This document shows positions 1 through 64,000 of a stretch of DNA of 64,000 bases, piece by piece (the first letter of the stretch is position 1; every line of letters begins with the position of its first letter). A program made the translations under genes and the position numbers. Under the pieces are notes generated by a model. The model was not told where the DNA came from. It did not search any database and saw nothing but the letters and a program-made list of their open reading frames with translations. Source of the DNA: Pseudomonadota bacterium (GTDB taxonomy: Bacteria; Desulfobacterota; Binatia; Binatales; Binataceae); assembly GCA_021324885.1 (NCBI GenBank), contig JAJPIF010000014.1, forward strand, positions 62,001 through 126,000, in the 5' to 3' direction.

Positions 1-187
1 AAGCGCGCTGGTTCCTGTGGTCAGAAGCAGCAGGACCCTGCTCCATTGAAGGTGCCGACCCGCGGCGAGCCTTCCGAGGTTTGGGCGGACCGTGGTATTC
101 GGGAACAGGTCGGCGGTCGGTAAAAGCCGAGGCGTAACTCGAATCGATCGGCCGGCACTACATTCGTCCACCGCGACGGTGAGGGTT

Positions 188-1069
188 ATGGAAGCAGATA
201 AGATAGGCGTCGTTTGTCCGGTGGAAAATCTGAGCGCCGCCGAAGCCGCCGCGACCATCAGGAAGGCGCAGCGGCTCGGATACGCCTCATTCTGGATCGG
301 CGAACTGGTGGTCGGGCGCGATCCCTTCGCGATGGCGGCTTTTCTTTTGAGCCAGACCGAGCGCATCAAGGTGGGACTGAGCGTGGCGATTATCTGGAAG
401 CGCCAGCCGGCCACGATGATGAACGCCGCGCGGACGCTGGCCGGCCTGTTCGACAATCGCTTCGTCCTGACGATGGGCGCGAGCCATCGGCCGTTCATCA
501 ACCGCTACGGGATGCATTACGACAAGCCCTACCGCTACATGTGCGAGTATGTCGAAAAGATGAAAGCGGCACCTTTCCTGGGACCCAGGCTGGCGCAGGA
601 ACCGCCCGTTTTGCTGGCTGCGCTGATGCCGAAGATGCTGCGGCTGGCGGGCCAGACCGACGGCGCGATCGTCACCAACGGCACGCCCGAACTGACCGCG
701 CGCGTGCGCGCGGCATTGGGCCCGGGCAAGAAGGTGTACGTGATCCAGAAGATGCTACTGGAGACCGACGCGCAGCGGGCGCGCGCCGCCGGCCGCTCGA
801 TGTTCAGTTTCTATATGCGGCTGCCCAACTATGCCAACAGCGTGCGCTCGCTGGGATTCAGCGAGGCCGACTTAAGCGGCGGCGTCAGCGACCGCCTGGT
901 TGACGCGCTGCTGGCGTGGGGCACGGAAGACCAGTTGCGCGCCGCGCTGGACGCGCAGTTGAAGGCCGGCGCCGATCACGTCTGTATTCTGCCGCTGGCA
1001 GCCGGCGCCCCCGCCGCTGGCGTCCCGCTGCTCGATCAGCGTACCTTCGAGGCGCTTGCCCCGCGCTAG
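188..1069 (+). CDS. LLM-class (luciferase-like) F420-type oxidoreductase
   Basis: A 293-residue protein resembling the luciferase-like monooxygenase fold, closest by eye to the F420-dependent oxidoreductases of the MSMEG_4141 type (TIGR03620). Recognisable pieces are LGYASFWIGE near residue 30, GRDPFAMAA just after it, IKVGLSVAIIW, and FVLTMGASH around residue 95. Members are cytosolic hydride-transfer enzymes using F420H2 or FMN; the substrate cannot be told from sequence. The reading frame is open upstream to 92, but those 32 residues do not look like the family, so I start at the ATG of MEADKIG (188). It stands alone ahead of the TonB-like gene. Whether the organism makes F420 cannot be judged from this window. 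Confidence 0.8.
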   Translation: MEADKIGVVCPVENLSAAEAAATIRKAQRLGYASFWIGELVVGRDPFAMAAFLLSQTERIKVGLSVAIIWKRQPATMMNAARTLAGLFDNRFVLTMGASHRPFINRYGMHYDKPYRYMCEYVEKMKAAPFLGPRLAQEPPVLLAALMPKMLRLAGQTDGAIVTNGTPELTARVRAALGPGKKVYVIQKMLLETDAQRARAAGRSMFSFYMRLPNYANSVRSLGFSEADLSGGVSDRLVDALLAWGTEDQLRAALDAQLKAGADHVCILPLAAGAPAAGVPLLDQRTFEALAPR

Positions 1070-1095
1070 CGAAGCCGTATGACTGGTTTGACGCG

Positions 1096-2010
1096 ATGAA
1101 CCGGCTTTCCCAACCGCGTTGCCCGCCGCCTCTGGACCGTCCGCTGATCCGTCTGATGTGGATCATTCCCGCGGCTTTGGGTCTGTGGACGCTGATACTG
1201 GCCGGCTTCGCTTTCCTGCTTGGAAATCCAATTGGTTTGCGGGCTGCGGGTGAGATTGAGGTCAGCCTCGCCGACTCGGGTCAGGGCGCGCCGGGAGGCG
1301 CTCGCAGCGGCGATAACAGCCCAGCTCGTGCCGCGGGGACAAGCAAAAAGTACGCTGGTTCAGCGCCGGGCGGACCAGTTACGGCGTCAAGGTCCCACGC
1401 GGTGGCGTTGTCCAGACCGCATCCAAAGCGGCCGGGAAGGCGGGCACATTCGCTCGATCATAACCCGCGATTCAGCGGTCGCGACGAGGACGCCGGAGCT
1501 GAATCATCAGCACATCGGCAGTATGAAGCGTCTGCAGCCAGGGCAATCGCGCCAACTGCGGGCGAACAGCCCAAGCCGCAGCAGCCGCCGCGCACCGCAA
1601 TCGCCGGTCTCGGAAATGGTACGCCAAAGCCGAATGGCGCAGGCGGCTTGGGTGCGAGCGCCAAAGCAGGGGCAGGTAATGGTAGCGGCGCTGGAGGTGA
1701 AACGGTCGCTGGCGGCGCCAATCAGGTCTATAACCTGGTTGACCATCCGCCGGTGCCGGTTTCCAGGGTCATGCCGGCATATCCCGGCGCCGCCCGGGCC
1801 CAGGGAATTGAAGGCGAGGTCGTGCTGCGCGCGATTGTTGATCAGGATGGAGCGGTGGAGCGCAACATCGTGGTGGTGCAGTCAATTCCGCAGCTCGATC
1901 AGGCCGCGATACAGGCGCTGCGGCAATGGCGTTTCGAGCCGGGACGGGACGCCGCCGATCATCCGGTGCGCGTGCTGATTGAGGTGCCGCTGCGATTCCG
2001 GCTGAGGTGA
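1096..2010 (+). CDS. TonB-like energy transducer (TonB C-terminal domain)
   Basis: A 304-residue protein with one N-terminal membrane segment (about residues 20-43) and a C-terminal TonB domain (about 226-304). The domain shows the typical P-AYP start, the GEVVLRAIVDQDG strand and the AAIQALRQWRFEPG motif. Such proteins span the periplasm and pass proton-motive energy from ExbB/ExbD to outer-membrane receptors, or act in secretin-like systems. The linker (about 60-215) is rich in Gly, Ala and Pro as in TonB proteins, but residues about 60-140 are unusually basic and Ser-rich, which could reflect a compensated frameshift or simple drift. The start at 1096 (MNRLSQ) puts the membrane segment near the N-terminus; the frame is open upstream to 916 over the preceding gene. 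No exbB or exbD lies nearby. It converges on nrdR. Confidence 0.75.
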   Translation: MNRLSQPRCPPPLDRPLIRLMWIIPAALGLWTLILAGFAFLLGNPIGLRAAGEIEVSLADSGQGAPGGARSGDNSPARAAGTSKKYAGSAPGGPVTASRSHAVALSRPHPKRPGRRAHSLDHNPRFSGRDEDAGAESSAHRQYEASAARAIAPTAGEQPKPQQPPRTAIAGLGNGTPKPNGAGGLGASAKAGAGNGSGAGGETVAGGANQVYNLVDHPPVPVSRVMPAYPGAARAQGIEGEVVLRAIVDQDGAVERNIVVVQSIPQLDQAAIQALRQWRFEPGRDAADHPVRVLIEVPLRFRLR

Positions 2011-2069
2011 GGGAAGAGAAAAACAGAGGCCAGGCAGTGGTACGGAATCCTTTTCTCCGTGCCCACTTC

Positions 2070-2579
2070 TCATTTCTCTTTCCTCGCTTCTATCTCTTCT
2101 TTCCTCCGTGTCTGTTCCTGGCGGCGGCGGTCGCTGATTAGATCCTCCAATTCGTGCATGAACTCTTCGATATCCTTGAACGAGCGGTACACGGAGGCGA
2201 AGCGGACGTAGGCGACCTGGTCGATTTCGTGGAGTTCCTTCATGACGGCGCCGCCGATGAAGGAGCTGGGGACTTCCTTACCGCCGTGTTCGAGCACGGC
2301 GGCCTCGACCCGATCGGCGACCCGCTCGATCACTTCCATCGAGACCGGGCGCTTTTCACAGGCTTTTTTGAGACCGGCGATAATCTTGAGGCGATCGTAA
2401 GGCTCGCGCCGGCCGTCTTTTTTGATCACCATTGGTGCGATCTCTTCGACCCGCTCGTAGGTGGTGAAGCGGCGCTTGCAGCCGGAGCAGACCCGGCGGC
2501 GGCGGATTGCGGTGGCGTCGGCGGAAAGACGCGAGTCGATGACACGATTGCCGCTGTGCCGGCAGAAGGGGCAGCGCAT
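2070..2579 (-). CDS. nrdR: Transcriptional repressor NrdR
   Basis: 169 residues, a normal NrdR length. The N-terminal zinc ribbon uses C3, C6, C31 and C34 (MRCPFC, then CSGC) and is followed by [10 protein letters not shown] and an ATP-cone domain (about residues 49-139). NrdR senses ATP/dATP and represses ribonucleotide reductase operons by binding NrdR boxes. The tail (about 140-169) is charged and probably helical. It is the last gene of the long minus-strand run, 169 bp after acpP. In many deltaproteobacterial genomes nrdR follows acpP-fabF-rpiB-glyA, so this looks like a shortened form of that order; glyA sits alone at 47245-48498. Confidence 0.96.
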
Positions 2580-2748
2580 CGGTCAGGTCGGAAGTACCCC
2601 GTGGGTATCGCTCGCGTCGGACGGCATGAAGCGGGCACGTCCCCAGCTTACGCGCGGCGCCGGCGCCTGACGGCAGATGCGATCCCGGCGGGGGAAAAAT
2701 GGTGAACACATTGGATTCAGAGCGTGCGGGCGCCTGAATCCATACAGG

Positions 2749-2988
2749 TCAGCTCTTATGCGCCTGGATATAGTCAACGACGTCCTTTACGGTACGGATT
2801 TTCTCGGCTTCTTCATCCGAAATCTCCATCCCGTACTCTTCCTCCAGCGCCATCACCAACTCCACGATATCCAGTGAATCCGCACCCAAATCCTCGATAA
2901 ATGAAGCTTCCGGCGTGACCTCATTGGCAGCCACACCAAGCTGCTCGCTGATGATCTCGCGGACTCTGGTTTCAACGTCTGCAGCCAT
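2749..2988 (-). CDS. acpP: Acyl carrier protein
   Basis: 79 residues, acidic, four-helix acyl carrier protein. The phosphopantetheine site is the DSL motif with Ser38 ([12 protein letters not shown]), followed by the usual acidic helix II ([10 protein letters not shown]) and the conserved DVVDYI at the end. It carries growing acyl chains for type II fatty acid synthesis and donates acyl groups to PlsX and to lipid A enzymes. It lies 187 bp downstream of fabD with no gene between. FabG, which usually sits just before acpP, is absent here, as is fabF after it. The longer gap suggests that acpP may have its own promoter or an mRNA processing site. Confidence 0.97.
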
Positions 2989-3175
2989 CGATAACTATTT
3001 CCTCCTGCGGCAGCATTCCCTACAGCCATGAAGACCTGCGTGCGTGCCGGACAATTAAAAAGCCCACCTCAAGCCGCGCGATCACGTTCCGAATCAGTGA
3101 CACAGGCGGCCGGGTAAGCGCAAGGCGCAAGCATAAGGACTTACGGCCGGCCGCGCAAGTCAGGATTCGCACCGC

Positions 3176-4123
3176 TCAGGCTTGTAATCCACCGAGCGCC
3201 GTCACCGCGGCCGCCAATGAGGCGGGGTCTTCCACCGGATGCATGGTGACGTCGCGGCTGATGCGGCGCATCAGGCCCGAGAGCACCCGTCCCGCACCGA
3301 GTTCGACGGCGTTGGTAACGCCGGCGGCAACCAGCGTGCGCATCGAGTCCTCCCATTTGACCGGGGCGGTTATCTGTTCGACCAGCAGCGGCACGACGCG
3401 GCCGGGATCGCGATTGACCTGCGCGTCGACGTTGGCGATCACGCCGAAGGAAAGCGGCTTGACCGTAACTGCGGCCAGCACCGGCGCCATCCGCTCCTGC
3501 GCCGGTTTCATCAGCGGACAATGGAACGGGGCGCTGACGTTAAGTTCCACCGACATCCGGCCGCCGCGCTCCTTGGCAATCCCGACGGCGCGTCTGACTG
3601 CCGCGGTATGGCCGGCAACCACGATCTGGCCGGGCGCGTTAAGGTTGGCTGGCACCACGATCTCGTGGCCGCCGCAAGCTGTCTTGCAAACCTCCCTGAC
3701 GATGTCCATTTCCAGCCCGATCAAAGCGGCCATCGCGCCCTGTCCCGCCGGACATGCTTCCTGCATCAGACGCCCGCGCTCGCGCACCGCGCGCACGGCG
3801 TCGGCAAAGTCCAGCGCGCCGGCCGCGACCAGGGCGCTGTACTCACCCAGCGAATGGCCGGCGGCCAGCTCAGGTGTCAGCGGCAATTCCGATTGCAATG
3901 CGCGCAGGGCCGCGATCGAGGTGGTGAGGATCGCGGGCTGCGTGTTGGCGGTCAGCCGCAACTCCTCTTCGGGACCCTCGAAGCAAAGCCGGGAAAGCCT
4001 GATGCCCAAGGCGTCGTCCGCCTGCTCGAAAACGGCTTTGGCGGCGGGAAACTGCTGGGCGAGCTGGAGGCCCATGCCGACTTTCTGGGATCCCTGACCG
4101 GGAAAAAGCAAGGCGATTTTCAT
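3176..4123 (-). CDS. fabD: Malonyl-CoA:ACP transacylase
   Basis: 315 residues, the usual FabD size. It has the oxyanion motif LFPGQGSQ at the N-terminus, the catalytic serine in GHSLGEYSAL (Ser91) and the partner histidine in SAPFHCPLM (His201). It moves malonyl from CoA to the acyl carrier protein encoded downstream. It starts only 6 bp after the plsX stop, so the two genes are almost certainly co-transcribed and perhaps translationally coupled. The canonical plsX-fabH-fabD-fabG-acpP order is reduced here to plsX-fabD-acpP. Confidence 0.96.
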   Translation of the reverse strand: MKIALLFPGQGSQKVGMGLQLAQQFPAAKAVFEQADDALGIRLSRLCFEGPEEELRLTANTQPAILTTSIAALRALQSELPLTPELAAGHSLGEYSALVAAGALDFADAVRAVRERGRLMQEACPAGQGAMAALIGLEMDIVREVCKTACGGHEIVVPANLNAPGQIVVAGHTAAVRRAVGIAKERGGRMSVELNVSAPFHCPLMKPAQERMAPVLAAVTVKPLSFGVIANVDAQVNRDPGRVVPLLVEQITAPVKWEDSMRTLVAAGVTNAVELGAGRVLSGLMRRISRDVTMHPVEDPASLAAAVTALGGLQA

Positions 4124-4129
4124 ATTTTG

Positions 4130-5482
4130 TCAGTGCTTGAGAGGTTCGGGCCTGCTTGACGGCGCTGCTCCCGTGATCTCTCTGGGTTTGGCCGCGCTCT
4201 TTTCATGTGAATTTTCAGTTGTGCGCGGGCCGGGTGGAGGGATCGATTCCGGCTCGGTTGCGCGGATGGCCTCGGGCTTGGCGCCTGCCACCGCGCCGTT
4301 GAGCGAACCAGTGCGAGGACGGACCGTTGACGCCGGTTGCGCTTCGGCCTTCGCCGCGCCCGAATCCGGATGGCCGTCGCTTTTCTTGAGCTCGTTTTCC
4401 TTGGCGCGCAGATGCAGCCGCTCGCGCATGCGTCCGAAGATTGCCCGGATTCCCTTGCCCCCGGTTGGACTGTGAACGGCCGCGGACATTTTGCCCAGCA
4501 ATTCGTTGATGTCGCGGTTGAGCGCTTCGCCCAGCGATTGGTTGGCGGCCGCGCGCAGCGCGTTGCGGATCGCCCGGGCGTCGGAGGAGCCGTGGGCGAT
4601 GATGGCGCGGCCGGACAGGCCGAGCAGCGGCGCGCCGCCATATTCGGACGGATCCAGCCGCTCGCGCACCGCGCGCAGGCGTTTGCGAATCAGCAGGTAG
4701 GATAGCCGTCCCGCCATGCTGGTTGCATAGACGTCGTGCAAACCCGCGAGCACGAACCGGGCGCAGCCTTCCATCGTTTTCAGCGCGATGTTGCCGGTGA
4801 AGCCGTCGGTGACGACCACGTCGGCTTTGCCCAGGTTTATATCGCGGCCTTCAACGTAACCGATGTAGTTGATGTAGGGCGCGGACTGAGAGAGCATGGC
4901 GGCGGCGGTACGCGTCAGTTCGGTGCCCTTGGAGGACTCTTCGCCGTTGGCCAGGATTGCCACCCGGGGCGCGGGCAGGTTACGCAATCGACGCATGTAC
5001 GCGCTGCCCATCACGGCAAATTGCGCGAGGTTGACCGGCTTGACCTCGGTATTGGCGCCGGCGTCCACCAGCAACGTGATTGCGTCGATGGTGGGCACGA
5101 TCGAGGCGATCGCCGGACGGTCGATACCAGCGAGGTTGCCCAAAAGCGTGATCCCGATCGTCATCATCGCGCCGGAATTGCCAGCGCTGATTACGGCGTC
5201 CACTTCGCCGCGCTTAAGCAGTTGGTAGCAGGCGTGGAGCGAGGACTGCGGCTTGGACAGGACGACCTCCAGCGGCGGGTCGTCCATCGTCACGACTTCG
5301 GGAGCATGTTCGATGGTCAGGTTCAGGCCGCCGCATTCGTATTCGGCCAGTTCCTTTTCCAGGGTGGCGCGGATGCCGACCAGGACGACGTGCAGATTGA
5401 GTTCGCGGGCAGCCAGCACGGCGCCTTCGACGGCGGCGCGCGGCGCATAGTCGCCGCCCATCGCGTCCAATGCGATTCTCAC
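4130..5482 (-). CDS. plsX: Phosphate acyltransferase PlsX with C-terminal extension
   Basis: PlsX converts acyl-ACP to acyl-phosphate at the membrane surface, the first step of phosphatidic acid synthesis with PlsY/PlsC. The N-terminus MRIALDAMGGDYAP is the family signature, and further typical blocks are ISAGNSGAMM, VDAGAN, DGFTGNIALKT and IIAHGSSDARAI. The core ends near residue 340, whereas the reading frame runs to 450. The extra ~110 residues are rich in Ala, Pro, Arg and Glu and look disordered. The stop at 4130 is 6 bp from fabD, so the extension belongs to the gene as sequenced. It starts 15 bp after rpmF. Confidence 0.94.
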   Translation of the reverse strand: MRIALDAMGGDYAPRAAVEGAVLAARELNLHVVLVGIRATLEKELAEYECGGLNLTIEHAPEVVTMDDPPLEVVLSKPQSSLHACYQLLKRGEVDAVISAGNSGAMMTIGITLLGNLAGIDRPAIASIVPTIDAITLLVDAGANTEVKPVNLAQFAVMGSAYMRRLRNLPAPRVAILANGEESSKGTELTRTAAAMLSQSAPYINYIGYVEGRDINLGKADVVVTDGFTGNIALKTMEGCARFVLAGLHDVYATSMAGRLSYLLIRKRLRAVRERLDPSEYGGAPLLGLSGRAIIAHGSSDARAIRNALRAAANQSLGEALNRDINELLGKMSAAVHSPTGGKGIRAIFGRMRERLHLRAKENELKKSDGHPDSGAAKAEAQPASTVRPRTGSLNGAVAGAKPEAIRATEPESIPPPGPRTTENSHEKSAAKPREITGAAPSSRPEPLKH

Positions 5483-5497
5483 CGCGCTCTCCGCCGC

Positions 5498-5677
5498 TTA
5501 CTCCTTGACTTCGGCCAGTTGACGCCCGCGGTAGGTGCCGCAATGGCGGCAGATGCGATGGGGCAGCGTGGGTTCCCCGCATTGCGGGCAGGCGATCGCG
5601 TTGACCGGCCTGAGCGCGTCGTGGGCACGGCGCTGGTCGCGTTTGGATTTCGAGGTGCGGCGTTTGGGTACCGGCAT
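5498..5677 (-). CDS. rpmF: 50S ribosomal protein L32
   Basis: A 59-residue gene found by reading the minus strand between yceD and plsX. It begins [19 protein letters not shown], the L32 signature, and has the zinc ribbon with C30, C33, C43 and C46 (CPQCG and CRHCG), so it is the zinc-binding (C+) form. It is a structural protein of the large ribosomal subunit. The order yceD-rpmF-plsX is conserved across many bacteria and links translation to lipid synthesis. The start is the only ATG that gives the family N-terminus, 55 bp after the yceD stop. Confidence 0.96.
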
Positions 5678-5732
5678 GGGGGTCTGTTCTTCCTTTGTTG
5701 TCAGTTTAACGTCTGATGAATCGCGCCTGGTT

Positions 5733-6269
5733 TCAGCGGCGCGAAACCTTGAGTGAACGCAAGGCGTCGAGCCTGGGATCGAGGTTCGACGCTGAACACG
5801 AACAGGAGTTCAGATTAAGATTGATGCCGCATTGAGGACACAATCCGCGGCATCCGTCGCCGCACACCGGCGGCGCTGACAGCGCCAGCAGCAATTGCTC
5901 GCGCACCAGGGGCGAAACGTCCACCTCTTCTCCCTGGTAGGTGGAGAATTCCAAATCCTCGGCGTTGAGATTTCTGCCGCCGTCTTCGCCTATCGATTTG
6001 GGAGCCAGAACGAAGCGAAAGTCGCGCCGGCGATGCAGCGGGAAATCCTCCGCGCAGCGCGCGCAGGTGGCGGTCAGTTCGGCGTCGAGCGAGCCCGAGA
6101 AAAAGATTTCCATTCCCGAACGGTAATAGGAAAGATGGATAGCGTAGGGCCGCTGGACGCGATATTCGCAGACCGGCCCCTGTTCCAACAGCCGATTAAC
6201 GTCAGCTTGCGGCTCGTGGTAATCGAGCGTCTTGACCTTGGCCGAAATATCTTCAACTCGTAATTTCAC
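5733..6269 (-). CDS. YceD/DUF177 family protein
   Basis: A 178-residue DUF177 (YceD) protein. The central CARCAEDF motif and the C-terminal [14 protein letters not shown] block give two pairs of cysteines that probably bind a metal. YceD is always found just before rpmF; in plants and bacteria it has been linked to 23S rRNA accumulation, and its molecular role is not settled. I chose the GTG at 6269 because the protein then begins [15 protein letters not shown], as relatives do. An in-frame TTG at 6308 would add 13 residues of low quality. Neither start has a strong ribosome binding site. Confidence 0.88.
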
Positions 6270-6369
6270 CGGAGTGCCCGCACCGGACTGAGAAAGGCAG
6301 CCGGTCAAAAAATTATGGCATTTCGCTCGCCTGGTTCAAATATGGTCCACGGTCAAGTCCTGCCGGCAA

Positions 6370-7053
6370 TCAGCGCGGCCTGGGCCCGCGTCTTGCCGCG
6401 GTTTTCACTCCCACCTGTGGACAATCGGGCAGCAGCGCGCATTGCGCACAGCGCGGGGCGCGCGCCACGCAAATCAAGCGTCCATGAAGTATCAGACGCA
6501 TCGAAAACGCCGTCCACTGCTGCGGCGGCAGGATTTCACTGAGGTCCGCTTCGATGCGGTCGGGGTCGGTTTCGGTGGTCAATCCCAGGCGATAGGCGAC
6601 TCGCCGAACATGAGTATCGACCACCAATCCCGGTTTGCCGAAGACATGGCCCAGTAAAACATTGGCGGTTTTGCGCCCAACCCCGGGCAAAGTGACCAGA
6701 TCCTCCATCCGGGAGGGCACCTCGCCGTTGAAGCGCGCCATGATTTCCTGGGCGGCGCCTTTGAGCGCCCTGGTCTTCTGGCGAAAGAAACCGGTGCTCG
6801 CGATCAGTCTTTCGATTTTGTCAACCGGCGCGGCCGCCATCGCGGCGACATCGGGGATTTCGGCAAACAGCACCGGGGTGACCTTGTTGACGCGCTCGTC
6901 GGTGCATTGGGCGGACAGAATCGTCGCCACCAGGCATTGCCATGGAGTTTTGAAATCCAGGCTGATGCGGGCCTGCGGATAAAGTTTGGCCAGCGTGGCG
7001 GCGATTCGCGCCGCTCTGGCGCGCAAGGCGGATTTGCTCTCGTCCCCGGCCAT
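6370..7053 (-). CDS. nth: Endonuclease III (DNA glycosylase/AP lyase)
   Basis: 227 residues. Nth removes oxidised pyrimidines and cuts the resulting abasic site. The helix-hairpin-helix LPGVGRKTAN contains the catalytic lysine (K128), and the catalytic aspartate is D146 in VVDTHVRR. The 4Fe-4S cluster loop has C195, C202, C205 and C211 with the classic 6-2-5 spacing. The frame extends upstream into glpD, but the ATG at 7053 is preceded directly by the glpD stop (TGA, one base, ATG), which fixes the start and indicates translational coupling with glpD. Confidence 0.96.
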   Translation of the reverse strand: MAGDESKSALRARAARIAATLAKLYPQARISLDFKTPWQCLVATILSAQCTDERVNKVTPVLFAEIPDVAAMAAAPVDKIERLIASTGFFRQKTRALKGAAQEIMARFNGEVPSRMEDLVTLPGVGRKTANVLLGHVFGKPGLVVDTHVRRVAYRLGLTTETDPDRIEADLSEILPPQQWTAFSMRLILHGRLICVARAPRCAQCALLPDCPQVGVKTAARRGPRPR

Positions 7054-7054
7054 T

Positions 7055-8674
7055 TCAGAATTTTCGGCTGGCGGCAAGCGCGGCGCCAAACTGCCCAACC
7101 TCAAGGTTTACACGTTCCGCTGTCCATCCCAGCTCCGAACCCATCAGACATGCCGCCCTGGGCGCCACGGCCTCAGCCTGGGCGGGATTGCGCCGCGCCA
7201 GCGCGGTCCGCCGTACCATGAAATCCTCCAGCGTACGCGCCATCTCGAAACGCGCCGCAAACACGGCTTCAACCGCCAGTATAGGACATTGCGGACCGAG
7301 CGGTTGTCCGAGCCACGGCTGTTGTTCGACTATCGCCTCCAGCAGCGCGAGCCGGGTACCGTAGCGCTCGGCCAGTTCGGTGCGCGGGGCGGCGGTGATA
7401 GTATCCGCGGGCGGGAGGGTTTGGGAACAGGGGCGCGCTCCCGGCAGCGGCGTCGTCAGGGTCGGCGATTTGCCGGACGGCTTTCCCAGTTCGCGACAGA
7501 CCAGGTCCACGACGCGCTCGGCGATCCGGCGATGGGTCGTCAGCTTGCCCCCCGCGATCGATACCATCCCGCTGTTGGCGGCGAGGATCAGTTCCTCGCG
7601 CGGGAGCATCGAGGGAGCCTTGATTCCCTTGACCGCAACCAGGCTGCGCAATCCCGCGAAGCTGGTCGCCACGTCCTGGTAATCGAGCCGCGCGTCCGCG
7701 ACGGTTTTTGAGACCACTTTGAGCAGGTAATCGACATCCGCGGCCTGCGCGTGGACCTGCTCGGGTGCGCCGTCGTAGTCGGTGTCGGTTGTACCCAGCA
7801 GGACCCAATCGCGATTGCGGATCAGAAAAACGATCCGGCCCTGTCCGTCGGACAGCACCAGCGAATTGCGCACGGGCACGCGCTCAGGCTTGAGCATCAG
7901 ATGCACGCCCTTGGTCAATCGGAGGGTGGGTTCGGCGCCGGGATCATCCATCCGGCGGACTGCGTCGACCCACGGTCCGGACGCGTTAACGAAAATCCCG
8001 GCCCGGATCGCGAGGCCGCTGCCGCTGGCAACGTCTTCGACGTGCGCGGCGCGGATTGTGCCGGCGCGTTTGTCGAAGCCTGTGAGTTCCATGTAATTGG
8101 CCGCCGCGGCGCCATGAACAATTGCGTCCAGCACGTTTTCCAGCGTCAGACGCGAGTCATCCGCGTGACCGTCATAGTAAAGCGCGCCGCCGCGCAAGCC
8201 TCCGCGCGCCAGCGCCGGTTCGATCGCCGCGATCGCGTCGGCGCTGAGCCGCTGATGGCGATAGGGCGGGGGCGTGAGGGCGAGCAGGTCATAGACGAAC
8301 AGGCCCGCGGACAGAGCCAGTCGCGACACGGTCCGCCCGCTGTAAACTGGAAAAAGAAACGGGATGGGACGGACCAGATGAGGTGCGGTGATTCGGCTCA
8401 GCCGTTCGCGTTCGTGCAGGGCTTCGTAAACCAGGCGCAACTGGCCCTGCGGCAGATAGCGCAAACCGCCATGAATCAGCTTGGTGGAGCACGAGGAAGT
8501 CTGACCGGCGAAATCGCCCTTATCGATCAGCGCGACGCGCAGCCCGCGCATCGCGGCGTCGCGCGCCACCGCGGCGCCGTTGATGCCGCCGCCGATGACG
8601 GCGAGATCGAATTGTTCAGTCCTCAGTCGGTGGATCTGTTCGTCGCGCGAAAGAGGATGGCTGGCCAACTGCAA
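7055..8674 (-). CDS. glpD: FAD-dependent glycerol-3-phosphate dehydrogenase
   Basis: 539 residues, a GlpD-type membrane-associated flavoprotein that oxidises glycerol-3-phosphate to dihydroxyacetone phosphate and passes electrons to quinone. The FAD-binding site is IGGGINGAAVARDAAMRG near residue 27, followed by the family signature STKLIHGGLRYL (about residues 62-73). The C-terminal helical domain (about 410-539) is the DAO_C type. It lies between a molybdopterin oxidoreductase and nth in one minus-strand unit; no glycerol kinase or facilitator gene is in the window. In this setting it may balance glycerol-3-phosphate against phospholipid synthesis, which is an inference from nearby plsX. 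Confidence 0.93.
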   Translation of the reverse strand: MQLASHPLSRDEQIHRLRTEQFDLAVIGGGINGAAVARDAAMRGLRVALIDKGDFAGQTSSCSTKLIHGGLRYLPQGQLRLVYEALHERERLSRITAPHLVRPIPFLFPVYSGRTVSRLALSAGLFVYDLLALTPPPYRHQRLSADAIAAIEPALARGGLRGGALYYDGHADDSRLTLENVLDAIVHGAAAANYMELTGFDKRAGTIRAAHVEDVASGSGLAIRAGIFVNASGPWVDAVRRMDDPGAEPTLRLTKGVHLMLKPERVPVRNSLVLSDGQGRIVFLIRNRDWVLLGTTDTDYDGAPEQVHAQAADVDYLLKVVSKTVADARLDYQDVATSFAGLRSLVAVKGIKAPSMLPREELILAANSGMVSIAGGKLTTHRRIAERVVDLVCRELGKPSGKSPTLTTPLPGARPCSQTLPPADTITAAPRTELAERYGTRLALLEAIVEQQPWLGQPLGPQCPILAVEAVFAARFEMARTLEDFMVRRTALARRNPAQAEAVAPRAACLMGSELGWTAERVNLEVGQFGAALAASRKF

Positions 8675-8698
8675 GGCACCGGCGGCTGATAGCGCGCT

Positions 8699-9304
8699 TT
8701 ATTCCTCGGATTCTTCCTGGAATGAGTAGCGCTCTTCCAGCCATGGATCGGCGCGGTTGTGGTAGCCGCGAACTTCCCAGAATCCGCGCACATCCCGGGC
8801 CAGAAATTCGATTGCGCGCACCCATTTGGCGCTCTTCCAGGCATACAGTTTGGGCACCACCAAACGCAGCGGAAAACCGTGGTCGGGCGTCAAATCCTGC
8901 CCGTCGTGCCGGTCCGCCAGCATCACATCGTGGTCGAGGAAATACTGCAGCGGCAAGTTCGTCGTATAGCCGCCGTCGCAATGGATCAGGACGAAGCGGG
9001 CGTCCGGCTTGAGTTTGACCAGCTTCATCAGATCCTCCACCTTCACGCCCTCCCACACGTTGTCCAGCCGCGACCACGTGGTTACGCAATGGAAATCCGC
9101 GACCATCCGGCTGCGGGGCAGCGCGCGAAACTGTTCGTAATTGAATTTCAGCTCCTGCTCGACTTCGCCCAGGACCCGGAAATCCCATGTCTGCGGATTG
9201 AATCGGGGAACGGGTCCATAGGTCAGCACGGGAAATTTGGTGGTGAGATATTGTCCCGGCGGCACCCGCTTGCTGATATCGTCGGGTTTCAGAATCCTGC
9301 CCAT
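8699..9304 (-). CDS. Sulfite-oxidase-like molybdopterin oxidoreductase (cytosolic)
   Basis: 201 residues made almost entirely of the oxidoreductase molybdopterin-binding domain (PF00174). The molybdenum-ligating cysteine is C73 in ADFHCVTTWSR. Other typical blocks are GVKVEDLM, HCDGGYTTNLPL, DHGFPLRLVVP and YAWKSAKWVRAIEF. It has no Tat or Sec signal peptide, no haem domain and no dimerisation domain, so it is the short cytosolic form whose substrate is unknown; the periplasmic relative MsrP reduces methionine sulfoxide. It starts 15 bp after the isocitrate dehydrogenase stop and ends 24 bp before glpD. Confidence 0.88.
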   Translation of the reverse strand: MGRILKPDDISKRVPPGQYLTTKFPVLTYGPVPRFNPQTWDFRVLGEVEQELKFNYEQFRALPRSRMVADFHCVTTWSRLDNVWEGVKVEDLMKLVKLKPDARFVLIHCDGGYTTNLPLQYFLDHDVMLADRHDGQDLTPDHGFPLRLVVPKLYAWKSAKWVRAIEFLARDVRGFWEVRGYHNRADPWLEERYSFQEESEE

Positions 9305-9319
9305 AGCCTGATTTAATAG

Positions 9320-10375
9320 CTAAGCGCGATCGGCGGCGGAAGAGGCCGACGAATGCATCGCGCCGATGACGGCGTCGGTCATCTGCATGGTGGTGGCGCT
9401 GCCGCCCAGGTCGCGGGTGAGCGTCGCGCCCGACTGCAGCACGTCGCCGACGGCCAGCCGGATGCGGCGGGATTCATGGGCATGGCCCAGGAACTCCAGC
9501 AGCATCGCGCCGCTTAAGATCGCAGCAATCGGATTGGCGAGCCCCTTGCCCGCGATATCCGGAGCGGTCCCGTGCACCGCTTCGAAAATCGCGCCCTTGT
9601 CGCCGTAGTTGGCGCCCGGCACCACGCCCAATCCGCCAACCAGACCGGCGCACAGGTCCGAGACGATGTCACCGTAGAGATTTTCCAGCAGCAGCACGTC
9701 GAAGGACTGCGGATCGGTGACCAGGCGCATACAGGCGGCGTCGACGATCTGTTCTTCGTAGCGGATTTCGGAAAATTCCGAGGATATCTCGCGCGCGCAC
9801 TTGAGAAACAATCCGTCGGACAGCTTCATGATGTTGGCCTTGTGAATCGCGGTCACGCAAGCGCGCCCCTCCCGCCGCGCGTATTCGAAGGCGAAGCGGG
9901 CGATCCGCCGCGACGCTTTCGCCGTAATCACCTTGATGCTTTCAACCACGCCGGGCGTTATCTGATGTTCCAGGCCAGCATAGAGGTCTTCGGTATTTTC
10001 GCGGACCACGACCAAATCAACGTCGCGAAAGGGCGTGTGGACGCCTTTGAAGCTGTGGACCGGGCGCAGATTCGCGTAAAGGTTGAAGGTCTTGCGCAAA
10101 TAGACATTGATCGATCGGTAGCCCTCGCCGACGCGGGTTTCCAGCGGGCCTTTGAGGGCGACGCCGGTCTGGCGCAGGGACTTGATGAGCGCATCGGGGA
10201 CCGGATTGCCAACGCGCTTGAACGCGGCCATCCCGGCCAATTGCTCGTCCCAACGGATCTTGACGCCGGTCTGTTCGATCACCGCAACCGCGGCGGATAT
10301 CACTTCCGGTCCGATGCCGTCGCCCGGAATCAGGGTGACGACGCGCGCGGAATTGGAGGACGAATCTTTCTTCAT
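9320..10375 (-). CDS. NAD-type isocitrate dehydrogenase
   Basis: 351 residues of the isocitrate/isopropylmalate dehydrogenase family. The active-site segment YRSINVYLRKTFNLYANLRP carries the Ser, Asn and Arg residues that bind isocitrate and resembles mitochondrial NAD-IDH more than the E. coli NADP enzyme or LeuB. The metal-binding DLLLENLYGDIVSDL-type segment and the nucleotide loop (EAVHGTAPDIAGKG) are present. It makes 2-oxoglutarate in the TCA cycle. Homoisocitrate and tartrate dehydrogenases are close relatives, so the exact substrate is inferred. The ATG at 10375 is preferred over an in-frame TTG two codons upstream. Confidence 0.88.
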   Translation of the reverse strand: MKKDSSSNSARVVTLIPGDGIGPEVISAAVAVIEQTGVKIRWDEQLAGMAAFKRVGNPVPDALIKSLRQTGVALKGPLETRVGEGYRSINVYLRKTFNLYANLRPVHSFKGVHTPFRDVDLVVVRENTEDLYAGLEHQITPGVVESIKVITAKASRRIARFAFEYARREGRACVTAIHKANIMKLSDGLFLKCAREISSEFSEIRYEEQIVDAACMRLVTDPQSFDVLLLENLYGDIVSDLCAGLVGGLGVVPGANYGDKGAIFEAVHGTAPDIAGKGLANPIAAILSGAMLLEFLGHAHESRRIRLAVGDVLQSGATLTRDLGGSATTMQMTDAVIGAMHSSASSAADRA

Positions 10376-10399
10376 AATCAAAACTGGGCGGACGATGCC

Positions 10400-11716
10400 T
10401 CAATAGTTTACCAGAGCGATAAAGATGTCGGAGACATTTGTACCTGTGGGACCGGTCTGGAACAAATCGCCGCATTCTTTAAACAGCGCGTAGGAATTGT
10501 TGCGGGCCAGATATTCGGATGGACTGCGCCCCGCTGCACGGGCGCGCGCGACCGTCTGCGAGCTGGCGAAAGCGCCGGCCGCGTCAGTGGGTCCGTCAAT
10601 TCCGTCGGTTCCCGCACACAACGCGACGATGCGCGCGTGCGGCGCGAGGCGATCGAGCTCGATGGCCAGCGAAAGCGCCAATTCCTGAGCGCGTCCGCCC
10701 TTTCCGCTGCCGCGCACCGTAACCACGGGTTCCCCGCCCGCCAGCACGCATCGATTCTCACCGCTCAATGCGCTCAGATGGGCCGCCAGCGCACGGCCGA
10801 GGTCGGAGGCTTCGCCATAAAGTTCCCGCCATCGCTCGACCTTGTAACCTAGCGACGACGCCGCGACCGCCGCACCATCCAGGGCGGCGGCGTTGTCGCC
10901 AATAATAATGTTGGTCGCGCGCTCCAGAACCGGATCGCCCGGTTTGACGGTTTCTTCAAAGTCTCCGGCCGCACCCGCTTCCAGATGTTCCCGCACTCGT
11001 TCCGGCGTGCGGCCCCACAGCGAATGGCGAATCAGAACGCCGCGCGCCTCTTCGTAGGTGGTCCGGTCGGGGGCGGTCGGACCGGAGCCGATCGTGGCCA
11101 GGTCGTTGCCGCGTACGTCGGACAGAATCAGGCTGAGGACTTGCGCCCCGTGGCAATGGCGCAGCAGGCACCCGCCCTTGATCGCCGACAGATGCTTGCG
11201 CACGGTGTTAACCTCGATGACTGACGCGCGCGCCCGCAAAAGCGAGTTGGTCACCGCGATTTTGTCTTCCAGCGTCACCGGTTCGGCCGGTGCCGCGAGC
11301 ATAGCGGAGGCGCCGCCGCTGAGCAGGACCAGCAGCAGGTCCTCGGGCGTCAACCCGTCAACCATCGCCAGCGCCGCGAGCGCCGCGCTGACCGAGTTAT
11401 GGTCGGGGATCGGATGGCCCGCGCGGAAAATCCGGGTGGCGGCAATTTCGCGCGTCTCGCCCGCCGGTACGACAGCGACGGACGCGGCGATGCGTCCTGC
11501 CAGTTGCTGATTGGCCGGATACAGCATCCGCGACGCCGCCTTGCCGACCGCCAGGACAAACACGCGTTTGGCCCCGGCAATCAGATCGGGCACGGTTTGC
11601 GCCCCGTTCAGTTCACCGCGCAATGCGGCTGCGGTGAGGCGGTCGGGCGCGACCGCGTCAAGCGCGGCCTGAAAAATACGCACCAGATGCTCGCGGGCCT
11701 GATTCTCGAACTGCAT
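10400..11716 (-). CDS. Glycerate 2-kinase (MOFRL/DUF4147 family)
   Basis: 438 residues with an N-terminal DUF4147 domain and a C-terminal MOFRL domain. Signatures include VFVLAVGKAASRM near residue 50, VLLSGGASAMLAAP around 128, the NTVRKHLSAIKGG motif and the C-terminal GTDGIDGPTDAAGAF motif. The family was first annotated as hydroxypyruvate reductase (TtuD/GckA) but members tested are ATP-dependent glycerate 2-kinases that feed 2-phosphoglycerate into glycolysis. It is the first gene of the long minus-strand run, divergent from ggt, and is followed after 24 bp by isocitrate dehydrogenase. Confidence 0.92.
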   Translation of the reverse strand: MQFENQAREHLVRIFQAALDAVAPDRLTAAALRGELNGAQTVPDLIAGAKRVFVLAVGKAASRMLYPANQQLAGRIAASVAVVPAGETREIAATRIFRAGHPIPDHNSVSAALAALAMVDGLTPEDLLLVLLSGGASAMLAAPAEPVTLEDKIAVTNSLLRARASVIEVNTVRKHLSAIKGGCLLRHCHGAQVLSLILSDVRGNDLATIGSGPTAPDRTTYEEARGVLIRHSLWGRTPERVREHLEAGAAGDFEETVKPGDPVLERATNIIIGDNAAALDGAAVAASSLGYKVERWRELYGEASDLGRALAAHLSALSGENRCVLAGGEPVVTVRGSGKGGRAQELALSLAIELDRLAPHARIVALCAGTDGIDGPTDAAGAFASSQTVARARAAGRSPSEYLARNNSYALFKECGDLFQTGPTGTNVSDIFIALVNY

Positions 11717-11898
11717 TGTGCTGGTTTAGTTTATCAGCCCCGTCAGCCTTCCAAAACGGCCCGCTCAGGGACCGCGGCCAGGCCTCGCGGCACTTTCTTC
11801 CCGCGCCGATGGCTGTTACTAACACAGGACGCGCGCGGAGTTGCTGCAGCGGGTCGGCTTTTGGGACTCGCCCGGGTAATTCCACGCCATGGACGTGT

Positions 11899-13572
11899 AT
11901 GAAACGGATTATGTGGAAGAGCCGCGTGAGCCTCCTGGCGGCGCTATGGCTGGTGCTTGCCGCAGCCGGGGCCGCCCCTGCGGTGATTGCCAAACACGCG
12001 ATGGTGGCGGCGGAACATCCGTTGGGTGCCGATGCCGGCGTGCGGATTCTCAAAGCCGGCGGCAACGCGGTGGACGCGGCGGTGGCGACCGGGCTGGCCG
12101 TGTGCGTGGCCAATCCTTCCTCGTGCGGGATCGGCGGGGGCGGCTTCATGCTGATCTACATGGCGCAGACCGGCAGGATTTACGCGCTCGATTTTCGTGA
12201 GACCGCCCCACACGCGGTCACCGAATCCACTTTCATGCGCAACGGCAAACCGGATGAGGCCCTCTTGCGCAAAGGGCCGCTTGCGGTCGCTGTTCCGGGT
12301 CAGGTCGCCGGGTTTGAAGCGGCGCTCAAGCGTTTTGGCACAATGAAGTTTTCGCAGGTCGCGCAGCCCGCGATCGAACTGGCTCGCGACGGCTTTCCCT
12401 GCGGCGAGCATCTGGCCAAAGAAATCGCGCGCACCGCCCCCCTTCTGACCCAGGACGAAGGCCTGAAGTCAGTTTTCCTCCATCCCGACGGTTCTCCCCG
12501 CAAGGAAGGCGAGACCATCACGCAACCCGAACTGGCCGCGACGCTGCAGGCGTTCGATGACCATCCGGTGGAGACCTTTTATCACGGTGAACTGGCCGCC
12601 CGGATTGCCGATTTCGTCAAAGGGCGGGGTGGAGTCCTGAGCGCGGAGGATCTCGCTTCATACAAATCAATCTGGCGCGCCCCGCTCCATCGCGGCTACC
12701 GCGGCTACCAGGTTTACTCGATGCCGCCGCCGTCTTCGGGCGGCGGGATGCTGCTGGAGGCCCTGGAGATCCTGGAGCCGGGCGGCACCCCCGGACTGGG
12801 GCTGAATTCCCCGCCTTACCTGGCGCGGCTGATCGAGACGATGCGCCAGATCTTTATCGACCGTGCGATTTTCTACGGCGATCCGGAATTCGTTCGCGTG
12901 CCGATCGATTTTTTGCTCTCGCCCCAGCGCATCGACGGCATCCGCCGCAAGGCTTTCCAGATTCATCCTCCCGCCGCGGTGCCGGAAGCTCCGCGCGATC
13001 ACGGGACATCCCATCTTTGCGTGATTGACCGTCAAGGCAACATCGTTTCGCTTACGACCACGATTAACACCGCCTTTGGCGCCAAGCTGACGGTCCCGCA
13101 CACCGGTATCGTTCTCAACAATGAGATGGACGACTTCGCGCTGGCGCCGGGTATCGCCAACGTCTATGGACTGCGGGGCTCGGGTCCCAACTCGATCGCT
13201 CCGGGCAAGCGACCGCTGTCCAGCATGACTCCCACTATCGTGCTGAAAAGCGGCTCGCCGGTTTTGACGGCGGGAGGATCCGGTGGACCGACGATTGTCA
13301 CCGCCACCTTGCAGGTGCTGCTCAACGTGCTCGATTTCCACCTTGACGCCGAACGCGCGATTCGCTCCCCGCGCATCCACGACCAGTACTATCCCGCCGC
13401 GGTTTTCGTGGAGGATGCGATGCCGGTGTCGGTGCGCGACGCCCTGGCCGAAATGGGATTTCAGATCAAGGCGGTGCCGATGCTCGGTGATGAAGAGGCG
13501 ATCCAGATAACTGCCGACGGTTACGTCGGCGCGGCCGATCCGCGCAAGGGGGGCGCGGCTGTCGGTTATTAG
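11899..13572 (+). CDS. ggt: Gamma-glutamyltransferase
   Basis: 557 residues with a signal peptide (hydrophobic about 10-28, AAPAVIA boundary), so it acts in the periplasm. GGT cleaves gamma-glutamyl bonds in glutathione or poly-glutamate. The precursor cuts itself before the catalytic threonine T370 in RDHGTSHLCVID, giving large and small subunits. GNAVDAAVATGLAVCV and GIGGGGFMLIY are N-terminal family marks, and the small subunit has NNEMDDF and PGKRPLSSMTPTIV. The open frame reaches back to a TTG at 11716, but only the ATG at 11899 (or the one four codons later) puts the signal peptide at the N-terminus. The ArnT-like gene follows after 52 bp. Confidence 0.95.
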   Translation: MKRIMWKSRVSLLAALWLVLAAAGAAPAVIAKHAMVAAEHPLGADAGVRILKAGGNAVDAAVATGLAVCVANPSSCGIGGGGFMLIYMAQTGRIYALDFRETAPHAVTESTFMRNGKPDEALLRKGPLAVAVPGQVAGFEAALKRFGTMKFSQVAQPAIELARDGFPCGEHLAKEIARTAPLLTQDEGLKSVFLHPDGSPRKEGETITQPELAATLQAFDDHPVETFYHGELAARIADFVKGRGGVLSAEDLASYKSIWRAPLHRGYRGYQVYSMPPPSSGGGMLLEALEILEPGGTPGLGLNSPPYLARLIETMRQIFIDRAIFYGDPEFVRVPIDFLLSPQRIDGIRRKAFQIHPPAAVPEAPRDHGTSHLCVIDRQGNIVSLTTTINTAFGAKLTVPHTGIVLNNEMDDFALAPGIANVYGLRGSGPNSIAPGKRPLSSMTPTIVLKSGSPVLTAGGSGGPTIVTATLQVLLNVLDFHLDAERAIRSPRIHDQYYPAAVFVEDAMPVSVRDALAEMGFQIKAVPMLGDEEAIQITADGYVGAADPRKGGAAVGY

Positions 13573-13624
13573 TGTGCGGCCGTCTCACCTCGCGCCCGCA
13601 CATCCGGTAGACTCCAACGATTGT

Positions 13625-15310
13625 ATGACGGCTGGTAGCTCTCAAGCCGCGGCCCCGGTTTTATCTGGCCCCGATACTGGCGCGCCGGCGCCGATGAGCA
13701 GGCGCGAGGTGGCGCAAGCGGCCGCGCTTGGCCTGCTCGGCCTGGTGGTATTTTTCTTCCATCTGGGCAGCTACGGTCTGTTCGAGCCCGATGAGGCGCG
13801 CTATGCCGAGATCGCGCGCGAGATGATCGCGACCGGCAGTTTCATCGTTCCTCATCTCAACTATGTTCCCTATATCGAAAAACCGCCGTTGCTTTATTGG
13901 ACGACGTCGCTGGCCTTTTACCTGCTGGGCACCACCGAATTCGCGGCCCGGCTGGTTCCCGCGCTGAGCGCGATGGCCGGCGTGGTCGCTACATGGTGGT
14001 TTGCGCGCCGCACCTTTGGCTATCGCCGCGCGATGCTGGCCGCCGCGATTCTTATCACCAGTCCGTTGTACGCGGCGATGGCGCAGGTGCTTACCACCGA
14101 CATGCTGCTCACCGCGTGCCTGGCCGTCACCTTTTTCAGCCTGTTCCTGCAATGGCGCGAAGGCGGGCGCTGGTGGATGGTTTCATACCTTGCGATGGCG
14201 CTGGCGGTCCTGACCAAAGGTCCGGAGGGAGTAGTGCTCCCCACTGTGGCGGCGATCCTGTTCTTACAACGCCGCCACGAGTTAAAAGGTGCGCTCGCCC
14301 GCTTTCATGCCTGGGGCGGGCTGCTGATCGTGCTGGCCGTGAGCTTGCCGTGGTTTGTAATCGTGGCGGCGCGCCTGCCGGGTTTTCTTTATTTTTATGT
14401 CGTCGGTGAGCATTTCAAGCGCGCTTTCGAAGCCAGCTACAGTCACGACCAGCCTTTCTATTTCTATCTGCCCGTGATTATTGCCGGGATGCTGCCGTGG
14501 TCGATTTGTATGCCGCTGCTCACGCGGGGAACGCGCGGGTCTGCGCGTTCGTGGTGTGGATGTTCGGCGGTGGTCGTGCTGGTGTTGTTTTCGATCGCCA
14601 ACGCCAAGCTGATCCCGTATGTCCTGCCCGCGCTGCCGCTGCTGGCTGTGCTGCTGGCCGACTCGATCTTGTGCGCCGTCGAAAATGGCGGCGCGGCGCT
14701 GGTCAAGTGGCTCGGACCGGCATTGTGTATCGGCGGGATCGGCGCGATCGTGTTCGCCGCCCTCGCACCGATGATTCACAATCGCGATATTGCCTTGCTG
14801 CCGCGCGTCATCGCAGTATCGGGCGCGATAATTCTGATTGGCGGATTATGGTCATCCTGGGAGCTGTGGCGCGAGCGTTTCGAGCGGGGACTGGCAATAA
14901 TCGCGCTTGCTGCGGCGTCGGTGCTGATTGCTGCAACTTATGGCCGTATCGATGTCCAGGCGCTCCATTCCTGGGCGCCGCTGGCGCGAGCGATCCAATC
15001 CCGCGCGCCTTCGGCGACCCTGATCGACTACCATCGCTATCCCCAGGCGATTGCGTTTTACACTCGCCGCCGCGTGCTGGTGGCCGGTCCCTTTCTCAGC
15101 GAACTGAGTTTCGGTGCGGCCCATAGCGCCGATCGCGAACGCTATTTTCCCGCCACCGACTCCGACCTGATCGCCCGCTGGCACAAGGAGCAGTCCGCAG
15201 TGTTGATTATCGACCAGAGCGATTACCGGCGGCTTGCGCCCCAGTTGGGGCCGGCGCGGATTATCGCCAGCCAGGGACATAAACTGGCCGTGGCCAGGGA
15301 GCCGGGCTGA
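13625..15310 (+). CDS. ArnT-like GT83 glycosyltransferase (lipid-linked sugar transfer)
   Basis: 561 residues, a polytopic GT-C enzyme of the ArnT/PMT type. The first extracytoplasmic loop has the family catalytic motif FEPDEARYAEIAREM, followed by EKPPLLYW. It then has a run of about a dozen hydrophobic segments and a soluble C-terminal part (about 460-561). Relatives move a sugar from an undecaprenyl-phosphate carrier to a lipid such as lipid A. It is separated by a single base from the hpnL-like gene (TGA, G, ATG), so it is probably translated together with it. A role in decorating a hopanoid or lipid A is therefore inferred. A second ArnT-like gene is at 41759-43567. Confidence 0.88.
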   Translation: MTAGSSQAAAPVLSGPDTGAPAPMSRREVAQAAALGLLGLVVFFFHLGSYGLFEPDEARYAEIAREMIATGSFIVPHLNYVPYIEKPPLLYWTTSLAFYLLGTTEFAARLVPALSAMAGVVATWWFARRTFGYRRAMLAAAILITSPLYAAMAQVLTTDMLLTACLAVTFFSLFLQWREGGRWWMVSYLAMALAVLTKGPEGVVLPTVAAILFLQRRHELKGALARFHAWGGLLIVLAVSLPWFVIVAARLPGFLYFYVVGEHFKRAFEASYSHDQPFYFYLPVIIAGMLPWSICMPLLTRGTRGSARSWCGCSAVVVLVLFSIANAKLIPYVLPALPLLAVLLADSILCAVENGGAALVKWLGPALCIGGIGAIVFAALAPMIHNRDIALLPRVIAVSGAIILIGGLWSSWELWRERFERGLAIIALAAASVLIAATYGRIDVQALHSWAPLARAIQSRAPSATLIDYHRYPQAIAFYTRRRVLVAGPFLSELSFGAAHSADRERYFPATDSDLIARWHKEQSAVLIIDQSDYRRLAPQLGPARIIASQGHKLAVAREPG

Positions 15311-15311
15311 G

Positions 15312-16334
15312 ATGTCCGGCGCGCCAGCCAAATTTGAACCGGTTGCGGCCTCCGAACCGGTGCGCGAGCGTCGCGCAATCGGCAGCTACGTACTCAAGGC
15401 GGTCCTGGGCGTCGCTATCCTGAGCTTCGTGCTGAGCCGCGTGAACCTGCATCAGCTGGTCCATCTGCTGACGCGCGAGCGCCCCGCCTATTTTCTGGCC
15501 GCCACGCTGATCTACGTGGCGGGCCAGATGGTGGCGGCATATCGATGGCGGATGCTGGCGCGCATGGTGGGTATTGTCGGCAGGTACCTGGAGTTTCTGC
15601 TCTATTTCTTTATCGGCGCGTTTACCAATCTGTTCGTTCCCGGATTGATCGGCGGCGATGCGGCACGGGCGCTGTACCTGGGCCGACGCCATCGCCAGAT
15701 TGGCAAGGCGGTCGCCTCGGTGGTCGCCGACCGTGCTTTTGGCCTGCTGGCGCTGATCTGGCTGACCGCGGTGTGCGTGGCGATACTTGGACGCGGGGTT
15801 TTCCCATCCTCCATCACCACCCCGATCGTCCTGATCGGCTTGGGTACGGCCGCCGGCTATCTTCTGATGCCCCTCGTATCCGGATTGGAGAAATACCTGC
15901 CCCGCCGTATCGCGGCGACGGTCGCGATGCTCTCGCCTTACCTCAATGGACGAATCGCGCTGCTGCCCGTGATCGGTCTTTCTCTCCTCCTTCATCTGAT
16001 CCAGGTGGCCGCGCAATACGTCCTCGGGCTGGGTCTGGGCCTGAGTTTTCCGGTGTGGATGTTTCTACTGTGCGTACCCACGACCAACACCCTTGCGTCG
16101 GTGCCGATCACGTTTAACGGCCTCGGAGTGCGTGAGGGGATGTACGTGGTGCTGTTTGGGATGGCCGGAGTGGGCAAAGCCGACGCCGCTGCGATGGGCC
16201 TGCTCTGGTTTGGGATTACCACCTTCGCAGGTCTGTGCGCCTCGGCCGCCTTCATCGCGGCGCCGACCCCAATCGAACGTCAGGCGCCGCTTGATAAGCG
16301 CGCTTCGGAAAGCTCGGGTAACCGCCCAAAATAG
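15312..16334 (+). CDS. HpnL-like membrane protein (lysylphosphatidylglycerol synthase TM family)
   Basis: 340 residues, a membrane protein of the PF03706/UPF0104 family (YbhN, AglD, HpnL). It has about eight hydrophobic segments and the family motifs TNLFVPGLIGGDAARALYL (about 110) and a C-terminal NGLGVREGMYV. HpnL proteins occur in hopanoid gene clusters and are thought to move lipids or modified hopanoids between membranes, without direct proof. Its partner genes here are the coupled ArnT-like transferase upstream and hpnJ 118 bp downstream, so I read it as the hopanoid version. A generic flippase-like function cannot be excluded. Confidence 0.82.
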   Translation: MSGAPAKFEPVAASEPVRERRAIGSYVLKAVLGVAILSFVLSRVNLHQLVHLLTRERPAYFLAATLIYVAGQMVAAYRWRMLARMVGIVGRYLEFLLYFFIGAFTNLFVPGLIGGDAARALYLGRRHRQIGKAVASVVADRAFGLLALIWLTAVCVAILGRGVFPSSITTPIVLIGLGTAAGYLLMPLVSGLEKYLPRRIAATVAMLSPYLNGRIALLPVIGLSLLLHLIQVAAQYVLGLGLGLSFPVWMFLLCVPTTNTLASVPITFNGLGVREGMYVVLFGMAGVGKADAAAMGLLWFGITTFAGLCASAAFIAAPTPIERQAPLDKRASESSGNRPK

Positions 16335-16452
16335 TCGATTTTGCCGGGAAAATGCCCTGTCGCTCGCTCTGATAGGGATTTAACTTGCCTTAGTGTAAGC
16401 GCGTTTGTAACATTGGACTAACCAATCGGACAGGATGTTGTGAGGGGCCTGC

Positions 16453-17892
16453 ATGGATTACATGAAAACCTTGTTCCTTAATCCCCCGTCTTACGACGAT
16501 TTTGACGGCGGCGCGGGCTCTCGCTATCAGGCAACTCGCGAGGTGTGGTCCTTCTGGTATCCAACCTGGTTGGCTTATCCGGCCGGAATGATCCCTGGAG
16601 CGCGGCTGCTCGATGCTCCACCGCATGGCTACAACCTCGCCCGCACGGTCGAGGAAGCCAAAAACTACGATTTTATTGTGCTCCACACCTCGACGCCGTC
16701 GCTGCGGATGGACAGCCGGACGGCAGAGGCGATCAAGGCCGCCAATCCCAATGCGATCATTGCCTTTGTCGGCGGCCATCCGACGGCCGCCCCCGAGGAA
16801 ACGCTCAAAGTTTCAGAAGCGATCGATATCGCCGGGCGCAAAGAGTTCGACTATTCGATGGTCGAAGTGGCGCAAGGGATGGATTGGAGCCGGATCGGCG
16901 GTATCAGCTACCGCAAAAACGGCGTGATATCGCATAATCCCGACCGCCCCCTGATGACGGGCGAGGAACTCGATCGGCTGCCCTTTGTCACCGAAGTTTA
17001 CCATCGCAACCTCGATTACCTGAAATACAACAGTCCGTACTGCCAGTATCCCTACGTCTCGATTTATACGGGGCGCGGATGCCCGGCCAAGTGCACCTTT
17101 TGCCTGTGGCCGCAGGTGACGCAGGGCCATAGCTATCGCACCCGCAGCCCCGAGAACGTTTACGAGGAAGTGGCGGCGATGAAGGCCAAATTTCCCAAAA
17201 TGAAGGAGGTCTTCTTCGACGACGATACCTTTACCGCCGATCCTCCGCGCGCCCGCAAAATCGCGCAGTTACTCAAGCCGCTGGGAATTACCTGGTCAAC
17301 CAACTCCCGCGCCAACGTCGATTTCGAAACGCTCAAGATCCTCAAGGAAGGCGGACTGCGGCTGTTCGTGGTCGGCTACGAAAGCGGCAACGCGCAGATT
17401 CTCAAGAACATCAAAAAAGGCGTCGGGCTGGAGCGGGCGCGCCGCTTCACCAAAGACTGCCACCAGCTCGGCATCCTGATCCACGGCACCTTCATCCTCG
17501 GGCTGCCCGGCGAAACCAAAGAGACTATCGAGGAATCGATCCGCTTCGCCCGCGAGATGGACTGCGAAACCATCCAGGTGTCGCTGGCCTCGCCGTATCC
17601 GGGCACCGAACTGTTCCGCCAGGTCAGCGAAGCCGGCTATCTGGCGGTCGATCCTCTGCTGGACGAATCGGGTTACCAGCGTTGCACGGTCAACTACCCG
17701 GGATTAAGCGCGGATGAGATTTACGGCGCGGTCGAGCGCTTCTATCGCAGCTTTTATTTCCGTCCCCGCTATATTTTCAAATCGCTGCGCAAGATGGCGA
17801 CCTCGACCGAGGAGTGCAAGCGCCTGGTGAAGGAGGGAGTCCAGTTCATCTCCACCATGCGCCAGCGGCGGGCGCAGTCGGCTTCAGCGTAA
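16453..17892 (+). CDS. hpnJ: Hopanoid biosynthesis radical SAM protein HpnJ
   Basis: 479 residues. The N-terminus LFLNPPSYDDFDGGAG with REVWSFWYPTWLAYPAG is the HpnJ signature, on a B12-binding-like domain (about 1-160). The radical SAM core follows with the 4Fe-4S cysteines C210, C214 and C217 in GRGCPAKCTFCLW. HpnJ is reported to contract the glucosaminyl group of bacteriohopanetetrol glucosamine into the cyclitol ether, acting after HpnI (sugar transfer) and HpnK (deacetylation). HpnI follows 246 bp downstream on the same strand; no HpnK (YdjC-type) gene is in the window. The start is ATG 16453, with an alternative ATG three codons later (MKTLFLN), which is how relatives often begin. Confidence 0.93.
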   Translation: MDYMKTLFLNPPSYDDFDGGAGSRYQATREVWSFWYPTWLAYPAGMIPGARLLDAPPHGYNLARTVEEAKNYDFIVLHTSTPSLRMDSRTAEAIKAANPNAIIAFVGGHPTAAPEETLKVSEAIDIAGRKEFDYSMVEVAQGMDWSRIGGISYRKNGVISHNPDRPLMTGEELDRLPFVTEVYHRNLDYLKYNSPYCQYPYVSIYTGRGCPAKCTFCLWPQVTQGHSYRTRSPENVYEEVAAMKAKFPKMKEVFFDDDTFTADPPRARKIAQLLKPLGITWSTNSRANVDFETLKILKEGGLRLFVVGYESGNAQILKNIKKGVGLERARRFTKDCHQLGILIHGTFILGLPGETKETIEESIRFAREMDCETIQVSLASPYPGTELFRQVSEAGYLAVDPLLDESGYQRCTVNYPGLSADEIYGAVERFYRSFYFRPRYIFKSLRKMATSTEECKRLVKEGVQFISTMRQRRAQSASA

Positions 17893-17896
17893 GGCG

Positions 17897-18142
17897 ATGG
17901 TTCAGGGGCAAACGCAACTTGAACTGCGGTTGGATTTGAATGCATCGCGACGGCGGCCCTGTGTTGGTCCGGAATTTCACCTGGATGCGAAACCTGGTCT
18001 CCGTCCGCAATCGCTGATGACAGGGGCAGGGCCGGAGAACCATTTTGTGGTTCGTGAACTGGCTCAAGGGGAACTCTTGAACCGATTGGCTGGCTTTAAC
18101 CGTATATTTTCCGGTGCTTCGGCGCGCGGGTGCTCCCAATGA
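17897..18142 (+). CDS. Possible small ORF between hpnJ and hpnI
   Basis: An 81-codon open frame starting 4 bp after the hpnJ stop, with its own stop codon overlapping the hpnI start (ATGA at 18139-18142). This spacing is what a co-translated small gene would show. Against it, the predicted protein has no family I recognise, no membrane segment and no signal peptide. Its third codon positions are only moderately GC-rich compared with the neighbours. It is either a lineage-specific small protein of the hopanoid operon or an intergenic stretch open by chance. Confidence 0.25.
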   Translation: MVQGQTQLELRLDLNASRRRPCVGPEFHLDAKPGLRPQSLMTGAGPENHFVVRELAQGELLNRLAGFNRIFSGASARGCSQ

Positions 18143-19392
18143 ATTGGCTGCGTGACCTGGCGCTTGCCGGGATTTTTATCTCCGCCGGTTATTACGCCGC
18201 CACCGTTGCCGCGGCCTATCGATTCAGAAAACGGGCGTCGGCGCCGCCGCGCCCGCTGCCGAAAATCGCGCCGCGCGCCGTCCTGCTGAAACCGCTTCAC
18301 GGCGTCAACGACAGCCTGGCCGATAACCTGCTGAGCTTCATGGAGGTCGATTATCCGCGCAAGGAATACGTGTTCGGCGTCTCCAGTTACGAGGATCCGG
18401 CTGTTCACGTCCCGTTGGCGATCAAGCCGCGCTATCAGACCTCGCAGATCACGCTGACCGTGGGCGGCGATCCATCGGCGGCCAACCGCAAAATCGGCAA
18501 GCTGATCCGGATGGTGCCGCGCGCCACAAGGCCCGATGTTTTCGTCCTCAGCGACGCTGACATCGCCGTCGAAACCGATTATCTGCGCCGCGTGATCGGC
18601 GACCTGTACGCGGACGACAAACTGGGGCTGGTCACCTGCGCGTACCGCGCGCGGCCCTCCCGCCCCGACCTCGGCGGGCGCCTGGAGGCGCTTTATATCA
18701 ACACCGACTTCATGCCGATGGCGATACTGGCGGACACCTTCGAGCCGCTCCATTACGCTTTCGGCGCGACCATCGCCATCAAACGCGAGGTGCTGGAGGA
18801 AATCGGCGGCTTCGAAGCGATCAAGGATCTGCTCGCCGACGATTTCCATCTGGGAAACCGCGCCGTCCAGCACGGCTATAAAATCGGCCTTTCCAGCGCC
18901 CTGGTGACAATCGTCCCGGGCGAGCGCACCTTCTCCGATTTCTGGCACCATCAATTGCGATGGGCCCGGACCTATCGCACCGTGCGCCCGATAAGCCTCG
19001 GCACCATTCTCACCCACGGTCCCTTCTGGGCCGTGCTGCTGGTGCTCAGTGGCGGATTGAGCGCGGGCTCAATTGCGATTGCGGCGGCGGCGGTCGCGGC
19101 ACGGCTGGCGATGGGCGCGGCGATGATCAAGGGTCTGGCCAGGCTGCCCTTGTCGCTGTCGGATCTCGGCCTTCTGATCGTTAAGGACTTCTGCATCACG
19201 GGAATCTGGTTCGCGAGCCTGCTTGGCAACACCGTGCGATGGGGCCAGCGGCAGTACAGGATCACTGCGGACGGCCGCCTCGAAGAGATCCGCTCGCAGG
19301 CAATCCAACCGGCTCAGGAGGCTTCCCAGCGTCAAGCGCTGAGCGCGATGGCGTCCCCTGAAATCTCAGACGCTTCGCCCGGTACCCGCTGA
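18139..19392 (+). CDS. hpnI: Hopanoid biosynthesis glycosyltransferase HpnI
   Basis: 417 residues, a membrane-anchored GT2/GT21 enzyme related to ceramide glucosyltransferase. It has an N-terminal membrane helix (about 7-28), the LLKPLHGVND start of the catalytic domain, the DxD-like SDADIAVE, a third acidic motif in LADDFHLG and the HHQLRWAR motif. In this last motif histidine occupies the place of the Q/R of the usual (Q/R)XXRW. Hydrophobic C-terminal helices follow. HpnI adds N-acetylglucosamine to bacteriohopanetetrol, the first step towards glucosaminyl and cyclitol-ether hopanoids. I start at the ATG of MNWLRD rather than the GTG three codons upstream. The gene ends 35 bp from a convergent acyl-CoA dehydrogenase gene. 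Confidence 0.92.
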   Translation: MNWLRDLALAGIFISAGYYAATVAAAYRFRKRASAPPRPLPKIAPRAVLLKPLHGVNDSLADNLLSFMEVDYPRKEYVFGVSSYEDPAVHVPLAIKPRYQTSQITLTVGGDPSAANRKIGKLIRMVPRATRPDVFVLSDADIAVETDYLRRVIGDLYADDKLGLVTCAYRARPSRPDLGGRLEALYINTDFMPMAILADTFEPLHYAFGATIAIKREVLEEIGGFEAIKDLLADDFHLGNRAVQHGYKIGLSSALVTIVPGERTFSDFWHHQLRWARTYRTVRPISLGTILTHGPFWAVLLVLSGGLSAGSIAIAAAAVAARLAMGAAMIKGLARLPLSLSDLGLLIVKDFCITGIWFASLLGNTVRWGQRQYRITADGRLEEIRSQAIQPAQEASQRQALSAMASPEISDASPGTR

Positions 19393-19427
19393 CTTCGGTT
19401 GACCGCAAAGTTCATCGCCCTCAAATT

Positions 19428-20612
19428 CTACCAGCGAGGTTTGGTGTCGAGCGGGACGCCGAGTGCGACCTTGCCGATAAATTCGCGGGCGCGGGTGTTG
19501 GATAGGGGATGGTTGATGCCGGCGCGGACGTCGCGAAACAGCCGCTCGAGCGGGTTGCGGCGCAAAAAACCGTGCGCTCCGGCGATCTCCATACAGTAGT
19601 CAACGATCCGGATCGCGTTGTTCACGGCTGCATACTTGGCGGTAATCAGGCGCGCCAGCCCCTGTTCGCCGGTGAATGATTCCCGATTTTCCACGTAATC
19701 GCGCGCCGTCGTCAGATACAGCGCGCGTGACTGCGCCAGCAGCACTTGTGCATCCGCGAACGCGAATTGGACGCCCGGCAAATAATTTATCGGCCGCTCC
19801 AGCATAAAGGGCTTGTGGCGCTGCGCGAATTCGCGGGTGAAATTCAGCGCCGCCGCCGCGACGCCCGTGTACACCGCGGCAATCGAAAGCTCGAACCACG
19901 CGAAAAGCGATATCGCTTCAGCGCCCAGCGGACCGACCGGACGCGGATCGGCCATCGCAGCGGCCGGCACGCGCACGTCCTTCAGGATCAAATCGTGGCT
20001 GGCGGTCGCGCGCATCCCCATCGCGTCCCAGCTTTCGATCAGTTGGAGACCCGGCGTGGTGCGTCCGACCACGAAGGTGGCGGAGCACAATTGTCCGTTG
20101 TTCTCCACCGTCGCCATCACCATGAAGTAATCCACCACCGGAGACAGGCTGGTGAACACCTTGCGCCCGTTGAGCACGTAGGCTTCGCCGTCGCGATGCG
20201 CCCTGGTGGCGAACAGTCCCCAATCGCCGCCGCCCTCGGGTTCACTGAGTCCGCCGCCGATAATCTTTCGCTGCCGGCCGACCAATTCAAGGAACAAGCC
20301 CTGCTCCGGACGCTCCTGTGGCGCGGCCCGTTCGACCATGCTGCCGAGGCCGAACAGATGCATGTTGATGGCGAGGGCGGTGGCGCCGCATCCCTGGGCC
20401 AGCCGCTCCTGGCAAGTCACGAAATCCAGCAGGTTCGCGCCCAGTCCGCCGTAACGTTCGGGAATCACCAGCGCGGTGTAACCTGATTGCTTCAGGGCCT
20501 CGATATTCTCGAAGGGAAAACTGTTTTCGCGATCGTAGCGCTCAGCGCGGGCGGCAAACTCGTCAGCGAGTTTCGCGGCCAGTTCAAGGAGTTGCTTTTG
20601 CTTATCGGACAT
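19428..20612 (-). CDS. Acyl-CoA dehydrogenase family flavoprotein (DszC-like branch)
   Basis: 394 residues. The N-terminal helical domain, the middle beta domain (GGGLSEPEGGGDWG, DYFMVMATVE, ASHDLILKDVRVP) and the C-terminal helical domain are complete. The position of the usual catalytic glutamate (the EGT motif) is replaced by GINHPLSNTRAREF. This is the pattern of type-2 acyl-CoA dehydrogenase or DszC/flavin monooxygenase-like members rather than true beta-oxidation enzymes. The substrate is unknown. The open frame continues upstream to 21278 through the ABC1 kinase gene, but that part is out-of-frame coding noise. The ATG at 20612 (MSDKQKQLLE) gives the normal domain start. Confidence 0.88.
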   Translation of the reverse strand: MSDKQKQLLELAAKLADEFAARAERYDRENSFPFENIEALKQSGYTALVIPERYGGLGANLLDFVTCQERLAQGCGATALAINMHLFGLGSMVERAAPQERPEQGLFLELVGRQRKIIGGGLSEPEGGGDWGLFATRAHRDGEAYVLNGRKVFTSLSPVVDYFMVMATVENNGQLCSATFVVGRTTPGLQLIESWDAMGMRATASHDLILKDVRVPAAAMADPRPVGPLGAEAISLFAWFELSIAAVYTGVAAAALNFTREFAQRHKPFMLERPINYLPGVQFAFADAQVLLAQSRALYLTTARDYVENRESFTGEQGLARLITAKYAAVNNAIRIVDYCMEIAGAHGFLRRNPLERLFRDVRAGINHPLSNTRAREFIGKVALGVPLDTKPRW

Positions 20613-20761
20613 CCGTAAATCCTGCGCCCCAAACCTTCGGGAAGACTGCGCCCGATCATGGCGCAAAATTCGTGCAGAATGCCAGCAGAACACCGAAATC
20701 CGCGAAATATCCCGACACCATCGCCAAGGAGTTGGAAAATCGATGCGTTCTTCCGGACATT

Positions 20762-22129
20762 TCATGCGCCGCGGGCGCCGCTCTTTCTCCTCGCTCCCAT
20801 CAGCGCATAAGGCATCATCGTCTGCATCATATCGACCTTCGAATCCAGGCTCTTGCCCAGACCGCTGAGCAGACCCATCACGCGGCTGACCAGCAGAATA
20901 TCTCCCGGCACTTCGACGATCGGGTTGGCGTGCAGCGCGCGCGGCAGTTCGTCGGACATCTCCTTCATCAGGTCCTGATCGGCATAGGCCTTGCCGCGCC
21001 GCACGACGTTGCCGACCAAAAGGTCCGAAACCTTGACCATCCCCTCCAATGAGCCGTCGCGCGTCCTGAATCCGAGGTCGGCAAAGGCTTGCATGATTGC
21101 GGCCTGATCGGAGGTCAGGACGGCGAGGGTAAGGCGCACGATGCCTTCGCGGAAGGCGGGCGGAAAGTCCTTGGCGAGGCCGAAATCCAACAGGATCAGC
21201 CTGGGCCCCGGCTGCACCAGGATATTGCCGGGATGGGGATCGGCCTGGAAAAACCCGTCGCGCAGAATCTGTTCGCAATAGATCTCGACCAGTTTCTGCG
21301 CAACCTGATGACGATCGATATTGGAGTCCTTGAGTTCGGTGATTTTCACCCCTTCCATGAATTCCATCGTGAGCACGCGGCGCGAGCTGTATTCCCAGTA
21401 AATCTTCGGCACCGCCACGTCAGGACGCGCCGCGAAGTTGCGCGCGATCCGCTCGCAGTTGCGTCCCTCGTTGATGAAGTCGAGTTCGAGGGGGATGTAT
21501 TTGAGCATCTCGCGCGCAACCACGGTGAAATCGAAATGCGGCTCCAGCCACGCCAGGATTCTCAGCACGAACGTCAGGTTGCGCAGATCAGCATGGACGC
21601 GCGACTCGATTCCGGGATATTGCACCTTGACGGCGCATCGGCGCCCGTCCGCCAGCCGCGCCTCGTGCACCTGGGCCAGCGAAGCGGACGCGATCGGCCG
21701 CTCATCGAAAAAGGCAAAGATGGCTTGCAGCGGCTTGCCCAATTCGCGCTCGATCTGGGCGCGGATCATTGCGAAGGGGCGCGGAGGAACGCGGTCATGC
21801 AGCACCGACAGAGTGTTCACCCATTCATCGGGCAGGATATCGGCGCGCGTACCGATGAACTGGCAGGTCTTGATCAGAAGACCTTCGAGCTTGATCGCAG
21901 TACGGTACAGCGCGCGCGCCGACCTGAGGTCATGACGCCGGTAGCGCTGGGCGGATTTGGCGCCGCTGACGAAGCGGCTCCATAACTGAATCGCTTTGTA
22001 ACCGGCATAAACCCGTGTCGCCAGGATCAGGACGATCGCGAACCGCCACATCCGCTCCCATCGTCCCACTTCTTCCAGGCTATAGCCGAAATTGCGGGTT
22101 ATGGTTTTGCTGCTGTTGGTAACTGACAC
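20762..22129 (-). CDS. ABC1/UbiB atypical kinase family protein
   Basis: About 455 residues of the AarF/UbiB/ABC1 family. Visible motifs are the alanine-rich loop ASASLAQVHEA, the lysine in CAVKVQYPG, the catalytic-loop DPHPGN and the metal-binding DFGLAK. The family N-terminal KxGQ motif appears as KTCQ, with cysteine for glycine. UbiB-type proteins are membrane-associated ATPases needed for ubiquinone synthesis or lipid handling. A hydrophobic stretch WRFAIVLILATRVYAGY lies near the N-terminus. The start is uncertain: I take the GTG at 22129, while an ATG 26 codons later (MWRFAIV) is possible. The open frame to 22285 is less likely. Confidence 0.85.
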   Translation of the reverse strand: MSVTNSSKTITRNFGYSLEEVGRWERMWRFAIVLILATRVYAGYKAIQLWSRFVSGAKSAQRYRRHDLRSARALYRTAIKLEGLLIKTCQFIGTRADILPDEWVNTLSVLHDRVPPRPFAMIRAQIERELGKPLQAIFAFFDERPIASASLAQVHEARLADGRRCAVKVQYPGIESRVHADLRNLTFVLRILAWLEPHFDFTVVAREMLKYIPLELDFINEGRNCERIARNFAARPDVAVPKIYWEYSSRRVLTMEFMEGVKITELKDSNIDRHQVAQKLVEIYCEQILRDGFFQADPHPGNILVQPGPRLILLDFGLAKDFPPAFREGIVRLTLAVLTSDQAAIMQAFADLGFRTRDGSLEGMVKVSDLLVGNVVRRGKAYADQDLMKEMSDELPRALHANPIVEVPGDILLVSRVMGLLSGLGKSLDSKVDMMQTMMPYALMGARRKSGARGA

Positions 22130-22407
22130 ACCACTATTCGTATCCAGGGTGACTCCGATTTTGCATCCAGGGCGACCCCGTGAGCCGCCCGCGCGATAAA
22201 TTCGCCGACACGCCCACTGTCGCCGCAAGCCGTCCCGGCATATTGTTGGTTTGGCGTCCAAACCTTCCGGGTCGCTCGAAAGCAAACCGGTGGCGTCAGC
22301 GTTGATTGTACTTGAACGCGGAATTTACTTACAGTCGAACGGTCCGGCGATCGCGTGATCGGCGGGCGTGCGCGGCAATCCCGAGGGTCTGGCCGGATTC
22401 GATTTGA

Positions 22408-23754
22408 ATGACAGCGCAAAACACAACTGAAGTCCCGGACGCGAAGCTGGCGGATCGGCGGGGTCCGATCATCAGCCGGATCACGCGGCGTTACTATGTG
22501 CTGTGGTGGGTTTACGCGTTTGGCGGCGGGTTTGTGTTCGGCGTCTATCCCCTGTTTTTGCGATCGCGGGGACTGTCGGAACTGGAGACCAACAGCGTCC
22601 TGGCAACTTACTTCCTGGTGACGTTTCTCACCGATGTTCCCACCGGGGCCTTTGCCGACGCGCTCAGCCGGCGCGCGGCCTTCGTGCTCGGATGCTCGCT
22701 GCGCACATTTTCCTTCGCGCTGTATTTTTTCGCCCATCATTATCTATTGTTCCTGCTCGCCGAGAGCATCGACGCCGTCGGCACCACCTTTTGCAACGGC
22801 GCGATCGACGCGTGGGCGGTGGACTCGCTCGACCACGCCGGTTTCACCGGGCTGAAGGATCGAATCTTCTCGCGCGTATCTCAGCTCACCACCGCCGGAT
22901 GGCTGCTCTCCGCGATGATTGGTTCGTACGTGGCCAACGTCAATCTCGCGTGGCCATGGCTCCTTGGCTCTGCCGGATACCTGACCAGCCTGTTCGTGGG
23001 CGCGGCGCTGATGCGCGGAGGCCCGGAGAAAATCGCGGCGCGCCCGGCGCTGGCCGAATTGATTTACCAAGTGGCCCAGCGCACGCGCGGTGGGTTGCGC
23101 GACGGATTTAGCATCCGTCCGGTCCTGCTGCTGGCGCTGGCCGGCGCGGTCCAGGTGGCGGCCTGGGCGCCATACTTTATGTTCTGGCCCCAGTATTTTC
23201 ATGAAAACCTCGGCGTCGCGATCTGGATGATCGGATGGCTTTACTGCCTCTTCAGCACCGGACGGCTAACCGGCGCCGAATTGATCGTGCGGTTTCAGCC
23301 GGCGAGCTCCAACCGCGCGTCATTGTTAACGATGCTTGCGCTGGGCACCGGGAGCATGCTGCTGGGCGCCGCGCTGACGCACAACCTGGAAGCGACGCTG
23401 GCGATGCTGTTCGCGATGAACATGTGCAGCGGGGCGCTGCAACCGGTCAGCCAGGCCTGGATCAACGAACATCTGGAGGCGCGCAACCGCGCCACGCTGC
23501 TGTCGTTTCAAAGCACGTTCGCGACCTTTGGCGGTGCGATGGGCCTGCTGCTGTGCGGATGGATATCTGATCGGCATGGACTGCTGGCGGGATGGACCGC
23601 GGCGGGAGTGATCGGCTTGTGCCCGGCGGTCTTTTACTGGATGCTGCGGGGCGAAAAGGTGCGCGGCGCGGCGATGCCCGAGTCCGCCGCTGAGACGCGT
23701 CAGGCAGCGCAGACCCGTCGCGCGGCGGCCGACGCTTCGTCCGTCGCGCAATAG
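22408..23754 (+). CDS. MFS transporter
   Basis: 448 residues with about twelve hydrophobic segments and the major facilitator pattern between helices 2 and 3 (DVPTGAFADALSRRAAF, a motif-A-like loop). The cytoplasmic N-terminus runs to about residue 25. There is no neighbour that reveals the substrate; the gene is divergent from the ABC1 kinase and convergent with the sugar-isomerase-like gene. The last ~30 residues are Ala/Arg-rich and probably disordered. The ATG at 22408 gives a normal N-terminal length. Confidence 0.85.
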   Translation: MTAQNTTEVPDAKLADRRGPIISRITRRYYVLWWVYAFGGGFVFGVYPLFLRSRGLSELETNSVLATYFLVTFLTDVPTGAFADALSRRAAFVLGCSLRTFSFALYFFAHHYLLFLLAESIDAVGTTFCNGAIDAWAVDSLDHAGFTGLKDRIFSRVSQLTTAGWLLSAMIGSYVANVNLAWPWLLGSAGYLTSLFVGAALMRGGPEKIAARPALAELIYQVAQRTRGGLRDGFSIRPVLLLALAGAVQVAAWAPYFMFWPQYFHENLGVAIWMIGWLYCLFSTGRLTGAELIVRFQPASSNRASLLTMLALGTGSMLLGAALTHNLEATLAMLFAMNMCSGALQPVSQAWINEHLEARNRATLLSFQSTFATFGGAMGLLLCGWISDRHGLLAGWTAAGVIGLCPAVFYWMLRGEKVRGAAMPESAAETRQAAQTRRAAADASSVAQ

Positions 23755-23816
23755 CTCGTGACTATTGCATCCATAGCAACACAGCGGTGAGGCTTGCGCC
23801 GGTTGCGTTGAGCGGC

Positions 23817-24689
23817 TCAAGGCTGGCGGGCGCGGCTGATTACTTCCTTGCTGCTGTCGTACGCGGTTCGGGCCGCCTCCGCAATCGGAAGTTCCTGCTG
23901 CTGCGGTGAGATGATCTCCACCGAGATGGGTGCGTTGACGCCAATCTGATCGAGCAGGCGGACAAAGTCGATCAGCGGAAACACTCCCTTGCCCGGCGCA
24001 CATCGATGGAGCGTGTCATACAGCATATCCGTCTGGCTGGCGGCCATCCTGGGCGCATCGTCGAACTGTATGGCCACGATTTGATCGGGCGGCACGCAAC
24101 GCAGCGTCGCGGCGTCGGCGCCGCTGTGGAAATAATGCCACGAATCAACCAGCAGCCCGCCGTTGCGCCGCCCGGCCATCCGGCAGATTTCCCACGCCGT
24201 TGCGGGGTCGGGGATTCCAGTCCAGGGTAGAAATTCGATGGCGACGAGCAGTCCATGGGCCGCTGCGCGATCGCACAGCGCCGCGAATCGCTCCGCCGCT
24301 GCTTCGATCGGCTCCATCTCGGGGGCTGGGCGCAACTCCCCGACGTTGATGTGCCGCGGGCCGAAAGTATCGGCCATCCGGTACATCCGATCTTCGATTT
24401 TACGTGCTGCCGCGCCGCGCTCACCGCCATGCGCCCAGTCGGAGACGAACTCCAATTCGGCGATGCCAATCCCATGGTCATTGAGAATGGAGCGCATTTC
24501 CGCGTCGCTTAATCCTGCCGCCCGGCAGGTATCGTAATCCTCCGCTGTCCAACCGATCCCGGCAAAACCCGCCGCAGCGGCCGCCGCCACGCGCTGCGCA
24601 AAGGAATGGCGCGCCGGCTTCATCACATCGGCGCCTGAAATCGTGTAATGGCTGGCAATCAGATCATCGGGACCAAGCGCGCGGTCCAT
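23817..24689 (-). CDS. Sugar phosphate isomerase/epimerase (xylose-isomerase-like TIM barrel)
   Basis: 290 residues of the AP endonuclease 2/xylose isomerase-like TIM barrel family (PF01261). Candidate metal ligands are the Glu in LAELEFVSDWAHGG-type strand, the Glu in LLVAIEFLPWT, the Asp and His in LLVDSWHYFHSG and the Glu near the C-terminus in ISVEIISP. Family members isomerise or dehydrate sugars, inositol or shikimate compounds, and the substrate cannot be assigned. It is a single gene between an MFS transporter and the VWA protein. Confidence 0.82.
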   Translation of the reverse strand: MDRALGPDDLIASHYTISGADVMKPARHSFAQRVAAAAAAGFAGIGWTAEDYDTCRAAGLSDAEMRSILNDHGIGIAELEFVSDWAHGGERGAAARKIEDRMYRMADTFGPRHINVGELRPAPEMEPIEAAAERFAALCDRAAAHGLLVAIEFLPWTGIPDPATAWEICRMAGRRNGGLLVDSWHYFHSGADAATLRCVPPDQIVAIQFDDAPRMAASQTDMLYDTLHRCAPGKGVFPLIDFVRLLDQIGVNAPISVEIISPQQQELPIAEAARTAYDSSKEVISRARQP

Positions 24690-24765
24690 TGGGATCTCCT
24701 CGAATCTTAACCTGCAGCGTTCCCCATCCTCATTCGGTCAGAAAGAAGGCAAAGGATGAGGCGGT

Positions 24766-25935
24766 CTAGCCGGGACCGCCCTCCGCCGCGGCCGTCTCCG
24801 TACCGTGGTTTACGGTCAGACCTTTGCGCACGCGCACACGCAGCGTGGGACGGCCGGGAACCTCGACCTTGAGGCTGCGATAGCCGCCGCGTTCCGGATC
24901 GGGAGAGGTAAATCCGAGGGTGTACTGCTGGCGCAACTCCTCGCTGATCGATTTGGTCGCCTGGCTCAGCAACTCGCCGTCTCCCACCTCGCGGATGATG
25001 TAGGTCTTGGCTCCGGTTTCGGTGGACAGGATCTGGAGCGTGCGGGCGTCAACCCGGTCGTCGGAAGAGCCGCCCAGCAAAAAGGGACCAAAGACAACGC
25101 CGATGCCGGGCGTTGACACATTGGGATCGCCGATTCCGATCGAATACACCAGCACGCCCTGACGCCGGGCCTGCGCGACCACCTGGTCGATGCTCGACGA
25201 GCTGGCCGTATCCATCCCGTCGGTGACGACGAGCAGCGCCTTTTTATCGTAGCGCCCGCGCTGCACCATTATCAGGCCGTCGAGAATAACGTCGTACAGC
25301 GCCGTGCGTCCGTAAGCATGCAGCAGTGCCAGCCGGCTCATCACCGCCGCATGATCGGTAGTGAATGGCTGGAGCAGGTAGGGGTTGTCAGAAAAGGCAA
25401 ACAGAAAAACGTCGTCGCGGGGATTGAGATCGTTGATAAACTCGGCAATCGCGGCTTTGGCCTGAGGGATTTTGGGTTCCATGCTGCCCGAAGTATCGAC
25501 CAGGATGCCGATCGAAACTGGAGCGTTAAGGTCCTTGCGGAAAAACTCGATGGGACGCTGCTGGCCGTCCTCGTAAAGACGGAAATCGTCCTTGGTGAGG
25601 TCGGTGATGTGGCTTCCAGTCTGATCAGTCACGGTAACCGTGGCCTGAGCATAGCCCGGCTGCGCGCGAAGTTGGCGCGAAGGAATTTCCAACTCCGGTC
25701 CGACCTGAGGAGCCAGACCCGGAATGGGCGCCGGCAACGCCGCCTGGGGCTGGCGCGGACCCGCCGGTATTTCCAGGACTGAACTGCCGCCTGATCCCTG
25801 GCTGTGGGGTATGATCGGAGCGGGCTCGACCCCGTCCTGTTGCGCCAGGGCGATAGCATACATCAACAATGAAACTGACGTTGCCAAAACCACCAGAGAT
25901 AACGATCTCAGCGCGCCCGTTTTGGTTGCTCTCAC
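24766..25935 (-). CDS. Exported VWA-domain protein (VWFA-related, TIGR03436-like)
   Basis: 389 residues. A signal or anchor segment lies at about 11-31 (LSLVVLATSVSLLMYAIALA), then a Pro-rich stretch, a beta-rich domain with VTVTDQTGSHITDLTKDDF and LYEDGQ, and a von Willebrand A domain (about 150-350). The metal site is intact: DTSGSM, a Thr in GRTALYD and the TDGMD motif. This two-part arrangement is typical of the 'acidobacterial' VWFA-related family, exported proteins of unknown partner binding. The start is a GTG at 25935. It is a single gene flanked by an isomerase-like and a hydrolase gene. Confidence 0.85.
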   Translation of the reverse strand: MRATKTGALRSLSLVVLATSVSLLMYAIALAQQDGVEPAPIIPHSQGSGGSSVLEIPAGPRQPQAALPAPIPGLAPQVGPELEIPSRQLRAQPGYAQATVTVTDQTGSHITDLTKDDFRLYEDGQQRPIEFFRKDLNAPVSIGILVDTSGSMEPKIPQAKAAIAEFINDLNPRDDVFLFAFSDNPYLLQPFTTDHAAVMSRLALLHAYGRTALYDVILDGLIMVQRGRYDKKALLVVTDGMDTASSSSIDQVVAQARRQGVLVYSIGIGDPNVSTPGIGVVFGPFLLGGSSDDRVDARTLQILSTETGAKTYIIREVGDGELLSQATKSISEELRQQYTLGFTSPDPERGGYRSLKVEVPGRPTLRVRVRKGLTVNHGTETAAAEGGPG

Positions 25936-26118
25936 GACGGTTACCCCCGCGTAATCATCTTGCTACTTGCATAGGGTGGCGGCAAGCTACTGCTGTATAC
26001 GCGAGCGCAATCAGCGCAACTTTTTTCCGCAAAGGCGAAGGTGGAGGGAAAGCGCGGTTGACAGGATCCGAGTAATTTGTCCGATTCGGCGCCAATTTCC
26101 TCTCTCAGGATGGGAACC

Positions 26119-27021
26119 ATGACCGCGGCCGAGCCGTGGCACTTTGAGCGGATTTCGCTGCGCAACGGAATCGGGTTGCGCGCCGCGGTGGCGGGCGACG
26201 GTCCGCTGGTCATCATGCTCCATGGTTTTCCCGAGAGCTGGTACTCATGGCGCCATCAGTTGCGCGCCCTGGCGCCCCTTTATAAGTGCGTCGCTCCCGA
26301 ATTGCGCGGCTATGGCGAAAGCGACGCCCCGCACGGAATCCACCACTACCGTGTCGAGGAGTTGGTTGGCGACCTGCGCGGCGTCATCCATCATTTCGGA
26401 TGCGAGCGGGCGGCGGTGATTGGGCATGATTGGGGCGGAGCGATTGCGTGGGTGGCATCGCTTATGCACCCTGAGGTAATTGAACGGCTGGTGATACTGA
26501 ATTGTCCACATCCGCGCCAGATGCGGCGGCTTCTGCGCTCAAATTTCAGGCAGTTGCTCCGCAGTTGGTATATTTTCTTCTTCCAGCTCCCGTGGCTACC
26601 CGAACTGGTACTGCGCGCCGGCAATTTCTTTCTGCCGCTACAGGCGATGCGCGCGGGCGCGGTTCACAAAGAAGCTTTCAGCGATCAGGACCTGGAGCAT
26701 TTCCGCCAGGCGCTAAGCCGGCCCTATGCGCTGACCGCCGCTCTCAATTACTACCGTGCGCTGGCGCGCCGGGATTTGACCGGCGAGCCGCCTGCGGGTC
26801 ATTGGCTGGCGCGAAAAGTGGCGGCGCCGACCCTGCTCATCTGGGGCGAGCAGGACATCGCCTTGACCCGCGAGTTGACCTGCGGGATGGAAGATTTGTT
26901 TGCGCGCGACTTTACCATTAAGTATGTGGCGGACTCCGGTCATTGGGTGCAGCAGGAAAAGCCCGAACTGGTCAATCAATTGATCACCGAGTTTCTCTCC
27001 ACGCCGGTTGCGCAGGCCTGA
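26119..27021 (+). CDS. Alpha/beta hydrolase (epoxide hydrolase/haloalkane dehalogenase-like)
   Basis: 300 residues with an alpha/beta hydrolase fold. The oxyanion motif is HGFPESW, and the nucleophile is an aspartate in GHDWGGAIAW, as in epoxide hydrolases and dehalogenases rather than esterases. The late acidic residue is in WGEQDIAL, and the catalytic histidine is in DSGHWVQQEKP. The cap domain lies at about 135-215. It is cytosolic. The ATG at 26119 (MTAAEPW) has an AGGATGGGA ribosome binding site just upstream; an in-frame ATG at 26110 and a TTG at 26077 are alternatives. Confidence 0.87.
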   Translation: MTAAEPWHFERISLRNGIGLRAAVAGDGPLVIMLHGFPESWYSWRHQLRALAPLYKCVAPELRGYGESDAPHGIHHYRVEELVGDLRGVIHHFGCERAAVIGHDWGGAIAWVASLMHPEVIERLVILNCPHPRQMRRLLRSNFRQLLRSWYIFFFQLPWLPELVLRAGNFFLPLQAMRAGAVHKEAFSDQDLEHFRQALSRPYALTAALNYYRALARRDLTGEPPAGHWLARKVAAPTLLIWGEQDIALTRELTCGMEDLFARDFTIKYVADSGHWVQQEKPELVNQLITEFLSTPVAQA

Positions 27022-27063
27022 ACCATTGATGTGCAGCCATTGCCAGGTTTTGAAGGGTAACTG

Positions 27064-27873
27064 ATGAAGCGACGGTTTGTTGCAGCCGCCCTGACGGCGC
27101 TCCTTATAATCGTGATGCCCTGGACGGCTCGCGGCCAGAATGTCACGCCCGAAAGCCTCGGCAGTTCCGGGCTGATTGTGGCGGGAGCCGCCGGGGATCG
27201 GCGCGCGGTTGGGATCGGATTTTTCGTCGAGGTTCCCAGCCGCAGTTTCAAGGGCCAATCCTTCATCTACCTGGTCACGGCGCGTCATGTGCTGCTCGAC
27301 AGCTCCGGCCGTCCGCTGCCGCGGATTTCGTTTGTGATCGCGCATGGCAAGGCCGGCGGGCCGGTCACCTCATCACTGCCCTCAGCCGATCAATGGTATT
27401 TCGACCCGCACGACCGCTTTGCGGATGTCGCGGCGCTGCCGTTTTCGCCGCCTGGCGTGGATTTCACCACCGTTCCAATCGGCAGCGTGCTGGAGGGATC
27501 GGGTTCGGAAAATCTGGGCGCCGACGCCTATTACGTGTCGTTGCTGAACGATGAACAGTCCGCCCCGATTATGACGGTTCACTTCGGCCGGGTTTCCGTG
27601 GCCGATATGGTGGCGGGGAACATCCCGGGCGTTGGCCCGCAGCATCTATGCTTCCTTGAGGGATTGAGCGCGCCGCAACTGAGCGGGTCGCCCGTCTATA
27701 TCCGCGGCGCCGACCGCATCTGGCTGTGGGGCTTGATCGAGGCGAAATCCTCGATGGAAGCGGCGGGCAATGGCGGGACACCAGGCATGATCGGCGTCCT
27801 GCCGGCCCTGAAAATTGCCGAGACCGTCAAGGCGATGGCTGCCGCCCAGGATCGCCATGCGTCCAATCTTTGA
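27064..27873 (+). CDS. Exported trypsin-fold protease-like protein
   Basis: 269 residues with a signal peptide (MKRRFVAAALTALLIIV, cleavage near TARG-Q). The mature part reads as a divergent trypsin/HtrA-type fold: VTARHVL gives the catalytic histidine (H75), DRFADVAALP the aspartate (D121), and LSGSPVY the serine (S207). The spacing H-46-D-86-S fits a chymotrypsin-like order. No PDZ domain follows. Many such short exported members have not been assigned a target. It starts 42 bp after the hydrolase on the same strand, so the two may share a transcript. Confidence 0.7.
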   Translation: MKRRFVAAALTALLIIVMPWTARGQNVTPESLGSSGLIVAGAAGDRRAVGIGFFVEVPSRSFKGQSFIYLVTARHVLLDSSGRPLPRISFVIAHGKAGGPVTSSLPSADQWYFDPHDRFADVAALPFSPPGVDFTTVPIGSVLEGSGSENLGADAYYVSLLNDEQSAPIMTVHFGRVSVADMVAGNIPGVGPQHLCFLEGLSAPQLSGSPVYIRGADRIWLWGLIEAKSSMEAAGNGGTPGMIGVLPALKIAETVKAMAAAQDRHASNL

Positions 27874-28039
27874 TTGCGACATTCCGCGTTGATTCAAAAC
27901 CTGCTTCCGGTCCGCTTGCACGAGCCGGAACAGGAAGGTGATGGGAACGGCTGCGCTCCGTTGCACTTCCGGGTAATTGAAGTCGCAAGGGCTTTGGTAC
28001 ACTCTTTCAGGGTGACCGGTTTAACCGACGCTTTCGTTT

Positions 28040-29296
28040 ATGCATGCTCTCGTAGGTCAAAATTTTCTCGATGATCTGGCGCTGGTGTTGTGCGTGGCGG
28101 CGGTTGCGACGGTGTTCTTCCAGTTGCTGCGCCAGCCGTTGGTGGTCGGCTACCTGGTCGCCGGAATGGTCGTGGGGCCGCACGTTCCACTGCCGATTTA
28201 CGTCAATCCCGAGCGGATTCGGGAAATCTCCGACCTCGGAGTTATCCTGCTGATTTTTTCGATCGGCCTGGAATTCAGGTTTCGCCGCCTGCTGCGCCTC
28301 GCACCCACTGCCGGACTGGTCACCCTGTTCCAGGTCACAACCATGATTGTGCTGGGGTACACGGCGGCACGCTGGATGGGCTGGACGCCGATGGAAGCGC
28401 TATTCACCGGCGCTATCGTTTCCATTTCCAGCACCACGGTCGTGGCCAAAGCCTTCGAGGAGCATAGGGTCGAAGGCCGCGTCCGCGAGTTGTCCCTGGG
28501 AATACTTCTGGCCGAGGACCTGACGGCGATCATCCTGCTTGCCGTGCTGGCCACGCTGGCGGGAGGAGAGGCGTTCACGCTCTATTCATTTTCTCTGACC
28601 GGGGGACGGCTGATTGCCTTTCTGGCCGGGCTCGCCGCTATTGGATACCTGATCGTGCCTTACGCGATTGCTGGCGTGGCGCGTTTGGGGCGCGCCGAAA
28701 CGCTGCTGATCGCCGCGGTCGGGGTCTGCTTTGCGTTCGCGATGACGGCGGCGCAGGCGGGTTACTCGGTCGCGTTGGGGGCGTTTGTAGCGGGTTCGCT
28801 GGTGGCGGAATCCGGCTACGGCGCCAAGGTCGAACAGGAGATCGGGCCGGTGCGCGACATCTTCGGCGCCATTTTTTTCGTCTCGGTCGGGATGCTGATT
28901 CAGCCCAATCTGCTGATCCAGCATTGGCGCGCGGTAGCCCTGATCACCAGCGTGGTGGTCGCGGGCAAAATCATGGGAGTCTCGGGCGCCGCGATGGCGA
29001 TCGGCGAGCGCCCCACGGTCGCGATCAGGACCGGGTTTGCGCTGGCCCAAATCGGTGAATTCTCCTTCATCATCGCGGAGGTCGCCCGCTCAAACGGCGC
29101 CGGACGGGATTTTCTGTATTCGATGGCGGTCGCGGTTTCGACCATCACGGCCTTCCTGACCCCCTTCCTGATCCGCGCCTCCGAACCCGCCGCCCAACTG
29201 ATCGAGCGCACGGTCCCGGCCCCGCTCGCCGCCGTAGTGGCCCAATACGTAGGCTGGGCCGGCCGCCTGCGCGGTAACCTGCGGATCGAAGAGTGA
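28040..29296 (+). CDS. CPA2-family cation:proton antiporter (Kef-like, no regulatory domain)
   Basis: 418 residues with about 12 membrane segments, a monovalent cation:proton antiporter-2 protein. Typical features are the second-helix PLVVGYLVAGMVVGP, the unwound-helix segment SSTTVVAKAFEEHR, the buried acidic motif LLAEDLTAIILL and GAFVAGSLVAESG. KefB/KefC would carry a C-terminal TrkA-N domain; it is absent here and the protein ends after the last helix, so this is a stand-alone transporter. The ion (K+ or Na+) cannot be told. It is a single-gene unit. Confidence 0.9.
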   Translation: MHALVGQNFLDDLALVLCVAAVATVFFQLLRQPLVVGYLVAGMVVGPHVPLPIYVNPERIREISDLGVILLIFSIGLEFRFRRLLRLAPTAGLVTLFQVTTMIVLGYTAARWMGWTPMEALFTGAIVSISSTTVVAKAFEEHRVEGRVRELSLGILLAEDLTAIILLAVLATLAGGEAFTLYSFSLTGGRLIAFLAGLAAIGYLIVPYAIAGVARLGRAETLLIAAVGVCFAFAMTAAQAGYSVALGAFVAGSLVAESGYGAKVEQEIGPVRDIFGAIFFVSVGMLIQPNLLIQHWRAVALITSVVVAGKIMGVSGAAMAIGERPTVAIRTGFALAQIGEFSFIIAEVARSNGAGRDFLYSMAVAVSTITAFLTPFLIRASEPAAQLIERTVPAPLAAVVAQYVGWAGRLRGNLRIEE

Positions 29297-29434
29297 TACC
29301 CAATTGGATCTTCTCTTCCTAACGGCAGGACGGCCTCTTGCGGCCCCCAGGCTTCCACGGCGCTATCAGTCGGCGCACGATCGGTAAATAAATATTCAGC
29401 GCAGAGCGTTTGGTCATGTTGAAAGGTCCGAGTC

Positions 29435-29932
29435 ATGGACGTCAAACCAATCGGAGCCGATGAGGGTCTGATCTATCGCGACCTGCGGCTGCGCGCGCTG
29501 GCGGACTCCCCCGACGCTTTCGGCGACACTTTGGAACACGCCCTTGGCACGCCACGGGAAACATGGATCGAAAGAGCGCGGGAGATCGCCGCTGACGGAG
29601 GCCACGAGCAACTGTTCATCGCGCGCGATAATGGAATCCCCTGCGGCACCACATACGTGCGGATGGCATCAGGTGTTGCTCACATCTACGCAATGTGGGT
29701 CGATCCGGCCTTCAGGCGACGTGGCATCGCGTCGGGCCTCCTCGCTACCGCAACCGCGTGGGCCGAGAATCGAGGCGCAACGCTCCTGGAGCTTTGGGTG
29801 ACGGCGGGCAATGACGGCGCTGCCAGATTATATGAGCGGGCTGGCTTCCAACTCACCGGCCGGCAAGACGCTTTACGTCCCGGCTCAAAGCTGAAAATCC
29901 ATGAAATGGCGCGCCAGTGCGGCAGAAGATGA
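29435..29932 (+). CDS. GNAT family N-acetyltransferase
   Basis: 165 residues with a complete GNAT fold. The acetyl-CoA loop is in DPAFRRRGIASGLL (the R-x-x-G-x-G/A pattern), preceded by the strand AHIYAMWVD and followed by LELWVTAGNDGAARLYERAGF, typical of acetyltransferases acting on small molecules or peptide N-termini. The substrate is not evident. It is a single gene 138 bp after the antiporter. Confidence 0.88.
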   Translation: MDVKPIGADEGLIYRDLRLRALADSPDAFGDTLEHALGTPRETWIERAREIAADGGHEQLFIARDNGIPCGTTYVRMASGVAHIYAMWVDPAFRRRGIASGLLATATAWAENRGATLLELWVTAGNDGAARLYERAGFQLTGRQDALRPGSKLKIHEMARQCGRR

Positions 29933-30203
29933 GCCTCGCTTAACGCTTGGGGCCGCGGGGAAGTTGAAGTCTGGGGTCGTCCACGCGATGCCACAGGCCC
30001 TTGGCGCTGCCGCCGGCGAGGTCAAACGGACCCCGCACCGCGTCTTTGAAACATCCGCGAGTATGCAAACGCGCATCCCGGATTGCGCCGACGCCGCCAG
30101 CGCGTTGATAGCCCGCCCCCCGCGGCTACTTGCTTTACTCGGCGCGAGCGGTTACCAACAATAGGTCCGATAGCCGCGCTTGCGGCGGCGATCCACCAAG
30201 TGC

Positions 30204-30279
30204 TCCCCGGTAGCTCAGTCGGTAGAGCGGACGGCTGTTAACCGTCAAGTCGCTGGTTCGAATCCGGCCCGGGGAGCCA
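30204..30279 (+). tRNA. tRNA-Asn (GTT)
   Basis: A 76-base cloverleaf with the 3' CCA encoded. The acceptor stem is TCCCCGG (30204-30210) pairing with CCGGGGA (30269-30275), the discriminator is G, then CCA. The D-loop has AGCTCAGTCGGTAGAGC, the anticodon stem GACGG/CCGTC encloses CTGTTAA with anticodon GTT at 30237-30239, and the T-arm has GGTTCGAATCC. It decodes AAC and AAU. No integrase gene or repeated 3' end was seen next to it. Confidence 0.97.
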
Positions 30280-30457
30280 GTCATCGGCGGAGGAGCCCGC
30301 CCCAGCCGTCGATACGAACGATTTTTCTCAGTCTGCCGCTGAAGCCTGATTGACGTTTTTTGAAAAAACTTTTTGCAACAGCGCCTTCGATTTACCGATT
30401 ATGATGTTGCCGGTTGGCAATTTATCGCCCGCCGCCCGATAGCCGAGCCGTGACGCC

Positions 30458-31717
30458 TCACGCTTGAGCGGCCGCTGGTTGGACGGATTGTTGGACGCGC
30501 AGGGGAGTGCAGGCGATGGTGGCGATACTACCGGCGGCCAGCAACGCCACGAACGTTTCGAAGGCGTAGAGATAGCTGCCGCGCAGGTCGAAGATGCGGC
30601 CGGCGATCAGCGGTCCCAGGGCGGCGCCCGCGGTGTGGAAGAAGCCGATCAGACCGTAGAGCGAGCCGAAGCGCCGCAACCCCATCGATTCGGCCATCAC
30701 CAGCGGCAGCACAGCCAGCGGCGCGCCGAAGGTCAGGCCATAGACCGCGACGAAACCGATTAGCGGCAGTTCGCGGCGCGCGCCGATCAGGAACAGGATT
30801 CCCGCGGCCATCCCCAGTAAAGCCGCGCTGAGCGCCGCGCGCGGTCCGGCCCGATCCGCGGTCCATCCCATCACGAGTTTTCCCAGGCCGCCCAATGCGA
30901 GCATCACGCTCAATGCGAATGCGGCGCGTCCCGGCGCATAGCCGATTCCGATCAGGTAGGGCACGCAATGCAAATTGGTGCCGGAAACCGCGACCGCGAA
31001 GCACAGCGTCGCGATCGACAGCATCCAGAAGGAGCGGCTGGCCAGCGCCGCGCCGGTTTCCATTCCGGGCAGCCTGGCGGCGGCATCCGCCACGCCGGAG
31101 TGCTTTTGGTCCGGCGGGCGCGTGCGCACCAGGATCAGGACGATTGGGACCACGACCACGAACACCGGCGCCGCCAGTATCAGATAGCCCAGGCGCCAGC
31201 CCATCAGGCGGATTACGCGATCCGAAATCAGCGTCATCACCATTCCGCCGATCGACGTCCCCGCCATCGTCAGTCCCATCGCAATGCCTCGCCGCGCGCC
31301 GAACCAGTTGGCGATCACCATCGAGCACGGCAACAGGGTCGCAGCCCCGATTCCCAGCCCCAGTAGCAGGTAGGCAGCGACCATCACCGGATATGAATGG
31401 GCCATGCTGGCGATCGTGAATCCACACGCCGCGCAAATCGCGCCGGCGGCGATCACGAGTCGCGCCTCGACTCGGTCGAGGATCCATCCGATAAACGGCG
31501 CGCTGACGCCGGCGGCCAATGCCAGCGCGGTCTGCAGAGATGAAAGGCGCGCGCGGCTCCATCCGAAACTGCGAATGAGCGGCGTAAAGAAAACCCCGGC
31601 CGTGTTGTAGCCCGATCCGAAGATGAAAAAGAGGGTGATAAACAGCGCCGCCACGACCAGCCATGCGCGGGGCGGCGTGTCGCGATCGACCGGCAGGCCC
31701 TGATGTTGTCCGGTCAC
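30458..31717 (-). CDS. MFS transporter (monocarboxylate/oxalate-formate type)
   Basis: 419 residues with twelve predicted membrane helices. GSGYNTAGVFFTPLIRSFGWSR in helix 1 and its loop, the central loop near residue 200 (RTRPPDQK) and ALGGLGKLVMGWTADRAG match the monocarboxylate/oxalate-formate antiporter branch of the major facilitators. A small organic acid is a likely cargo, which remains an inference. It begins with GTG inside the stop of the SH3 protein gene (GTGA overlap, 31714-31717), so the two are translationally coupled. Confidence 0.85.
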   Translation of the reverse strand: MTGQHQGLPVDRDTPPRAWLVVAALFITLFFIFGSGYNTAGVFFTPLIRSFGWSRARLSSLQTALALAAGVSAPFIGWILDRVEARLVIAAGAICAACGFTIASMAHSYPVMVAAYLLLGLGIGAATLLPCSMVIANWFGARRGIAMGLTMAGTSIGGMVMTLISDRVIRLMGWRLGYLILAAPVFVVVVPIVLILVRTRPPDQKHSGVADAAARLPGMETGAALASRSFWMLSIATLCFAVAVSGTNLHCVPYLIGIGYAPGRAAFALSVMLALGGLGKLVMGWTADRAGPRAALSAALLGMAAGILFLIGARRELPLIGFVAVYGLTFGAPLAVLPLVMAESMGLRRFGSLYGLIGFFHTAGAALGPLIAGRIFDLRGSYLYAFETFVALLAAGSIATIACTPLRVQQSVQPAAAQA

Positions 31718-32331
31718 TGCGCGGCGCTCATCGGCACATAGCCTTCGACGCCGTCCTTCATGCGGATCTTCAGATAACTCAGCGCCTGGCCGATAACGTG
31801 GATATATTTGCCGCGATGCACTTCGGCGAGCTTGTCGGAGAATTCATTGGGCGCCGCATAAACCGGCGAATCCGCGGTGAGCAGGAACTGTTTGTCGTAC
31901 GGAGTCACCAGATAGACGGACGACGGCTCGATATAAGCCGTGCGGCCGTCCTTTAATTGCACCTGCAGATACGATTTGGTCGAACCCGTGACCTGGACGT
32001 ACTTGCCCGCGCTCAGCGTGCCGATCTGCTCGCTGCGTTTGCTGGCGCGGGCGTAGATCGGTGCTCCCACCGTCTTGACCTTAAGTCGCGCATTGGCCGG
32101 CTCGACCAGGGTTTCCACGGCGGGCGCTGCGACGCGGCGGCGCCGGCGATGGCGCACGCGCTTTTTATGATGGACCGGAGCGGGGGCCGGAGCAGCTTCC
32201 GGCGGTGCCACTCCTGCGGGCGGTGGCACCTCGGACGGGGGCGGAGGTGGGGGCTCGCCGGTCTGCGCGCGCACAGCCGGCGGCGCGGTCAGGGTGAGCG
32301 CGAGGAGCAGCACAAAGGTGAAACGGCGCAT
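31714..32331 (-). CDS. Exported protein with two bacterial SH3 domains
   Basis: 205 residues. A signal peptide (MRRFTFVLLLALTLTAPPAVRA) is followed by a Pro/Ala-rich linker (about 24-55), a very basic patch (HHKKRVRHRRRRR, 56-67) and two SH3b-like repeats (about 83-140 and 148-205; IYARASKRSEQIGTL and VYAAPNEFSDKLAEV start them). SH3b domains often bind peptidoglycan or peptides in the cell envelope. The basic patch could bind anionic wall or lipid headgroups. The gene is translationally coupled to the MFS transporter downstream, which is an unusual pairing. Confidence 0.78.
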   Translation of the reverse strand: MRRFTFVLLLALTLTAPPAVRAQTGEPPPPPPSEVPPPAGVAPPEAAPAPAPVHHKKRVRHRRRRRVAAPAVETLVEPANARLKVKTVGAPIYARASKRSEQIGTLSAGKYVQVTGSTKSYLQVQLKDGRTAYIEPSSVYLVTPYDKQFLLTADSPVYAAPNEFSDKLAEVHRGKYIHVIGQALSYLKIRMKDGVEGYVPMSAAQ

Positions 32332-32442
32332 TGCTAACCTTTCCTGAGCCCCGGTTTAGTCAGGGCGTCTGCATATTAGACGTAGGGATCGTCGGCAACG
32401 TCTCAGGCAACGCAACGATCAGCATTACTCGGCCATCTGAAT

Positions 32443-33960
32443 TCAGTCTGCAATCGCGGCGGGTTCTTCCTCGATAATCGTGTGCCGCCCGCGGCGGCCG
32501 GACAACTCCGCGCCGGCATGATGGGGCAGCGGCACGAACACCAGCGACCCCAGCAATCCCAGGCCGCCGGTCAAAAGGAACGCCGGCACGATGTCGCGGG
32601 CGGTGAGCGCCCTGGAATGATCGATTGCCATCCCGACGCGCAGCGCGAGCGCCGCGATAGCCACGCCCAGGCTGATACTCAACTGCTGTCCCATGCTGGC
32701 CAGGCTGCTGGCATTGCTCATCAGTCGCTGCGGCACGTCCGCGTAGCCCAGCGCGTTGATACAAGTGAATTGTAAAGAGCGGAAGAAGCCGCCGGAGAAC
32801 AGGACGATCGCGATGACCAGGTGCGGGGTGGTGGGCCGGAACAGCGCGCAACAGAGCATGAAGGCCGCGCTGATTACGCCGTTGAAAATCAGCAACGTCC
32901 GGAAGCCGAACCAGCGGATAATCGGGTTGATCATGATCTTCATCGAGAGGGCGCCCAGCGCGCTGGCGAAGATGATCAGTCCCGACTTGAACGGATTGAT
33001 GCCGAAGGCCAGTTGCAGCAGCAGCGCCAGCAGAAACGGCATCGCGCCGATTCCCATCCGAAACAGCCCGCCGCCGACGGTCGAAACCCGGAAGGTCGGA
33101 ATCGAGAGCAATCCCAAATCGATAATCGGATGGCGGGCGCGCCGATAATGCAGCACGTACAATCCCATCGAGACAGCGCCGCCAATCATGAGGGCGGCCA
33201 CCAGCGCGGGCGGAAGTTCGCCGCGCCCCACCGACTCGAAGCCGAAGACCAACGCCGCCAACCCGATTCCGGTCAGCGTGAATCCAAGCAGGTCGAGCGG
33301 GGGAACGTTTTCCTCCCGGATGTCCTTGATGAACAGCGTCACCATCACGATTCCGAGCAGGCAGATCGGTACGTTGATGAAGAAAATCCAGCGCCAGGTG
33401 CTGTAGGTGACGATGAAGCCGCCCACCGGCGGTCCGACCACGGGTCCGATCAGGGCGGGGATACTCAAGTAGGACATTGCGGTCACCAGATGGCGTTTCG
33501 GGACCGTTTTCAGGATTACCAGGCGTCCGACCGGCACCATCATCGCGCCGCCGCATCCTTGGAGAATTCGCGCGCCCACCAGCTCGGGCAGCGACTGAGA
33601 AAGCCCGCACAGCACGGAGCCGATGGTGAAAATCACAATTGCGGCGCGGAAGATGAGCCGGGCGCCGAAACGATCGGCGACCCAGGCGCTGACCGGAATG
33701 AATACGGCCAGACTCAGCAGATACGACGTGATCGCCAGGTTAAGCCGGATCGGGTCTTCGTGCAGCGACCGAGCCATCGCGGGCAGCGCCGTTGTAATAA
33801 CGGTGGAGTCGAGCAACTCCATGAACAGGGCGCAGCCGACGATAAGCGGGACCAGGACTTCGGTGAATTCGCCGTCCTGCGCTGGAGCGCAAGCGTCAAG
33901 CGCAGAGGACCCGGTTGAATTTGAGCGCAGCGGTGGGGGCTGTTGAAAAAACCTGAACAA
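32443..33960 (-). CDS. DHA2-family drug:proton antiporter (EmrB/QacA type, 14 helices)
   Basis: 505 residues with about 14 membrane helices. Typical motifs are the helix-1 LDSTVITTALPAMARSL (motif D1), the motif-A loop VADRFGARLIF, and the motif-C segment GPVVGPPVGGFIV in helix 5. Such proteins export hydrophobic drugs, dyes or lipids in exchange for protons; with an HlyD-type partner they span the envelope, but none is next to this gene. It starts with TTG, supported by a strong ribosome binding site GGAGGA five bases upstream (in 33966-33971). Confidence 0.9.
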   Translation of the reverse strand: MFRFFQQPPPLRSNSTGSSALDACAPAQDGEFTEVLVPLIVGCALFMELLDSTVITTALPAMARSLHEDPIRLNLAITSYLLSLAVFIPVSAWVADRFGARLIFRAAIVIFTIGSVLCGLSQSLPELVGARILQGCGGAMMVPVGRLVILKTVPKRHLVTAMSYLSIPALIGPVVGPPVGGFIVTYSTWRWIFFINVPICLLGIVMVTLFIKDIREENVPPLDLLGFTLTGIGLAALVFGFESVGRGELPPALVAALMIGGAVSMGLYVLHYRRARHPIIDLGLLSIPTFRVSTVGGGLFRMGIGAMPFLLALLLQLAFGINPFKSGLIIFASALGALSMKIMINPIIRWFGFRTLLIFNGVISAAFMLCCALFRPTTPHLVIAIVLFSGGFFRSLQFTCINALGYADVPQRLMSNASSLASMGQQLSISLGVAIAALALRVGMAIDHSRALTARDIVPAFLLTGGLGLLGSLVFVPLPHHAGAELSGRRGRHTIIEEEPAAIAD

Positions 33961-33965
33961 GCATT

Positions 33966-33971
33966 TCCTCC
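33966..33971 (-). promoter_or_regulatory. Strong Shine-Dalgarno deciding a TTG start
   Basis: On the minus strand GGAGGA precedes the TTG start of the DHA2 transporter with a five-base spacer (AATGC). No in-frame ATG or GTG lies close by at the protein's N-terminus, so this site is the reason for accepting TTG. Confidence 0.75.
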
Positions 33972-34088
33972 GGCGGCAGCCATGATCTCCTGCCGGGGCT
34001 TCAGCATCACGTCTCGCCGCTGGACTTGGTTCGGCAGTTCAGCGGCACCTCTGATGCAGATTATGCCAGCAGGCAACGGTTGGGACTA

Positions 34089-36959
34089 CTACGATTGGTT
34101 AAGCAGTTGCGCCAGATGGATTGGGCGGCGGCCAGGGCAGAAATGCGCGATTTGCGAACGGCAGGAAAAGCCGTCGCTGACCACGATTGTATCGGGTCGG
34201 GCAGCGCGGACCGCGGGAAGCAGCACGCGCTCGCCGATTGCGCGGGAGACTTCGTAGTGTTCCGCGTTATAGCCGAACGGACCGGCCATCCCGCAGCATC
34301 CTGAGTCCGGCGTCTGCAGTTCCAATCCCGAAATTCGCTTCAGGATCGCGATCTCGTTATCCAGTCCGGCGATCGCCTTCTGATGGCAATGGCCATGGAG
34401 CAGCACGGCGCGCCCGGACAGAGCGGGCAGGACGATTGCGTCCGCTTCGCGCGCCAGGAATTCGTCCAGCATCAGGCTTGATTGGGCGATTTTCGCGGGC
34501 CGCCGATCCTTCGGAAACAGCGCTGGCAGCTCGTCGCGAAACGTCAGCACGCAACTGGGTTCGAGTCCGACGATGCTCCGGCCAGCATCGACCAACGGAG
34601 TCAGCGTGTCCATTATCCGGGTCAGCCAGCGCCTTGCCAGATCGAGCATCCCCTGGTCGAAAAGAGGGCGGCCGCAACAGAGATCCACGGGGGGAAGCTC
34701 GATATCAAAGCCGCAGCGCTCCAGCAGCTCTACCGCGGCCCGTCCGACGTCGGGGTCGAAGAAGTTGGTGAAGGTGTCGGGGAACAGGACCACTTTGCGC
34801 CCGCGCACGGCGCTCGCTGATCGACGGTAAAACCAGGTACGAAAGGGCTGGGCGGCAAACGCCGGCAGCTTGCGGTCGGGATGAATCCCGAAAAGCCTGC
34901 GCATGATGGATTGTGCCATATTCAGCCGCATCAGGCGGTTGACCGCAGCGGGCGCGAATTGCGCGAGCGCGCCAGCCTGATGGATGCGGCCGAAGAGCTG
35001 AGCCGAAAGCGGCCGGCGATGGCGCTGGTAGTAATGCGACAGGAACTCCGCTTTGTAAGTTGCCATGTCCACACCAGCCGGACATTCACGCTTGCATCCT
35101 TTGCAGGCCAGGCACAGGTCCAGCGCGTCGTAGAGCGCGTCATCGGCCGGCTTGCCGTGAAGGAAATTCCCCGTGAGCGCCTCGAACAGCAGATGGGCGC
35201 GCCCGCGCGTGGAATGCGCTTCCTCGCGCGTCGCCATGTATGAAGGGCACATGGTGCCGCCGTCGGTGCGGCGGCATTTGCCAATCCCGACGCATCGCGA
35301 GGCTGCTCCCGCAAAACCATGGTCGGCGCTGAAATCGAAATTGGTTTGCCGGCTTTTCAGTCGGCCGTTTCGACTATGCTGCGGGGAAGCGGCCAGACGC
35401 AGATGAGCGTCGAGAGCGTCGGGGGCGACGATCACGCCCGGATTCATGCGATTGTCGGGATCGAAGATGCGTTTGAATTCCGCGAAGGCCTCGATCAATT
35501 CAGGCGGGAAGATCTTCGGCAGCAGTTCGGAGCGCGCCCGTCCGTCGCCATGCTCGCCGGACAGCGAACCGCCGAACTCGGCGACCAGATCAGCGATGTC
35601 CTCCACCGAATGGCGAAACTGGCGCACGCCATCTGGCGTGGAAAAATCGAAATTGATCCGGCAATGGACGCATCCGTCGCCAAAATGGCCATAGAAGGTG
35701 GCGGCCTCAAGCCGATGTGCGGCCAGCAAGCTGTCGAAACGGCGCAGGAATCCGCCCAGTTTTTCCGGCGCAACGGCGGTGTCTTCGGCGCCCGGCCAGG
35801 TGCGCGGACGGCCGGCGATAACGGCGCTGGCGCCCAGTCCCGACTCGCGCAATTCCCACACGGCGGCCTGTTCGCGCTCATCGCTGAACAATTTGCAGGT
35901 CGGGCGCACCGGGAATCGCTCGGCCGCGCGGGCCAGCTCCGCCGCGCGCCCGCGCGCCTGCTCCGCGGTGTCGGCGCCGAATTCGACCATCAGGTAGCCG
36001 CCGCCCGGTGGAAGCCTCCGCTCGACTTCCGATCCGCCCACCTTCATCCGGCACAATTCGACCAGGCGTTGGTCGAATCCCTCCAGCGCCTGCGGACGAT
36101 GCTCGAGGATCAATGGCACCTGGTCCGCCGCTTCGAACATCCCCTTGAATCCCATTACCAGCAGCGCGCGATAGCGCGGACGCGGCACCAACCGCACCGT
36201 CGCGGATTGAGTGATGGCCAGCGTGCCTTCGGACCCCACCAGGGCGCGGGCGACGTTGAAGCCGTTTTCGGGCAGGAGCTGGTCGAGGTTATAGCCGGAA
36301 ACGCGGCGCGGAATACGGGGAAATCCGGCGCGAATCGCCTCGCCGTAGCGCTCTGGCAAAGCCTTCAAGCGCGAGAAGATCAACTGCGATCGTTCTTCCG
36401 CAGCGCCGGCCTCCGTGCCGGCGTCCAACCGCAGTCGGGTGCCATCATAAAGCAGCGCGTCGAGCCCGATCAGATTGTCAACCGTCTTGCCCCATTGGAC
36501 CGAATGGGCGCCGCAGGAATTGTTGCCGATCATACCGCCCAGGCAGCATCGATTTTTGGTCGTCGGATCGGGCGCGAACTGAAGGTCGAATTTGGCGGCG
36601 GCCTGGTTGAGCTGCGTCAACACGACGCCGGGCTCGACGACCGCTGTCCGCGCTTCGGGATCGATTTTCACAATCGAGTTGAGGTACTTGGAAAAGTCCA
36701 GGACCAGCGCGGCATTGCAGGTCTGACCGCCCAGCGAGGTGCCGCCGCCACGCGCTAAAATCGGTATCTGGTTGTCGCGCGCCAACGCGAGTGCGGCGCC
36801 GACGTCGCCCTCGTGCCGGGGTATGACGACGCCGAGCGGGATCAGGCGATAGTTGGAGGCGTCGGTGGAGTACAGCGCGCGGCTGCCCTCATCAAAGCGG
36901 ACCTCGCCCTCAACGCGGCGCCGCAGCTCATCCTGAAAGACTGGGAGAGAGACTTTCAC
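34089..36959 (-). CDS. Fused FAD-linked oxidase and iron-sulfur protein (GlcD-GlcF / D-lactate dehydrogenase type)
   Basis: 956 residues that join what are two subunits in glycolate oxidase. The N-terminal PCMH FAD-binding domain has ILARGGGTSLGGQTCNAAL and GGMIGNNSCGAHS, followed by an FAD-oxidase C-terminal domain (ending about 520 with LSGEHGDGRARSELLP). Two 4Fe-4S motifs come next (CVGIGKC with CPSY, and CLACKGCKRECP), then two CCG domains (VDLCCGRPLFDQG; HCHQKA with SGCCGMAGPFGY). Enzymes with this layout oxidise D-2-hydroxyacids such as D-lactate, glycolate or D-2-hydroxyglutarate at the membrane. The start is GTG. A zinc dehydrogenase gene lies 51 bp upstream. Confidence 0.92.
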   Translation of the reverse strand: MKVSLPVFQDELRRRVEGEVRFDEGSRALYSTDASNYRLIPLGVVIPRHEGDVGAALALARDNQIPILARGGGTSLGGQTCNAALVLDFSKYLNSIVKIDPEARTAVVEPGVVLTQLNQAAAKFDLQFAPDPTTKNRCCLGGMIGNNSCGAHSVQWGKTVDNLIGLDALLYDGTRLRLDAGTEAGAAEERSQLIFSRLKALPERYGEAIRAGFPRIPRRVSGYNLDQLLPENGFNVARALVGSEGTLAITQSATVRLVPRPRYRALLVMGFKGMFEAADQVPLILEHRPQALEGFDQRLVELCRMKVGGSEVERRLPPGGGYLMVEFGADTAEQARGRAAELARAAERFPVRPTCKLFSDEREQAAVWELRESGLGASAVIAGRPRTWPGAEDTAVAPEKLGGFLRRFDSLLAAHRLEAATFYGHFGDGCVHCRINFDFSTPDGVRQFRHSVEDIADLVAEFGGSLSGEHGDGRARSELLPKIFPPELIEAFAEFKRIFDPDNRMNPGVIVAPDALDAHLRLAASPQHSRNGRLKSRQTNFDFSADHGFAGAASRCVGIGKCRRTDGGTMCPSYMATREEAHSTRGRAHLLFEALTGNFLHGKPADDALYDALDLCLACKGCKRECPAGVDMATYKAEFLSHYYQRHRRPLSAQLFGRIHQAGALAQFAPAAVNRLMRLNMAQSIMRRLFGIHPDRKLPAFAAQPFRTWFYRRSASAVRGRKVVLFPDTFTNFFDPDVGRAAVELLERCGFDIELPPVDLCCGRPLFDQGMLDLARRWLTRIMDTLTPLVDAGRSIVGLEPSCVLTFRDELPALFPKDRRPAKIAQSSLMLDEFLAREADAIVLPALSGRAVLLHGHCHQKAIAGLDNEIAILKRISGLELQTPDSGCCGMAGPFGYNAEHYEVSRAIGERVLLPAVRAARPDTIVVSDGFSCRSQIAHFCPGRRPIHLAQLLNQS

Positions 36960-36965
36960 CTCAAT

Positions 36966-36986
36966 TCTCTCCCTTTGAGGGAGAGA
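36966..36986. repeat. Perfect inverted repeat between two oxidoreductase genes
   Basis: TCTCTCCCT at 36966-36974 is matched by AGGGAGAGA at 36978-36986 with a three-base spacer. It sits in the 51-bp gap between the zinc dehydrogenase gene and the fused oxidase gene. It may be an operator, an mRNA hairpin that separates expression of the two genes, or one copy of a dispersed palindromic repeat. No T-run follows, so it is not a clear terminator. Confidence 0.6.
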
Positions 36987-37010
36987 GCGTTCAGCGCCCG
37001 CTGCGCGGAC

Positions 37011-38051
37011 TCACGCCGGGTTGATCGCGATCTTTCCCATCACCTCGTTGCGTTCCATTATTTCCTGCGCCCTGCCAAGTTCCTTGAGCGGCAGCACCTT
37101 GCCGACCACCGGTTTGATCTGGCCGGACTCCACGAAGCGCAGGGCGTCGATCAGCTCCGCTTTGTTGCCCAGATGGGAGCCCAGGTAGTTCTGCTGCTTG
37201 TTCCACAGCAGGCGGATGTCCATGTGGGCGTCGAAGCCGGAGGTGGCGCCGCAGACGACGATAGTGCCGCCCCATTTCAGGCACTGCATCGAGATTGGCC
37301 AGGTGTCGGCGCCGGTATGCTCGAAGACGATGTCGGCGCGCTTGCCGCCGGTGAACTTGCGGACTTCCTTGAAAACATCCTGTTTGGTGCGATTGATCAC
37401 GAACTCGGCGCCCAGTTCGCTGCACATTTTCAGTTTGTCGTCGCCCGAAGCGACGGCGATGGGACGGGCGTTGAACAGCTTCGCCACCTGAATCGCCATG
37501 ATGCCCAGGCCACCGGCGGCGCCCCAGATCAGGACAAAGTCGCCGGCGCGGATTTTGGCCCGCGTCACCAGCATCCGCCACACCGTGACCAGCACCAGCG
37601 GCAGCGACGCGGCTTCTTCATGGCTAAGTTTGGCCGGCTTGGGCAGCACGTTGACGGCGGGAAGCTTGCAGAATTCGGCGTGACCGCCGTCGAGCGGACC
37701 GGTCTGGAAGCCCCAGATCTTGAAGTCTTTACAGAAGAATTCGTTGCCGGCGGTACACTGTTCGCATTCGCGGCACGACAGTCCGCAGTGGGAAATCACC
37801 TCGTCGCCCACCTTGACGTTGTGCACGCCGGGTCCGATTTCGGCGACCACACCGGAAACGTCGGACCCCGAAATGTGGGGTAGAATGATTTCCATGCCGG
37901 GCAGACCCCGACGCGCCCAGATATCGTTGTAGTTGCACGCAGAGGCCTTAACCTGGATCAGGACCTCGTTGTGACCGACCTTGGGACGTGGAGTTTCCTT
38001 GTATTGAAGAACCTCCGGTCCGCCATTTGCTTCGAAAATGACCGCCTTCAT
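37011..38051 (-). CDS. Zinc-binding MDR dehydrogenase (alcohol dehydrogenase/quinone oxidoreductase type)
   Basis: 346 residues of the medium-chain dehydrogenase family. The GroES-like domain carries a structural zinc loop with CRECEQCTAGNEFFC, and the Rossmann domain has WGAAGGLGIMAIQVA. The segment SACNYNDIWARRG resembles quinone reductase and crotonyl-CoA reductase relatives more than classical alcohol dehydrogenases. The usual catalytic-zinc triad is not obvious, so it may be an enoyl or quinone reductase. It is the first gene of a minus-strand unit with the fused GlcD-GlcF oxidase. Divergently, 339 bp away, the MaoC operon begins, so a functional link is possible. Confidence 0.82.
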   Translation of the reverse strand: MKAVIFEANGGPEVLQYKETPRPKVGHNEVLIQVKASACNYNDIWARRGLPGMEIILPHISGSDVSGVVAEIGPGVHNVKVGDEVISHCGLSCRECEQCTAGNEFFCKDFKIWGFQTGPLDGGHAEFCKLPAVNVLPKPAKLSHEEAASLPLVLVTVWRMLVTRAKIRAGDFVLIWGAAGGLGIMAIQVAKLFNARPIAVASGDDKLKMCSELGAEFVINRTKQDVFKEVRKFTGGKRADIVFEHTGADTWPISMQCLKWGGTIVVCGATSGFDAHMDIRLLWNKQQNYLGSHLGNKAELIDALRFVESGQIKPVVGKVLPLKELGRAQEIMERNEVMGKIAINPA

Positions 38052-38390
38052 ATCGTGATGCTCCGCTTGTGACGCAAAGTTTGCTTAAGAATCTTAAATC
38101 CGAAAGCTCAACATAGGTAGCCTTTTGTCGTTTTTTACACAACAGCCGCTCGGTCGCGCCGCCCGCTACCCACGCGGGTTCAGCCATACGCCGGGAGGGT
38201 CGGCCGCGGCGCCAGTTGATTGATCCAATGCAATTCCATAGAAATCAACCGGCTTGCGGCGCTTTTTCCATCCACCAGGCGCCTGGATGCTCTCCGGCCT
38301 GTAAAGCGCTGCGAGGTTGGCACGGATCGTCGCTGTGCGATGATATCCAGCAGTCGCACGGTCAATGAAAGACCGGCATAGTGGTATAAA
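38052..38390. other. Intergenic region between divergent units (339 bp)
   Basis: This gap separates the minus-strand zinc dehydrogenase unit from the plus-strand MaoC operon, so it must hold both promoters. The part near 38085-38145 is clearly more AT-rich than its surroundings, as a promoter would be. I could not fix a -35/-10 pair with confidence. Nothing coding is supported here; open frames crossing it on the minus strand are antisense to the MaoC gene. Confidence 0.5.
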
Positions 38391-38870
38391 ATGGCTGTCA
38401 GAAAAATCGAGCGGGGGCATTACTTCGAGGATTTCGAAGTCGGCCGCGTCTTCAAACATCATTGGGGCCGCACCATCAATGAAGGGGATAATTCCCTCTT
38501 CACCAGCGTGACGATGAATTTCAACCCGGTCTACTTCAACCGCGAGTACGCCCGCAGCCTGGGTTTCAACGATATCATCGTCAATCACATGCTGGTCCTG
38601 AACGTGGTTTTTGGGCTGTCAGTGGAAGACCTCAGCGAGCGCGCCATCGCGCACCTGGGATATGAGAAGGTGAAATTTCTGGGCACGGTCTATCCGGGCG
38701 ACACTCTGACTTCGCAATCGGAGGTGCTTTCCAAGCGCGACGCTTCGCGGCCCGATCGCGGAGTGGTCAGGTTCCGCACCAGCGGATTCAATCAGCGGGG
38801 CGAAAAGGTGCTCGAATACGAACGTCCCGTGTTGATTCGCAAACGCAATCCCGCGCCCGCCAAGGAGTGA
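38391..38870 (+). CDS. MaoC-family hydratase subunit 1 (CitE-linked type)
   Basis: 159 residues, a single hot-dog domain of the MaoC dehydratase family. The signature strand YFEDFEVGRVFKHHWGRTINEGDN and the active-site region FTSVTMNFNPVYFN are seen. In classical R-specific enoyl-CoA hydratases this region reads with Asp and His as catalytic residues; here the Asp position is Asn and the His position is Tyr, while NP is kept. Members linked to CitE-type lyases (for example itaconyl-CoA hydratase-like proteins) also have MN at this site. It overlaps the acyl-CoA dehydrogenase region (TGATG at 38868-38872) and heads a four-gene operon. Together with the second MaoC gene it may form a heterodimer. 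Confidence 0.88.
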   Translation: MAVRKIERGHYFEDFEVGRVFKHHWGRTINEGDNSLFTSVTMNFNPVYFNREYARSLGFNDIIVNHMLVLNVVFGLSVEDLSERAIAHLGYEKVKFLGTVYPGDTLTSQSEVLSKRDASRPDRGVVRFRTSGFNQRGEKVLEYERPVLIRKRNPAPAKE

Positions 38871-38875
38871 TGCAG

Positions 38876-40042
38876 ATGCCCGCCGTTACACCGGAACACG
38901 AGGAAATCCGCCGTTCGGTGCGCGAGTTTGTCGAGCATGAAGTGGCGCCGATCGCCAACGACCTCGACCGCCAGGAGGCCCAGATCCCCGAGCATATCAT
39001 CAGCAAGATGGCCGAACTGGGCTACTTCGGCATCATCTTCCCGCCCGAGGAGGGCGGGATGGGCCTGGACTACATCTCGATGGCGATCGTTACCGAGGAG
39101 TTGTCGCGGGGGTGGCTGTCAGTCGGATCGGTGATGACGCGCAATCTGATTACCGGCAGCCTGCTCCACAACAACGGTACTCCCGAGCAGAAGAAGAACA
39201 TCCTGCCGAAAATCGCGCGCGGCGAGGTAATGACGGCGGCGGCTTTCACGGAGCCCGACACCGGATCGGACACGGCGTCGCTCAAACTGCGCGCGGTCAG
39301 GCAGGGCGACGGCTATTTGCTCAAGGGCGCCAAGATGTGGTGCACCTTCGCCAATCGGGCCAATATCCTGACCGTGATGACGCGAACCGACCCCGACCTG
39401 TCCAAAAAGCATCGGGGGCTGTCCCTGATGTTGTTCGAGAAGACGCCCGGTGACGATTTCGCGCCGCCCCATCTGACCGGATCGCGCATCCCGACCATCG
39501 GCTATCACGGCATGAACAGCTATGCGCTGTCCTTCGACGACGCCTATGTTCCGGCGGGCAACCTGATCGGCGGCAAAGAAGGGCAGGGCTTCTACCAATT
39601 GATGACCACTTACGAAGCGGCGCGCATCCAGACTGCGGCGCGCGGCGTCGGGGTGGCGCAGGCGGCGTTGGAATGCGCAGTGAAATATGCCAAAGAGCGG
39701 ACGCAGTTCGGCGTTCCGATCGGCAACCACCAGGTGATCCGCCATAAGCTGGCGCACATGGCGGTCGAGATCGAAGCGGCGCGCCAACTCGCCTATTTTG
39801 CCGCGTCGCAAAAGGATACGGGCAAGCGCTGCGATTACGAGGCGGGACTGGCCAAGGTGTTCGCCGCCGAGATGGCGGAACGGGTCACGCGCGAGGCGAT
39901 GCAGGTACACGGCGGCTACGGCTATTCGATGGAGTTCAACGCGCAGCGCTTCTGGCGCGACGCGCGGGTGCTGTCGATCTTCGAGGGCACCAGCGAAATC
40001 CAGCTTGAAGTAATCGGCCGCCGCATCATGGAACAATCCTGA
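38876..40042 (+). CDS. Acyl-CoA dehydrogenase
   Basis: 388 residues, a standard acyl-CoA dehydrogenase. The conserved FTEPDTGSDTASLKLRA loop, the MWCTFANRA segment, the ERTQFGVPIGNHQ stretch, MQVHGGYGYS and the catalytic-base motif FEGTSEIQ (Glu in EGT) are all present. It should use FAD and electron-transfer flavoprotein to make a 2,3-enoyl-CoA. Flanking MaoC and CitE-like genes suggest a branched or dicarboxylic substrate, for example methylsuccinyl- or isovaleryl-type CoA, by analogy with other operons. The ATG at 38876 has an AAGGAG site eight bases upstream; an ATG at 38870 overlaps the MaoC stop and is the alternative. Confidence 0.9.
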   Translation: MPAVTPEHEEIRRSVREFVEHEVAPIANDLDRQEAQIPEHIISKMAELGYFGIIFPPEEGGMGLDYISMAIVTEELSRGWLSVGSVMTRNLITGSLLHNNGTPEQKKNILPKIARGEVMTAAAFTEPDTGSDTASLKLRAVRQGDGYLLKGAKMWCTFANRANILTVMTRTDPDLSKKHRGLSLMLFEKTPGDDFAPPHLTGSRIPTIGYHGMNSYALSFDDAYVPAGNLIGGKEGQGFYQLMTTYEAARIQTAARGVGVAQAALECAVKYAKERTQFGVPIGNHQVIRHKLAHMAVEIEAARQLAYFAASQKDTGKRCDYEAGLAKVFAAEMAERVTREAMQVHGGYGYSMEFNAQRFWRDARVLSIFEGTSEIQLEVIGRRIMEQS

Positions 40043-40059
40043 GGCCGGGAACGCAACCG

Positions 40060-40545
40060 ATGAGCATCACATCAGAGGGCAGCTATTTCGAAGACTTCAC
40101 CGTGGGCGACACGCTGATCCATCAGCGCGGCCGCACTATCACCGAGACCGACAACCACATGTTCACCTCACTGGTGATGAACACCGCGGAACTCCATTTC
40201 AATCAGAATTTGGTAGAGCGCGAGCCGGAAACCTATTTCAACGGGCGGCGCGTGGTGTATGGCGGAGTCGTGCTCGCCTTCGTGGTGGGTCTGGCCTCCG
40301 AGGACACCAGCGAAAATGCGATCGCCGAACTGGAAATGGACAACGGGCGCCATACCAATCCGGTCTTCCACGGCGACACGCTTTATGCCGAATCCACGGT
40401 TTTGGAAAAACGCGATTCGCACCGCCCCGACGCCGGAATTGTCAAGTTCAAGCTGGTGGGCAAGCGGCCCGACGGCACCGTCGTGGTTGAGATCGAGCGT
40501 TCGGTGCTGATCAAGCGCAAATCATATTTTCTTAAAAAATCCTGA
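40060..40545 (+). CDS. MaoC-family hydratase subunit 2
   Basis: 161 residues, a paralogue of the first MaoC gene in the operon (YFEDFTVGDTLIHQRGRTITETDN). At the active-site region it reads FTSLVMNTAELHFNQ, which keeps the histidine but has lost the NP pair, the reverse of its partner. A shared tail motif SVLIKRK matches PVLIRKR in subunit 1. Single-domain MaoC proteins work as homodimers or, in some actinobacterial systems, as heterodimers with one degenerate partner. It starts 17 bp after the acyl-CoA dehydrogenase and ends 12 bp before the CitE-like gene. Confidence 0.87.
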   Translation: MSITSEGSYFEDFTVGDTLIHQRGRTITETDNHMFTSLVMNTAELHFNQNLVEREPETYFNGRRVVYGGVVLAFVVGLASEDTSENAIAELEMDNGRHTNPVFHGDTLYAESTVLEKRDSHRPDAGIVKFKLVGKRPDGTVVVEIERSVLIKRKSYFLKKS

Positions 40546-40557
40546 GAGGCTCAGACG

Positions 40558-41595
40558 ATGTTTGTTCTCGACGGCGGCAAACGCTTTGTGATTCCACGCA
40601 CCGAGATGACCTATCCCGGCCATAACCTCAAGCTGCATCAGAACGCCGCCGATCCGGTCAAGGCGCCGGTTGATCATGTGATGGCGGATTTCGAGGACGC
40701 CTGCCCCTACGAATTCAAAGGCGAGAAAAGCCGCAAGGTGATGGTCGAGGCGCTCAACACGCTGGATTTCGGCAACAAGGTCGTCACCATCCGGCCCAAC
40801 AATATCCACTCCAGCTTCTTTAAGGGCGATATGGAGGCGGTGATGCTGGGCGCGCCCAACCGCTTCCACGGCATTATCCTGCCCAAAACGCGCGGGCCCG
40901 AGGAAATTGTCGCGGTCTCCAAACTGCTCGATGATCTCGAGAAGCGCGGCGGATGGAAATACAAAATCCAGATCGAATCGCTGATCGAGACTCCGCACGC
41001 GCTGATCAGGGCTTACGAGATCGCGAGCGCGTCGGAGCGGATGGCGGGGCTGATTTTCGGCATCGCCGATTTTGCCGCCAACCTCGGTATCCGCGAGATC
41101 GTCGAGGATCAGAACCGCAATTTCCACTATTGCAAACAGGCGGTGGTGGTGGCGGCTAAAGCGGCGGGTCTGCACGCGATCGACAACGTTTATCTGCGTC
41201 TGGTGCGCAAGGACGATCCGCCTGAGCGCGTGGCCGAAATCGAGCGCGGCCTGCGCGAAAAGAACATCGGCGCCGCCAATCTGGGGATGGACGGCACCTG
41301 GGTGATCCATCCGCAGCAGGCCGCGATCGCCAACGCCTGCTTCTCGCCCACGGCCGAGCAAATCGAGGAGGCCCGCCGCGTCGTCAAGCTCTACCATGAG
41401 AAAGGCGGCGGCTCGATGGCCGACCCGAAGACCGGCGATATGATCGACGAGGCCACGATCAAGATCGCGCTGATGGACCTCGCCAAGGGCGTCCAGATGG
41501 GCTTGGTATCGCAGGAAGAACTGGCCGACTGGTCCGCCCGCAGCCGCGAGATCACCGGCTACGACATCCTACAGTTGATGCGCCGCGTGCAGTAG
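40558..41595 (+). CDS. HpcH/HpaI-CitE family beta-hydroxyacyl-CoA lyase (malyl/citramalyl-CoA lyase type)
   Basis: 345 residues of the CitE-like aldolase family. Motifs include the acidic strand VMADFEDACPYEFKGEKS, the IRPNN arginine strand, the metal-binding glutamate in QIESLIETP, an aspartate in FGIADFAANLG, and the dimer region DGTWVIHPQQAAIANACFSP. The length and the C-terminal lid (about 290-345) match lyases that cleave malyl-CoA, methylmalyl-CoA or citramalyl-CoA to an acyl-CoA plus glyoxylate or pyruvate, rather than the shorter CitE of citrate lyase. As the last gene of the operon, it would act on the hydrated product of the MaoC step. Confidence 0.88.
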   Translation: MFVLDGGKRFVIPRTEMTYPGHNLKLHQNAADPVKAPVDHVMADFEDACPYEFKGEKSRKVMVEALNTLDFGNKVVTIRPNNIHSSFFKGDMEAVMLGAPNRFHGIILPKTRGPEEIVAVSKLLDDLEKRGGWKYKIQIESLIETPHALIRAYEIASASERMAGLIFGIADFAANLGIREIVEDQNRNFHYCKQAVVVAAKAAGLHAIDNVYLRLVRKDDPPERVAEIERGLREKNIGAANLGMDGTWVIHPQQAAIANACFSPTAEQIEEARRVVKLYHEKGGGSMADPKTGDMIDEATIKIALMDLAKGVQMGLVSQEELADWSARSREITGYDILQLMRRVQ

Positions 41596-41758
41596 CCGCC
41601 TCTGAAGGCGCAAAGTTGGATCGAGCAGGTTGCGGACAAACGATTTTCGGCGCTCTGCCAAGGGAGATCGCGCCCTTCCTGGCGCTCTCTTCGGGAGAGG
41701 CGGGGTTACGATCCTGTAGTGGAATGGAACAGCGGGTTAAGCCGCGGCGCCGTTATCG

Positions 41759-43567
41759 CTACGTCGAACCATCCTGCCGCCGAAGCAGCAGCATGTTGCC
41801 GGTACCGTCCAGGTAGGTTGGGCCGCTTTTCAAAACCGGCAGATAATCACGCATCTGTCGCGAGGCCAGGGCCTTGTAGGTGTCCTCGCCGACTATCAGG
41901 TACTCAGGCCAGCGCGCGGGATCGATGGCTACGACCGGAATAGTCATTCCACTGTAAAATGCGACATCATAGTTGAGTCCGAAAACATAGGCGGCCTTTG
42001 CCGTGCCGATAGTGCGCGCCGCCTGAGCGGCGAAATCCCTGAGAGTGATTGTGTTGGCGGTCGCGGGGAGCACGTACAGATTTGCCACCATCGAAAGGCA
42101 CGCAACCCCAGCCGCGGTGCAGGCCGCGAATTTGCCCGGCCCCGGAGCGGTTCGAGCCAGCAGATAGCCAATGGCGATCATGGCGGCGGCGATTGCCACA
42201 ACCGCCAGTCCATGGGCGCTGATCGCGGCGGCGAGCTGCGGTACGAACCCCGACGCCTTGATATCAAAGGCGGCCAGCGGTTTGCGCGCAAGATCGGGCC
42301 AAAGTTTGATCAGAGCGGCGCCGATTACACCCGCTATCGCCGCCGCGGCGAAGAACAGTCCCATCGCGGCCGACAGGATGCGCATGCACACTGGCGTTGA
42401 GATTCGCTCGAGTTCCCCGGCCAGATAAAGTCCGGCCATCGCGGCCAGCGCCGGATACAACGCAAGCAGGTAAACGCCGCGTTTGGCCTCGGCGAAGCTG
42501 TAGAACAGCAGGACGACGGCCAACCAGATCACGAGATAACGCAGGCGCGGATCGCGCGTCTTATCGCTGCGGGCCAGATGGAAAATTACGGCCGGCAGCA
42601 GGAGCGACCACGGCAGAAACCCGGCGAGCAGGGCCAATTCGACGAAGTAAAACGGATGGCCATGGCCGGGGTTCATCCCGGCGCGGTTGAGATAGGTATA
42701 AACATTTTCAGCCAGGATCTGTTTGTCAAAAAAGGCTTTGCCCCCGATCATGATCGCGGCGCCATACCAGCCGCCGGCCAGCACGCCCACCACGATCGCG
42801 CCCTTCACCAGATCGAGCCGCGCCAGCAGGTTTAATCGGCGCTCGACAGCCATAAACACCAGCGCGACCAGCGCGGGCAACACCACGCCGACCGGACCTT
42901 TGGCCAGCACCGCGAGGGCGAGCGCAAAATAAAGGGGCAGCCGGCGCGCGGTCAAATCCTCCGCTATCATCAGGAACTCGAAAAACGCGACTTCCATGAA
43001 AAAGGTCAGCGTCATATCGACCCGCGCGCCGCCGGCGGCCTGAAGATACTGGAAATTCGTGGCCAGGATGAGTGCGGCGAACAGGCCTGTGGCGGCGCTG
43101 AACAACCTGCGCACGTACAGATAGCAGCAAAGCACTCCCAGCGTCGCCAGGATCGCCGAAGGGAGGCGAATCGTCCATTCACCCAGCCCGCCGCTGATCA
43201 GCGCAAGTGACGCAATCAGCCAATGCATCAGCAGCGGTTTGGAAGGAATCTCCACTCCCGCGCGCATCGGCAACAGGAATGAAACGAGGCTGTGGCCTTT
43301 GAGCATATCAAGCACGGTCACCGCCTCGCGCGGTTCGCCTTTGGTATAGAGCGGATAACCGCCCAGGTTCACGAAAAAAGCGCTCAGACACAAAAGCGTC
43401 AGCAAGGGAATGGCAAACCGCGGCGCCGCCGCCCGCTCCAACCACTGCTCGACAAACTTTGCAGCCGCTGCAGGACTTTGCGGCGCAGACCGGCTGCAGG
43501 CCGCAGGCGCGGCGCTTTGCTCGATGTCAGGGAGTCGTTGCGCTGATCCTTCCGCGTTGGTCACCAC
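41759..43567 (-). CDS. ArnT-like GT83 glycosyltransferase 2
   Basis: 602 residues with about a dozen membrane helices. The catalytic loop LYTKGEPREAVTVLDML differs from classical ArnT (EPDEARYAE) but keeps Glu and Arg, and EIPSKPLLMHW follows. GGARVDMTLTFFMEVAFFE is typical of the helix 3-4 region. It transfers a sugar from a polyprenyl carrier to an envelope lipid or protein; the cargo is unknown. A soluble C-terminal part ends with a tyrosine-rich strand. It starts with GTG (43567), divergent from the ParB-like gene, with the strong inverted repeat at 43631-43660 between them. Confidence 0.83.
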   Translation of the reverse strand: MVTNAEGSAQRLPDIEQSAAPAACSRSAPQSPAAAAKFVEQWLERAAAPRFAIPLLTLLCLSAFFVNLGGYPLYTKGEPREAVTVLDMLKGHSLVSFLLPMRAGVEIPSKPLLMHWLIASLALISGGLGEWTIRLPSAILATLGVLCCYLYVRRLFSAATGLFAALILATNFQYLQAAGGARVDMTLTFFMEVAFFEFLMIAEDLTARRLPLYFALALAVLAKGPVGVVLPALVALVFMAVERRLNLLARLDLVKGAIVVGVLAGGWYGAAIMIGGKAFFDKQILAENVYTYLNRAGMNPGHGHPFYFVELALLAGFLPWSLLLPAVIFHLARSDKTRDPRLRYLVIWLAVVLLFYSFAEAKRGVYLLALYPALAAMAGLYLAGELERISTPVCMRILSAAMGLFFAAAAIAGVIGAALIKLWPDLARKPLAAFDIKASGFVPQLAAAISAHGLAVVAIAAAMIAIGYLLARTAPGPGKFAACTAAGVACLSMVANLYVLPATANTITLRDFAAQAARTIGTAKAAYVFGLNYDVAFYSGMTIPVVAIDPARWPEYLIVGEDTYKALASRQMRDYLPVLKSGPTYLDGTGNMLLLRRQDGST

Positions 43568-43630
43568 ACGGACTTAAACATACGGCGTCCGGCGGCGAAA
43601 GATAGCCGCCTGCTTGAACTGAATTGAAGA

Positions 43631-43660
43631 CCGGTGCGGATGTTGGCGCATCCGCACCGG
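43631..43660. repeat. Perfect 12-bp inverted repeat upstream of the ParB-like gene
   Basis: CCGGTGCGGATG (43631-43642) is matched by CATCCGCACCGG (43649-43660) across a six-base loop. It lies between the divergent ArnT-like and ParB-like genes, 64 bp from the former start and 180 bp from the latter. It could be an operator for a dimeric DNA-binding protein, a partition-like site, or the stem of a leader RNA; no T-run adjoins. Confidence 0.65.
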
Positions 43661-43839
43661 GCTGGCCTGACGTGCCGCAAGCATCGCGGACACAATCGAG
43701 GCTGGCCCCGATATTTTAGCGCAACAGGATACCCGGTGAATGGCGATTTGTGCGAGACTTGGGATGGCGCAAACGCCTCGCTGATACGATGCAGGTCAAG
43801 CGATCCGATGTCGCAGACGAACATTCCTTTGGATTGGCG

Positions 43840-44766
43840 ATGAACAACACGGTGCAACTGTCAGTCTATCCGCATAACGCCAGGCCGCCCGCCGCGATCC
43901 ATGAACTGGCATCGGCGATTGAAAAAGACGGCGGCGCCGCGCTGGCCGCCTATCAGGAACCACTGGGTTCGCATTGGCAGCTTTTTGCGATGGTTCCGGC
44001 GGCGAAACTGAAGCCCACGCCGTTTCAGCGCGACCTCTCTGCGGCTCACCTCAAACGCCTTACGGAGGTAATGAAGAAGCTGGACCGCTTTACCGAGCCG
44101 GTCGTGGTGGTGCGCGAGAAGGACGCCTATTGGACCCCCAACGGGAACCATCGGCGCGCGGCAGCGGCGAAGCTGGGAGGCGGCTTCATACCGGCGATCG
44201 TTATTCCGGAGCCGGCGGTAGCTTTCCAAATACTGGCGCTTAACACGGAGAAGGCTCACAACCTCAAAGACAAAGCGCTGGAAGTGATCAGGATGTATCG
44301 CGCCCACCTGGAGCGCACGCCGCAGGCGGCCGAGAAGGATTTCGCCTTTGAGTTCGAGCGCGCATACTTCGCCACGCTTGGAATCCTGTACGAGAAGAAC
44401 CGGCGTTTTTCAGGCGGCGTCTATGCGCCGCTGCTGAGCCGGGTCGATAACTTTCTGAGCGCGAAACTGAGCGAGGCGATCAAGGAGCGCGAGGAGCGGG
44501 CGGCACAAATCGAGCGCGCCGCGCAGGTGCTGGCGGCGCTGGTGGCGCGCGGCAAAAAGCGCGGACTATCGCATCCCTACCTGAAAAATTACATCGTGGC
44601 GCGATGCAATCCACTGACACGGGCGCGAAAAAATCTGCCGAGCTGCCGCGCGGCCTTGAACAGCCTGATTAAGGCGCTGGAGGAATTCGATCTGGGCGCG
44701 GTGCATTTCGGCCAGATTCAAAGCGCGGCGCAAATTGCCGCGGCCGTCGCGGTCGAGCCGCAATAG
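43840..44766 (+). CDS. Stand-alone ParB N-domain protein
   Basis: 308 residues. Residues about 55-120 form a ParB/Srx-like nuclease or CTP-binding domain: LKPTPFQRDLSAAHLKRL, then EPVVVVREKDAYWTPNGNHRRAAAAKLG, whose NGNHRRAA corresponds to the GERRxxA-type box. The rest (about 150-308) is helical and charged, with a coiled stretch (KEREERAAQIERAAQVL). It lacks the typical HTH of chromosomal ParB and no parA is next to it. The function is unknown; recent ParB-like proteins bind CTP and slide on DNA. Start chosen at the ATG for MNNTVQL; another ATG lies at 43789. Several DNA dyads surround the gene. Confidence 0.68.
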   Translation: MNNTVQLSVYPHNARPPAAIHELASAIEKDGGAALAAYQEPLGSHWQLFAMVPAAKLKPTPFQRDLSAAHLKRLTEVMKKLDRFTEPVVVVREKDAYWTPNGNHRRAAAAKLGGGFIPAIVIPEPAVAFQILALNTEKAHNLKDKALEVIRMYRAHLERTPQAAEKDFAFEFERAYFATLGILYEKNRRFSGGVYAPLLSRVDNFLSAKLSEAIKEREERAAQIERAAQVLAALVARGKKRGLSHPYLKNYIVARCNPLTRARKNLPSCRAALNSLIKALEEFDLGAVHFGQIQSAAQIAAAVAVEPQ

Positions 44767-44906
44767 CCGAATAGCGCGCAGTTTTGTTCGTATTAGCGGC
44801 TTGATTCGCTCTGGCGGTCCGACTTGCTTGACGCCTGAGGCGCACAAAGTAACAATAAGTTGGCCACCCTTGATTGTGTCCGCTGTGCTCGGGCGCATCA
44901 GGCCAG

Positions 44907-44938
44907 CCCGGCGCGGGCGCGGCAACGCCCGCGCCGGG
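44907..44938. repeat. Perfect 13-bp inverted repeat
   Basis: CCCGGCGCGGGCG (44907-44919) pairs with CGCCCGCGCCGGG (44926-44938) around a six-base loop CGGCAA. It is 141 bp after the ParB-like stop. No U-run follows on either strand, so a classical intrinsic terminator is not supported; a protein-binding dyad or a stable RNA stem is possible. Confidence 0.6.
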
Positions 44939-44975
44939 TGATTCCAGGACCGACTTTCCTCGCCCCCTCCACGCT

Positions 44976-44989
44976 CGCCGATATCGGCG
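44976..44989. repeat. 14-bp perfect palindrome
   Basis: CGCCGATATCGGCG reads the same on both strands with no spacer. Palindromes of 14-16 bp are typical binding sites for dimeric regulators and ParB-like proteins. It differs from the canonical parS sequence. It lies 38 bp beyond the 13-bp inverted repeat downstream of the ParB-like gene. Confidence 0.5.
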
Positions 44990-45437
44990 CGGTCAGTTCA
45001 ATTACGTCGCGCAATGCCGCGCATCTGTGAGCGCCAGGAATCCGATCTGACCGCCAATTCATCCGTTTGCGATACAAAGTCATCAATTACATTTCATTCG
45101 CTACTACGCCGACTCAGGATTCGAGCTTACGACTACTGAAGTATACATCGCGGCTTTGGCGTAGCAAGTAGATCTTACGCGCGGCGCGAGGTTTTCGGAA
45201 TAAAATGCAGCTTCACCCGCGCACAATTTGCACGAAATGGATTCTGAACCAAGCGAGCCGTTCGGAAATGAGTAGTCAGAACGAAATTTATTAACTAATA
45301 GATATATTTGATGCGGTATGTGTGTCAGCAGATCGCATAAAAAAGATTTTCCGCAATCTGCTTCTCTCGCTCTGGTTTGTCCCGAAGGAGAGAAGCCGGG
45401 GAAGGCAGCCATCTTTTATCCAGGTCGCGGGCGGCGG

Positions 45438-45464
45438 AAAAAAAAGGGCCGCCGAAGCGGCCCC
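45438..45464 (-). terminator. Intrinsic terminator of the DUF1329 gene
   Basis: Read on the minus strand, a GC-rich stem GGGCCGC-TTCG-GCGGCCC (45446-45463) is followed at once by eight T residues (45438-45445). The ultra-stable TTCG tetraloop and the T-run make this a textbook rho-independent terminator. It begins 26 bp after the stop codon of the DUF1329 gene. Confidence 0.95.
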
Positions 45465-45489
45465 TGGGGATCGAAGCAATTGGAGTTTG

Positions 45490-46833
45490 CTATCTCATGA
45501 CGGTGTCGAGACCGCCGGGCGACGATAACGTGGCGACGTCGCGGTACTTCGCCGGCACCTCGTCATCGATCGTCGAGCGCTCGTCGTTGTTGGCGGTGGC
45601 ATGCTTGTTCTGGAAATCCCACTCCAGGCTCATCCCGGTGGTGTAGGTCAGGATTGTGTTTTCACCGTGGAACTCATGCGGCACCAACGCCTCCCACAGC
45701 ACTTTGTAGAGCTTGCCGGTGCGGTCGTAGCCCTCCGCCCCCTCCATCGCGCCGATCTTGGTCTGCCGGTCAATATAGAACACGCGATGCGAGTAGCAGT
45801 AGGCGCCCATGATCGGGAGCGGCTGCAGATCGATAATGTCGTAGGTGCGGAGTTCCCATTTGTTGGTTCCGGCTTTGGGCCATCCGGGCAGGGTGCCCGA
45901 ACTGGTGCCGCCGCCGCCGATATAAGCCGCCGCCGAGTAGGCCTTGGCCGGATCCATAATCACGGTCAGCAGCTTCTTGGCGCCCAGGTAGTGCGCGTCG
46001 AAGTTGGTGGGCATCCATCCGCCGTCGTCCTGGACGTAATCGGTGCCCAGCACCGGCGAGCATCGCGCGGCCGATGACAAGCGCAGCGAACGGCGCAGCG
46101 AAGGCAGAAAGACGTAGTTCTCCTGGAACCGCGCCGGGTCCGACGGCTGAAGCTGCAGTTCGGTGGTGTACTTCGACTGTTCGGGCGAAGCGATCAGGTA
46201 GCGGGCGGCAAACAGGACCCCGTTTGCGTAAGGCAAGGTGACGGGCATGCCAGGCTCGCTCAGATGGGACAACTGGTACCAGGTATCGTCGGTTTCCTCT
46301 TTCGATACGTTGTCGTACTGATCGACGATCCAGTCGTAAGTGTAGTAATGGAGAATCGCCGGCCGGAACACGAGCCAGGCATTGTACATGATTTCGGCGG
46401 CTTTGTTGGGCCCGCTGGGATTGGGAAAAGGCACACCCGCGGTATAGTTCTTGATGGTCCAGCCGCCAGTCGAGAGTTTTTCCAGAGTCGCCTGTCCGCC
46501 GTACTTTTCGGTGTCCTCACGAAATTTTTTCGGCAGGGGAAAATCATGGGTGGGGCCGACCTCGATCGTGAACTCCGGTTGCGGCCCGATTTTCCAGTGA
46601 TAATCGCCGCTGTACAGCGCCTGCAACCAGACCGGCATGAACTGGCGGTATTGTTTCCAGTTCTGCACAGTGATTTTGGTGCCGGGTGCCACGGTGTCGG
46701 CCGAGGTGGCATCGGCGAGGGCCTTGAAATTGGCCTCGTCGAACATGGTTTCCGCGCGCGCGTTGCGGACCAGGAACAGGAGCGCGCACAGGCTTGCGAG
46801 CCCTCCAAGCACGGTCAGGGTTCGTATTCTCAT
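45490..46833 (-). CDS. DUF1329 family exported protein (outer-membrane lipid-associated)
   Basis: 447 residues with an N-terminal signal segment (LTVLGGLASLCALLFL, processing near NARA-E). The body matches DUF1329 (PF07044), a LolB/LolA-like outer-membrane fold found next to efflux and lipid-export genes in many proteobacteria. Aromatic-rich strands such as YYTYDWIVDQYD and a C-terminal SLEWDFQNKHAT are typical. It probably handles a hydrophobic ligand in the periplasm. Its frequent partners (DUF1302, RND/MMPL pumps) are absent here. ATG 46833 is chosen; a TTG two codons upstream also follows the GGGAGGA site. It is monocistronic with its own terminator. Confidence 0.85.
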   Translation of the reverse strand: MRIRTLTVLGGLASLCALLFLVRNARAETMFDEANFKALADATSADTVAPGTKITVQNWKQYRQFMPVWLQALYSGDYHWKIGPQPEFTIEVGPTHDFPLPKKFREDTEKYGGQATLEKLSTGGWTIKNYTAGVPFPNPSGPNKAAEIMYNAWLVFRPAILHYYTYDWIVDQYDNVSKEETDDTWYQLSHLSEPGMPVTLPYANGVLFAARYLIASPEQSKYTTELQLQPSDPARFQENYVFLPSLRRSLRLSSAARCSPVLGTDYVQDDGGWMPTNFDAHYLGAKKLLTVIMDPAKAYSAAAYIGGGGTSSGTLPGWPKAGTNKWELRTYDIIDLQPLPIMGAYCYSHRVFYIDRQTKIGAMEGAEGYDRTGKLYKVLWEALVPHEFHGENTILTYTTGMSLEWDFQNKHATANNDERSTIDDEVPAKYRDVATLSSPGGLDTVMR

Positions 46834-47244
46834 TTCCAAACTATCCTCCCGTTTCCGAGCAGCGCTCGGTTGTCAGCGCATCAATTCGAAACCGGCTGGA
46901 TGGAACAATTCACAGTGGCGGCTGACGGATCGAGCTGGCGGTCGCCGCCGGCAGGAGGATTCGGGCGCGCAGCTTAAACTGCGGCCCTCCATGTGAAACC
47001 CCATGGTAAGCACCCCATCCCCGAAGAATTTTTCGAGCCAGCCAAGCCTGGAGTGCAAAGTAGCAGTCAGTCGGAGCAACCACGCGGGGCCGCACGCACA
47101 CGCCTTCAGAGCAGTCCATCAAGGCCAGTAGCTGTCTCGTATTAGTTGTTCAGCCAAAAGGTGTCAAGCGAACCGCAAGACCCTCAGCGGACGCCCCGAA
47201 AAATCGCGGTTGAGGCACTTTTGATGGAGCGCCGGACCGCCATT
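46834..47244. other. Intergenic region upstream of the DUF1329 gene (411 bp)
   Basis: No protein is supported here. It must contain the DUF1329 promoter and, near its left end, a GGGAGGA ribosome binding site on the minus strand. It also lies downstream of glyA, but I could not find a clear glyA terminator with a T-run. Confidence 0.4.
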
Positions 47245-48498
47245 TCAATCGCCATCCAGGACGATGCCGGGAGCGGGAAACCCGCGGCACATCGAGCGGA
47301 CCTCTTCGCCGATCCGCGCGATTGCCGCGTCGTCGTTGACCTGCCGGATCACCTGGTCGATCCAGCCCGCCACCTGCCGCATCTGCTCCTCGCCCATCCC
47401 ACGGGAGGTTACGGCGGGAGTGCCCAGCCGGATACCGCTGGGATTGAAGGGTTTGCGCGGGTCATAAGGAACGGTGTTGTAGTTGCAGATTATCGCGGCT
47501 TTCTCCAGCGCCCTGGCGGCTTTCTTTCCCGGCACGTTTTTGTTCGTCAAATCGACCAGGATCAGATGGTTATCGGTGCCGCCCGAGACCAGATCGAAGC
47601 CGCGGTCCATCAATTCTTCCGCCATCGCGCGGGCATTGCGGACAATCTGATGCCCATAATGCTTGAATGCGGGCGTTGACGCTTCCTTGAGCGCAACCCC
47701 GATGGCGGCGGTCGTGTGATTGTGCGGGCCGCCCTGCAGGCCGGGAAAGACGCTGCGGTCGATGCGGTCGGCGAATTCCTTGCGGCACAGGATCATTGCC
47801 CCGCGCGGCCCGCGCAGCGTCTTGTGGACGGTCGTCGTAACCACGTCGGCATAAGGAAACGGACTGGGATGGGCTCCGGCGACCACCAGACCGGCGATGT
47901 GCGCGATGTCAGCCAGCAGCAGAGCGCCGACTTCCTTCGCAATTTCGCCAAAGATGCGGAAGTCGATCTGGCGCGGATAGGCGGTGGCTCCCGCCACGAT
48001 CATCTGCGGGCGTTCGCGCAACGCCATCTCACGTACGGCGTCATAATCCAGCCGCCGCGTTTCACGATCCACCGTGTACTGGACCGATTTCCAGAATTGC
48101 CCGGTAACGCTGATGTTCCAGCCATGGCTCAGATGACCGCCATGCGGCAGCGCCATCCCCATGATCTTGTCGCCCGGTTTGAGCAGCGCGCAGTACACGG
48201 CAAGGTTGGCAGGCGACCCGGAATAGGGCTGGACGTTGGCGTGCTCGGCGCCGAACAGCGTCTTCGCGCGCTCGATCACCATCGTTTCCAGTTGGTCCAC
48301 ATAGCGCTGCCCTTCGTAGTAGCGCCTGGTCGGATAACCTTCGGAATACTTGTTGGTCAGAACCGAGCCGCTGGCTTCGAGCACGGCCCGCGAGACGTAA
48401 TTTTCCGATGGGATCAGGCGCACGCTTTCCACCTGGTAGCGTTCTTCCTGTCTGATCAGCTCGTAAATTTCCGGATCGGTCTCTTTGAGTGCCTGCAC
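47245..48498 (-). CDS. glyA: Serine hydroxymethyltransferase
   Basis: 417 residues. SHMT interconverts serine and glycine with tetrahydrofolate and supplies one-carbon units. The PLP lysine is in VTTTVHKTLRGPRG, and ENYVS, YPGRRYYEG-like YPTRRYYEGQ, and the ALLKPGDKIMGMALPHGGHLSHG block are typical. It starts at a GTG (48498) with an AGGAG site eight bases upstream. In related lineages glyA is in the acpP-fabF-rpiB-glyA-nrdR group; here it stands apart, 137 bp downstream of a flavoprotein gene on the same strand. No glycine riboswitch was recognised ahead of it. Confidence 0.97.
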   Translation of the reverse strand: MQALKETDPEIYELIRQEERYQVESVRLIPSENYVSRAVLEASGSVLTNKYSEGYPTRRYYEGQRYVDQLETMVIERAKTLFGAEHANVQPYSGSPANLAVYCALLKPGDKIMGMALPHGGHLSHGWNISVTGQFWKSVQYTVDRETRRLDYDAVREMALRERPQMIVAGATAYPRQIDFRIFGEIAKEVGALLLADIAHIAGLVVAGAHPSPFPYADVVTTTVHKTLRGPRGAMILCRKEFADRIDRSVFPGLQGGPHNHTTAAIGVALKEASTPAFKHYGHQIVRNARAMAEELMDRGFDLVSGGTDNHLILVDLTNKNVPGKKAARALEKAAIICNYNTVPYDPRKPFNPSGIRLGTPAVTSRGMGEEQMRQVAGWIDQVIRQVNDDAAIARIGEEVRSMCRGFPAPGIVLDGD

Positions 48499-48635
48499 GT
48501 CGTGAACTCCTGAGCCCTAGCTTACCGCCAGGGCAGGTGCCATTCCACGATTGAGCGCAGAGCCGGGCTGGATAATCGCGATCGAGGTGCTTTCGCGCAT
48601 TTTCATGCGCTGCAAAAGTGGATAGATAAATCTGC

Positions 48636-49994
48636 CTATTGCAGGTCGGGTGGCGTGACCTTTGCGATCCACGCGCGATAATTGCCATCGTAGCCTCGTG
48701 CGCGCTGCAGTGCCTTGATCCGCTCGTGCAGGCGCGCAACCGCCTGCGCCGACAGCGGCGGCTTGGCCGCGATGGCGACGGCGACATCCTCGGCCTGCTG
48801 ATGGGCGCGGCTGCGCTCCGCCTTGCCCAGCGACAGACACTCCTCGCTCAGGCCCAGATAGCTTTCCGCCACCCGGATTCCGATTTCAGTGCCGCTTTCG
48901 AGCGAATCCTTGATGTTGCCCTTTCCGCTGAGGACGTTGCCTGCGGCAAAAACCGCGGTGTCGTTGTCCAGCAGCAGTCCGCAGCGGGCGTCGGCGTAAC
49001 GGTAAACCTCGCCCTCAGTTGGAATATCCGCAATGGGTTCAGGGATGCTGCCGATTGAACTGACGACGAAGGGAGCGCGCACTTCCTCCTCGGTGTGCGG
49101 GATTATCCGCGCCTGGCCGTCGACCACTTCCGTCCTGCTCAGGCGCAAACCCACCAGGCGTCCGTCCTGTTCGATCAGCCCGGTGGGGGCGCGAAGGTCC
49201 TGGAATTCGAATAGATATTTGCGCTGCGCCTTTTCCAGAATCTTGGCGCGCGCCTGGCGCAACGCTTCGGCCCGCTTCGCGGTGGCGTCGGACGGGATAT
49301 CCGACAGCGGCATGTCCAGAACGCGCCGGCGATAGAACAGCCGGCAGGGCGCGATTCCCAGTTGCGCCCAGGTCAGGCCGTGATGCTTGAGCACGGCTTC
49401 GATCCCCTCGCGCTCCAGCTTGACCATGTCCTCGATGATATTTCTGGCGGCCAGGGCGTCGAGCGTGGCGGTGATCTGGAGCACCTTCACCACGTCGATC
49501 GAGGCCAAACCGCCGCCGATGACGATGCCACCTGGGGGCAGTTCGTAGCGCGTACCCTGATAACTTTTTTCCTGATGATGATTGAACCAGTAAATCAGGG
49601 AGTTCTGGTAGATCAGGCCGCGGCCGACAAACCGATCGGCTCCTTCCAGCGGAAAAGGCCGATCGCGCCACGCTCCGTTGGCCAGGATGAGGGCGCTAAG
49701 GCCCCAATGATGGGCCAGATCGTCGAACTGAAGGTCGCGGCCGAGCTGGGTCAGCGGCACGAATTCGATATTTGGATGGTCCAGCCGCGAGTTGATTTCT
49801 TCATACTCCTCCTTGCGCTGCTTGACATGCCATCGCGGCAGACCGTCTTCAATTTTGCCGTAAGGACGCGGGTTTTGCTCGAACACTGCAACCAGTGCTC
49901 CGCGCTCGGCAAGTATATGAGCAACCTCGGAACCAGCGGTCGCGCCGCCAATCACCGCGACCACATGGCGCGCGAGAGAGTTATCGATGGCCAT
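48636..49994 (-). CDS. Ferredoxin-NADP reductase-like FAD/NAD(P) oxidoreductase
   Basis: 452 residues. An FAD-binding motif VAVIGGATAGSEVAHILAERG (short of the usual GxGxxG at one place) and a second nucleotide site GGIVIGGGLASIDVVKVL are seen. Residues YGKIEDGLPRWHVKQRKEEY match the FprA/adrenodoxin-reductase and glutamate-synthase small-chain pattern, which pass electrons between NADPH and a ferredoxin. A C-terminal tail (about 375-452) is unusual. The start is ATG 49994 with a GTG three codons earlier. It lies upstream of glyA on the same strand. Confidence 0.8.
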   Translation of the reverse strand: MAIDNSLARHVVAVIGGATAGSEVAHILAERGALVAVFEQNPRPYGKIEDGLPRWHVKQRKEEYEEINSRLDHPNIEFVPLTQLGRDLQFDDLAHHWGLSALILANGAWRDRPFPLEGADRFVGRGLIYQNSLIYWFNHHQEKSYQGTRYELPPGGIVIGGGLASIDVVKVLQITATLDALAARNIIEDMVKLEREGIEAVLKHHGLTWAQLGIAPCRLFYRRRVLDMPLSDIPSDATAKRAEALRQARAKILEKAQRKYLFEFQDLRAPTGLIEQDGRLVGLRLSRTEVVDGQARIIPHTEEEVRAPFVVSSIGSIPEPIADIPTEGEVYRYADARCGLLLDNDTAVFAAGNVLSGKGNIKDSLESGTEIGIRVAESYLGLSEECLSLGKAERSRAHQQAEDVAVAIAAKPPLSAQAVARLHERIKALQRARGYDGNYRAWIAKVTPPDLQ

Positions 49995-50251
49995 AGCTTT
50001 CACATCCGGTCGAAAATTTCTTGCGGGCTCGGGAACCGGCCGGAACTCGTGGCCTAATCATTTTACACCTTACGCCCGGCCCAATGTCGGCGTGTGAGCA
50101 TAGGACAGGAGCATCATTGGCTCAACCACCTTATCAGGAGGATGTTCCACTGCTCTTTGCTGCTGCGCGTGACTACGCCGCAGCCTTGCACGGTCGGGCG
50201 CCGGCGTGGTTTCGTATTGATCGACCCGATGAGGCGGCGTTGATCGATCCG

Positions 50252-50926
50252 ATGAAGCGTCACAAACCCTTTCTTCCGGCTGTAATTGCGATGGTTTGGT
50301 TTGGCTGCCTGTTGATGGCGACACCCCTTGCGGTTCGTGCCGACAGCGACGTGGCGGTCGGTGAGCAGCACGAAATGCCGTTCCCAGCGGATCAAACGCT
50401 GGATCTGGTCGAGGGAGTGCTGCGCGGTGAAGGCCTTCTGTTCGACGTGTTGCCGGATAATTCGATCGTAACTTTGTGGAAACCGGCCGACACCAGCGCC
50501 GGCTTTTTCCATTCGTTGGCCGGGATGAATCCCCGGTATCGCTACGAAATCACCCTCGTCCCGGAAGGCGGATCCAAGACCAAAGTTATCGTCAACGTGC
50601 GCACCGAATATATCCCGGAGGCGGAAATCGCCAAATATAAGGCGAGCCAGCGTTTCAATATGTTCAAGGAACTGGATCAATTGGCCGCCGATCTCCCGCC
50701 CGCCAGCCGTACGCCCAATCGCGGCGGCGTCAATTTCACGCTGCTCCCAAATGAGGACCTCAAGGGTTTGGCCCGCCGGGTGACCGGCAATGCCGACAAC
50801 TGGAAGGCGATTGCCGACCGCAACGGCCTGACCTCGCCCACTGACGTGACGCCGTTTCAAACCATCTGGGTGCCCGATTCGCTGATCAAGGGCGCCACGC
50901 AACCGCCCCAGCCACGGTCCCCCTGA
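50252..50926 (+). CDS. Exported protein with C-terminal LysM-like domain
   Basis: 224 residues. Signal peptide at MKRHKPFLPAVIAMVWFGCLLM with a likely cut after AVRA. The middle (about 35-150) is an unrecognised domain, and the C-terminus (about 162-215) resembles a LysM peptidoglycan-binding motif (LPNEDLKGLARRVTGNADNWKAI, then IADRNGLTSP). It is expected in the periplasm or on the wall. The frame is open upstream to 50021, but only the ATG at 50252 starts a signal peptide. Confidence 0.65.
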   Translation: MKRHKPFLPAVIAMVWFGCLLMATPLAVRADSDVAVGEQHEMPFPADQTLDLVEGVLRGEGLLFDVLPDNSIVTLWKPADTSAGFFHSLAGMNPRYRYEITLVPEGGSKTKVIVNVRTEYIPEAEIAKYKASQRFNMFKELDQLAADLPPASRTPNRGGVNFTLLPNEDLKGLARRVTGNADNWKAIADRNGLTSPTDVTPFQTIWVPDSLIKGATQPPQPRSP

Positions 50927-50981
50927 AAAGTTTGCCTATCGGCTGGCGGCCGCCCAGCGCAGGGGCGGAATTCCCGTTTCC

Positions 50982-51290
50982 CTAATCGGTGGGAGAAGTG
51001 ACTTCAGCATCCCCCTCGTATTCGGGACACAGGCCTGAGGGACTGACGGCTGCAATCACCGTAAGGAACTGCTCAAAGGTCATGTGCAGGTTGACAAATC
51101 CACCCTGGCAGAACACCCATCCGTAGTAGTCGAGAATCTCATCGGGTATCATGACCGGCAAACGAGGAGGGGTGGTGACAATAGGGAACGGACGCGGACC
51201 CGGAGAAGGCGTGAAAGGCGTTTCAGCCTTTTTTTTGACGGCATCGTCTTCCCACAGCGGGATGACTTTGCCTTTTAAATTGCTCGCCAT
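50982..51290 (-). CDS. Small hypothetical protein
   Basis: A 102-residue open frame in a gap between two plus-strand genes. It starts MASNLKGKVIPLWEDD, with a proline-rich middle (TPSPGPRPFPIVTTPPRLP) and a hydrophobic, aromatic part (ILDYYGWVFCQGGFVNLHMTF). No signal peptide or membrane helix is clear. An AAAGAG-like sequence precedes it at a loose distance. I do not recognise the family; it could be a lineage-specific gene. Confidence 0.45.
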   Translation of the reverse strand: MASNLKGKVIPLWEDDAVKKKAETPFTPSPGPRPFPIVTTPPRLPVMIPDEILDYYGWVFCQGGFVNLHMTFEQFLTVIAAVSPSGLCPEYEGDAEVTSPTD

Positions 51291-51443
51291 AACGTCAGAG
51301 TTTGTCTCTTTGGGCTGACCTTCGCCTGCTCATCAGTATTCTCGGCAATGACCATCAGAGTCAAGGCTTTGTAACACACTATTAATCGATCGGTCAGGCC
51401 CCTGGCTGAGGGCGGGGTCGGTCCTTTGGGTGGATGAAAAGTA

Positions 51444-52229
51444 ATGTCTACAGAATTTCATGCGGCGATATTGGGTATGGTCCAGGGGCTGACGGAATTC
51501 CTGCCGGTTTCCAGTTCCGCCCATCTCACTCTGATTCCGTGGTTTTTCGGATGGTCCGATCCGGGCCTGGCCTTCGACGTGGCCCTGCATCTGGGCTCGC
51601 TGCTGGCGCTGCTGGTTTACTATCGCAAGGACTGGATTTCGATTATCAACGGGGCGGTCAGCGGCGAGCGGCGCGGACGCCGGCTCCTGTTCCTGTTGTT
51701 GGCGGCCTCGATTCCTGGGGCGATTTTCGGCGTCCTGTTTGAAAAGGAGGCGGAGACCGTCTTCCGCTCTCCGCTGCTGATCGCATTCACCCTGTCGATT
51801 CTGGGTGTGATGCTGTGGCTGGCCGACGTCAAATCGCCGCAAAAGCGCAATCTCGACGAGATCAGGATGACCGACGCGTTGCTGATCGGGCTGGCGCAGG
51901 CGTTTGCGCTGATCCCCGGCGTTTCGCGCTCCGGCGCTACCATCACCGTTGCCCGCGCGCTCGGAATAAACCGCCAGGATGCGGCCAATTTTTCATTCCT
52001 GATGTCCGCGCCGATTATCGCCGGCGCCGGGATGCTCAAGGCCCACGAATTTCTGCGCGCGGGTGTAACGGCGGTATTGGCGGCGGGGTTCGTGGCTTCC
52101 GCGGTTTTCAGCCTCCTCGCGATCGCGGTGCTGATCGCCTACGTGCGCACCCGCACCTACAAGATCTTCGTTTGGTACCGCCTCGTTCTGGCCGCCATGA
52201 TAGTGGCGCTGCTGTTTATGCGCGTATGA
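51444..52229 (+). CDS. uppP: Undecaprenyl-diphosphatase UppP (BacA)
   Basis: 261 residues with about eight membrane helices. Catalytic motifs EFLPVSSSAHL near the N-terminus (Glu and Ser-rich) and the PGVSRSGATI loop (about 155-165) are exact. It removes the terminal phosphate from undecaprenyl-PP, recycling the carrier needed for peptidoglycan and, in this window, for ArnT-like transferases. Its stop overlaps the start of the next gene (ATGA). Confidence 0.95.
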   Translation: MSTEFHAAILGMVQGLTEFLPVSSSAHLTLIPWFFGWSDPGLAFDVALHLGSLLALLVYYRKDWISIINGAVSGERRGRRLLFLLLAASIPGAIFGVLFEKEAETVFRSPLLIAFTLSILGVMLWLADVKSPQKRNLDEIRMTDALLIGLAQAFALIPGVSRSGATITVARALGINRQDAANFSFLMSAPIIAGAGMLKAHEFLRAGVTAVLAAGFVASAVFSLLAIAVLIAYVRTRTYKIFVWYRLVLAAMIVALLFMRV

Positions 52230-53200
52230 AAAATGGGGTGGTTTCGACAGATTCGCTTCAATCTCCACCGAACTCTTTGAGCGCCGGTTTGGGGATGGTC
52301 GCGATTACCACGGTAGCGGGTGCGTTGCTGCCGATCGTGACCCGCTATGGCGCGACTCATATCGATCCGCTGCTGTTCTGTTCGGGCGCGACGGTTGTCG
52401 CCGCGCTGTGCGCGCTGGCCGCGATTGGCGTCCGCGGATTCGCGACGTTGCTTGACCGGCGCTATCGATTGCCGCTGATGCTGATCTCGCTGTCGGGAAG
52501 CTTCCTGCCGGCTCTGGCGCTGGTGTACGGGTTGCAGCGGGTCAGCGCCGTCAGCGCCGTCCTGCTGCTTCAAATCGAACCGATCTACTCGCTGGCGATC
52601 GCCACCCTCGTGGTGGGTGAAGCGCCCTCGCCGCGCCAGGCGATCGCAACGGCGGTCGTGCTTGGCGCAATCGTGTTTGCGTTCTGGAGCCGAACGGGTA
52701 TGGACATCAACCGCGGTGCGTTGCTGGTGGCATTGACGCCCCTGACGTGGCAACTCTCCCACGTCATTACTTTGCGCGTAATGCCGCCGCTGCGTCCGAT
52801 CACGGTTACCGCGGCGCGCAACGCCTACGCGGCGATCCTGCTGGCGACACTGATCGCCATCCGGCGGCCGTCGGCCCTAGGCGAGTTGGCCAATCCCAAC
52901 GTGGCCGCGATCCTGCTGGTGACCGGTGCGTTGGTGTATTTTGGGGGAACGCTGACCTGGTACGGCGCCATCAGCCGGCTTTCCCTGAGTTGGACCACCG
53001 CGGTGGTCGTGCCTGGCTCACCGGTTTTGGCCCTGGTGTTCGCGGCTGCCCTGCTGGGTGAACGGGCCGGGGCGCGCCAATTGTTGGCCATCGCGATTGC
53101 CGTGGCGGGCATTCTCTGGTTGCTGCTCGCCAGCGACCCCTCGCGTCCCGGCGCCGCCGCAATCGAAGCGATCGAAGTGCCGGCGCCGCCCGGTGCCTGA
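52226..53200 (+). CDS. EamA/DMT superfamily transporter
   Basis: 324 residues with about ten helices and two EamA repeats; the first ends near LRRPSPRQAI-like EAPSPRQAIATAVVLGAI, the second near LLGERAGARQLLAIAIAVAGILW. It moves small metabolites or, in some members, lipid-linked groups. The start codon overlaps the uppP stop (ATGA at 52226-52229), which suggests co-expression; coupling to UppP may hint at undecaprenyl phosphate transport, an inference only. Other ORFs open upstream are antisense or out of frame. Confidence 0.88.
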   Translation: MKNGVVSTDSLQSPPNSLSAGLGMVAITTVAGALLPIVTRYGATHIDPLLFCSGATVVAALCALAAIGVRGFATLLDRRYRLPLMLISLSGSFLPALALVYGLQRVSAVSAVLLLQIEPIYSLAIATLVVGEAPSPRQAIATAVVLGAIVFAFWSRTGMDINRGALLVALTPLTWQLSHVITLRVMPPLRPITVTAARNAYAAILLATLIAIRRPSALGELANPNVAAILLVTGALVYFGGTLTWYGAISRLSLSWTTAVVVPGSPVLALVFAAALLGERAGARQLLAIAIAVAGILWLLLASDPSRPGAAAIEAIEVPAPPGA

Positions 53201-53313
53201 GCCAAATCATGACGCCCAGGCATCGCGTATTGACTGTCAGGGTCTGGTGGTCTTTAGTTTTGCCTGCTGCGGGTTGCAGCCATTTGTAGTTCCAGAAAAT
53301 CAAGGAGTCAGCG

Positions 53314-53517
53314 ATGGCACGTTTGGTCAAGCACGAGCAGAACCTGCCCTATGAGATTCCCGAAGGCACGGAGCTTCCCGTTTACATTTGCGCCTGCGGG
53401 TTGTCCAAGACCAAACCGTTTTGCGATGGTTCCCATCGCAGGACCAAAGACGAGAACGCCGGCGAGATCTATGTCTATGACGAAAACAGCCGCGTCCCGG
53501 TGATCAAGCAGTACTGA
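53314..53517 (+). CDS. CDGSH iron-sulfur domain protein
   Basis: 67 residues. CACGLSKTKPFCDGSH is the CDGSH motif with three cysteines and one histidine that hold a 2Fe-2S cluster (mitoNEET type). It is a small soluble redox or cluster-transfer protein. A ribosome binding site (AAGGAG) lies about ten bases upstream. It is convergent with the TetR gene. Confidence 0.92.
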   Translation: MARLVKHEQNLPYEIPEGTELPVYICACGLSKTKPFCDGSHRRTKDENAGEIYVYDENSRVPVIKQY

Positions 53518-53568
53518 GTCGATTGCTGCCAGCGCTTGCGGCGAGCAGGGTCGCGGACTGCTGGAAGC

Positions 53569-53580
53569 GCGAGCGCTCGC
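53569..53580. repeat. 12-bp palindrome GCGAGCGCTCGC
   Basis: A perfect palindrome between the CDGSH gene and the convergent TetR gene. It may help end transcription from both sides or bind a regulator, but with no T-run it is weak evidence. Confidence 0.3.
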
Positions 53581-53697
53581 AGTAACCGCAGGATGGTCCG
53601 GGAGGCGTTGGGAAAGGTTTCCGCAGACGAACTCGGCAGACGGTTTCAAACCCGTTTCCGGGTGCGGCGGTCGCGTCCCGCTGGCGGGCTGCCAAAA

Positions 53698-54366
53698 TTA
53701 TTGGACGGCGCTGGCGAACAAGCGATAGATCTCTTCCGCGATTTCCTGCAGATGGGCTTCATCCCGCGCGGGGTCGTACCAGTTGCCCAACGAGTTAAGC
53801 GCGCCAAACAGCAGGGAGACCAGGATTCGCGATCGAGCGCGGCTCAATTGTTTGCCGTTGGCTCGCGCCAGGTCGGTCAGCAAAGCGCGGCCGGTCTCGG
53901 CGTACTGGCGCTCCATTTCACGAATCCTCGACAGGTATGTCTGCGACAGCTTGCTGGTTTCCTGCAGCAGCACCTTGGCTTCGGCGGGACTGGAGATTGC
54001 CGAGGTGAAATGGTTCTCGATAAACAGGCGTAGTTTTTCCGCCGGATCGGTGATTTGGGCGGAGCGCTCCTCGTACGATTTGATCAGGCGCTCCAGGCCC
54101 CGTTCCGCCACCAGGTAGAGCAGCTCCTCCTTGTTGCGCAGATAGTAGTAGATGCGCGGGAACGAGATGTTGGCGCGCGCCGCGATTTCCCTGATCGAGG
54201 CGAGGCCGAAGCTCTTTTCAGCGAACAGGCTGGCAGCCGAACCGAGGATGTTCTCGACGTTGGCATCATGACGGCGCTGACCGCGCCGCTTGCCCTTGGT
54301 GGGGCGCGCCGCTCCGGCGGAACCGACTGCTTTGGTCGTTTTGCGCAAGGCCTTGTCGTTTGCCAC
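53698..54366 (-). CDS. TetR family transcriptional regulator
   Basis: 222 residues. The N-terminal HTH (about 30-75) shows ILGSAASLFAEKSFGLASIREIAARANISFPRIYYYLRNKEELL, read in two parts, typical TetR. A helical ligand domain follows, with ERGLERLIKSYEE and a C-terminal GALNSLGNWYDP. A TetR_C type involved in fatty acid or acyl-CoA control is common, and many CoA genes are in this window, but no target is shown. A GTG start (54366) has a GAGGA site eight bases upstream. A basic Lys/Arg/Thr arm lies before the HTH. Confidence 0.85.
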   Translation of the reverse strand: MANDKALRKTTKAVGSAGAARPTKGKRRGQRRHDANVENILGSAASLFAEKSFGLASIREIAARANISFPRIYYYLRNKEELLYLVAERGLERLIKSYEERSAQITDPAEKLRLFIENHFTSAISSPAEAKVLLQETSKLSQTYLSRIREMERQYAETGRALLTDLARANGKQLSRARSRILVSLLFGALNSLGNWYDPARDEAHLQEIAEEIYRLFASAVQ

Positions 54367-54670
54367 GTCAGGTGTCCTCGCTCGTGCCACCGTTGCAATT
54401 AGCCTCCCTGCGGTGATCCGGTACTGACGGCAAAGCGCCGCTTTCAGCCGGATTTGCACGCTAATGATACCGGAAACGGCACCGCGCGCAAACGCCGGAC
54501 CAGCCTTTCCCGCGGCCAAACACTGCAGTGTACTACGATGGTACTGCTGAGCTTTCCAGAATGCTCCAAACGACACGCCCGCTGTTGGCATACCCATGTA
54601 TCCGCCGGAACTCGAGGCGTACCGGGCCGCCATCGCGGGGTTAACTCAACGCGCCAGGGGGACGGCGCGG
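54367..54670. other. Intergenic region upstream of the TetR gene (304 bp)
   Basis: No protein is supported. It contains an imperfect dyad at 54525-54547 (GCAGT and ACTGC arms with GTAC inside) about 160 bp from the TetR start. That could be an autoregulatory operator, though the distance is long. A gene for a tiny protein ends at its right side. Confidence 0.4.
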
Positions 54671-54871
54671 TCAGGCTGAAGCCAGCTTCACGTGTTTGTT
54701 GCAAGCCTTCAGAGTGGCGCTTCCGTCGCCCGCGAACACCTCGATTACACATCCGCATTGCCAGTAGAAATCGTCGAAAGCGCCATTGTCGTCGATACGC
54801 TCATCGCAGGTCTTCATGCGGTTGTCAGGTTCCGCGCCCAGCACATTCGCAAACGTGTCGTAAGTTGCCAT
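54671..54871 (-). CDS. Small cysteine-containing protein
   Basis: 66 residues starting MATYDTFANVLG. It has four cysteines (KTCDERID, WQCGCV, KACNKH), acidic patches and a short hydrophobic strand, and no signal. The ATG has a GGAGG site nine bases upstream (minus strand), stronger than most genes here, so I think it is translated. The cysteines could hold a metal or a disulfide; nothing else is recognised. Confidence 0.55.
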   Translation of the reverse strand: MATYDTFANVLGAEPDNRMKTCDERIDDNGAFDDFYWQCGCVIEVFAGDGSATLKACNKHVKLASA

Positions 54872-55047
54872 TTCAAATTTCCTCCGCCCGGGCGTCGCCG
54901 CTCTGACGGTTAAATTCCGCTCAGCTCCTTAACCGGGCCTATTATTTCAGTTCCTGACCGCATCGTGCGGCGTTGCAGATCCTTCAGTGATGTTAAGAAC
55001 CATTTAGATGAACGATTTTCAAGAGCCGCCCATGCCTCGTCGTGTTT

Positions 55048-55674
55048 TCAGTCCCGCTTGACGCCCACCACCGCATAGACCGGGTCCGCGTACCCGTGCT
55101 CGCATTGACGCTCAATTGTCTGGATCCGCTCGAAGCCGCCGCAGTCTTCGAAGTAACGTCTGACCAACTCCACCCGCTGCGCTTCACTTGACCGCTGCCA
55201 GATCCATACCGCTTTGGTTGGGAACATCCGGTTCGAAAACGAAACCACGAAGGGCGCGCCGCCGCGCAGCACGCGCGCGACTTCGCTGAACACTTCCACC
55301 GGCCTGATCAGGTATTGGATCGACACCGTCAGCGTCGCGCCCTGGAAGCGGCGGTCGTCAAAAGGCAGGCGCGGATCGCGATTGAGATCGTGCACGACCA
55401 CCGACGTCAGCGCCGGGTTGTCTTCCATCTCGGCGCGATTGAGCCCCAATCCCACGACCTCGGCGGGACTGAGCGCGGGCGGCAGATGGGACCGCCAGCT
55501 GCTCATCAGGTCGAGCAGCACGGCATGGGTTGGAAGGTGCTCCTGGAAGATTTCACCGATTGTTTGTATTGCCCAATCGTCGATATGCACCACGAAGCGC
55601 GGAAAGCTGTAAAACAGCGCGTCGTCATCCTCGTCGAGACGGCGGAAGAAATCCGGTGGCAGCGGCTCAGCCAT
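55048..55674 (-). CDS. SAM-dependent methyltransferase-like protein
   Basis: 208 residues, a class I methyltransferase-like Rossmann protein. Motif I reads LLDLMSSWRSHLP, a degenerate form without the GxGxG loop. Later motifs (VVVHDLNRDPRLPFDD, ATLTVSIQYL, SEVARVLRGGAPFVVSFSN) are typical of the Methyltransf_11 type. The substrate is unknown, and SAM binding needs proof. It is divergent from the cbb3-like membrane protein gene. Confidence 0.75.
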   Translation of the reverse strand: MAEPLPPDFFRRLDEDDDALFYSFPRFVVHIDDWAIQTIGEIFQEHLPTHAVLLDLMSSWRSHLPPALSPAEVVGLGLNRAEMEDNPALTSVVVHDLNRDPRLPFDDRRFQGATLTVSIQYLIRPVEVFSEVARVLRGGAPFVVSFSNRMFPTKAVWIWQRSSEAQRVELVRRYFEDCGGFERIQTIERQCEHGYADPVYAVVGVKRD

Positions 55675-55777
55675 AAACCTCCTGTCGAACGCGATTGTAA
55701 TGGATTGGGGCCGCGACCCGCAAAAGGATTATCCGCGATGGGGTTTGCGCTGGCCTGGATTCCCCGTCTGGCGTTTA

Positions 55778-57112
55778 ATGATTCGGGTCATGCGTCAATT
55801 CCAACTGCCGCGGGAATCGGTGGAGGGTGCCCAAAGCGGCTCCCCGACCCGTCTCCCGATCTATTTTTTTGCGACTTCGATCTTCTTCTTCGCCCTGGGT
55901 ACGGCCAGCGCGCCATGGGCCGCGGCCAGGCTCAACGAATACTTCTATCAACTGCCAGTCCTGGCCTGGGTTCACATTTTCACCCTGGGGTGGATCACGC
56001 CGGCGATCCTGGGCGCGATGTTCTGCTACGCGCCCACGGGCGCAACCACGGACCTCGGTTTTCCGCGTCTCGCGATCGCGCAGGTGCTGCTGTACTGGCT
56101 GGGTGCGACCGGCGTGATGGCGCACTTCCTGCTCGGCAGCTGGGACGGTGTATGGATGGCCGGCATGGTGGTGGCGGCGACGGTGGTGATGTTCGCGCTC
56201 AACGTGGTGCCCTGGATGGCGCCGAAGTTCGGGCGCGGCGGCGCCGAAACGGGTCTGTTGATCGCGCTCTTTTTTCTTCTGTGCGCCAGTTGCCTGGGCA
56301 CGCTGCTGGCTTTTGACAAGGAGCGCAATCTGCTGGCGGGGACGGTAATGAGCAATTTGTCGGCCCACGCGCATCTGGCCGTCCTCGGATGGGTAACGGT
56401 TGCGATTTGCGCCCTTTCCTACCGCTTCATGACCGCGATGGCCCGGGACAAGCCGCGTGTGCCCCATTGGGCGCTGGCGCAGATCTTGGCGTTGGCCGCC
56501 GTCAGCATCGGACTGTCTGTGACGCTAATCGCGGGAGTCGGCGGGGTGACCTTTTGGGCGGGTGCGGCGGGCGCGCTGCTGATTGCTTACGCTATCAAGT
56601 TGCGGAAATTTGCCGGTCTGCGCCTGCTCACCGGAGATCCCGTGATGCGCCACGCCAATGCCGGCCTGTTTTTCCTGGCGCTGGCGATAAGCGGCGGAAT
56701 TTACCTGGCCGCCGGCGGCATCAACAGCATGTTGGACGCGCGTTTGGCCGCCGCCTATGGCGTGGCCGGGCTGCTGGGATGGGTCAGCAATTTCATTATC
56801 GGCATGTCCTACGGCCTTTTTCCCGAATTGGTGGCGCGGATTCGATCGGCCCTGGACTGGCCGTTTATGAGCGTGGAGGAGCTATCGATCAACGCCGCCA
56901 GGTCGCCGGTCTTTTACGTCTTCAATGCGGGCGTTCTGATCATGGCTGCGGGCCTGGTTGGCGGCCAGCTCGCGATTGCGAAGTCCGGCGCCGCCTTGAT
57001 CGCGATCGGGGGTATTGTCTACAGCGTGGCGACCGGATGGACGCTCAGTTTCGCCTACCGGCGTGGCGGCGCTGAAGCCGACGACCGCCTGCTGCGTGCG
57101 GCACAGGATTAG
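55778..57112 (+). CDS. Cytochrome cbb3 subunit-I-like membrane protein
   Basis: 444 residues with about twelve membrane helices. HAHLAVLGWVTVAICALSYR is close to the haem-ligand helix of cytochrome cbb3 subunit I/NorB, and LAWVHIFTLGWIT holds another histidine; LPVLAWVHIF and NLSAHAHLAVLG would bind haem if the fold is the same. Similar proteins (NnrS-like, subunit I-like) are often alone and lack all copper ligands, so true oxidase activity is doubtful. Start at ATG 55778; an upstream ATG at 55700 adds 26 residues. Confidence 0.72.
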   Translation: MIRVMRQFQLPRESVEGAQSGSPTRLPIYFFATSIFFFALGTASAPWAAARLNEYFYQLPVLAWVHIFTLGWITPAILGAMFCYAPTGATTDLGFPRLAIAQVLLYWLGATGVMAHFLLGSWDGVWMAGMVVAATVVMFALNVVPWMAPKFGRGGAETGLLIALFFLLCASCLGTLLAFDKERNLLAGTVMSNLSAHAHLAVLGWVTVAICALSYRFMTAMARDKPRVPHWALAQILALAAVSIGLSVTLIAGVGGVTFWAGAAGALLIAYAIKLRKFAGLRLLTGDPVMRHANAGLFFLALAISGGIYLAAGGINSMLDARLAAAYGVAGLLGWVSNFIIGMSYGLFPELVARIRSALDWPFMSVEELSINAARSPVFYVFNAGVLIMAAGLVGGQLAIAKSGAALIAIGGIVYSVATGWTLSFAYRRGGAEADDRLLRAAQD

Positions 57113-57172
57113 AATCGATGTTTGATTGTAATGCTCCTGCCGCTAAGCTTAATCGCAGCGGGAATCAATGAG

Positions 57173-58306
57173 ATGAAAGTCCTGGTTATCGGCGGGGGCA
57201 TAATCGGCAACGCGGTTGCCTGGCGGCTGGCTCGCGCCGGCATCGAAGTCACAATCGTGGAGCGGGGCAGGGCGGGGCAGGAGTCCTCATGGGCCGCCGC
57301 GGGCATGATTGCGCCGCAAGCGGAGGCCGAAGGACCCGGTCCGTTTCTGCGCTTGTGCGTGCAGGCCAAGCAGACCTTCGAGGCGCTCCTCCCCGAACTC
57401 ATCGCGGAAAGCGGCGTCGATCCCCAATACGACATGGCCAGCGGCGTGCTCTATCTTGCGCTCAACCAGAACGATCGCGCGGAGCTGGCGGCGCGCGCCC
57501 AATGGCAGCGCGAGGCGGGCCTGGAGGTGGAGGAAATCAGCGGCGAGAAGGCGCGCGCGATAAGCCCGATGGTTTCACCCGGTGCGGTCCACGCCCTGTA
57601 CATGCCCAACGAGAACCGGGTTGACAATCGCCAGCTCACCCAGGCCTTTCTCAACGCCGCGCTCAAGGCCGGAGCGCATCTAATCGAGGATAGCTGGGTC
57701 GAAACGATCGAAACGCGAGGCGGCAGATTCGCCGGCCTGCGAATCCAGGGCGGGCGGTTGATCGAAGGCGACGGGGCGGTCAACGCCGCTGGTTCGTGGG
57801 CGAGTCAGATCCGGGGGATGGAAGCGGACAATGTCCGGCTGTATCCGGTGCGCGGTCAAATCGTGTGTTTTCAGGCACGCCCCAACCTGTTTGGCCCTTC
57901 CATATTCTCGCTGCGCGGATATGCCGTGCCGCGCCGCGATGGACGCGTGCTGACCGGCTCGACCCGCGAGATGGCCCGCTACAGCAAGGATGTGACGCTT
58001 GAAGGGATGGAAAGTATCGTGCGCGCGGCAAAGGAGATGTTGCCGTCCCTGGGTGCGCTGCGCTTTCGTGAGGCCTGGGCCGGTCTGCGCCCGGCCACCG
58101 ACGACTTCCTGCCAGTCCTCGGCGCCTCCCCGACCATTGCCGGTCTGTACTATGCGACCGGACATTTTCGCAGCGGAATTCTTCTGGCGGCGCTCACCGG
58201 CAAGCTGATGGCGTCGATAATCACGGGCCGCGAGCCGGAAACCGATATCAGTCCGTTCACGCCAGCCCGCTTCAGCCGGTCCCATCCGAATGCACCGCGG
58301 AGCTAG
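57173..58306 (+). CDS. thiO: Glycine oxidase ThiO-type flavoprotein
   Basis: 377 residues of the DAO family. The FAD motif VIGGGIIGNAVAWRLARAG, ESSWAAAGMIAPQAE (ThiO-type SSxxxAGMLAP) and the C-terminal GLRPATDDFLPVLG with ATGHFRSGILLA are diagnostic. ThiO oxidises glycine to iminoacetate/glyoxylate for the thiazole of thiamine. No other thi gene is near and no TPP riboswitch was recognised upstream, so a role as a general amine oxidase is possible. The next gene starts 2 bp after. Confidence 0.85.
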   Translation: MKVLVIGGGIIGNAVAWRLARAGIEVTIVERGRAGQESSWAAAGMIAPQAEAEGPGPFLRLCVQAKQTFEALLPELIAESGVDPQYDMASGVLYLALNQNDRAELAARAQWQREAGLEVEEISGEKARAISPMVSPGAVHALYMPNENRVDNRQLTQAFLNAALKAGAHLIEDSWVETIETRGGRFAGLRIQGGRLIEGDGAVNAAGSWASQIRGMEADNVRLYPVRGQIVCFQARPNLFGPSIFSLRGYAVPRRDGRVLTGSTREMARYSKDVTLEGMESIVRAAKEMLPSLGALRFREAWAGLRPATDDFLPVLGASPTIAGLYYATGHFRSGILLAALTGKLMASIITGREPETDISPFTPARFSRSHPNAPRS

Positions 58307-58308
58307 TT

Positions 58309-58659
58309 ATGCGCCTGCTTGCTCTGGTGAAAGATCTGATGTTCCGCTCGAAGATCGACGCAGTATGCGAATCGCTGGGCGTTGAGGTCGCCTATGTCTC
58401 GGCCGTCGAGCTTTTGCCCCCGCGCTGTGCCGAGATCTCACCGCAGGTGGTCGTGGTCGATCTGTCGGAGAGGACCTTTGAGGCCGAAACCACGATGGCC
58501 GAGATACGCAAATGCGCCCCTGGCGCGCGCGTGATCGGATTCGCTTCGCACGTGGATTTAAAATCGCTGGCCGGCGCGCGCCAGGCCGGATTCACCCGCG
58601 TCCTGTCGCGCCAGGAGTTTGCTGCTCAATTGCCCGCGCTGCTGAAATCCGCACCATAG
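58309..58659 (+). CDS. Degenerate receiver-like protein
   Basis: 116 residues with the alpha/beta pattern of a response-regulator receiver (MRLLALVKDLMFRSKI; VVVVDLSERTFE; GARVIGFASHVDL; GFTRVLSRQEF). It has one Asp in the position of the phospho-acceptor, VVVVDLSE, but lacks the paired acidic residues at the first strand and the usual lysine, so it probably does not take phosphate in the usual way. It is 2 bp after thiO and may be its co-transcribed partner or a sensor of a nearby path. Confidence 0.65.
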   Translation: MRLLALVKDLMFRSKIDAVCESLGVEVAYVSAVELLPPRCAEISPQVVVVDLSERTFEAETTMAEIRKCAPGARVIGFASHVDLKSLAGARQAGFTRVLSRQEFAAQLPALLKSAP

Positions 58660-58677
58660 GCGGGCTCGGCCGCCCGC

Positions 58678-59472
58678 TCACTCCCAATCGGGCCCCTGGC
58701 CCGGTACGTATGGGTTGCCGGAATGCGCGGTGAAGCCGCCATCCGCTACGATACAGGCGCCGGTGACGAAGGAGGCCTCCTCGGAGGCCAGAAACAGCAT
58801 CACGTTGGCGATTTCAGAGGGCTGCGCGAAGCGGCCGATCGGAATATGGCTGGCGAAGGTTTCCTTGAATCCCCTGGGCCGCGCCAGCGTGCGCATGAAG
58901 CCCGGGGTTTCGGTCGAACCCGGACAGACCGCGTTACAGCGGATACCCTTGCGCGCGTACTCGATCGCGGTGTTGCGCGTCAGCGCGATCACGCCCGCCT
59001 TGACCACCGCATACGCCGCCAGCTTGTAATCGCTGACCAGGCCGGCGGTTGAGGACGTGTTCAGAATCACGCCAGCGCGCTGCCTGACCATGATCGGCAG
59101 CACCAACTTGGTGGCGTAAAAGTAAGCGGTCAGGCTCACGTCCAGCGTGCGCTGCCATTCATCAAGTGCAAGGTCCGCGACGCGCCCGACTCCGGTGTAA
59201 ACCGCGTTGTTGAGCAGCACGTCGATACGTCCGAACCTGTCCGCGGTGGTTTGCACCATCCGTTCGACCTCGGACGGTTTGGCGACGTTGACGGTCACGT
59301 ATTCGGCGCCGCCGCCCGCGGCTTTGATTTCGCTGGCGACGCGGGCGGCGCCGGCCTCGTCGCGATCCGCAATCATGATCGTGGCTCCCTCGCGGGCAAA
59401 GGTTTTGGCGGTGGCTTCGCCGATTCCGGAGCCGCCGCCGGTGATGAGTGCGATTTTTCCTTGAAGACGCAT
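58678..59472 (-). CDS. Short-chain dehydrogenase/reductase
   Basis: 264 residues, a classical SDR. TGGGSGIGEA binds NAD(P), LLNNAVYTG and NTSST-AGLV carry the Asn and Ser, and YAVVKA gives the catalytic YxxxK. The Asp in MIADRDEAG prefers NAD. The substrate is not known. A GAGGA site precedes; ATG 59472 gives the family N-terminus. It is 25 bp downstream of the CoA-transferase gene, so probably in one unit with it. Confidence 0.88.
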   Translation of the reverse strand: MRLQGKIALITGGGSGIGEATAKTFAREGATIMIADRDEAGAARVASEIKAAGGGAEYVTVNVAKPSEVERMVQTTADRFGRIDVLLNNAVYTGVGRVADLALDEWQRTLDVSLTAYFYATKLVLPIMVRQRAGVILNTSSTAGLVSDYKLAAYAVVKAGVIALTRNTAIEYARKGIRCNAVCPGSTETPGFMRTLARPRGFKETFASHIPIGRFAQPSEIANVMLFLASEEASFVTGACIVADGGFTAHSGNPYVPGQGPDWE

Positions 59473-59497
59473 CATGGATTCCTCAATGGTCCGCGAT

Positions 59498-60727
59498 TCA
59501 GATAACGCCGTCGCGCCGCAGCGCGTCGATCTCGGATTGGCTGAGCCCGAGCAGATCGCCATAGATTAGTTGATTGTCCTGGCCCAGGGCGGGAGCGCCG
59601 CGCCAGATCGTTGCCGGCGTCGCCGAGAATTTGGGTACGGCGGCGATTCCTTTGACGGTGCCGGCCTGACCGTCCTGCCATTGGATATGCATCGCGCGCG
59701 CCTGATAATGCGGGTTTTCCGCGCATTCACTGCTGGACATAATCTTCGAGCAGGGTACGCCGATTTCACCCAGTTCGCGCAAGACCTCGTCCGCGGTGCG
59801 CCGCGCCACCCAGTCGCGGAACAGCGCGTCGAATTCCAGGCCCTCGGGCGAGTTGACGTGCCATGCCGCGTGCTGCCATTTCGGCTCCCCGGGATCGAGC
59901 CCGAGCAGTTTGCATAAGCGGCCGTACTGCTCGCGCAAGGCCGCGATCATCAGCCACTGGTCTTTGGCCCGAAACGTATCCAGCGGCTGCGCCCCCGGCG
60001 ACTTGTTGCCGCCGCGCTGCGCGATCGCGCCGCGCTGGAAAAATTCAATCATGGTGGGCCCCAGATGCTTGTGCACGACCTCGTACTTGGCCACATCGAT
60101 CGCCTGGCCCTTGCCGCCGGCGCGCACATGAATCAGCGCCGCCAGCGAAGACCATAACGTGCACAGCGCGGTCATATAGTCGGCGATGTACGGCATCGCG
60201 CGTCCGGGCGGCTGCGGATCGGGAAATCCGACGTTGGCCATCATGCCGCCGAAGGCCTGGGCGATCGAGTCATGATCGCTTCCCTCCACATGATCGGAAT
60301 GGGTGCGGCCCAGGCCCGAAACACGCGCGATTACCAGGCGCGGATTGCGCTTGAGCACGGTCTCGTCGTCCAGGCCGAGTTTGTCCCACAACCCGGGCGG
60401 CGAACTTTCCATCCAGATGTCGGCGCGCTCGAGCAGACGCATCAGCAGTTCCGGGCCGCGCGCCGGATCCAGCGTGACGCAAAACATGTTGCGCCGTTCC
60501 TGGATCCAGTTCGAGCCGACCCAATGTCCCTCGCCAGCCTCCACCTTCATCCCGGAAGTCCGATACGGATCGCCCTGGCGCGGCGGCTCGATCTGGATCA
60601 CCTCGGCGCCGATTTCCGCCGCCAGCGAAGCGGCAAAGGGTTGGGCGATATTGGTTCCGGTCGACACGATTCGAACCCCGCTTAAGGCGCCGAACGCTTG
60701 CGGCACCAGGTTCCTGTCATTCGCCAT
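59498..60727 (-). CDS. CaiB/BaiF family III CoA-transferase
   Basis: 409 residues. LSGVRIVSTGTNIAQPF and LAAEIGAEVIQIEPPRQGDPYR at the start and the central YIADYMTALC, in which an aspartate forms the acyl-enzyme anhydride, mark family III. Such enzymes move CoA among carboxylic acids with no cofactor. The acid is unknown; the SDR downstream hints at degradation of a CoA-activated alcohol or steroid-like compound. ATG 60727 has an AAAGG site; the GTG two codons earlier is less likely. Confidence 0.9.
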   Translation of the reverse strand: MANDRNLVPQAFGALSGVRIVSTGTNIAQPFAASLAAEIGAEVIQIEPPRQGDPYRTSGMKVEAGEGHWVGSNWIQERRNMFCVTLDPARGPELLMRLLERADIWMESSPPGLWDKLGLDDETVLKRNPRLVIARVSGLGRTHSDHVEGSDHDSIAQAFGGMMANVGFPDPQPPGRAMPYIADYMTALCTLWSSLAALIHVRAGGKGQAIDVAKYEVVHKHLGPTMIEFFQRGAIAQRGGNKSPGAQPLDTFRAKDQWLMIAALREQYGRLCKLLGLDPGEPKWQHAAWHVNSPEGLEFDALFRDWVARRTADEVLRELGEIGVPCSKIMSSSECAENPHYQARAMHIQWQDGQAGTVKGIAAVPKFSATPATIWRGAPALGQDNQLIYGDLLGLSQSEIDALRRDGVI

Positions 60728-60922
60728 CGGCACAGCCTTTCCGTTGAGGTTTTGCCAGCAAACGGACCTAGGCTTTCATATCCTCGCGCTGCGAAGCAAA
60801 GCGCGGCGGCAAATTCCCGCGGGCCTGGTTCATTGCGGCCCTGTGAGCGCTCAAGCTATGGTCTCATATCGGATCGCTCGCCGCGCGATGGCGGGAGCAG
60901 ACGCCGACGGAGGAAACTTGAG

Positions 60923-61321
60923 ATGCGTCTGATGCACACGATGATACGGGTCAACGACCTGGAGGAATCGCTGAAGTTCTACTGCGACAAACTGGGGATG
61001 AAGCTGCTGCGCAAGAATGATTATCCGGGCGGCGAGTTCACCCTGGCGTTCGTCGGCTTCGGCCCGATCCGCGAGACCGCCGTGATCGAGCTGACCTACA
61101 ACTGGGGCAGGCATAAATACGAAATCGGCGACGCCTTTGGCCATCTTGCGATCGGCGTGGACGACGTCTACCGCGTGTGCGAAGAGCTGCGCGCCAAAGG
61201 CGTCAAGGTGGTGCGCGAACCCGGTCCGATGGCGCACGGCAAATCGGTGATCGCTTTCATCGAAGACCCCAACGGTTATCGAATCGAACTGGTCGAGGAC
61301 CGGGTCGGAGGCGACGCCTAG
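60923..61321 (+). CDS. gloA: Lactoylglutathione lyase (glyoxalase I)
   Basis: 132 residues, a complete single-domain VOC enzyme. The metal ligands appear as H5 (MHTMIRV), Glu (AVIELTYN), His (FGHLAIGV) and Glu (YRIELVED). The N-W-G in TYNWGRH and the EDPNGY near the end are GloA marks. It detoxifies methylglyoxal with glutathione. An optimal GGAGG ribosome binding site lies nine bases from ATG. It is followed at 2 bp by an alcohol dehydrogenase gene. Confidence 0.94.
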   Translation: MRLMHTMIRVNDLEESLKFYCDKLGMKLLRKNDYPGGEFTLAFVGFGPIRETAVIELTYNWGRHKYEIGDAFGHLAIGVDDVYRVCEELRAKGVKVVREPGPMAHGKSVIAFIEDPNGYRIELVEDRVGGDA

Positions 61322-61323
61322 CC

Positions 61324-62343
61324 ATGAAAGCGATTCTTTACAAAGGGCGCAACCAGCTTGAATTGGGCGAACTGCCCACACCGTCGCCCGCCGCGGGCGA
61401 GGTGCTACTCAAGGTGCACGATTGCGGAATCTGCGGATCCGATCTGCACGCCGTGCAATTCGGGCTGGGACTCAAGCCGGATTGCGTTCTGGGACATGAA
61501 TTCTGCGGCGAAATCGCCGCCGTCGGGCGCGAGGTCCGGGGCTTTGAGACGGGTGAGCGGGTGGCCGTGCTGCCCTTCGCCTCGTGTGGCGAATGCGAGC
61601 ATTGCCGGCGCGGACAGGGTTATCACTGCGCGAAAATGAAAGCGCTCGGATTGGGTCCGCTCCCCGGCGCTTATGCCGAATACGTCGCCTGTTCCGCAGC
61701 CAGTTTGCTCAAGCTTCCCGACCGCCTCAATTCCCGCCAGGGCGCTTTGGTCGAACCGTTGTCAGTGGGCCTGCACGCGGTGAAACGCCCCCATCTGCAG
61801 CCGGGAACTCCCTGCGTGGTGATGGGCGCGGGACCTGTGGGTCTGGCGGTGCTGTTGTGGTGCAAGGCCATGGGCGCTGACCCCGTCGTGGTGTCGGAAA
61901 TCGCGCCCGGACGCCGCGAGCTGGCGCAAAAGCTGGGTGCCAGCGCAGTCGTCAATCCGCGCGAGTACAATCCCGCCGCCAAAGTGCGGGACCTCTGCGG
62001 ACGCCTGCCCCAGGTCATCTTCGAATGCATCGGCGTCAAGTCCACGATGAGCGAGGCGGTCGGACTGGTGGACAAATGCGGACAGGTGGTGGTGGTCGGG
62101 GTCTGCATGGAGCCCGATCAGATCATGCCCCTGCAGTGGATTTTCAAGGAGGTCACCGTCCACTTCGCGCTGGCCTACAGCCGCGCCGATTTCGAAGAAA
62201 CGATTGCGGCGCTGGCGACATCGAAGATCGATGCTGATTCGATGGTTACCGACATCATCGGTCTGGAGCAGGTGCCGGCGACCTTTGCGGCATTGAGCCG
62301 GCCCACCACTCAAGCCAAGGTGCTGATTGAATTTCCGCATTGA
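61324..62343 (+). CDS. Zinc-dependent alcohol dehydrogenase (threonine/sorbitol dehydrogenase-like)
   Basis: 339 residues. The catalytic-zinc site CGICGSDLH with GHEFCGEI, the structural-zinc loop CGECEHCRRGQGYHC and the Rossmann motif GAGPVGLAVLLWC are complete. Relatives oxidise polyols, threonine or other secondary alcohols with NAD. Coupling to gloA suggests that it works in aldehyde detoxification (an inference), for example on methylglyoxal-related alcohols. Confidence 0.9.
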   Translation: MKAILYKGRNQLELGELPTPSPAAGEVLLKVHDCGICGSDLHAVQFGLGLKPDCVLGHEFCGEIAAVGREVRGFETGERVAVLPFASCGECEHCRRGQGYHCAKMKALGLGPLPGAYAEYVACSAASLLKLPDRLNSRQGALVEPLSVGLHAVKRPHLQPGTPCVVMGAGPVGLAVLLWCKAMGADPVVVSEIAPGRRELAQKLGASAVVNPREYNPAAKVRDLCGRLPQVIFECIGVKSTMSEAVGLVDKCGQVVVVGVCMEPDQIMPLQWIFKEVTVHFALAYSRADFEETIAALATSKIDADSMVTDIIGLEQVPATFAALSRPTTQAKVLIEFPH

Positions 62344-62491
62344 GTTCGCAGCCGACATGAAAATGTGACCGGCGCGCCTTCCAGCCCGGCTCGACGGCTC
62401 AGGCGGCTTTTCTCCTTAAATCAGCGCCATGGTAGATTGCAGGCGCGCCGGCCTCAGATGAAAGCGGGCGCCGGCGCGGCGCTGACAGCGG

Positions 62492-63598
62492 ATGAACCTG
62501 ATGCGAGGGGATGAGATAAGCGTAGAAGCGGTCAGGACTCGCGAAGCAATGACCGAATTCGCGATGTTCCCGTTCCAGGTCTATGGTGAACGGGACGCGT
62601 GGTGGCCGCCCGATGTCCAGAACGAAATCGACCTGATCGCGGGCCGCGCGCCGATTACCGCTTATCTGGAGCTGATGCCGTTGGTGGCGCGCCGGGCCGG
62701 TAAAATAGCGGCCCGCGTCACCGCAGTGGTCAACTTCAGATACAACCGCCATTGGAACGAACTCATAGGACAGCTCATCCATTTTGAGGCGCTGCCGGGG
62801 CAAACTGAAGTGGCCTGCGCGATGCTCGAGGAGGCTGTGCAGTGGCTGCGCAGCAAAGGCATGAAGGCGGCGCGCAGCGGGTTTGCCGCTTTTTTGGATT
62901 ATCCCTACGCCATCGATCAGTATGGCAGCTTGCCGTCTTTCCTGCTGAGAAACACTCCGGATTTTTATCATACCTGCTTCAAGGAAGCCGGATTCACGAC
63001 TGAAAAGGGGATGAGCGACTTCACCATCCCGCTGACGGGGCCAACGCTCGCCAGTTATCCGGCCATGATCCGCAAAGCCGCCGACCACGGTATCCAGGTC
63101 AAAACCTGGCGCGAGCACGGCTTTTTGGACGCGGTTGATCGGTGGACCGATGTCACCAACTCCGCCTTCGAGCGCCATTGGGGATGGAATCCCATCACCC
63201 GTGAGGAGGTGCGCCCGATGCTCGCGGGATTAGCGCGCACCGAAGTCGGTGACCTGTCGACCATAGCGATCGCTGGTGGCGAAGTGGTCGGATCGGTGTT
63301 CGCGGTTCCGGATTTCAGCGGCCGATTGGCCCGGCTGCGTCAGGGGCTGCGTTTGGATCCGCAGCGCGGCGGCGGCACGCGGGGAGCATTGATAAATATC
63401 GGCGTGCTGGAGCCATGGCGCGGAAAATCCGTCAATCTGGCCATGGCGGCGCTTTCATTCAGCACGATGGCGCAACGCCGGATGAAATACGCCGGTTACA
63501 CCCTCGTGCTCGACGACAATTATCCCTCCCGACGCACCGCACAAAAGCTGGGTGGGACGGTGACCGGTAATTTTGTTGTCTACCGGCGCGACTTTTAG
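62492..63598 (+). CDS. Two-part GNAT-like acetyltransferase (YghO-like)
   Basis: 368 residues that resemble the YghO-like N-acetyltransferase group. The N-terminal half has FPFQVYGERDAWWPPDVQNE and YLELMPLVARRAGKIAARVTAV, and the C-terminal half a second acyl-CoA-binding-like unit with INIGVLEPWRGKSVNLAMAAL (positions about 306-326) and DNYPSRRTAQKLG. The substrate is unknown. A weak Shine-Dalgarno lies near ATG 62492. It precedes the rpsF region by 188 bp. Confidence 0.72.
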   Translation: MNLMRGDEISVEAVRTREAMTEFAMFPFQVYGERDAWWPPDVQNEIDLIAGRAPITAYLELMPLVARRAGKIAARVTAVVNFRYNRHWNELIGQLIHFEALPGQTEVACAMLEEAVQWLRSKGMKAARSGFAAFLDYPYAIDQYGSLPSFLLRNTPDFYHTCFKEAGFTTEKGMSDFTIPLTGPTLASYPAMIRKAADHGIQVKTWREHGFLDAVDRWTDVTNSAFERHWGWNPITREEVRPMLAGLARTEVGDLSTIAIAGGEVVGSVFAVPDFSGRLARLRQGLRLDPQRGGGTRGALINIGVLEPWRGKSVNLAMAALSFSTMAQRRMKYAGYTLVLDDNYPSRRTAQKLGGTVTGNFVVYRRDF

Positions 63599-63703
63599 GC
63601 CCGCCTCCCGATTTTGTGCTCAGCCCGTGCGGATCGAACCGGATTTGCGGTGTAAGATCGATGGCGTGGCAGGCTTTGTGGATGGCCCGGCTTGAGAGCC
63701 GGT

Positions 63704-63734
63704 TTGAGCGGTGGTATTTTTGACCGGTTATACT
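63704..63734 (+). promoter_or_regulatory. Possible sigma-70-type promoter of rpsF
   Basis: TTGAGC (63704-63709) and TATACT (63729-63734) form a -35/-10 pair with a 19-bp spacer, slightly long. It lies 53 bp before the rpsF start and no other promoter candidate was seen in this gap. Confidence 0.35.
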
Positions 63735-63786
63735 CCTTGCTCCTGCCGTGTTCAGGGGCTCGAAGTTCGATCCATAAGGAGGATTT

Positions 63787-64000
63787 GTGCGGCGTTACGA
63801 AACAGTTTTCATCCTGCGCCCCGATCTCGGGGAAGCCCAGATAAAACAGTGCGTCAAACGCGTTGAAGATATTGTCGGCAACGGCGGCGGCGACCTGATC
63901 GAAACCGACGAATGGGGAATTCGCGACCTTGCCTATCGGATCAGGCGCGAGCGTCGCGGCTACTATGTCCGCCTCGATTACGTCGCGCCCGGCGCGGTCA
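63787..64000 (+). CDS. rpsF: 30S ribosomal protein S6 (truncated by the window edge)
   Basis: The first 71 codons of rpsF. It starts with GTG after an AAGGAGG site (63776-63782). RRYETVFILRPDL begins the S6 fold; VKRVEDIV, then WGIRDLAYRIRRERRGYY and the RLDY strand are typical. It binds 16S rRNA with S18, and rpsR and rplI usually follow beyond the window. Confidence 0.95.
   Translation, partial: MRRYETVFILRPDLGEAQIKQCVKRVEDIVGNGGGDLIETDEWGIRDLAYRIRRERRGYYVRLDYVAPGAV

Follow-up and report, generated by a model that had tools for sequence, protein, structure and literature searches.

In the described route to bacteriohopanetetrol cyclitol ether, HpnI attaches GlcNAc to bacteriohopanetetrol, HpnK then removes the acetyl group, and HpnJ converts the product to the cyclitol ether (Schmerk 2015, as summarized in PMC12583986). 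No function is assigned to HpnL, the flippase-like protein encoded in other hopanoid clusters, and when hopanoid clusters of Alphaproteobacteria were surveyed, no extra nearby candidates turned up beyond hpnA, hpnB, hpnL, and hpnM (PMC12583986). In Pseudomonas aeruginosa, gpgSDF encodes a GlcNAc transferase, a deacetylase, and a UPF0104 protein that act on one and the same lipid; the flippase activity of GpgF is itself unproven (PMC12713373). Our literature searches on hopanoids with ArnT, with Binatota, and with EamA returned nothing on an arrangement like the one described here, and no hopanoid glycosylated from a polyprenyl carrier. We know of no settled route for amino-sugar hopanoids across the inner membrane.

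Here we describe a locus from an uncultured member of the Binataceae from soil (genome G000; assembly of 4.5 Mb, 96% complete). The window, meaning the whole 64,000-nucleotide stretch analyzed, is part of contig C1. On the plus strand it carries, in order, genes for a gamma-glutamyltransferase (gamma-GT; 11716-13572), an ArnT-like GT83 polyprenyl-phosphate-sugar transferase designated ArnT1 (13625-15310), a PF03706 membrane protein designated FlipL (15312-16334), HpnJ (16453-17892), and HpnI (18139-19392). The gamma-GT scores 483.7 bits against the TIGR00066 cutoff of 357.85; its coordinates are those of the longest open reading frame, and the real start may be more internal. An earlier note on this DNA overlooked this gene, a member of the conserved block. 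The order and strand that it gave for the other genes stand, and two of its distances are exact: a single base separates the ArnT1 stop (TGA at 15308-15310) from the FlipL start (ATG at 15312), and 118 bp lie between the FlipL stop at 16334 and the hpnJ start at 16453. Its name for the FlipL gene ("hpnL-like") was wrong, and its absence of hpnK proved to be an effect of the window.

HpnJ, a radical SAM protein that binds B12 and acts in bacteriohopanetetrol cyclitol ether synthesis, matches the full TIGR03471 model (positions 1 to 471) with 710.5 bits against a curated cutoff of 577.6, and its translation contains a CPAKCTFC motif. HpnI, the glycosyltransferase that places GlcNAc on bacteriohopanetetrol (Pfam Glyco_transf_21), is full length and falls slightly below the TIGR03472 cutoff (295.1 versus 310 bits, model positions 6 to 372); TIGR03472 is by far the best model for this product, and hpnI adjoins hpnJ here as in Binataceae loci wherever the contig permits. 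A second HpnJ-like radical SAM protein, at 354 bits and below the cutoff, is encoded in one relative (G013, C204:1083-2540). The 81-codon open reading frame that the earlier note placed between hpnJ and hpnI exists (17897-18142, plus strand, its stop overlapped by the hpnI ATG at 18139) and matches no family. Because tblastn of 40 relative loci gave zero matches and the corresponding gap between the hpnJ and hpnI reading frames of a congener (G002) is ~96 bp, it is probably not a gene.

A search of the whole genome for YdjC proteins found two genes, on contigs C14 and C25. The C14 gene (C14:81287-82123; match at C14:81293) is hpnK, with 224 bits for Pfam YdjC and 241.5 to 241.7 bits for TIGR03473 against a cutoff of 232.6, and it adjoins an HpnG-like gene. 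As a squalene-hopene cyclase gene is also present, on C22, the cyclitol-ether module is complete for these steps. The two congeners of G000 (G001 and G002) both read gamma-GT, ArnT1, FlipL, hpnJ, hpnI, pepN, hpnK, hpnG, which puts hpnK ~4.5 kb past hpnI; in G000, by contrast, hpnG, hpnK, and pepN lie on C14, away from the five-gene block, so hpnK and hpnI were separated by a rearrangement inside the genus. The second YdjC gene, on C25, scores below both cutoffs and about the same on the HpnK and chitin-disaccharide-deacetylase models. It overlaps an ArnC-like polyprenyl-phosphate-type GT2 gene (L002 1456-3070; C25, ~133.9 to 135.5 kb), and the pair adjoins a gene for a large membrane protein. 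This could be a separate carrier-linked amino-sugar system, comparable to NaxD/FlmK of Francisella.

FlipL is a stand-alone MprF-type flippase domain of the UPF0104 group (PF03706, 121.5 bits; TIGR00374, 77.5 versus 43.2 bits). We ruled out an HpnL identity: the product gave no match to the HpnL model TIGR03476 at E ≤ 1e-3, and the gene in this genome that fits the model best lies elsewhere (C2:97482, 140.2 bits, under the cutoff of 195.65). This C2 gene (L162 7483-8532) lies near DNA replication genes, away from hpn genes. Best matches to the HpnL-type reference do lie near hpnIJK in several Binatia families other than Binataceae. A structure model of FlipL (21 homologs, mean pLDDT of 87.9) aligned with the flippase domain of MprF (6lvf) at a Z score of 24.2 over 284 residues and 3.5 Å (FlipL residues 17 to 320), while the next unrelated row of the fold search reached only 5.5; the model assigns FlipL the MprF transmembrane flippase fold. 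The FlipL family is mostly single copy in Binatia. In other Binatia families its homologs (~28 to 35% identity) lie away from hpnJ, and their neighborhoods held no common partner except purA-serA in two genomes.

ArnT1 combines the Pfam domains PMT_2 and Arnt_C and matches crystallized ArnT in sequence (5ezm, E of 1e-52) and fold (5f15, Z score of 44.2 over 520 residues at 2.4 Å); it scores 195.9 bits on the ArnT equivalog model NF009784, below the cutoff of 567. Its reading frame has an alternative, longer GTG start at 13574. Residues D56, E85, K86, and D159 are invariant in 18 of 18 ArnT1 orthologs, as is the equivalent of R58; the first four align with D55, E84, K85, and D158, which we take to be the active-site residues identified in the 5ezm work. 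At the position aligned with H265, which we take to be a metal ligand of crystallized ArnT, 17 of the 18 orthologs carry Gly and all seven sequences of another paralog, ArnT2, carry His; arn-operon ArnTs vary there (H, E, Q, or D). The ArnT-like gene of the earlier note thus has the fold and catalytic residues of ArnT, but it is a second paralog, confined to Binataceae. In a GT83 tree whose deeper branches are weakly resolved, the ArnT1 orthologs form one Binataceae-only clade (support of 100), separate from ArnT2 and from the arn-operon ArnTs. A further ArnT/PMT_2-like gene in the window (42164-43405, minus strand) encodes a product 32% identical to ArnT1, and a PMT_2 gene beside hpnK in one relative (G038, L166), considered as a possible ArnT1, was rejected as a remote paralog.

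ArnT1 is not beside arn genes. ArnT2, ~31 to 36% identical to the window ArnT1, is the GT83 enzyme encoded within ~6 kb of arnD in at least 23 relatives. G000 has a cluster of arnC, a formyltransferase gene (ArnA N-terminal type), a UDP-sugar SDR gene, and arnD on C14 (L003 1029-4971; C14:71028-74970), ~6 kb from hpnG-hpnK, and no arnB gene adjoins the cluster at this locus. Given this gene set for carrier-linked Ara4N, a carrier-linked sugar is probably available to the cell, and lpxC, found in 36 of 38 genomes, indicates that lipid A is there to act as acceptor.

To place this arrangement in its family, we surveyed 41 Binataceae genomes, 39 of which have both ArnT1 and hpnJ. In 29 of these, ArnT1 and hpnJ share a strand and are no more than 3.6 kb from each other, and in 10 they are apart; the assemblies are mostly fragmented metagenomes, so that a few linked calls were judged from genes truncated by contig ends and the separations in G034 and G019 may partly be contig breaks. 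The earlier note had made conservation of the ArnT-like gene beside FlipL and hpnJ in relatives the point on which its proposal turned, and within Binataceae that conservation was found. The other window genes that flank the block occur in none of the relatives' loci, congeners included, and this, together with the 29 linked genomes of 39, places the linkage beyond chance. On a tree of ArnT1, HpnJ, and HpnI, four to five separations account for the present distribution, and ancestral linkage is therefore the simplest history; after a separation, gamma-GT, ArnT1, and FlipL usually remain together, as do hpnJ and hpnI. FlipL is absent genome-wide from four genomes that retain ArnT1 and from between ArnT1 and hpnJ in two more, and in five of these six ArnT1 still adjoins hpnJ. 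Of the 80 best matches in a scan of species genomes, those with the ArnT1-hpnJ arrangement were all from Binataceae, and in five other Binatia genomes the nearest homologs (37 to 40% identity) lie beside arn genes or elsewhere, never beside hpnJ. The association of hpnJ-hpnI with an MprF-type flippase and a second ArnT paralog is conserved and restricted to this family.

Other genes recur in the same neighborhood. The gamma-GT gene lies upstream of ArnT1 on the same strand in ~29 genomes, and enoyl-CoA hydratase and SMP-30 genes are found near the block in many. In 25 Binataceae (L041 3390-4286, minus strand, and 24 other loci), the next gene downstream of hpnI encodes an EamA-family transporter; it stays with hpnI where ArnT1 is elsewhere, and it is absent from G000 and its genus. 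In G018, which has ArnT1 without hpnJ, the EamA gene is located at the extreme end of its contig (5903-6751 of 6943), so hpnI-hpnJ were probably left unassembled; we dropped this genome as evidence against coupling. Because gamma-GT, enoyl-CoA hydratase, EamA, and SMP-30 genes recur as well, part of the gene order was probably inherited without function.

We give an even chance to a reading in which the standard HpnI-HpnK-HpnJ cyclitol-ether pathway stands beside a lineage-specific module for periplasmic lipid glycosylation, the two lipid-decorating modules having stayed neighbors from the common ancestor of Binataceae onward. In the first module, all on the cytoplasmic side, HpnI would attach GlcNAc to bacteriohopanetetrol, HpnK, encoded elsewhere in the genome, would take off the acetyl group, and HpnJ would contract the sugar to the cyclitol ether. 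In the second, by analogy with gpgSDF, FlipL may bring either an amino-sugar lipid or a carrier charged with sugar through the inner membrane, at whose periplasmic face ArnT1 may move a polyprenyl-phosphate-linked sugar onto an envelope lipid. Both the substrates and the sequence of steps are inferred here, as is any coupling of function between the modules. Lipid A or lipopolysaccharide as the acceptor of ArnT1 comes close to an even chance; a hopanoid is less likely and doubtful, with other acceptors making up the remainder. In favor of the two-module reading are the completeness of the first module, the folds of ArnT1 and FlipL, the invariant active-site residues of ArnT1, the arn and lpxC genes, the ancestral linkage, the cohesion of gamma-GT, ArnT1, and FlipL after most separations, and the gpgSDF precedent. 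The four genomes that keep ArnT1 without FlipL count against it, as do the gamma-GT, enoyl-CoA hydratase, and SMP-30 genes that share the neighborhood.

The strongest alternative couples the neighbors directly: FlipL would flip an amino-sugar bacteriohopanetetrol (the glucosamine or the cyclitol ether), and ArnT1 would add a second, carrier-linked sugar in the periplasm. The linkage in 29 of 39 genomes fits this proposal, as does the contact between ArnT1 and hpnJ in the five genomes without an intervening FlipL. Three further points fit as well: at least 23 genomes have an arn-linked ArnT paralog to serve lipid A in the usual way, ArnT1 has Gly at the H265-aligned position where every ArnT2 has His, and the GpgSDF and HexSDF systems couple a UPF0104 protein with a glucosamine lipid. 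However, ArnT1 is retained in all 10 genomes in which it lies far from hpnJ, so that across some four to five losses of linkage the GT83 gene was never lost with it. Other Binatia families with hpnI and hpnJ are without the ArnT1 arrangement, lpxC points to lipid A synthesis in 36 of 38 genomes, and the literature searched yields no such hopanoid. We consider this coupling unlikely, and still less likely its full form, an undescribed composite hopanoid that the MprF-type flippase flips and that an ArnT paralog dedicated to hopanoids caps with a polyprenyl-phosphate-linked (amino)sugar.

Alternatively, the genes may be neighbors by ancestry only, in an inherited and slowly decaying order, in which case ArnT1 would be unrelated to hopanoids and would modify lipid A or some different acceptor. 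The gamma-GT, enoyl-CoA hydratase, and SMP-30 genes, which have no obvious role in lipid decoration, are the reason to think that gene order may reflect ancestry alone: the unrelated gamma-GT is as tightly associated with ArnT1 as hpnJ is, the other two recur nearby together with EamA, and linkage was lost four to five times. Yet the block persists where the other flanking genes of the window are missing from all relatives' loci, even those of congeners, and between G000 and G001/G002 it moved as a unit relative to hpnK, pepN, and the arn genes, which makes descent alone improbable as the whole account. A variant route without deacetylation, in which ArnT1 and FlipL replace HpnK, was implied by the earlier argument from a window without hpnK and is hardly credible, refuted by the above-cutoff hpnK on C14 and in nearly all Binataceae.

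With the two-module reading preferred, hopanoid transport or glycosylation by FlipL and ArnT1 in Binataceae is possible but not established; the gene pairing is a reasonable lead to it rather than evidence. A family-wide GT83 paralog and an MprF-type flippase beside hpnJ-hpnI are candidates for the membrane crossing of hopanoids and for their carrier-based glycosylation, and both could be tested in a culturable hopanoid producer. Because the Alphaproteobacteria survey saw nothing beyond hpnA, hpnB, hpnL, and hpnM, the neighborhood is new information from a different phylum even if the acceptor of ArnT1 is lipid A.

Compared with known systems, FlipL shares the PF03706 superfamily and a position beside hpnJ with HpnL (TIGR03476) but goes unmatched by the HpnL model, for which another gene is the genome's best match. 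Its PF03706 domain and its modeled MprF transmembrane fold (Z score of 24.2) resemble MprF and UPF0104 proteins such as GpgF (PMC12713373); unlike MprF, it is without the lysyl-PG synthase domain, and unlike in gpgSDF, the genes for its GlcNAc transferase and deacetylase partners, if these are hpnI and hpnK, do not all lie next to its own. ArnT1 resembles ArnT, the GT83 transferase of 4-amino-4-deoxy-L-arabinose to lipid A (5ezm, 5f15), in whole-length fold and in its catalytic acidic and Lys residues, and differs in its 26% identity, its equivalog score (196 versus 567 bits), its position away from arn genes, and its Gly at H265. The locus agrees with the HpnI-HpnK-HpnJ pathway in that hpnI adjoins hpnJ and that hpnK and squalene-hopene cyclase are in the genome; it departs from it in the unlinked hpnK of G000 (~4.5 kb from hpnI in congeners), in a window HpnI slightly under the curated cutoff, and in the GT83 and flippase genes upstream of hpnJ.
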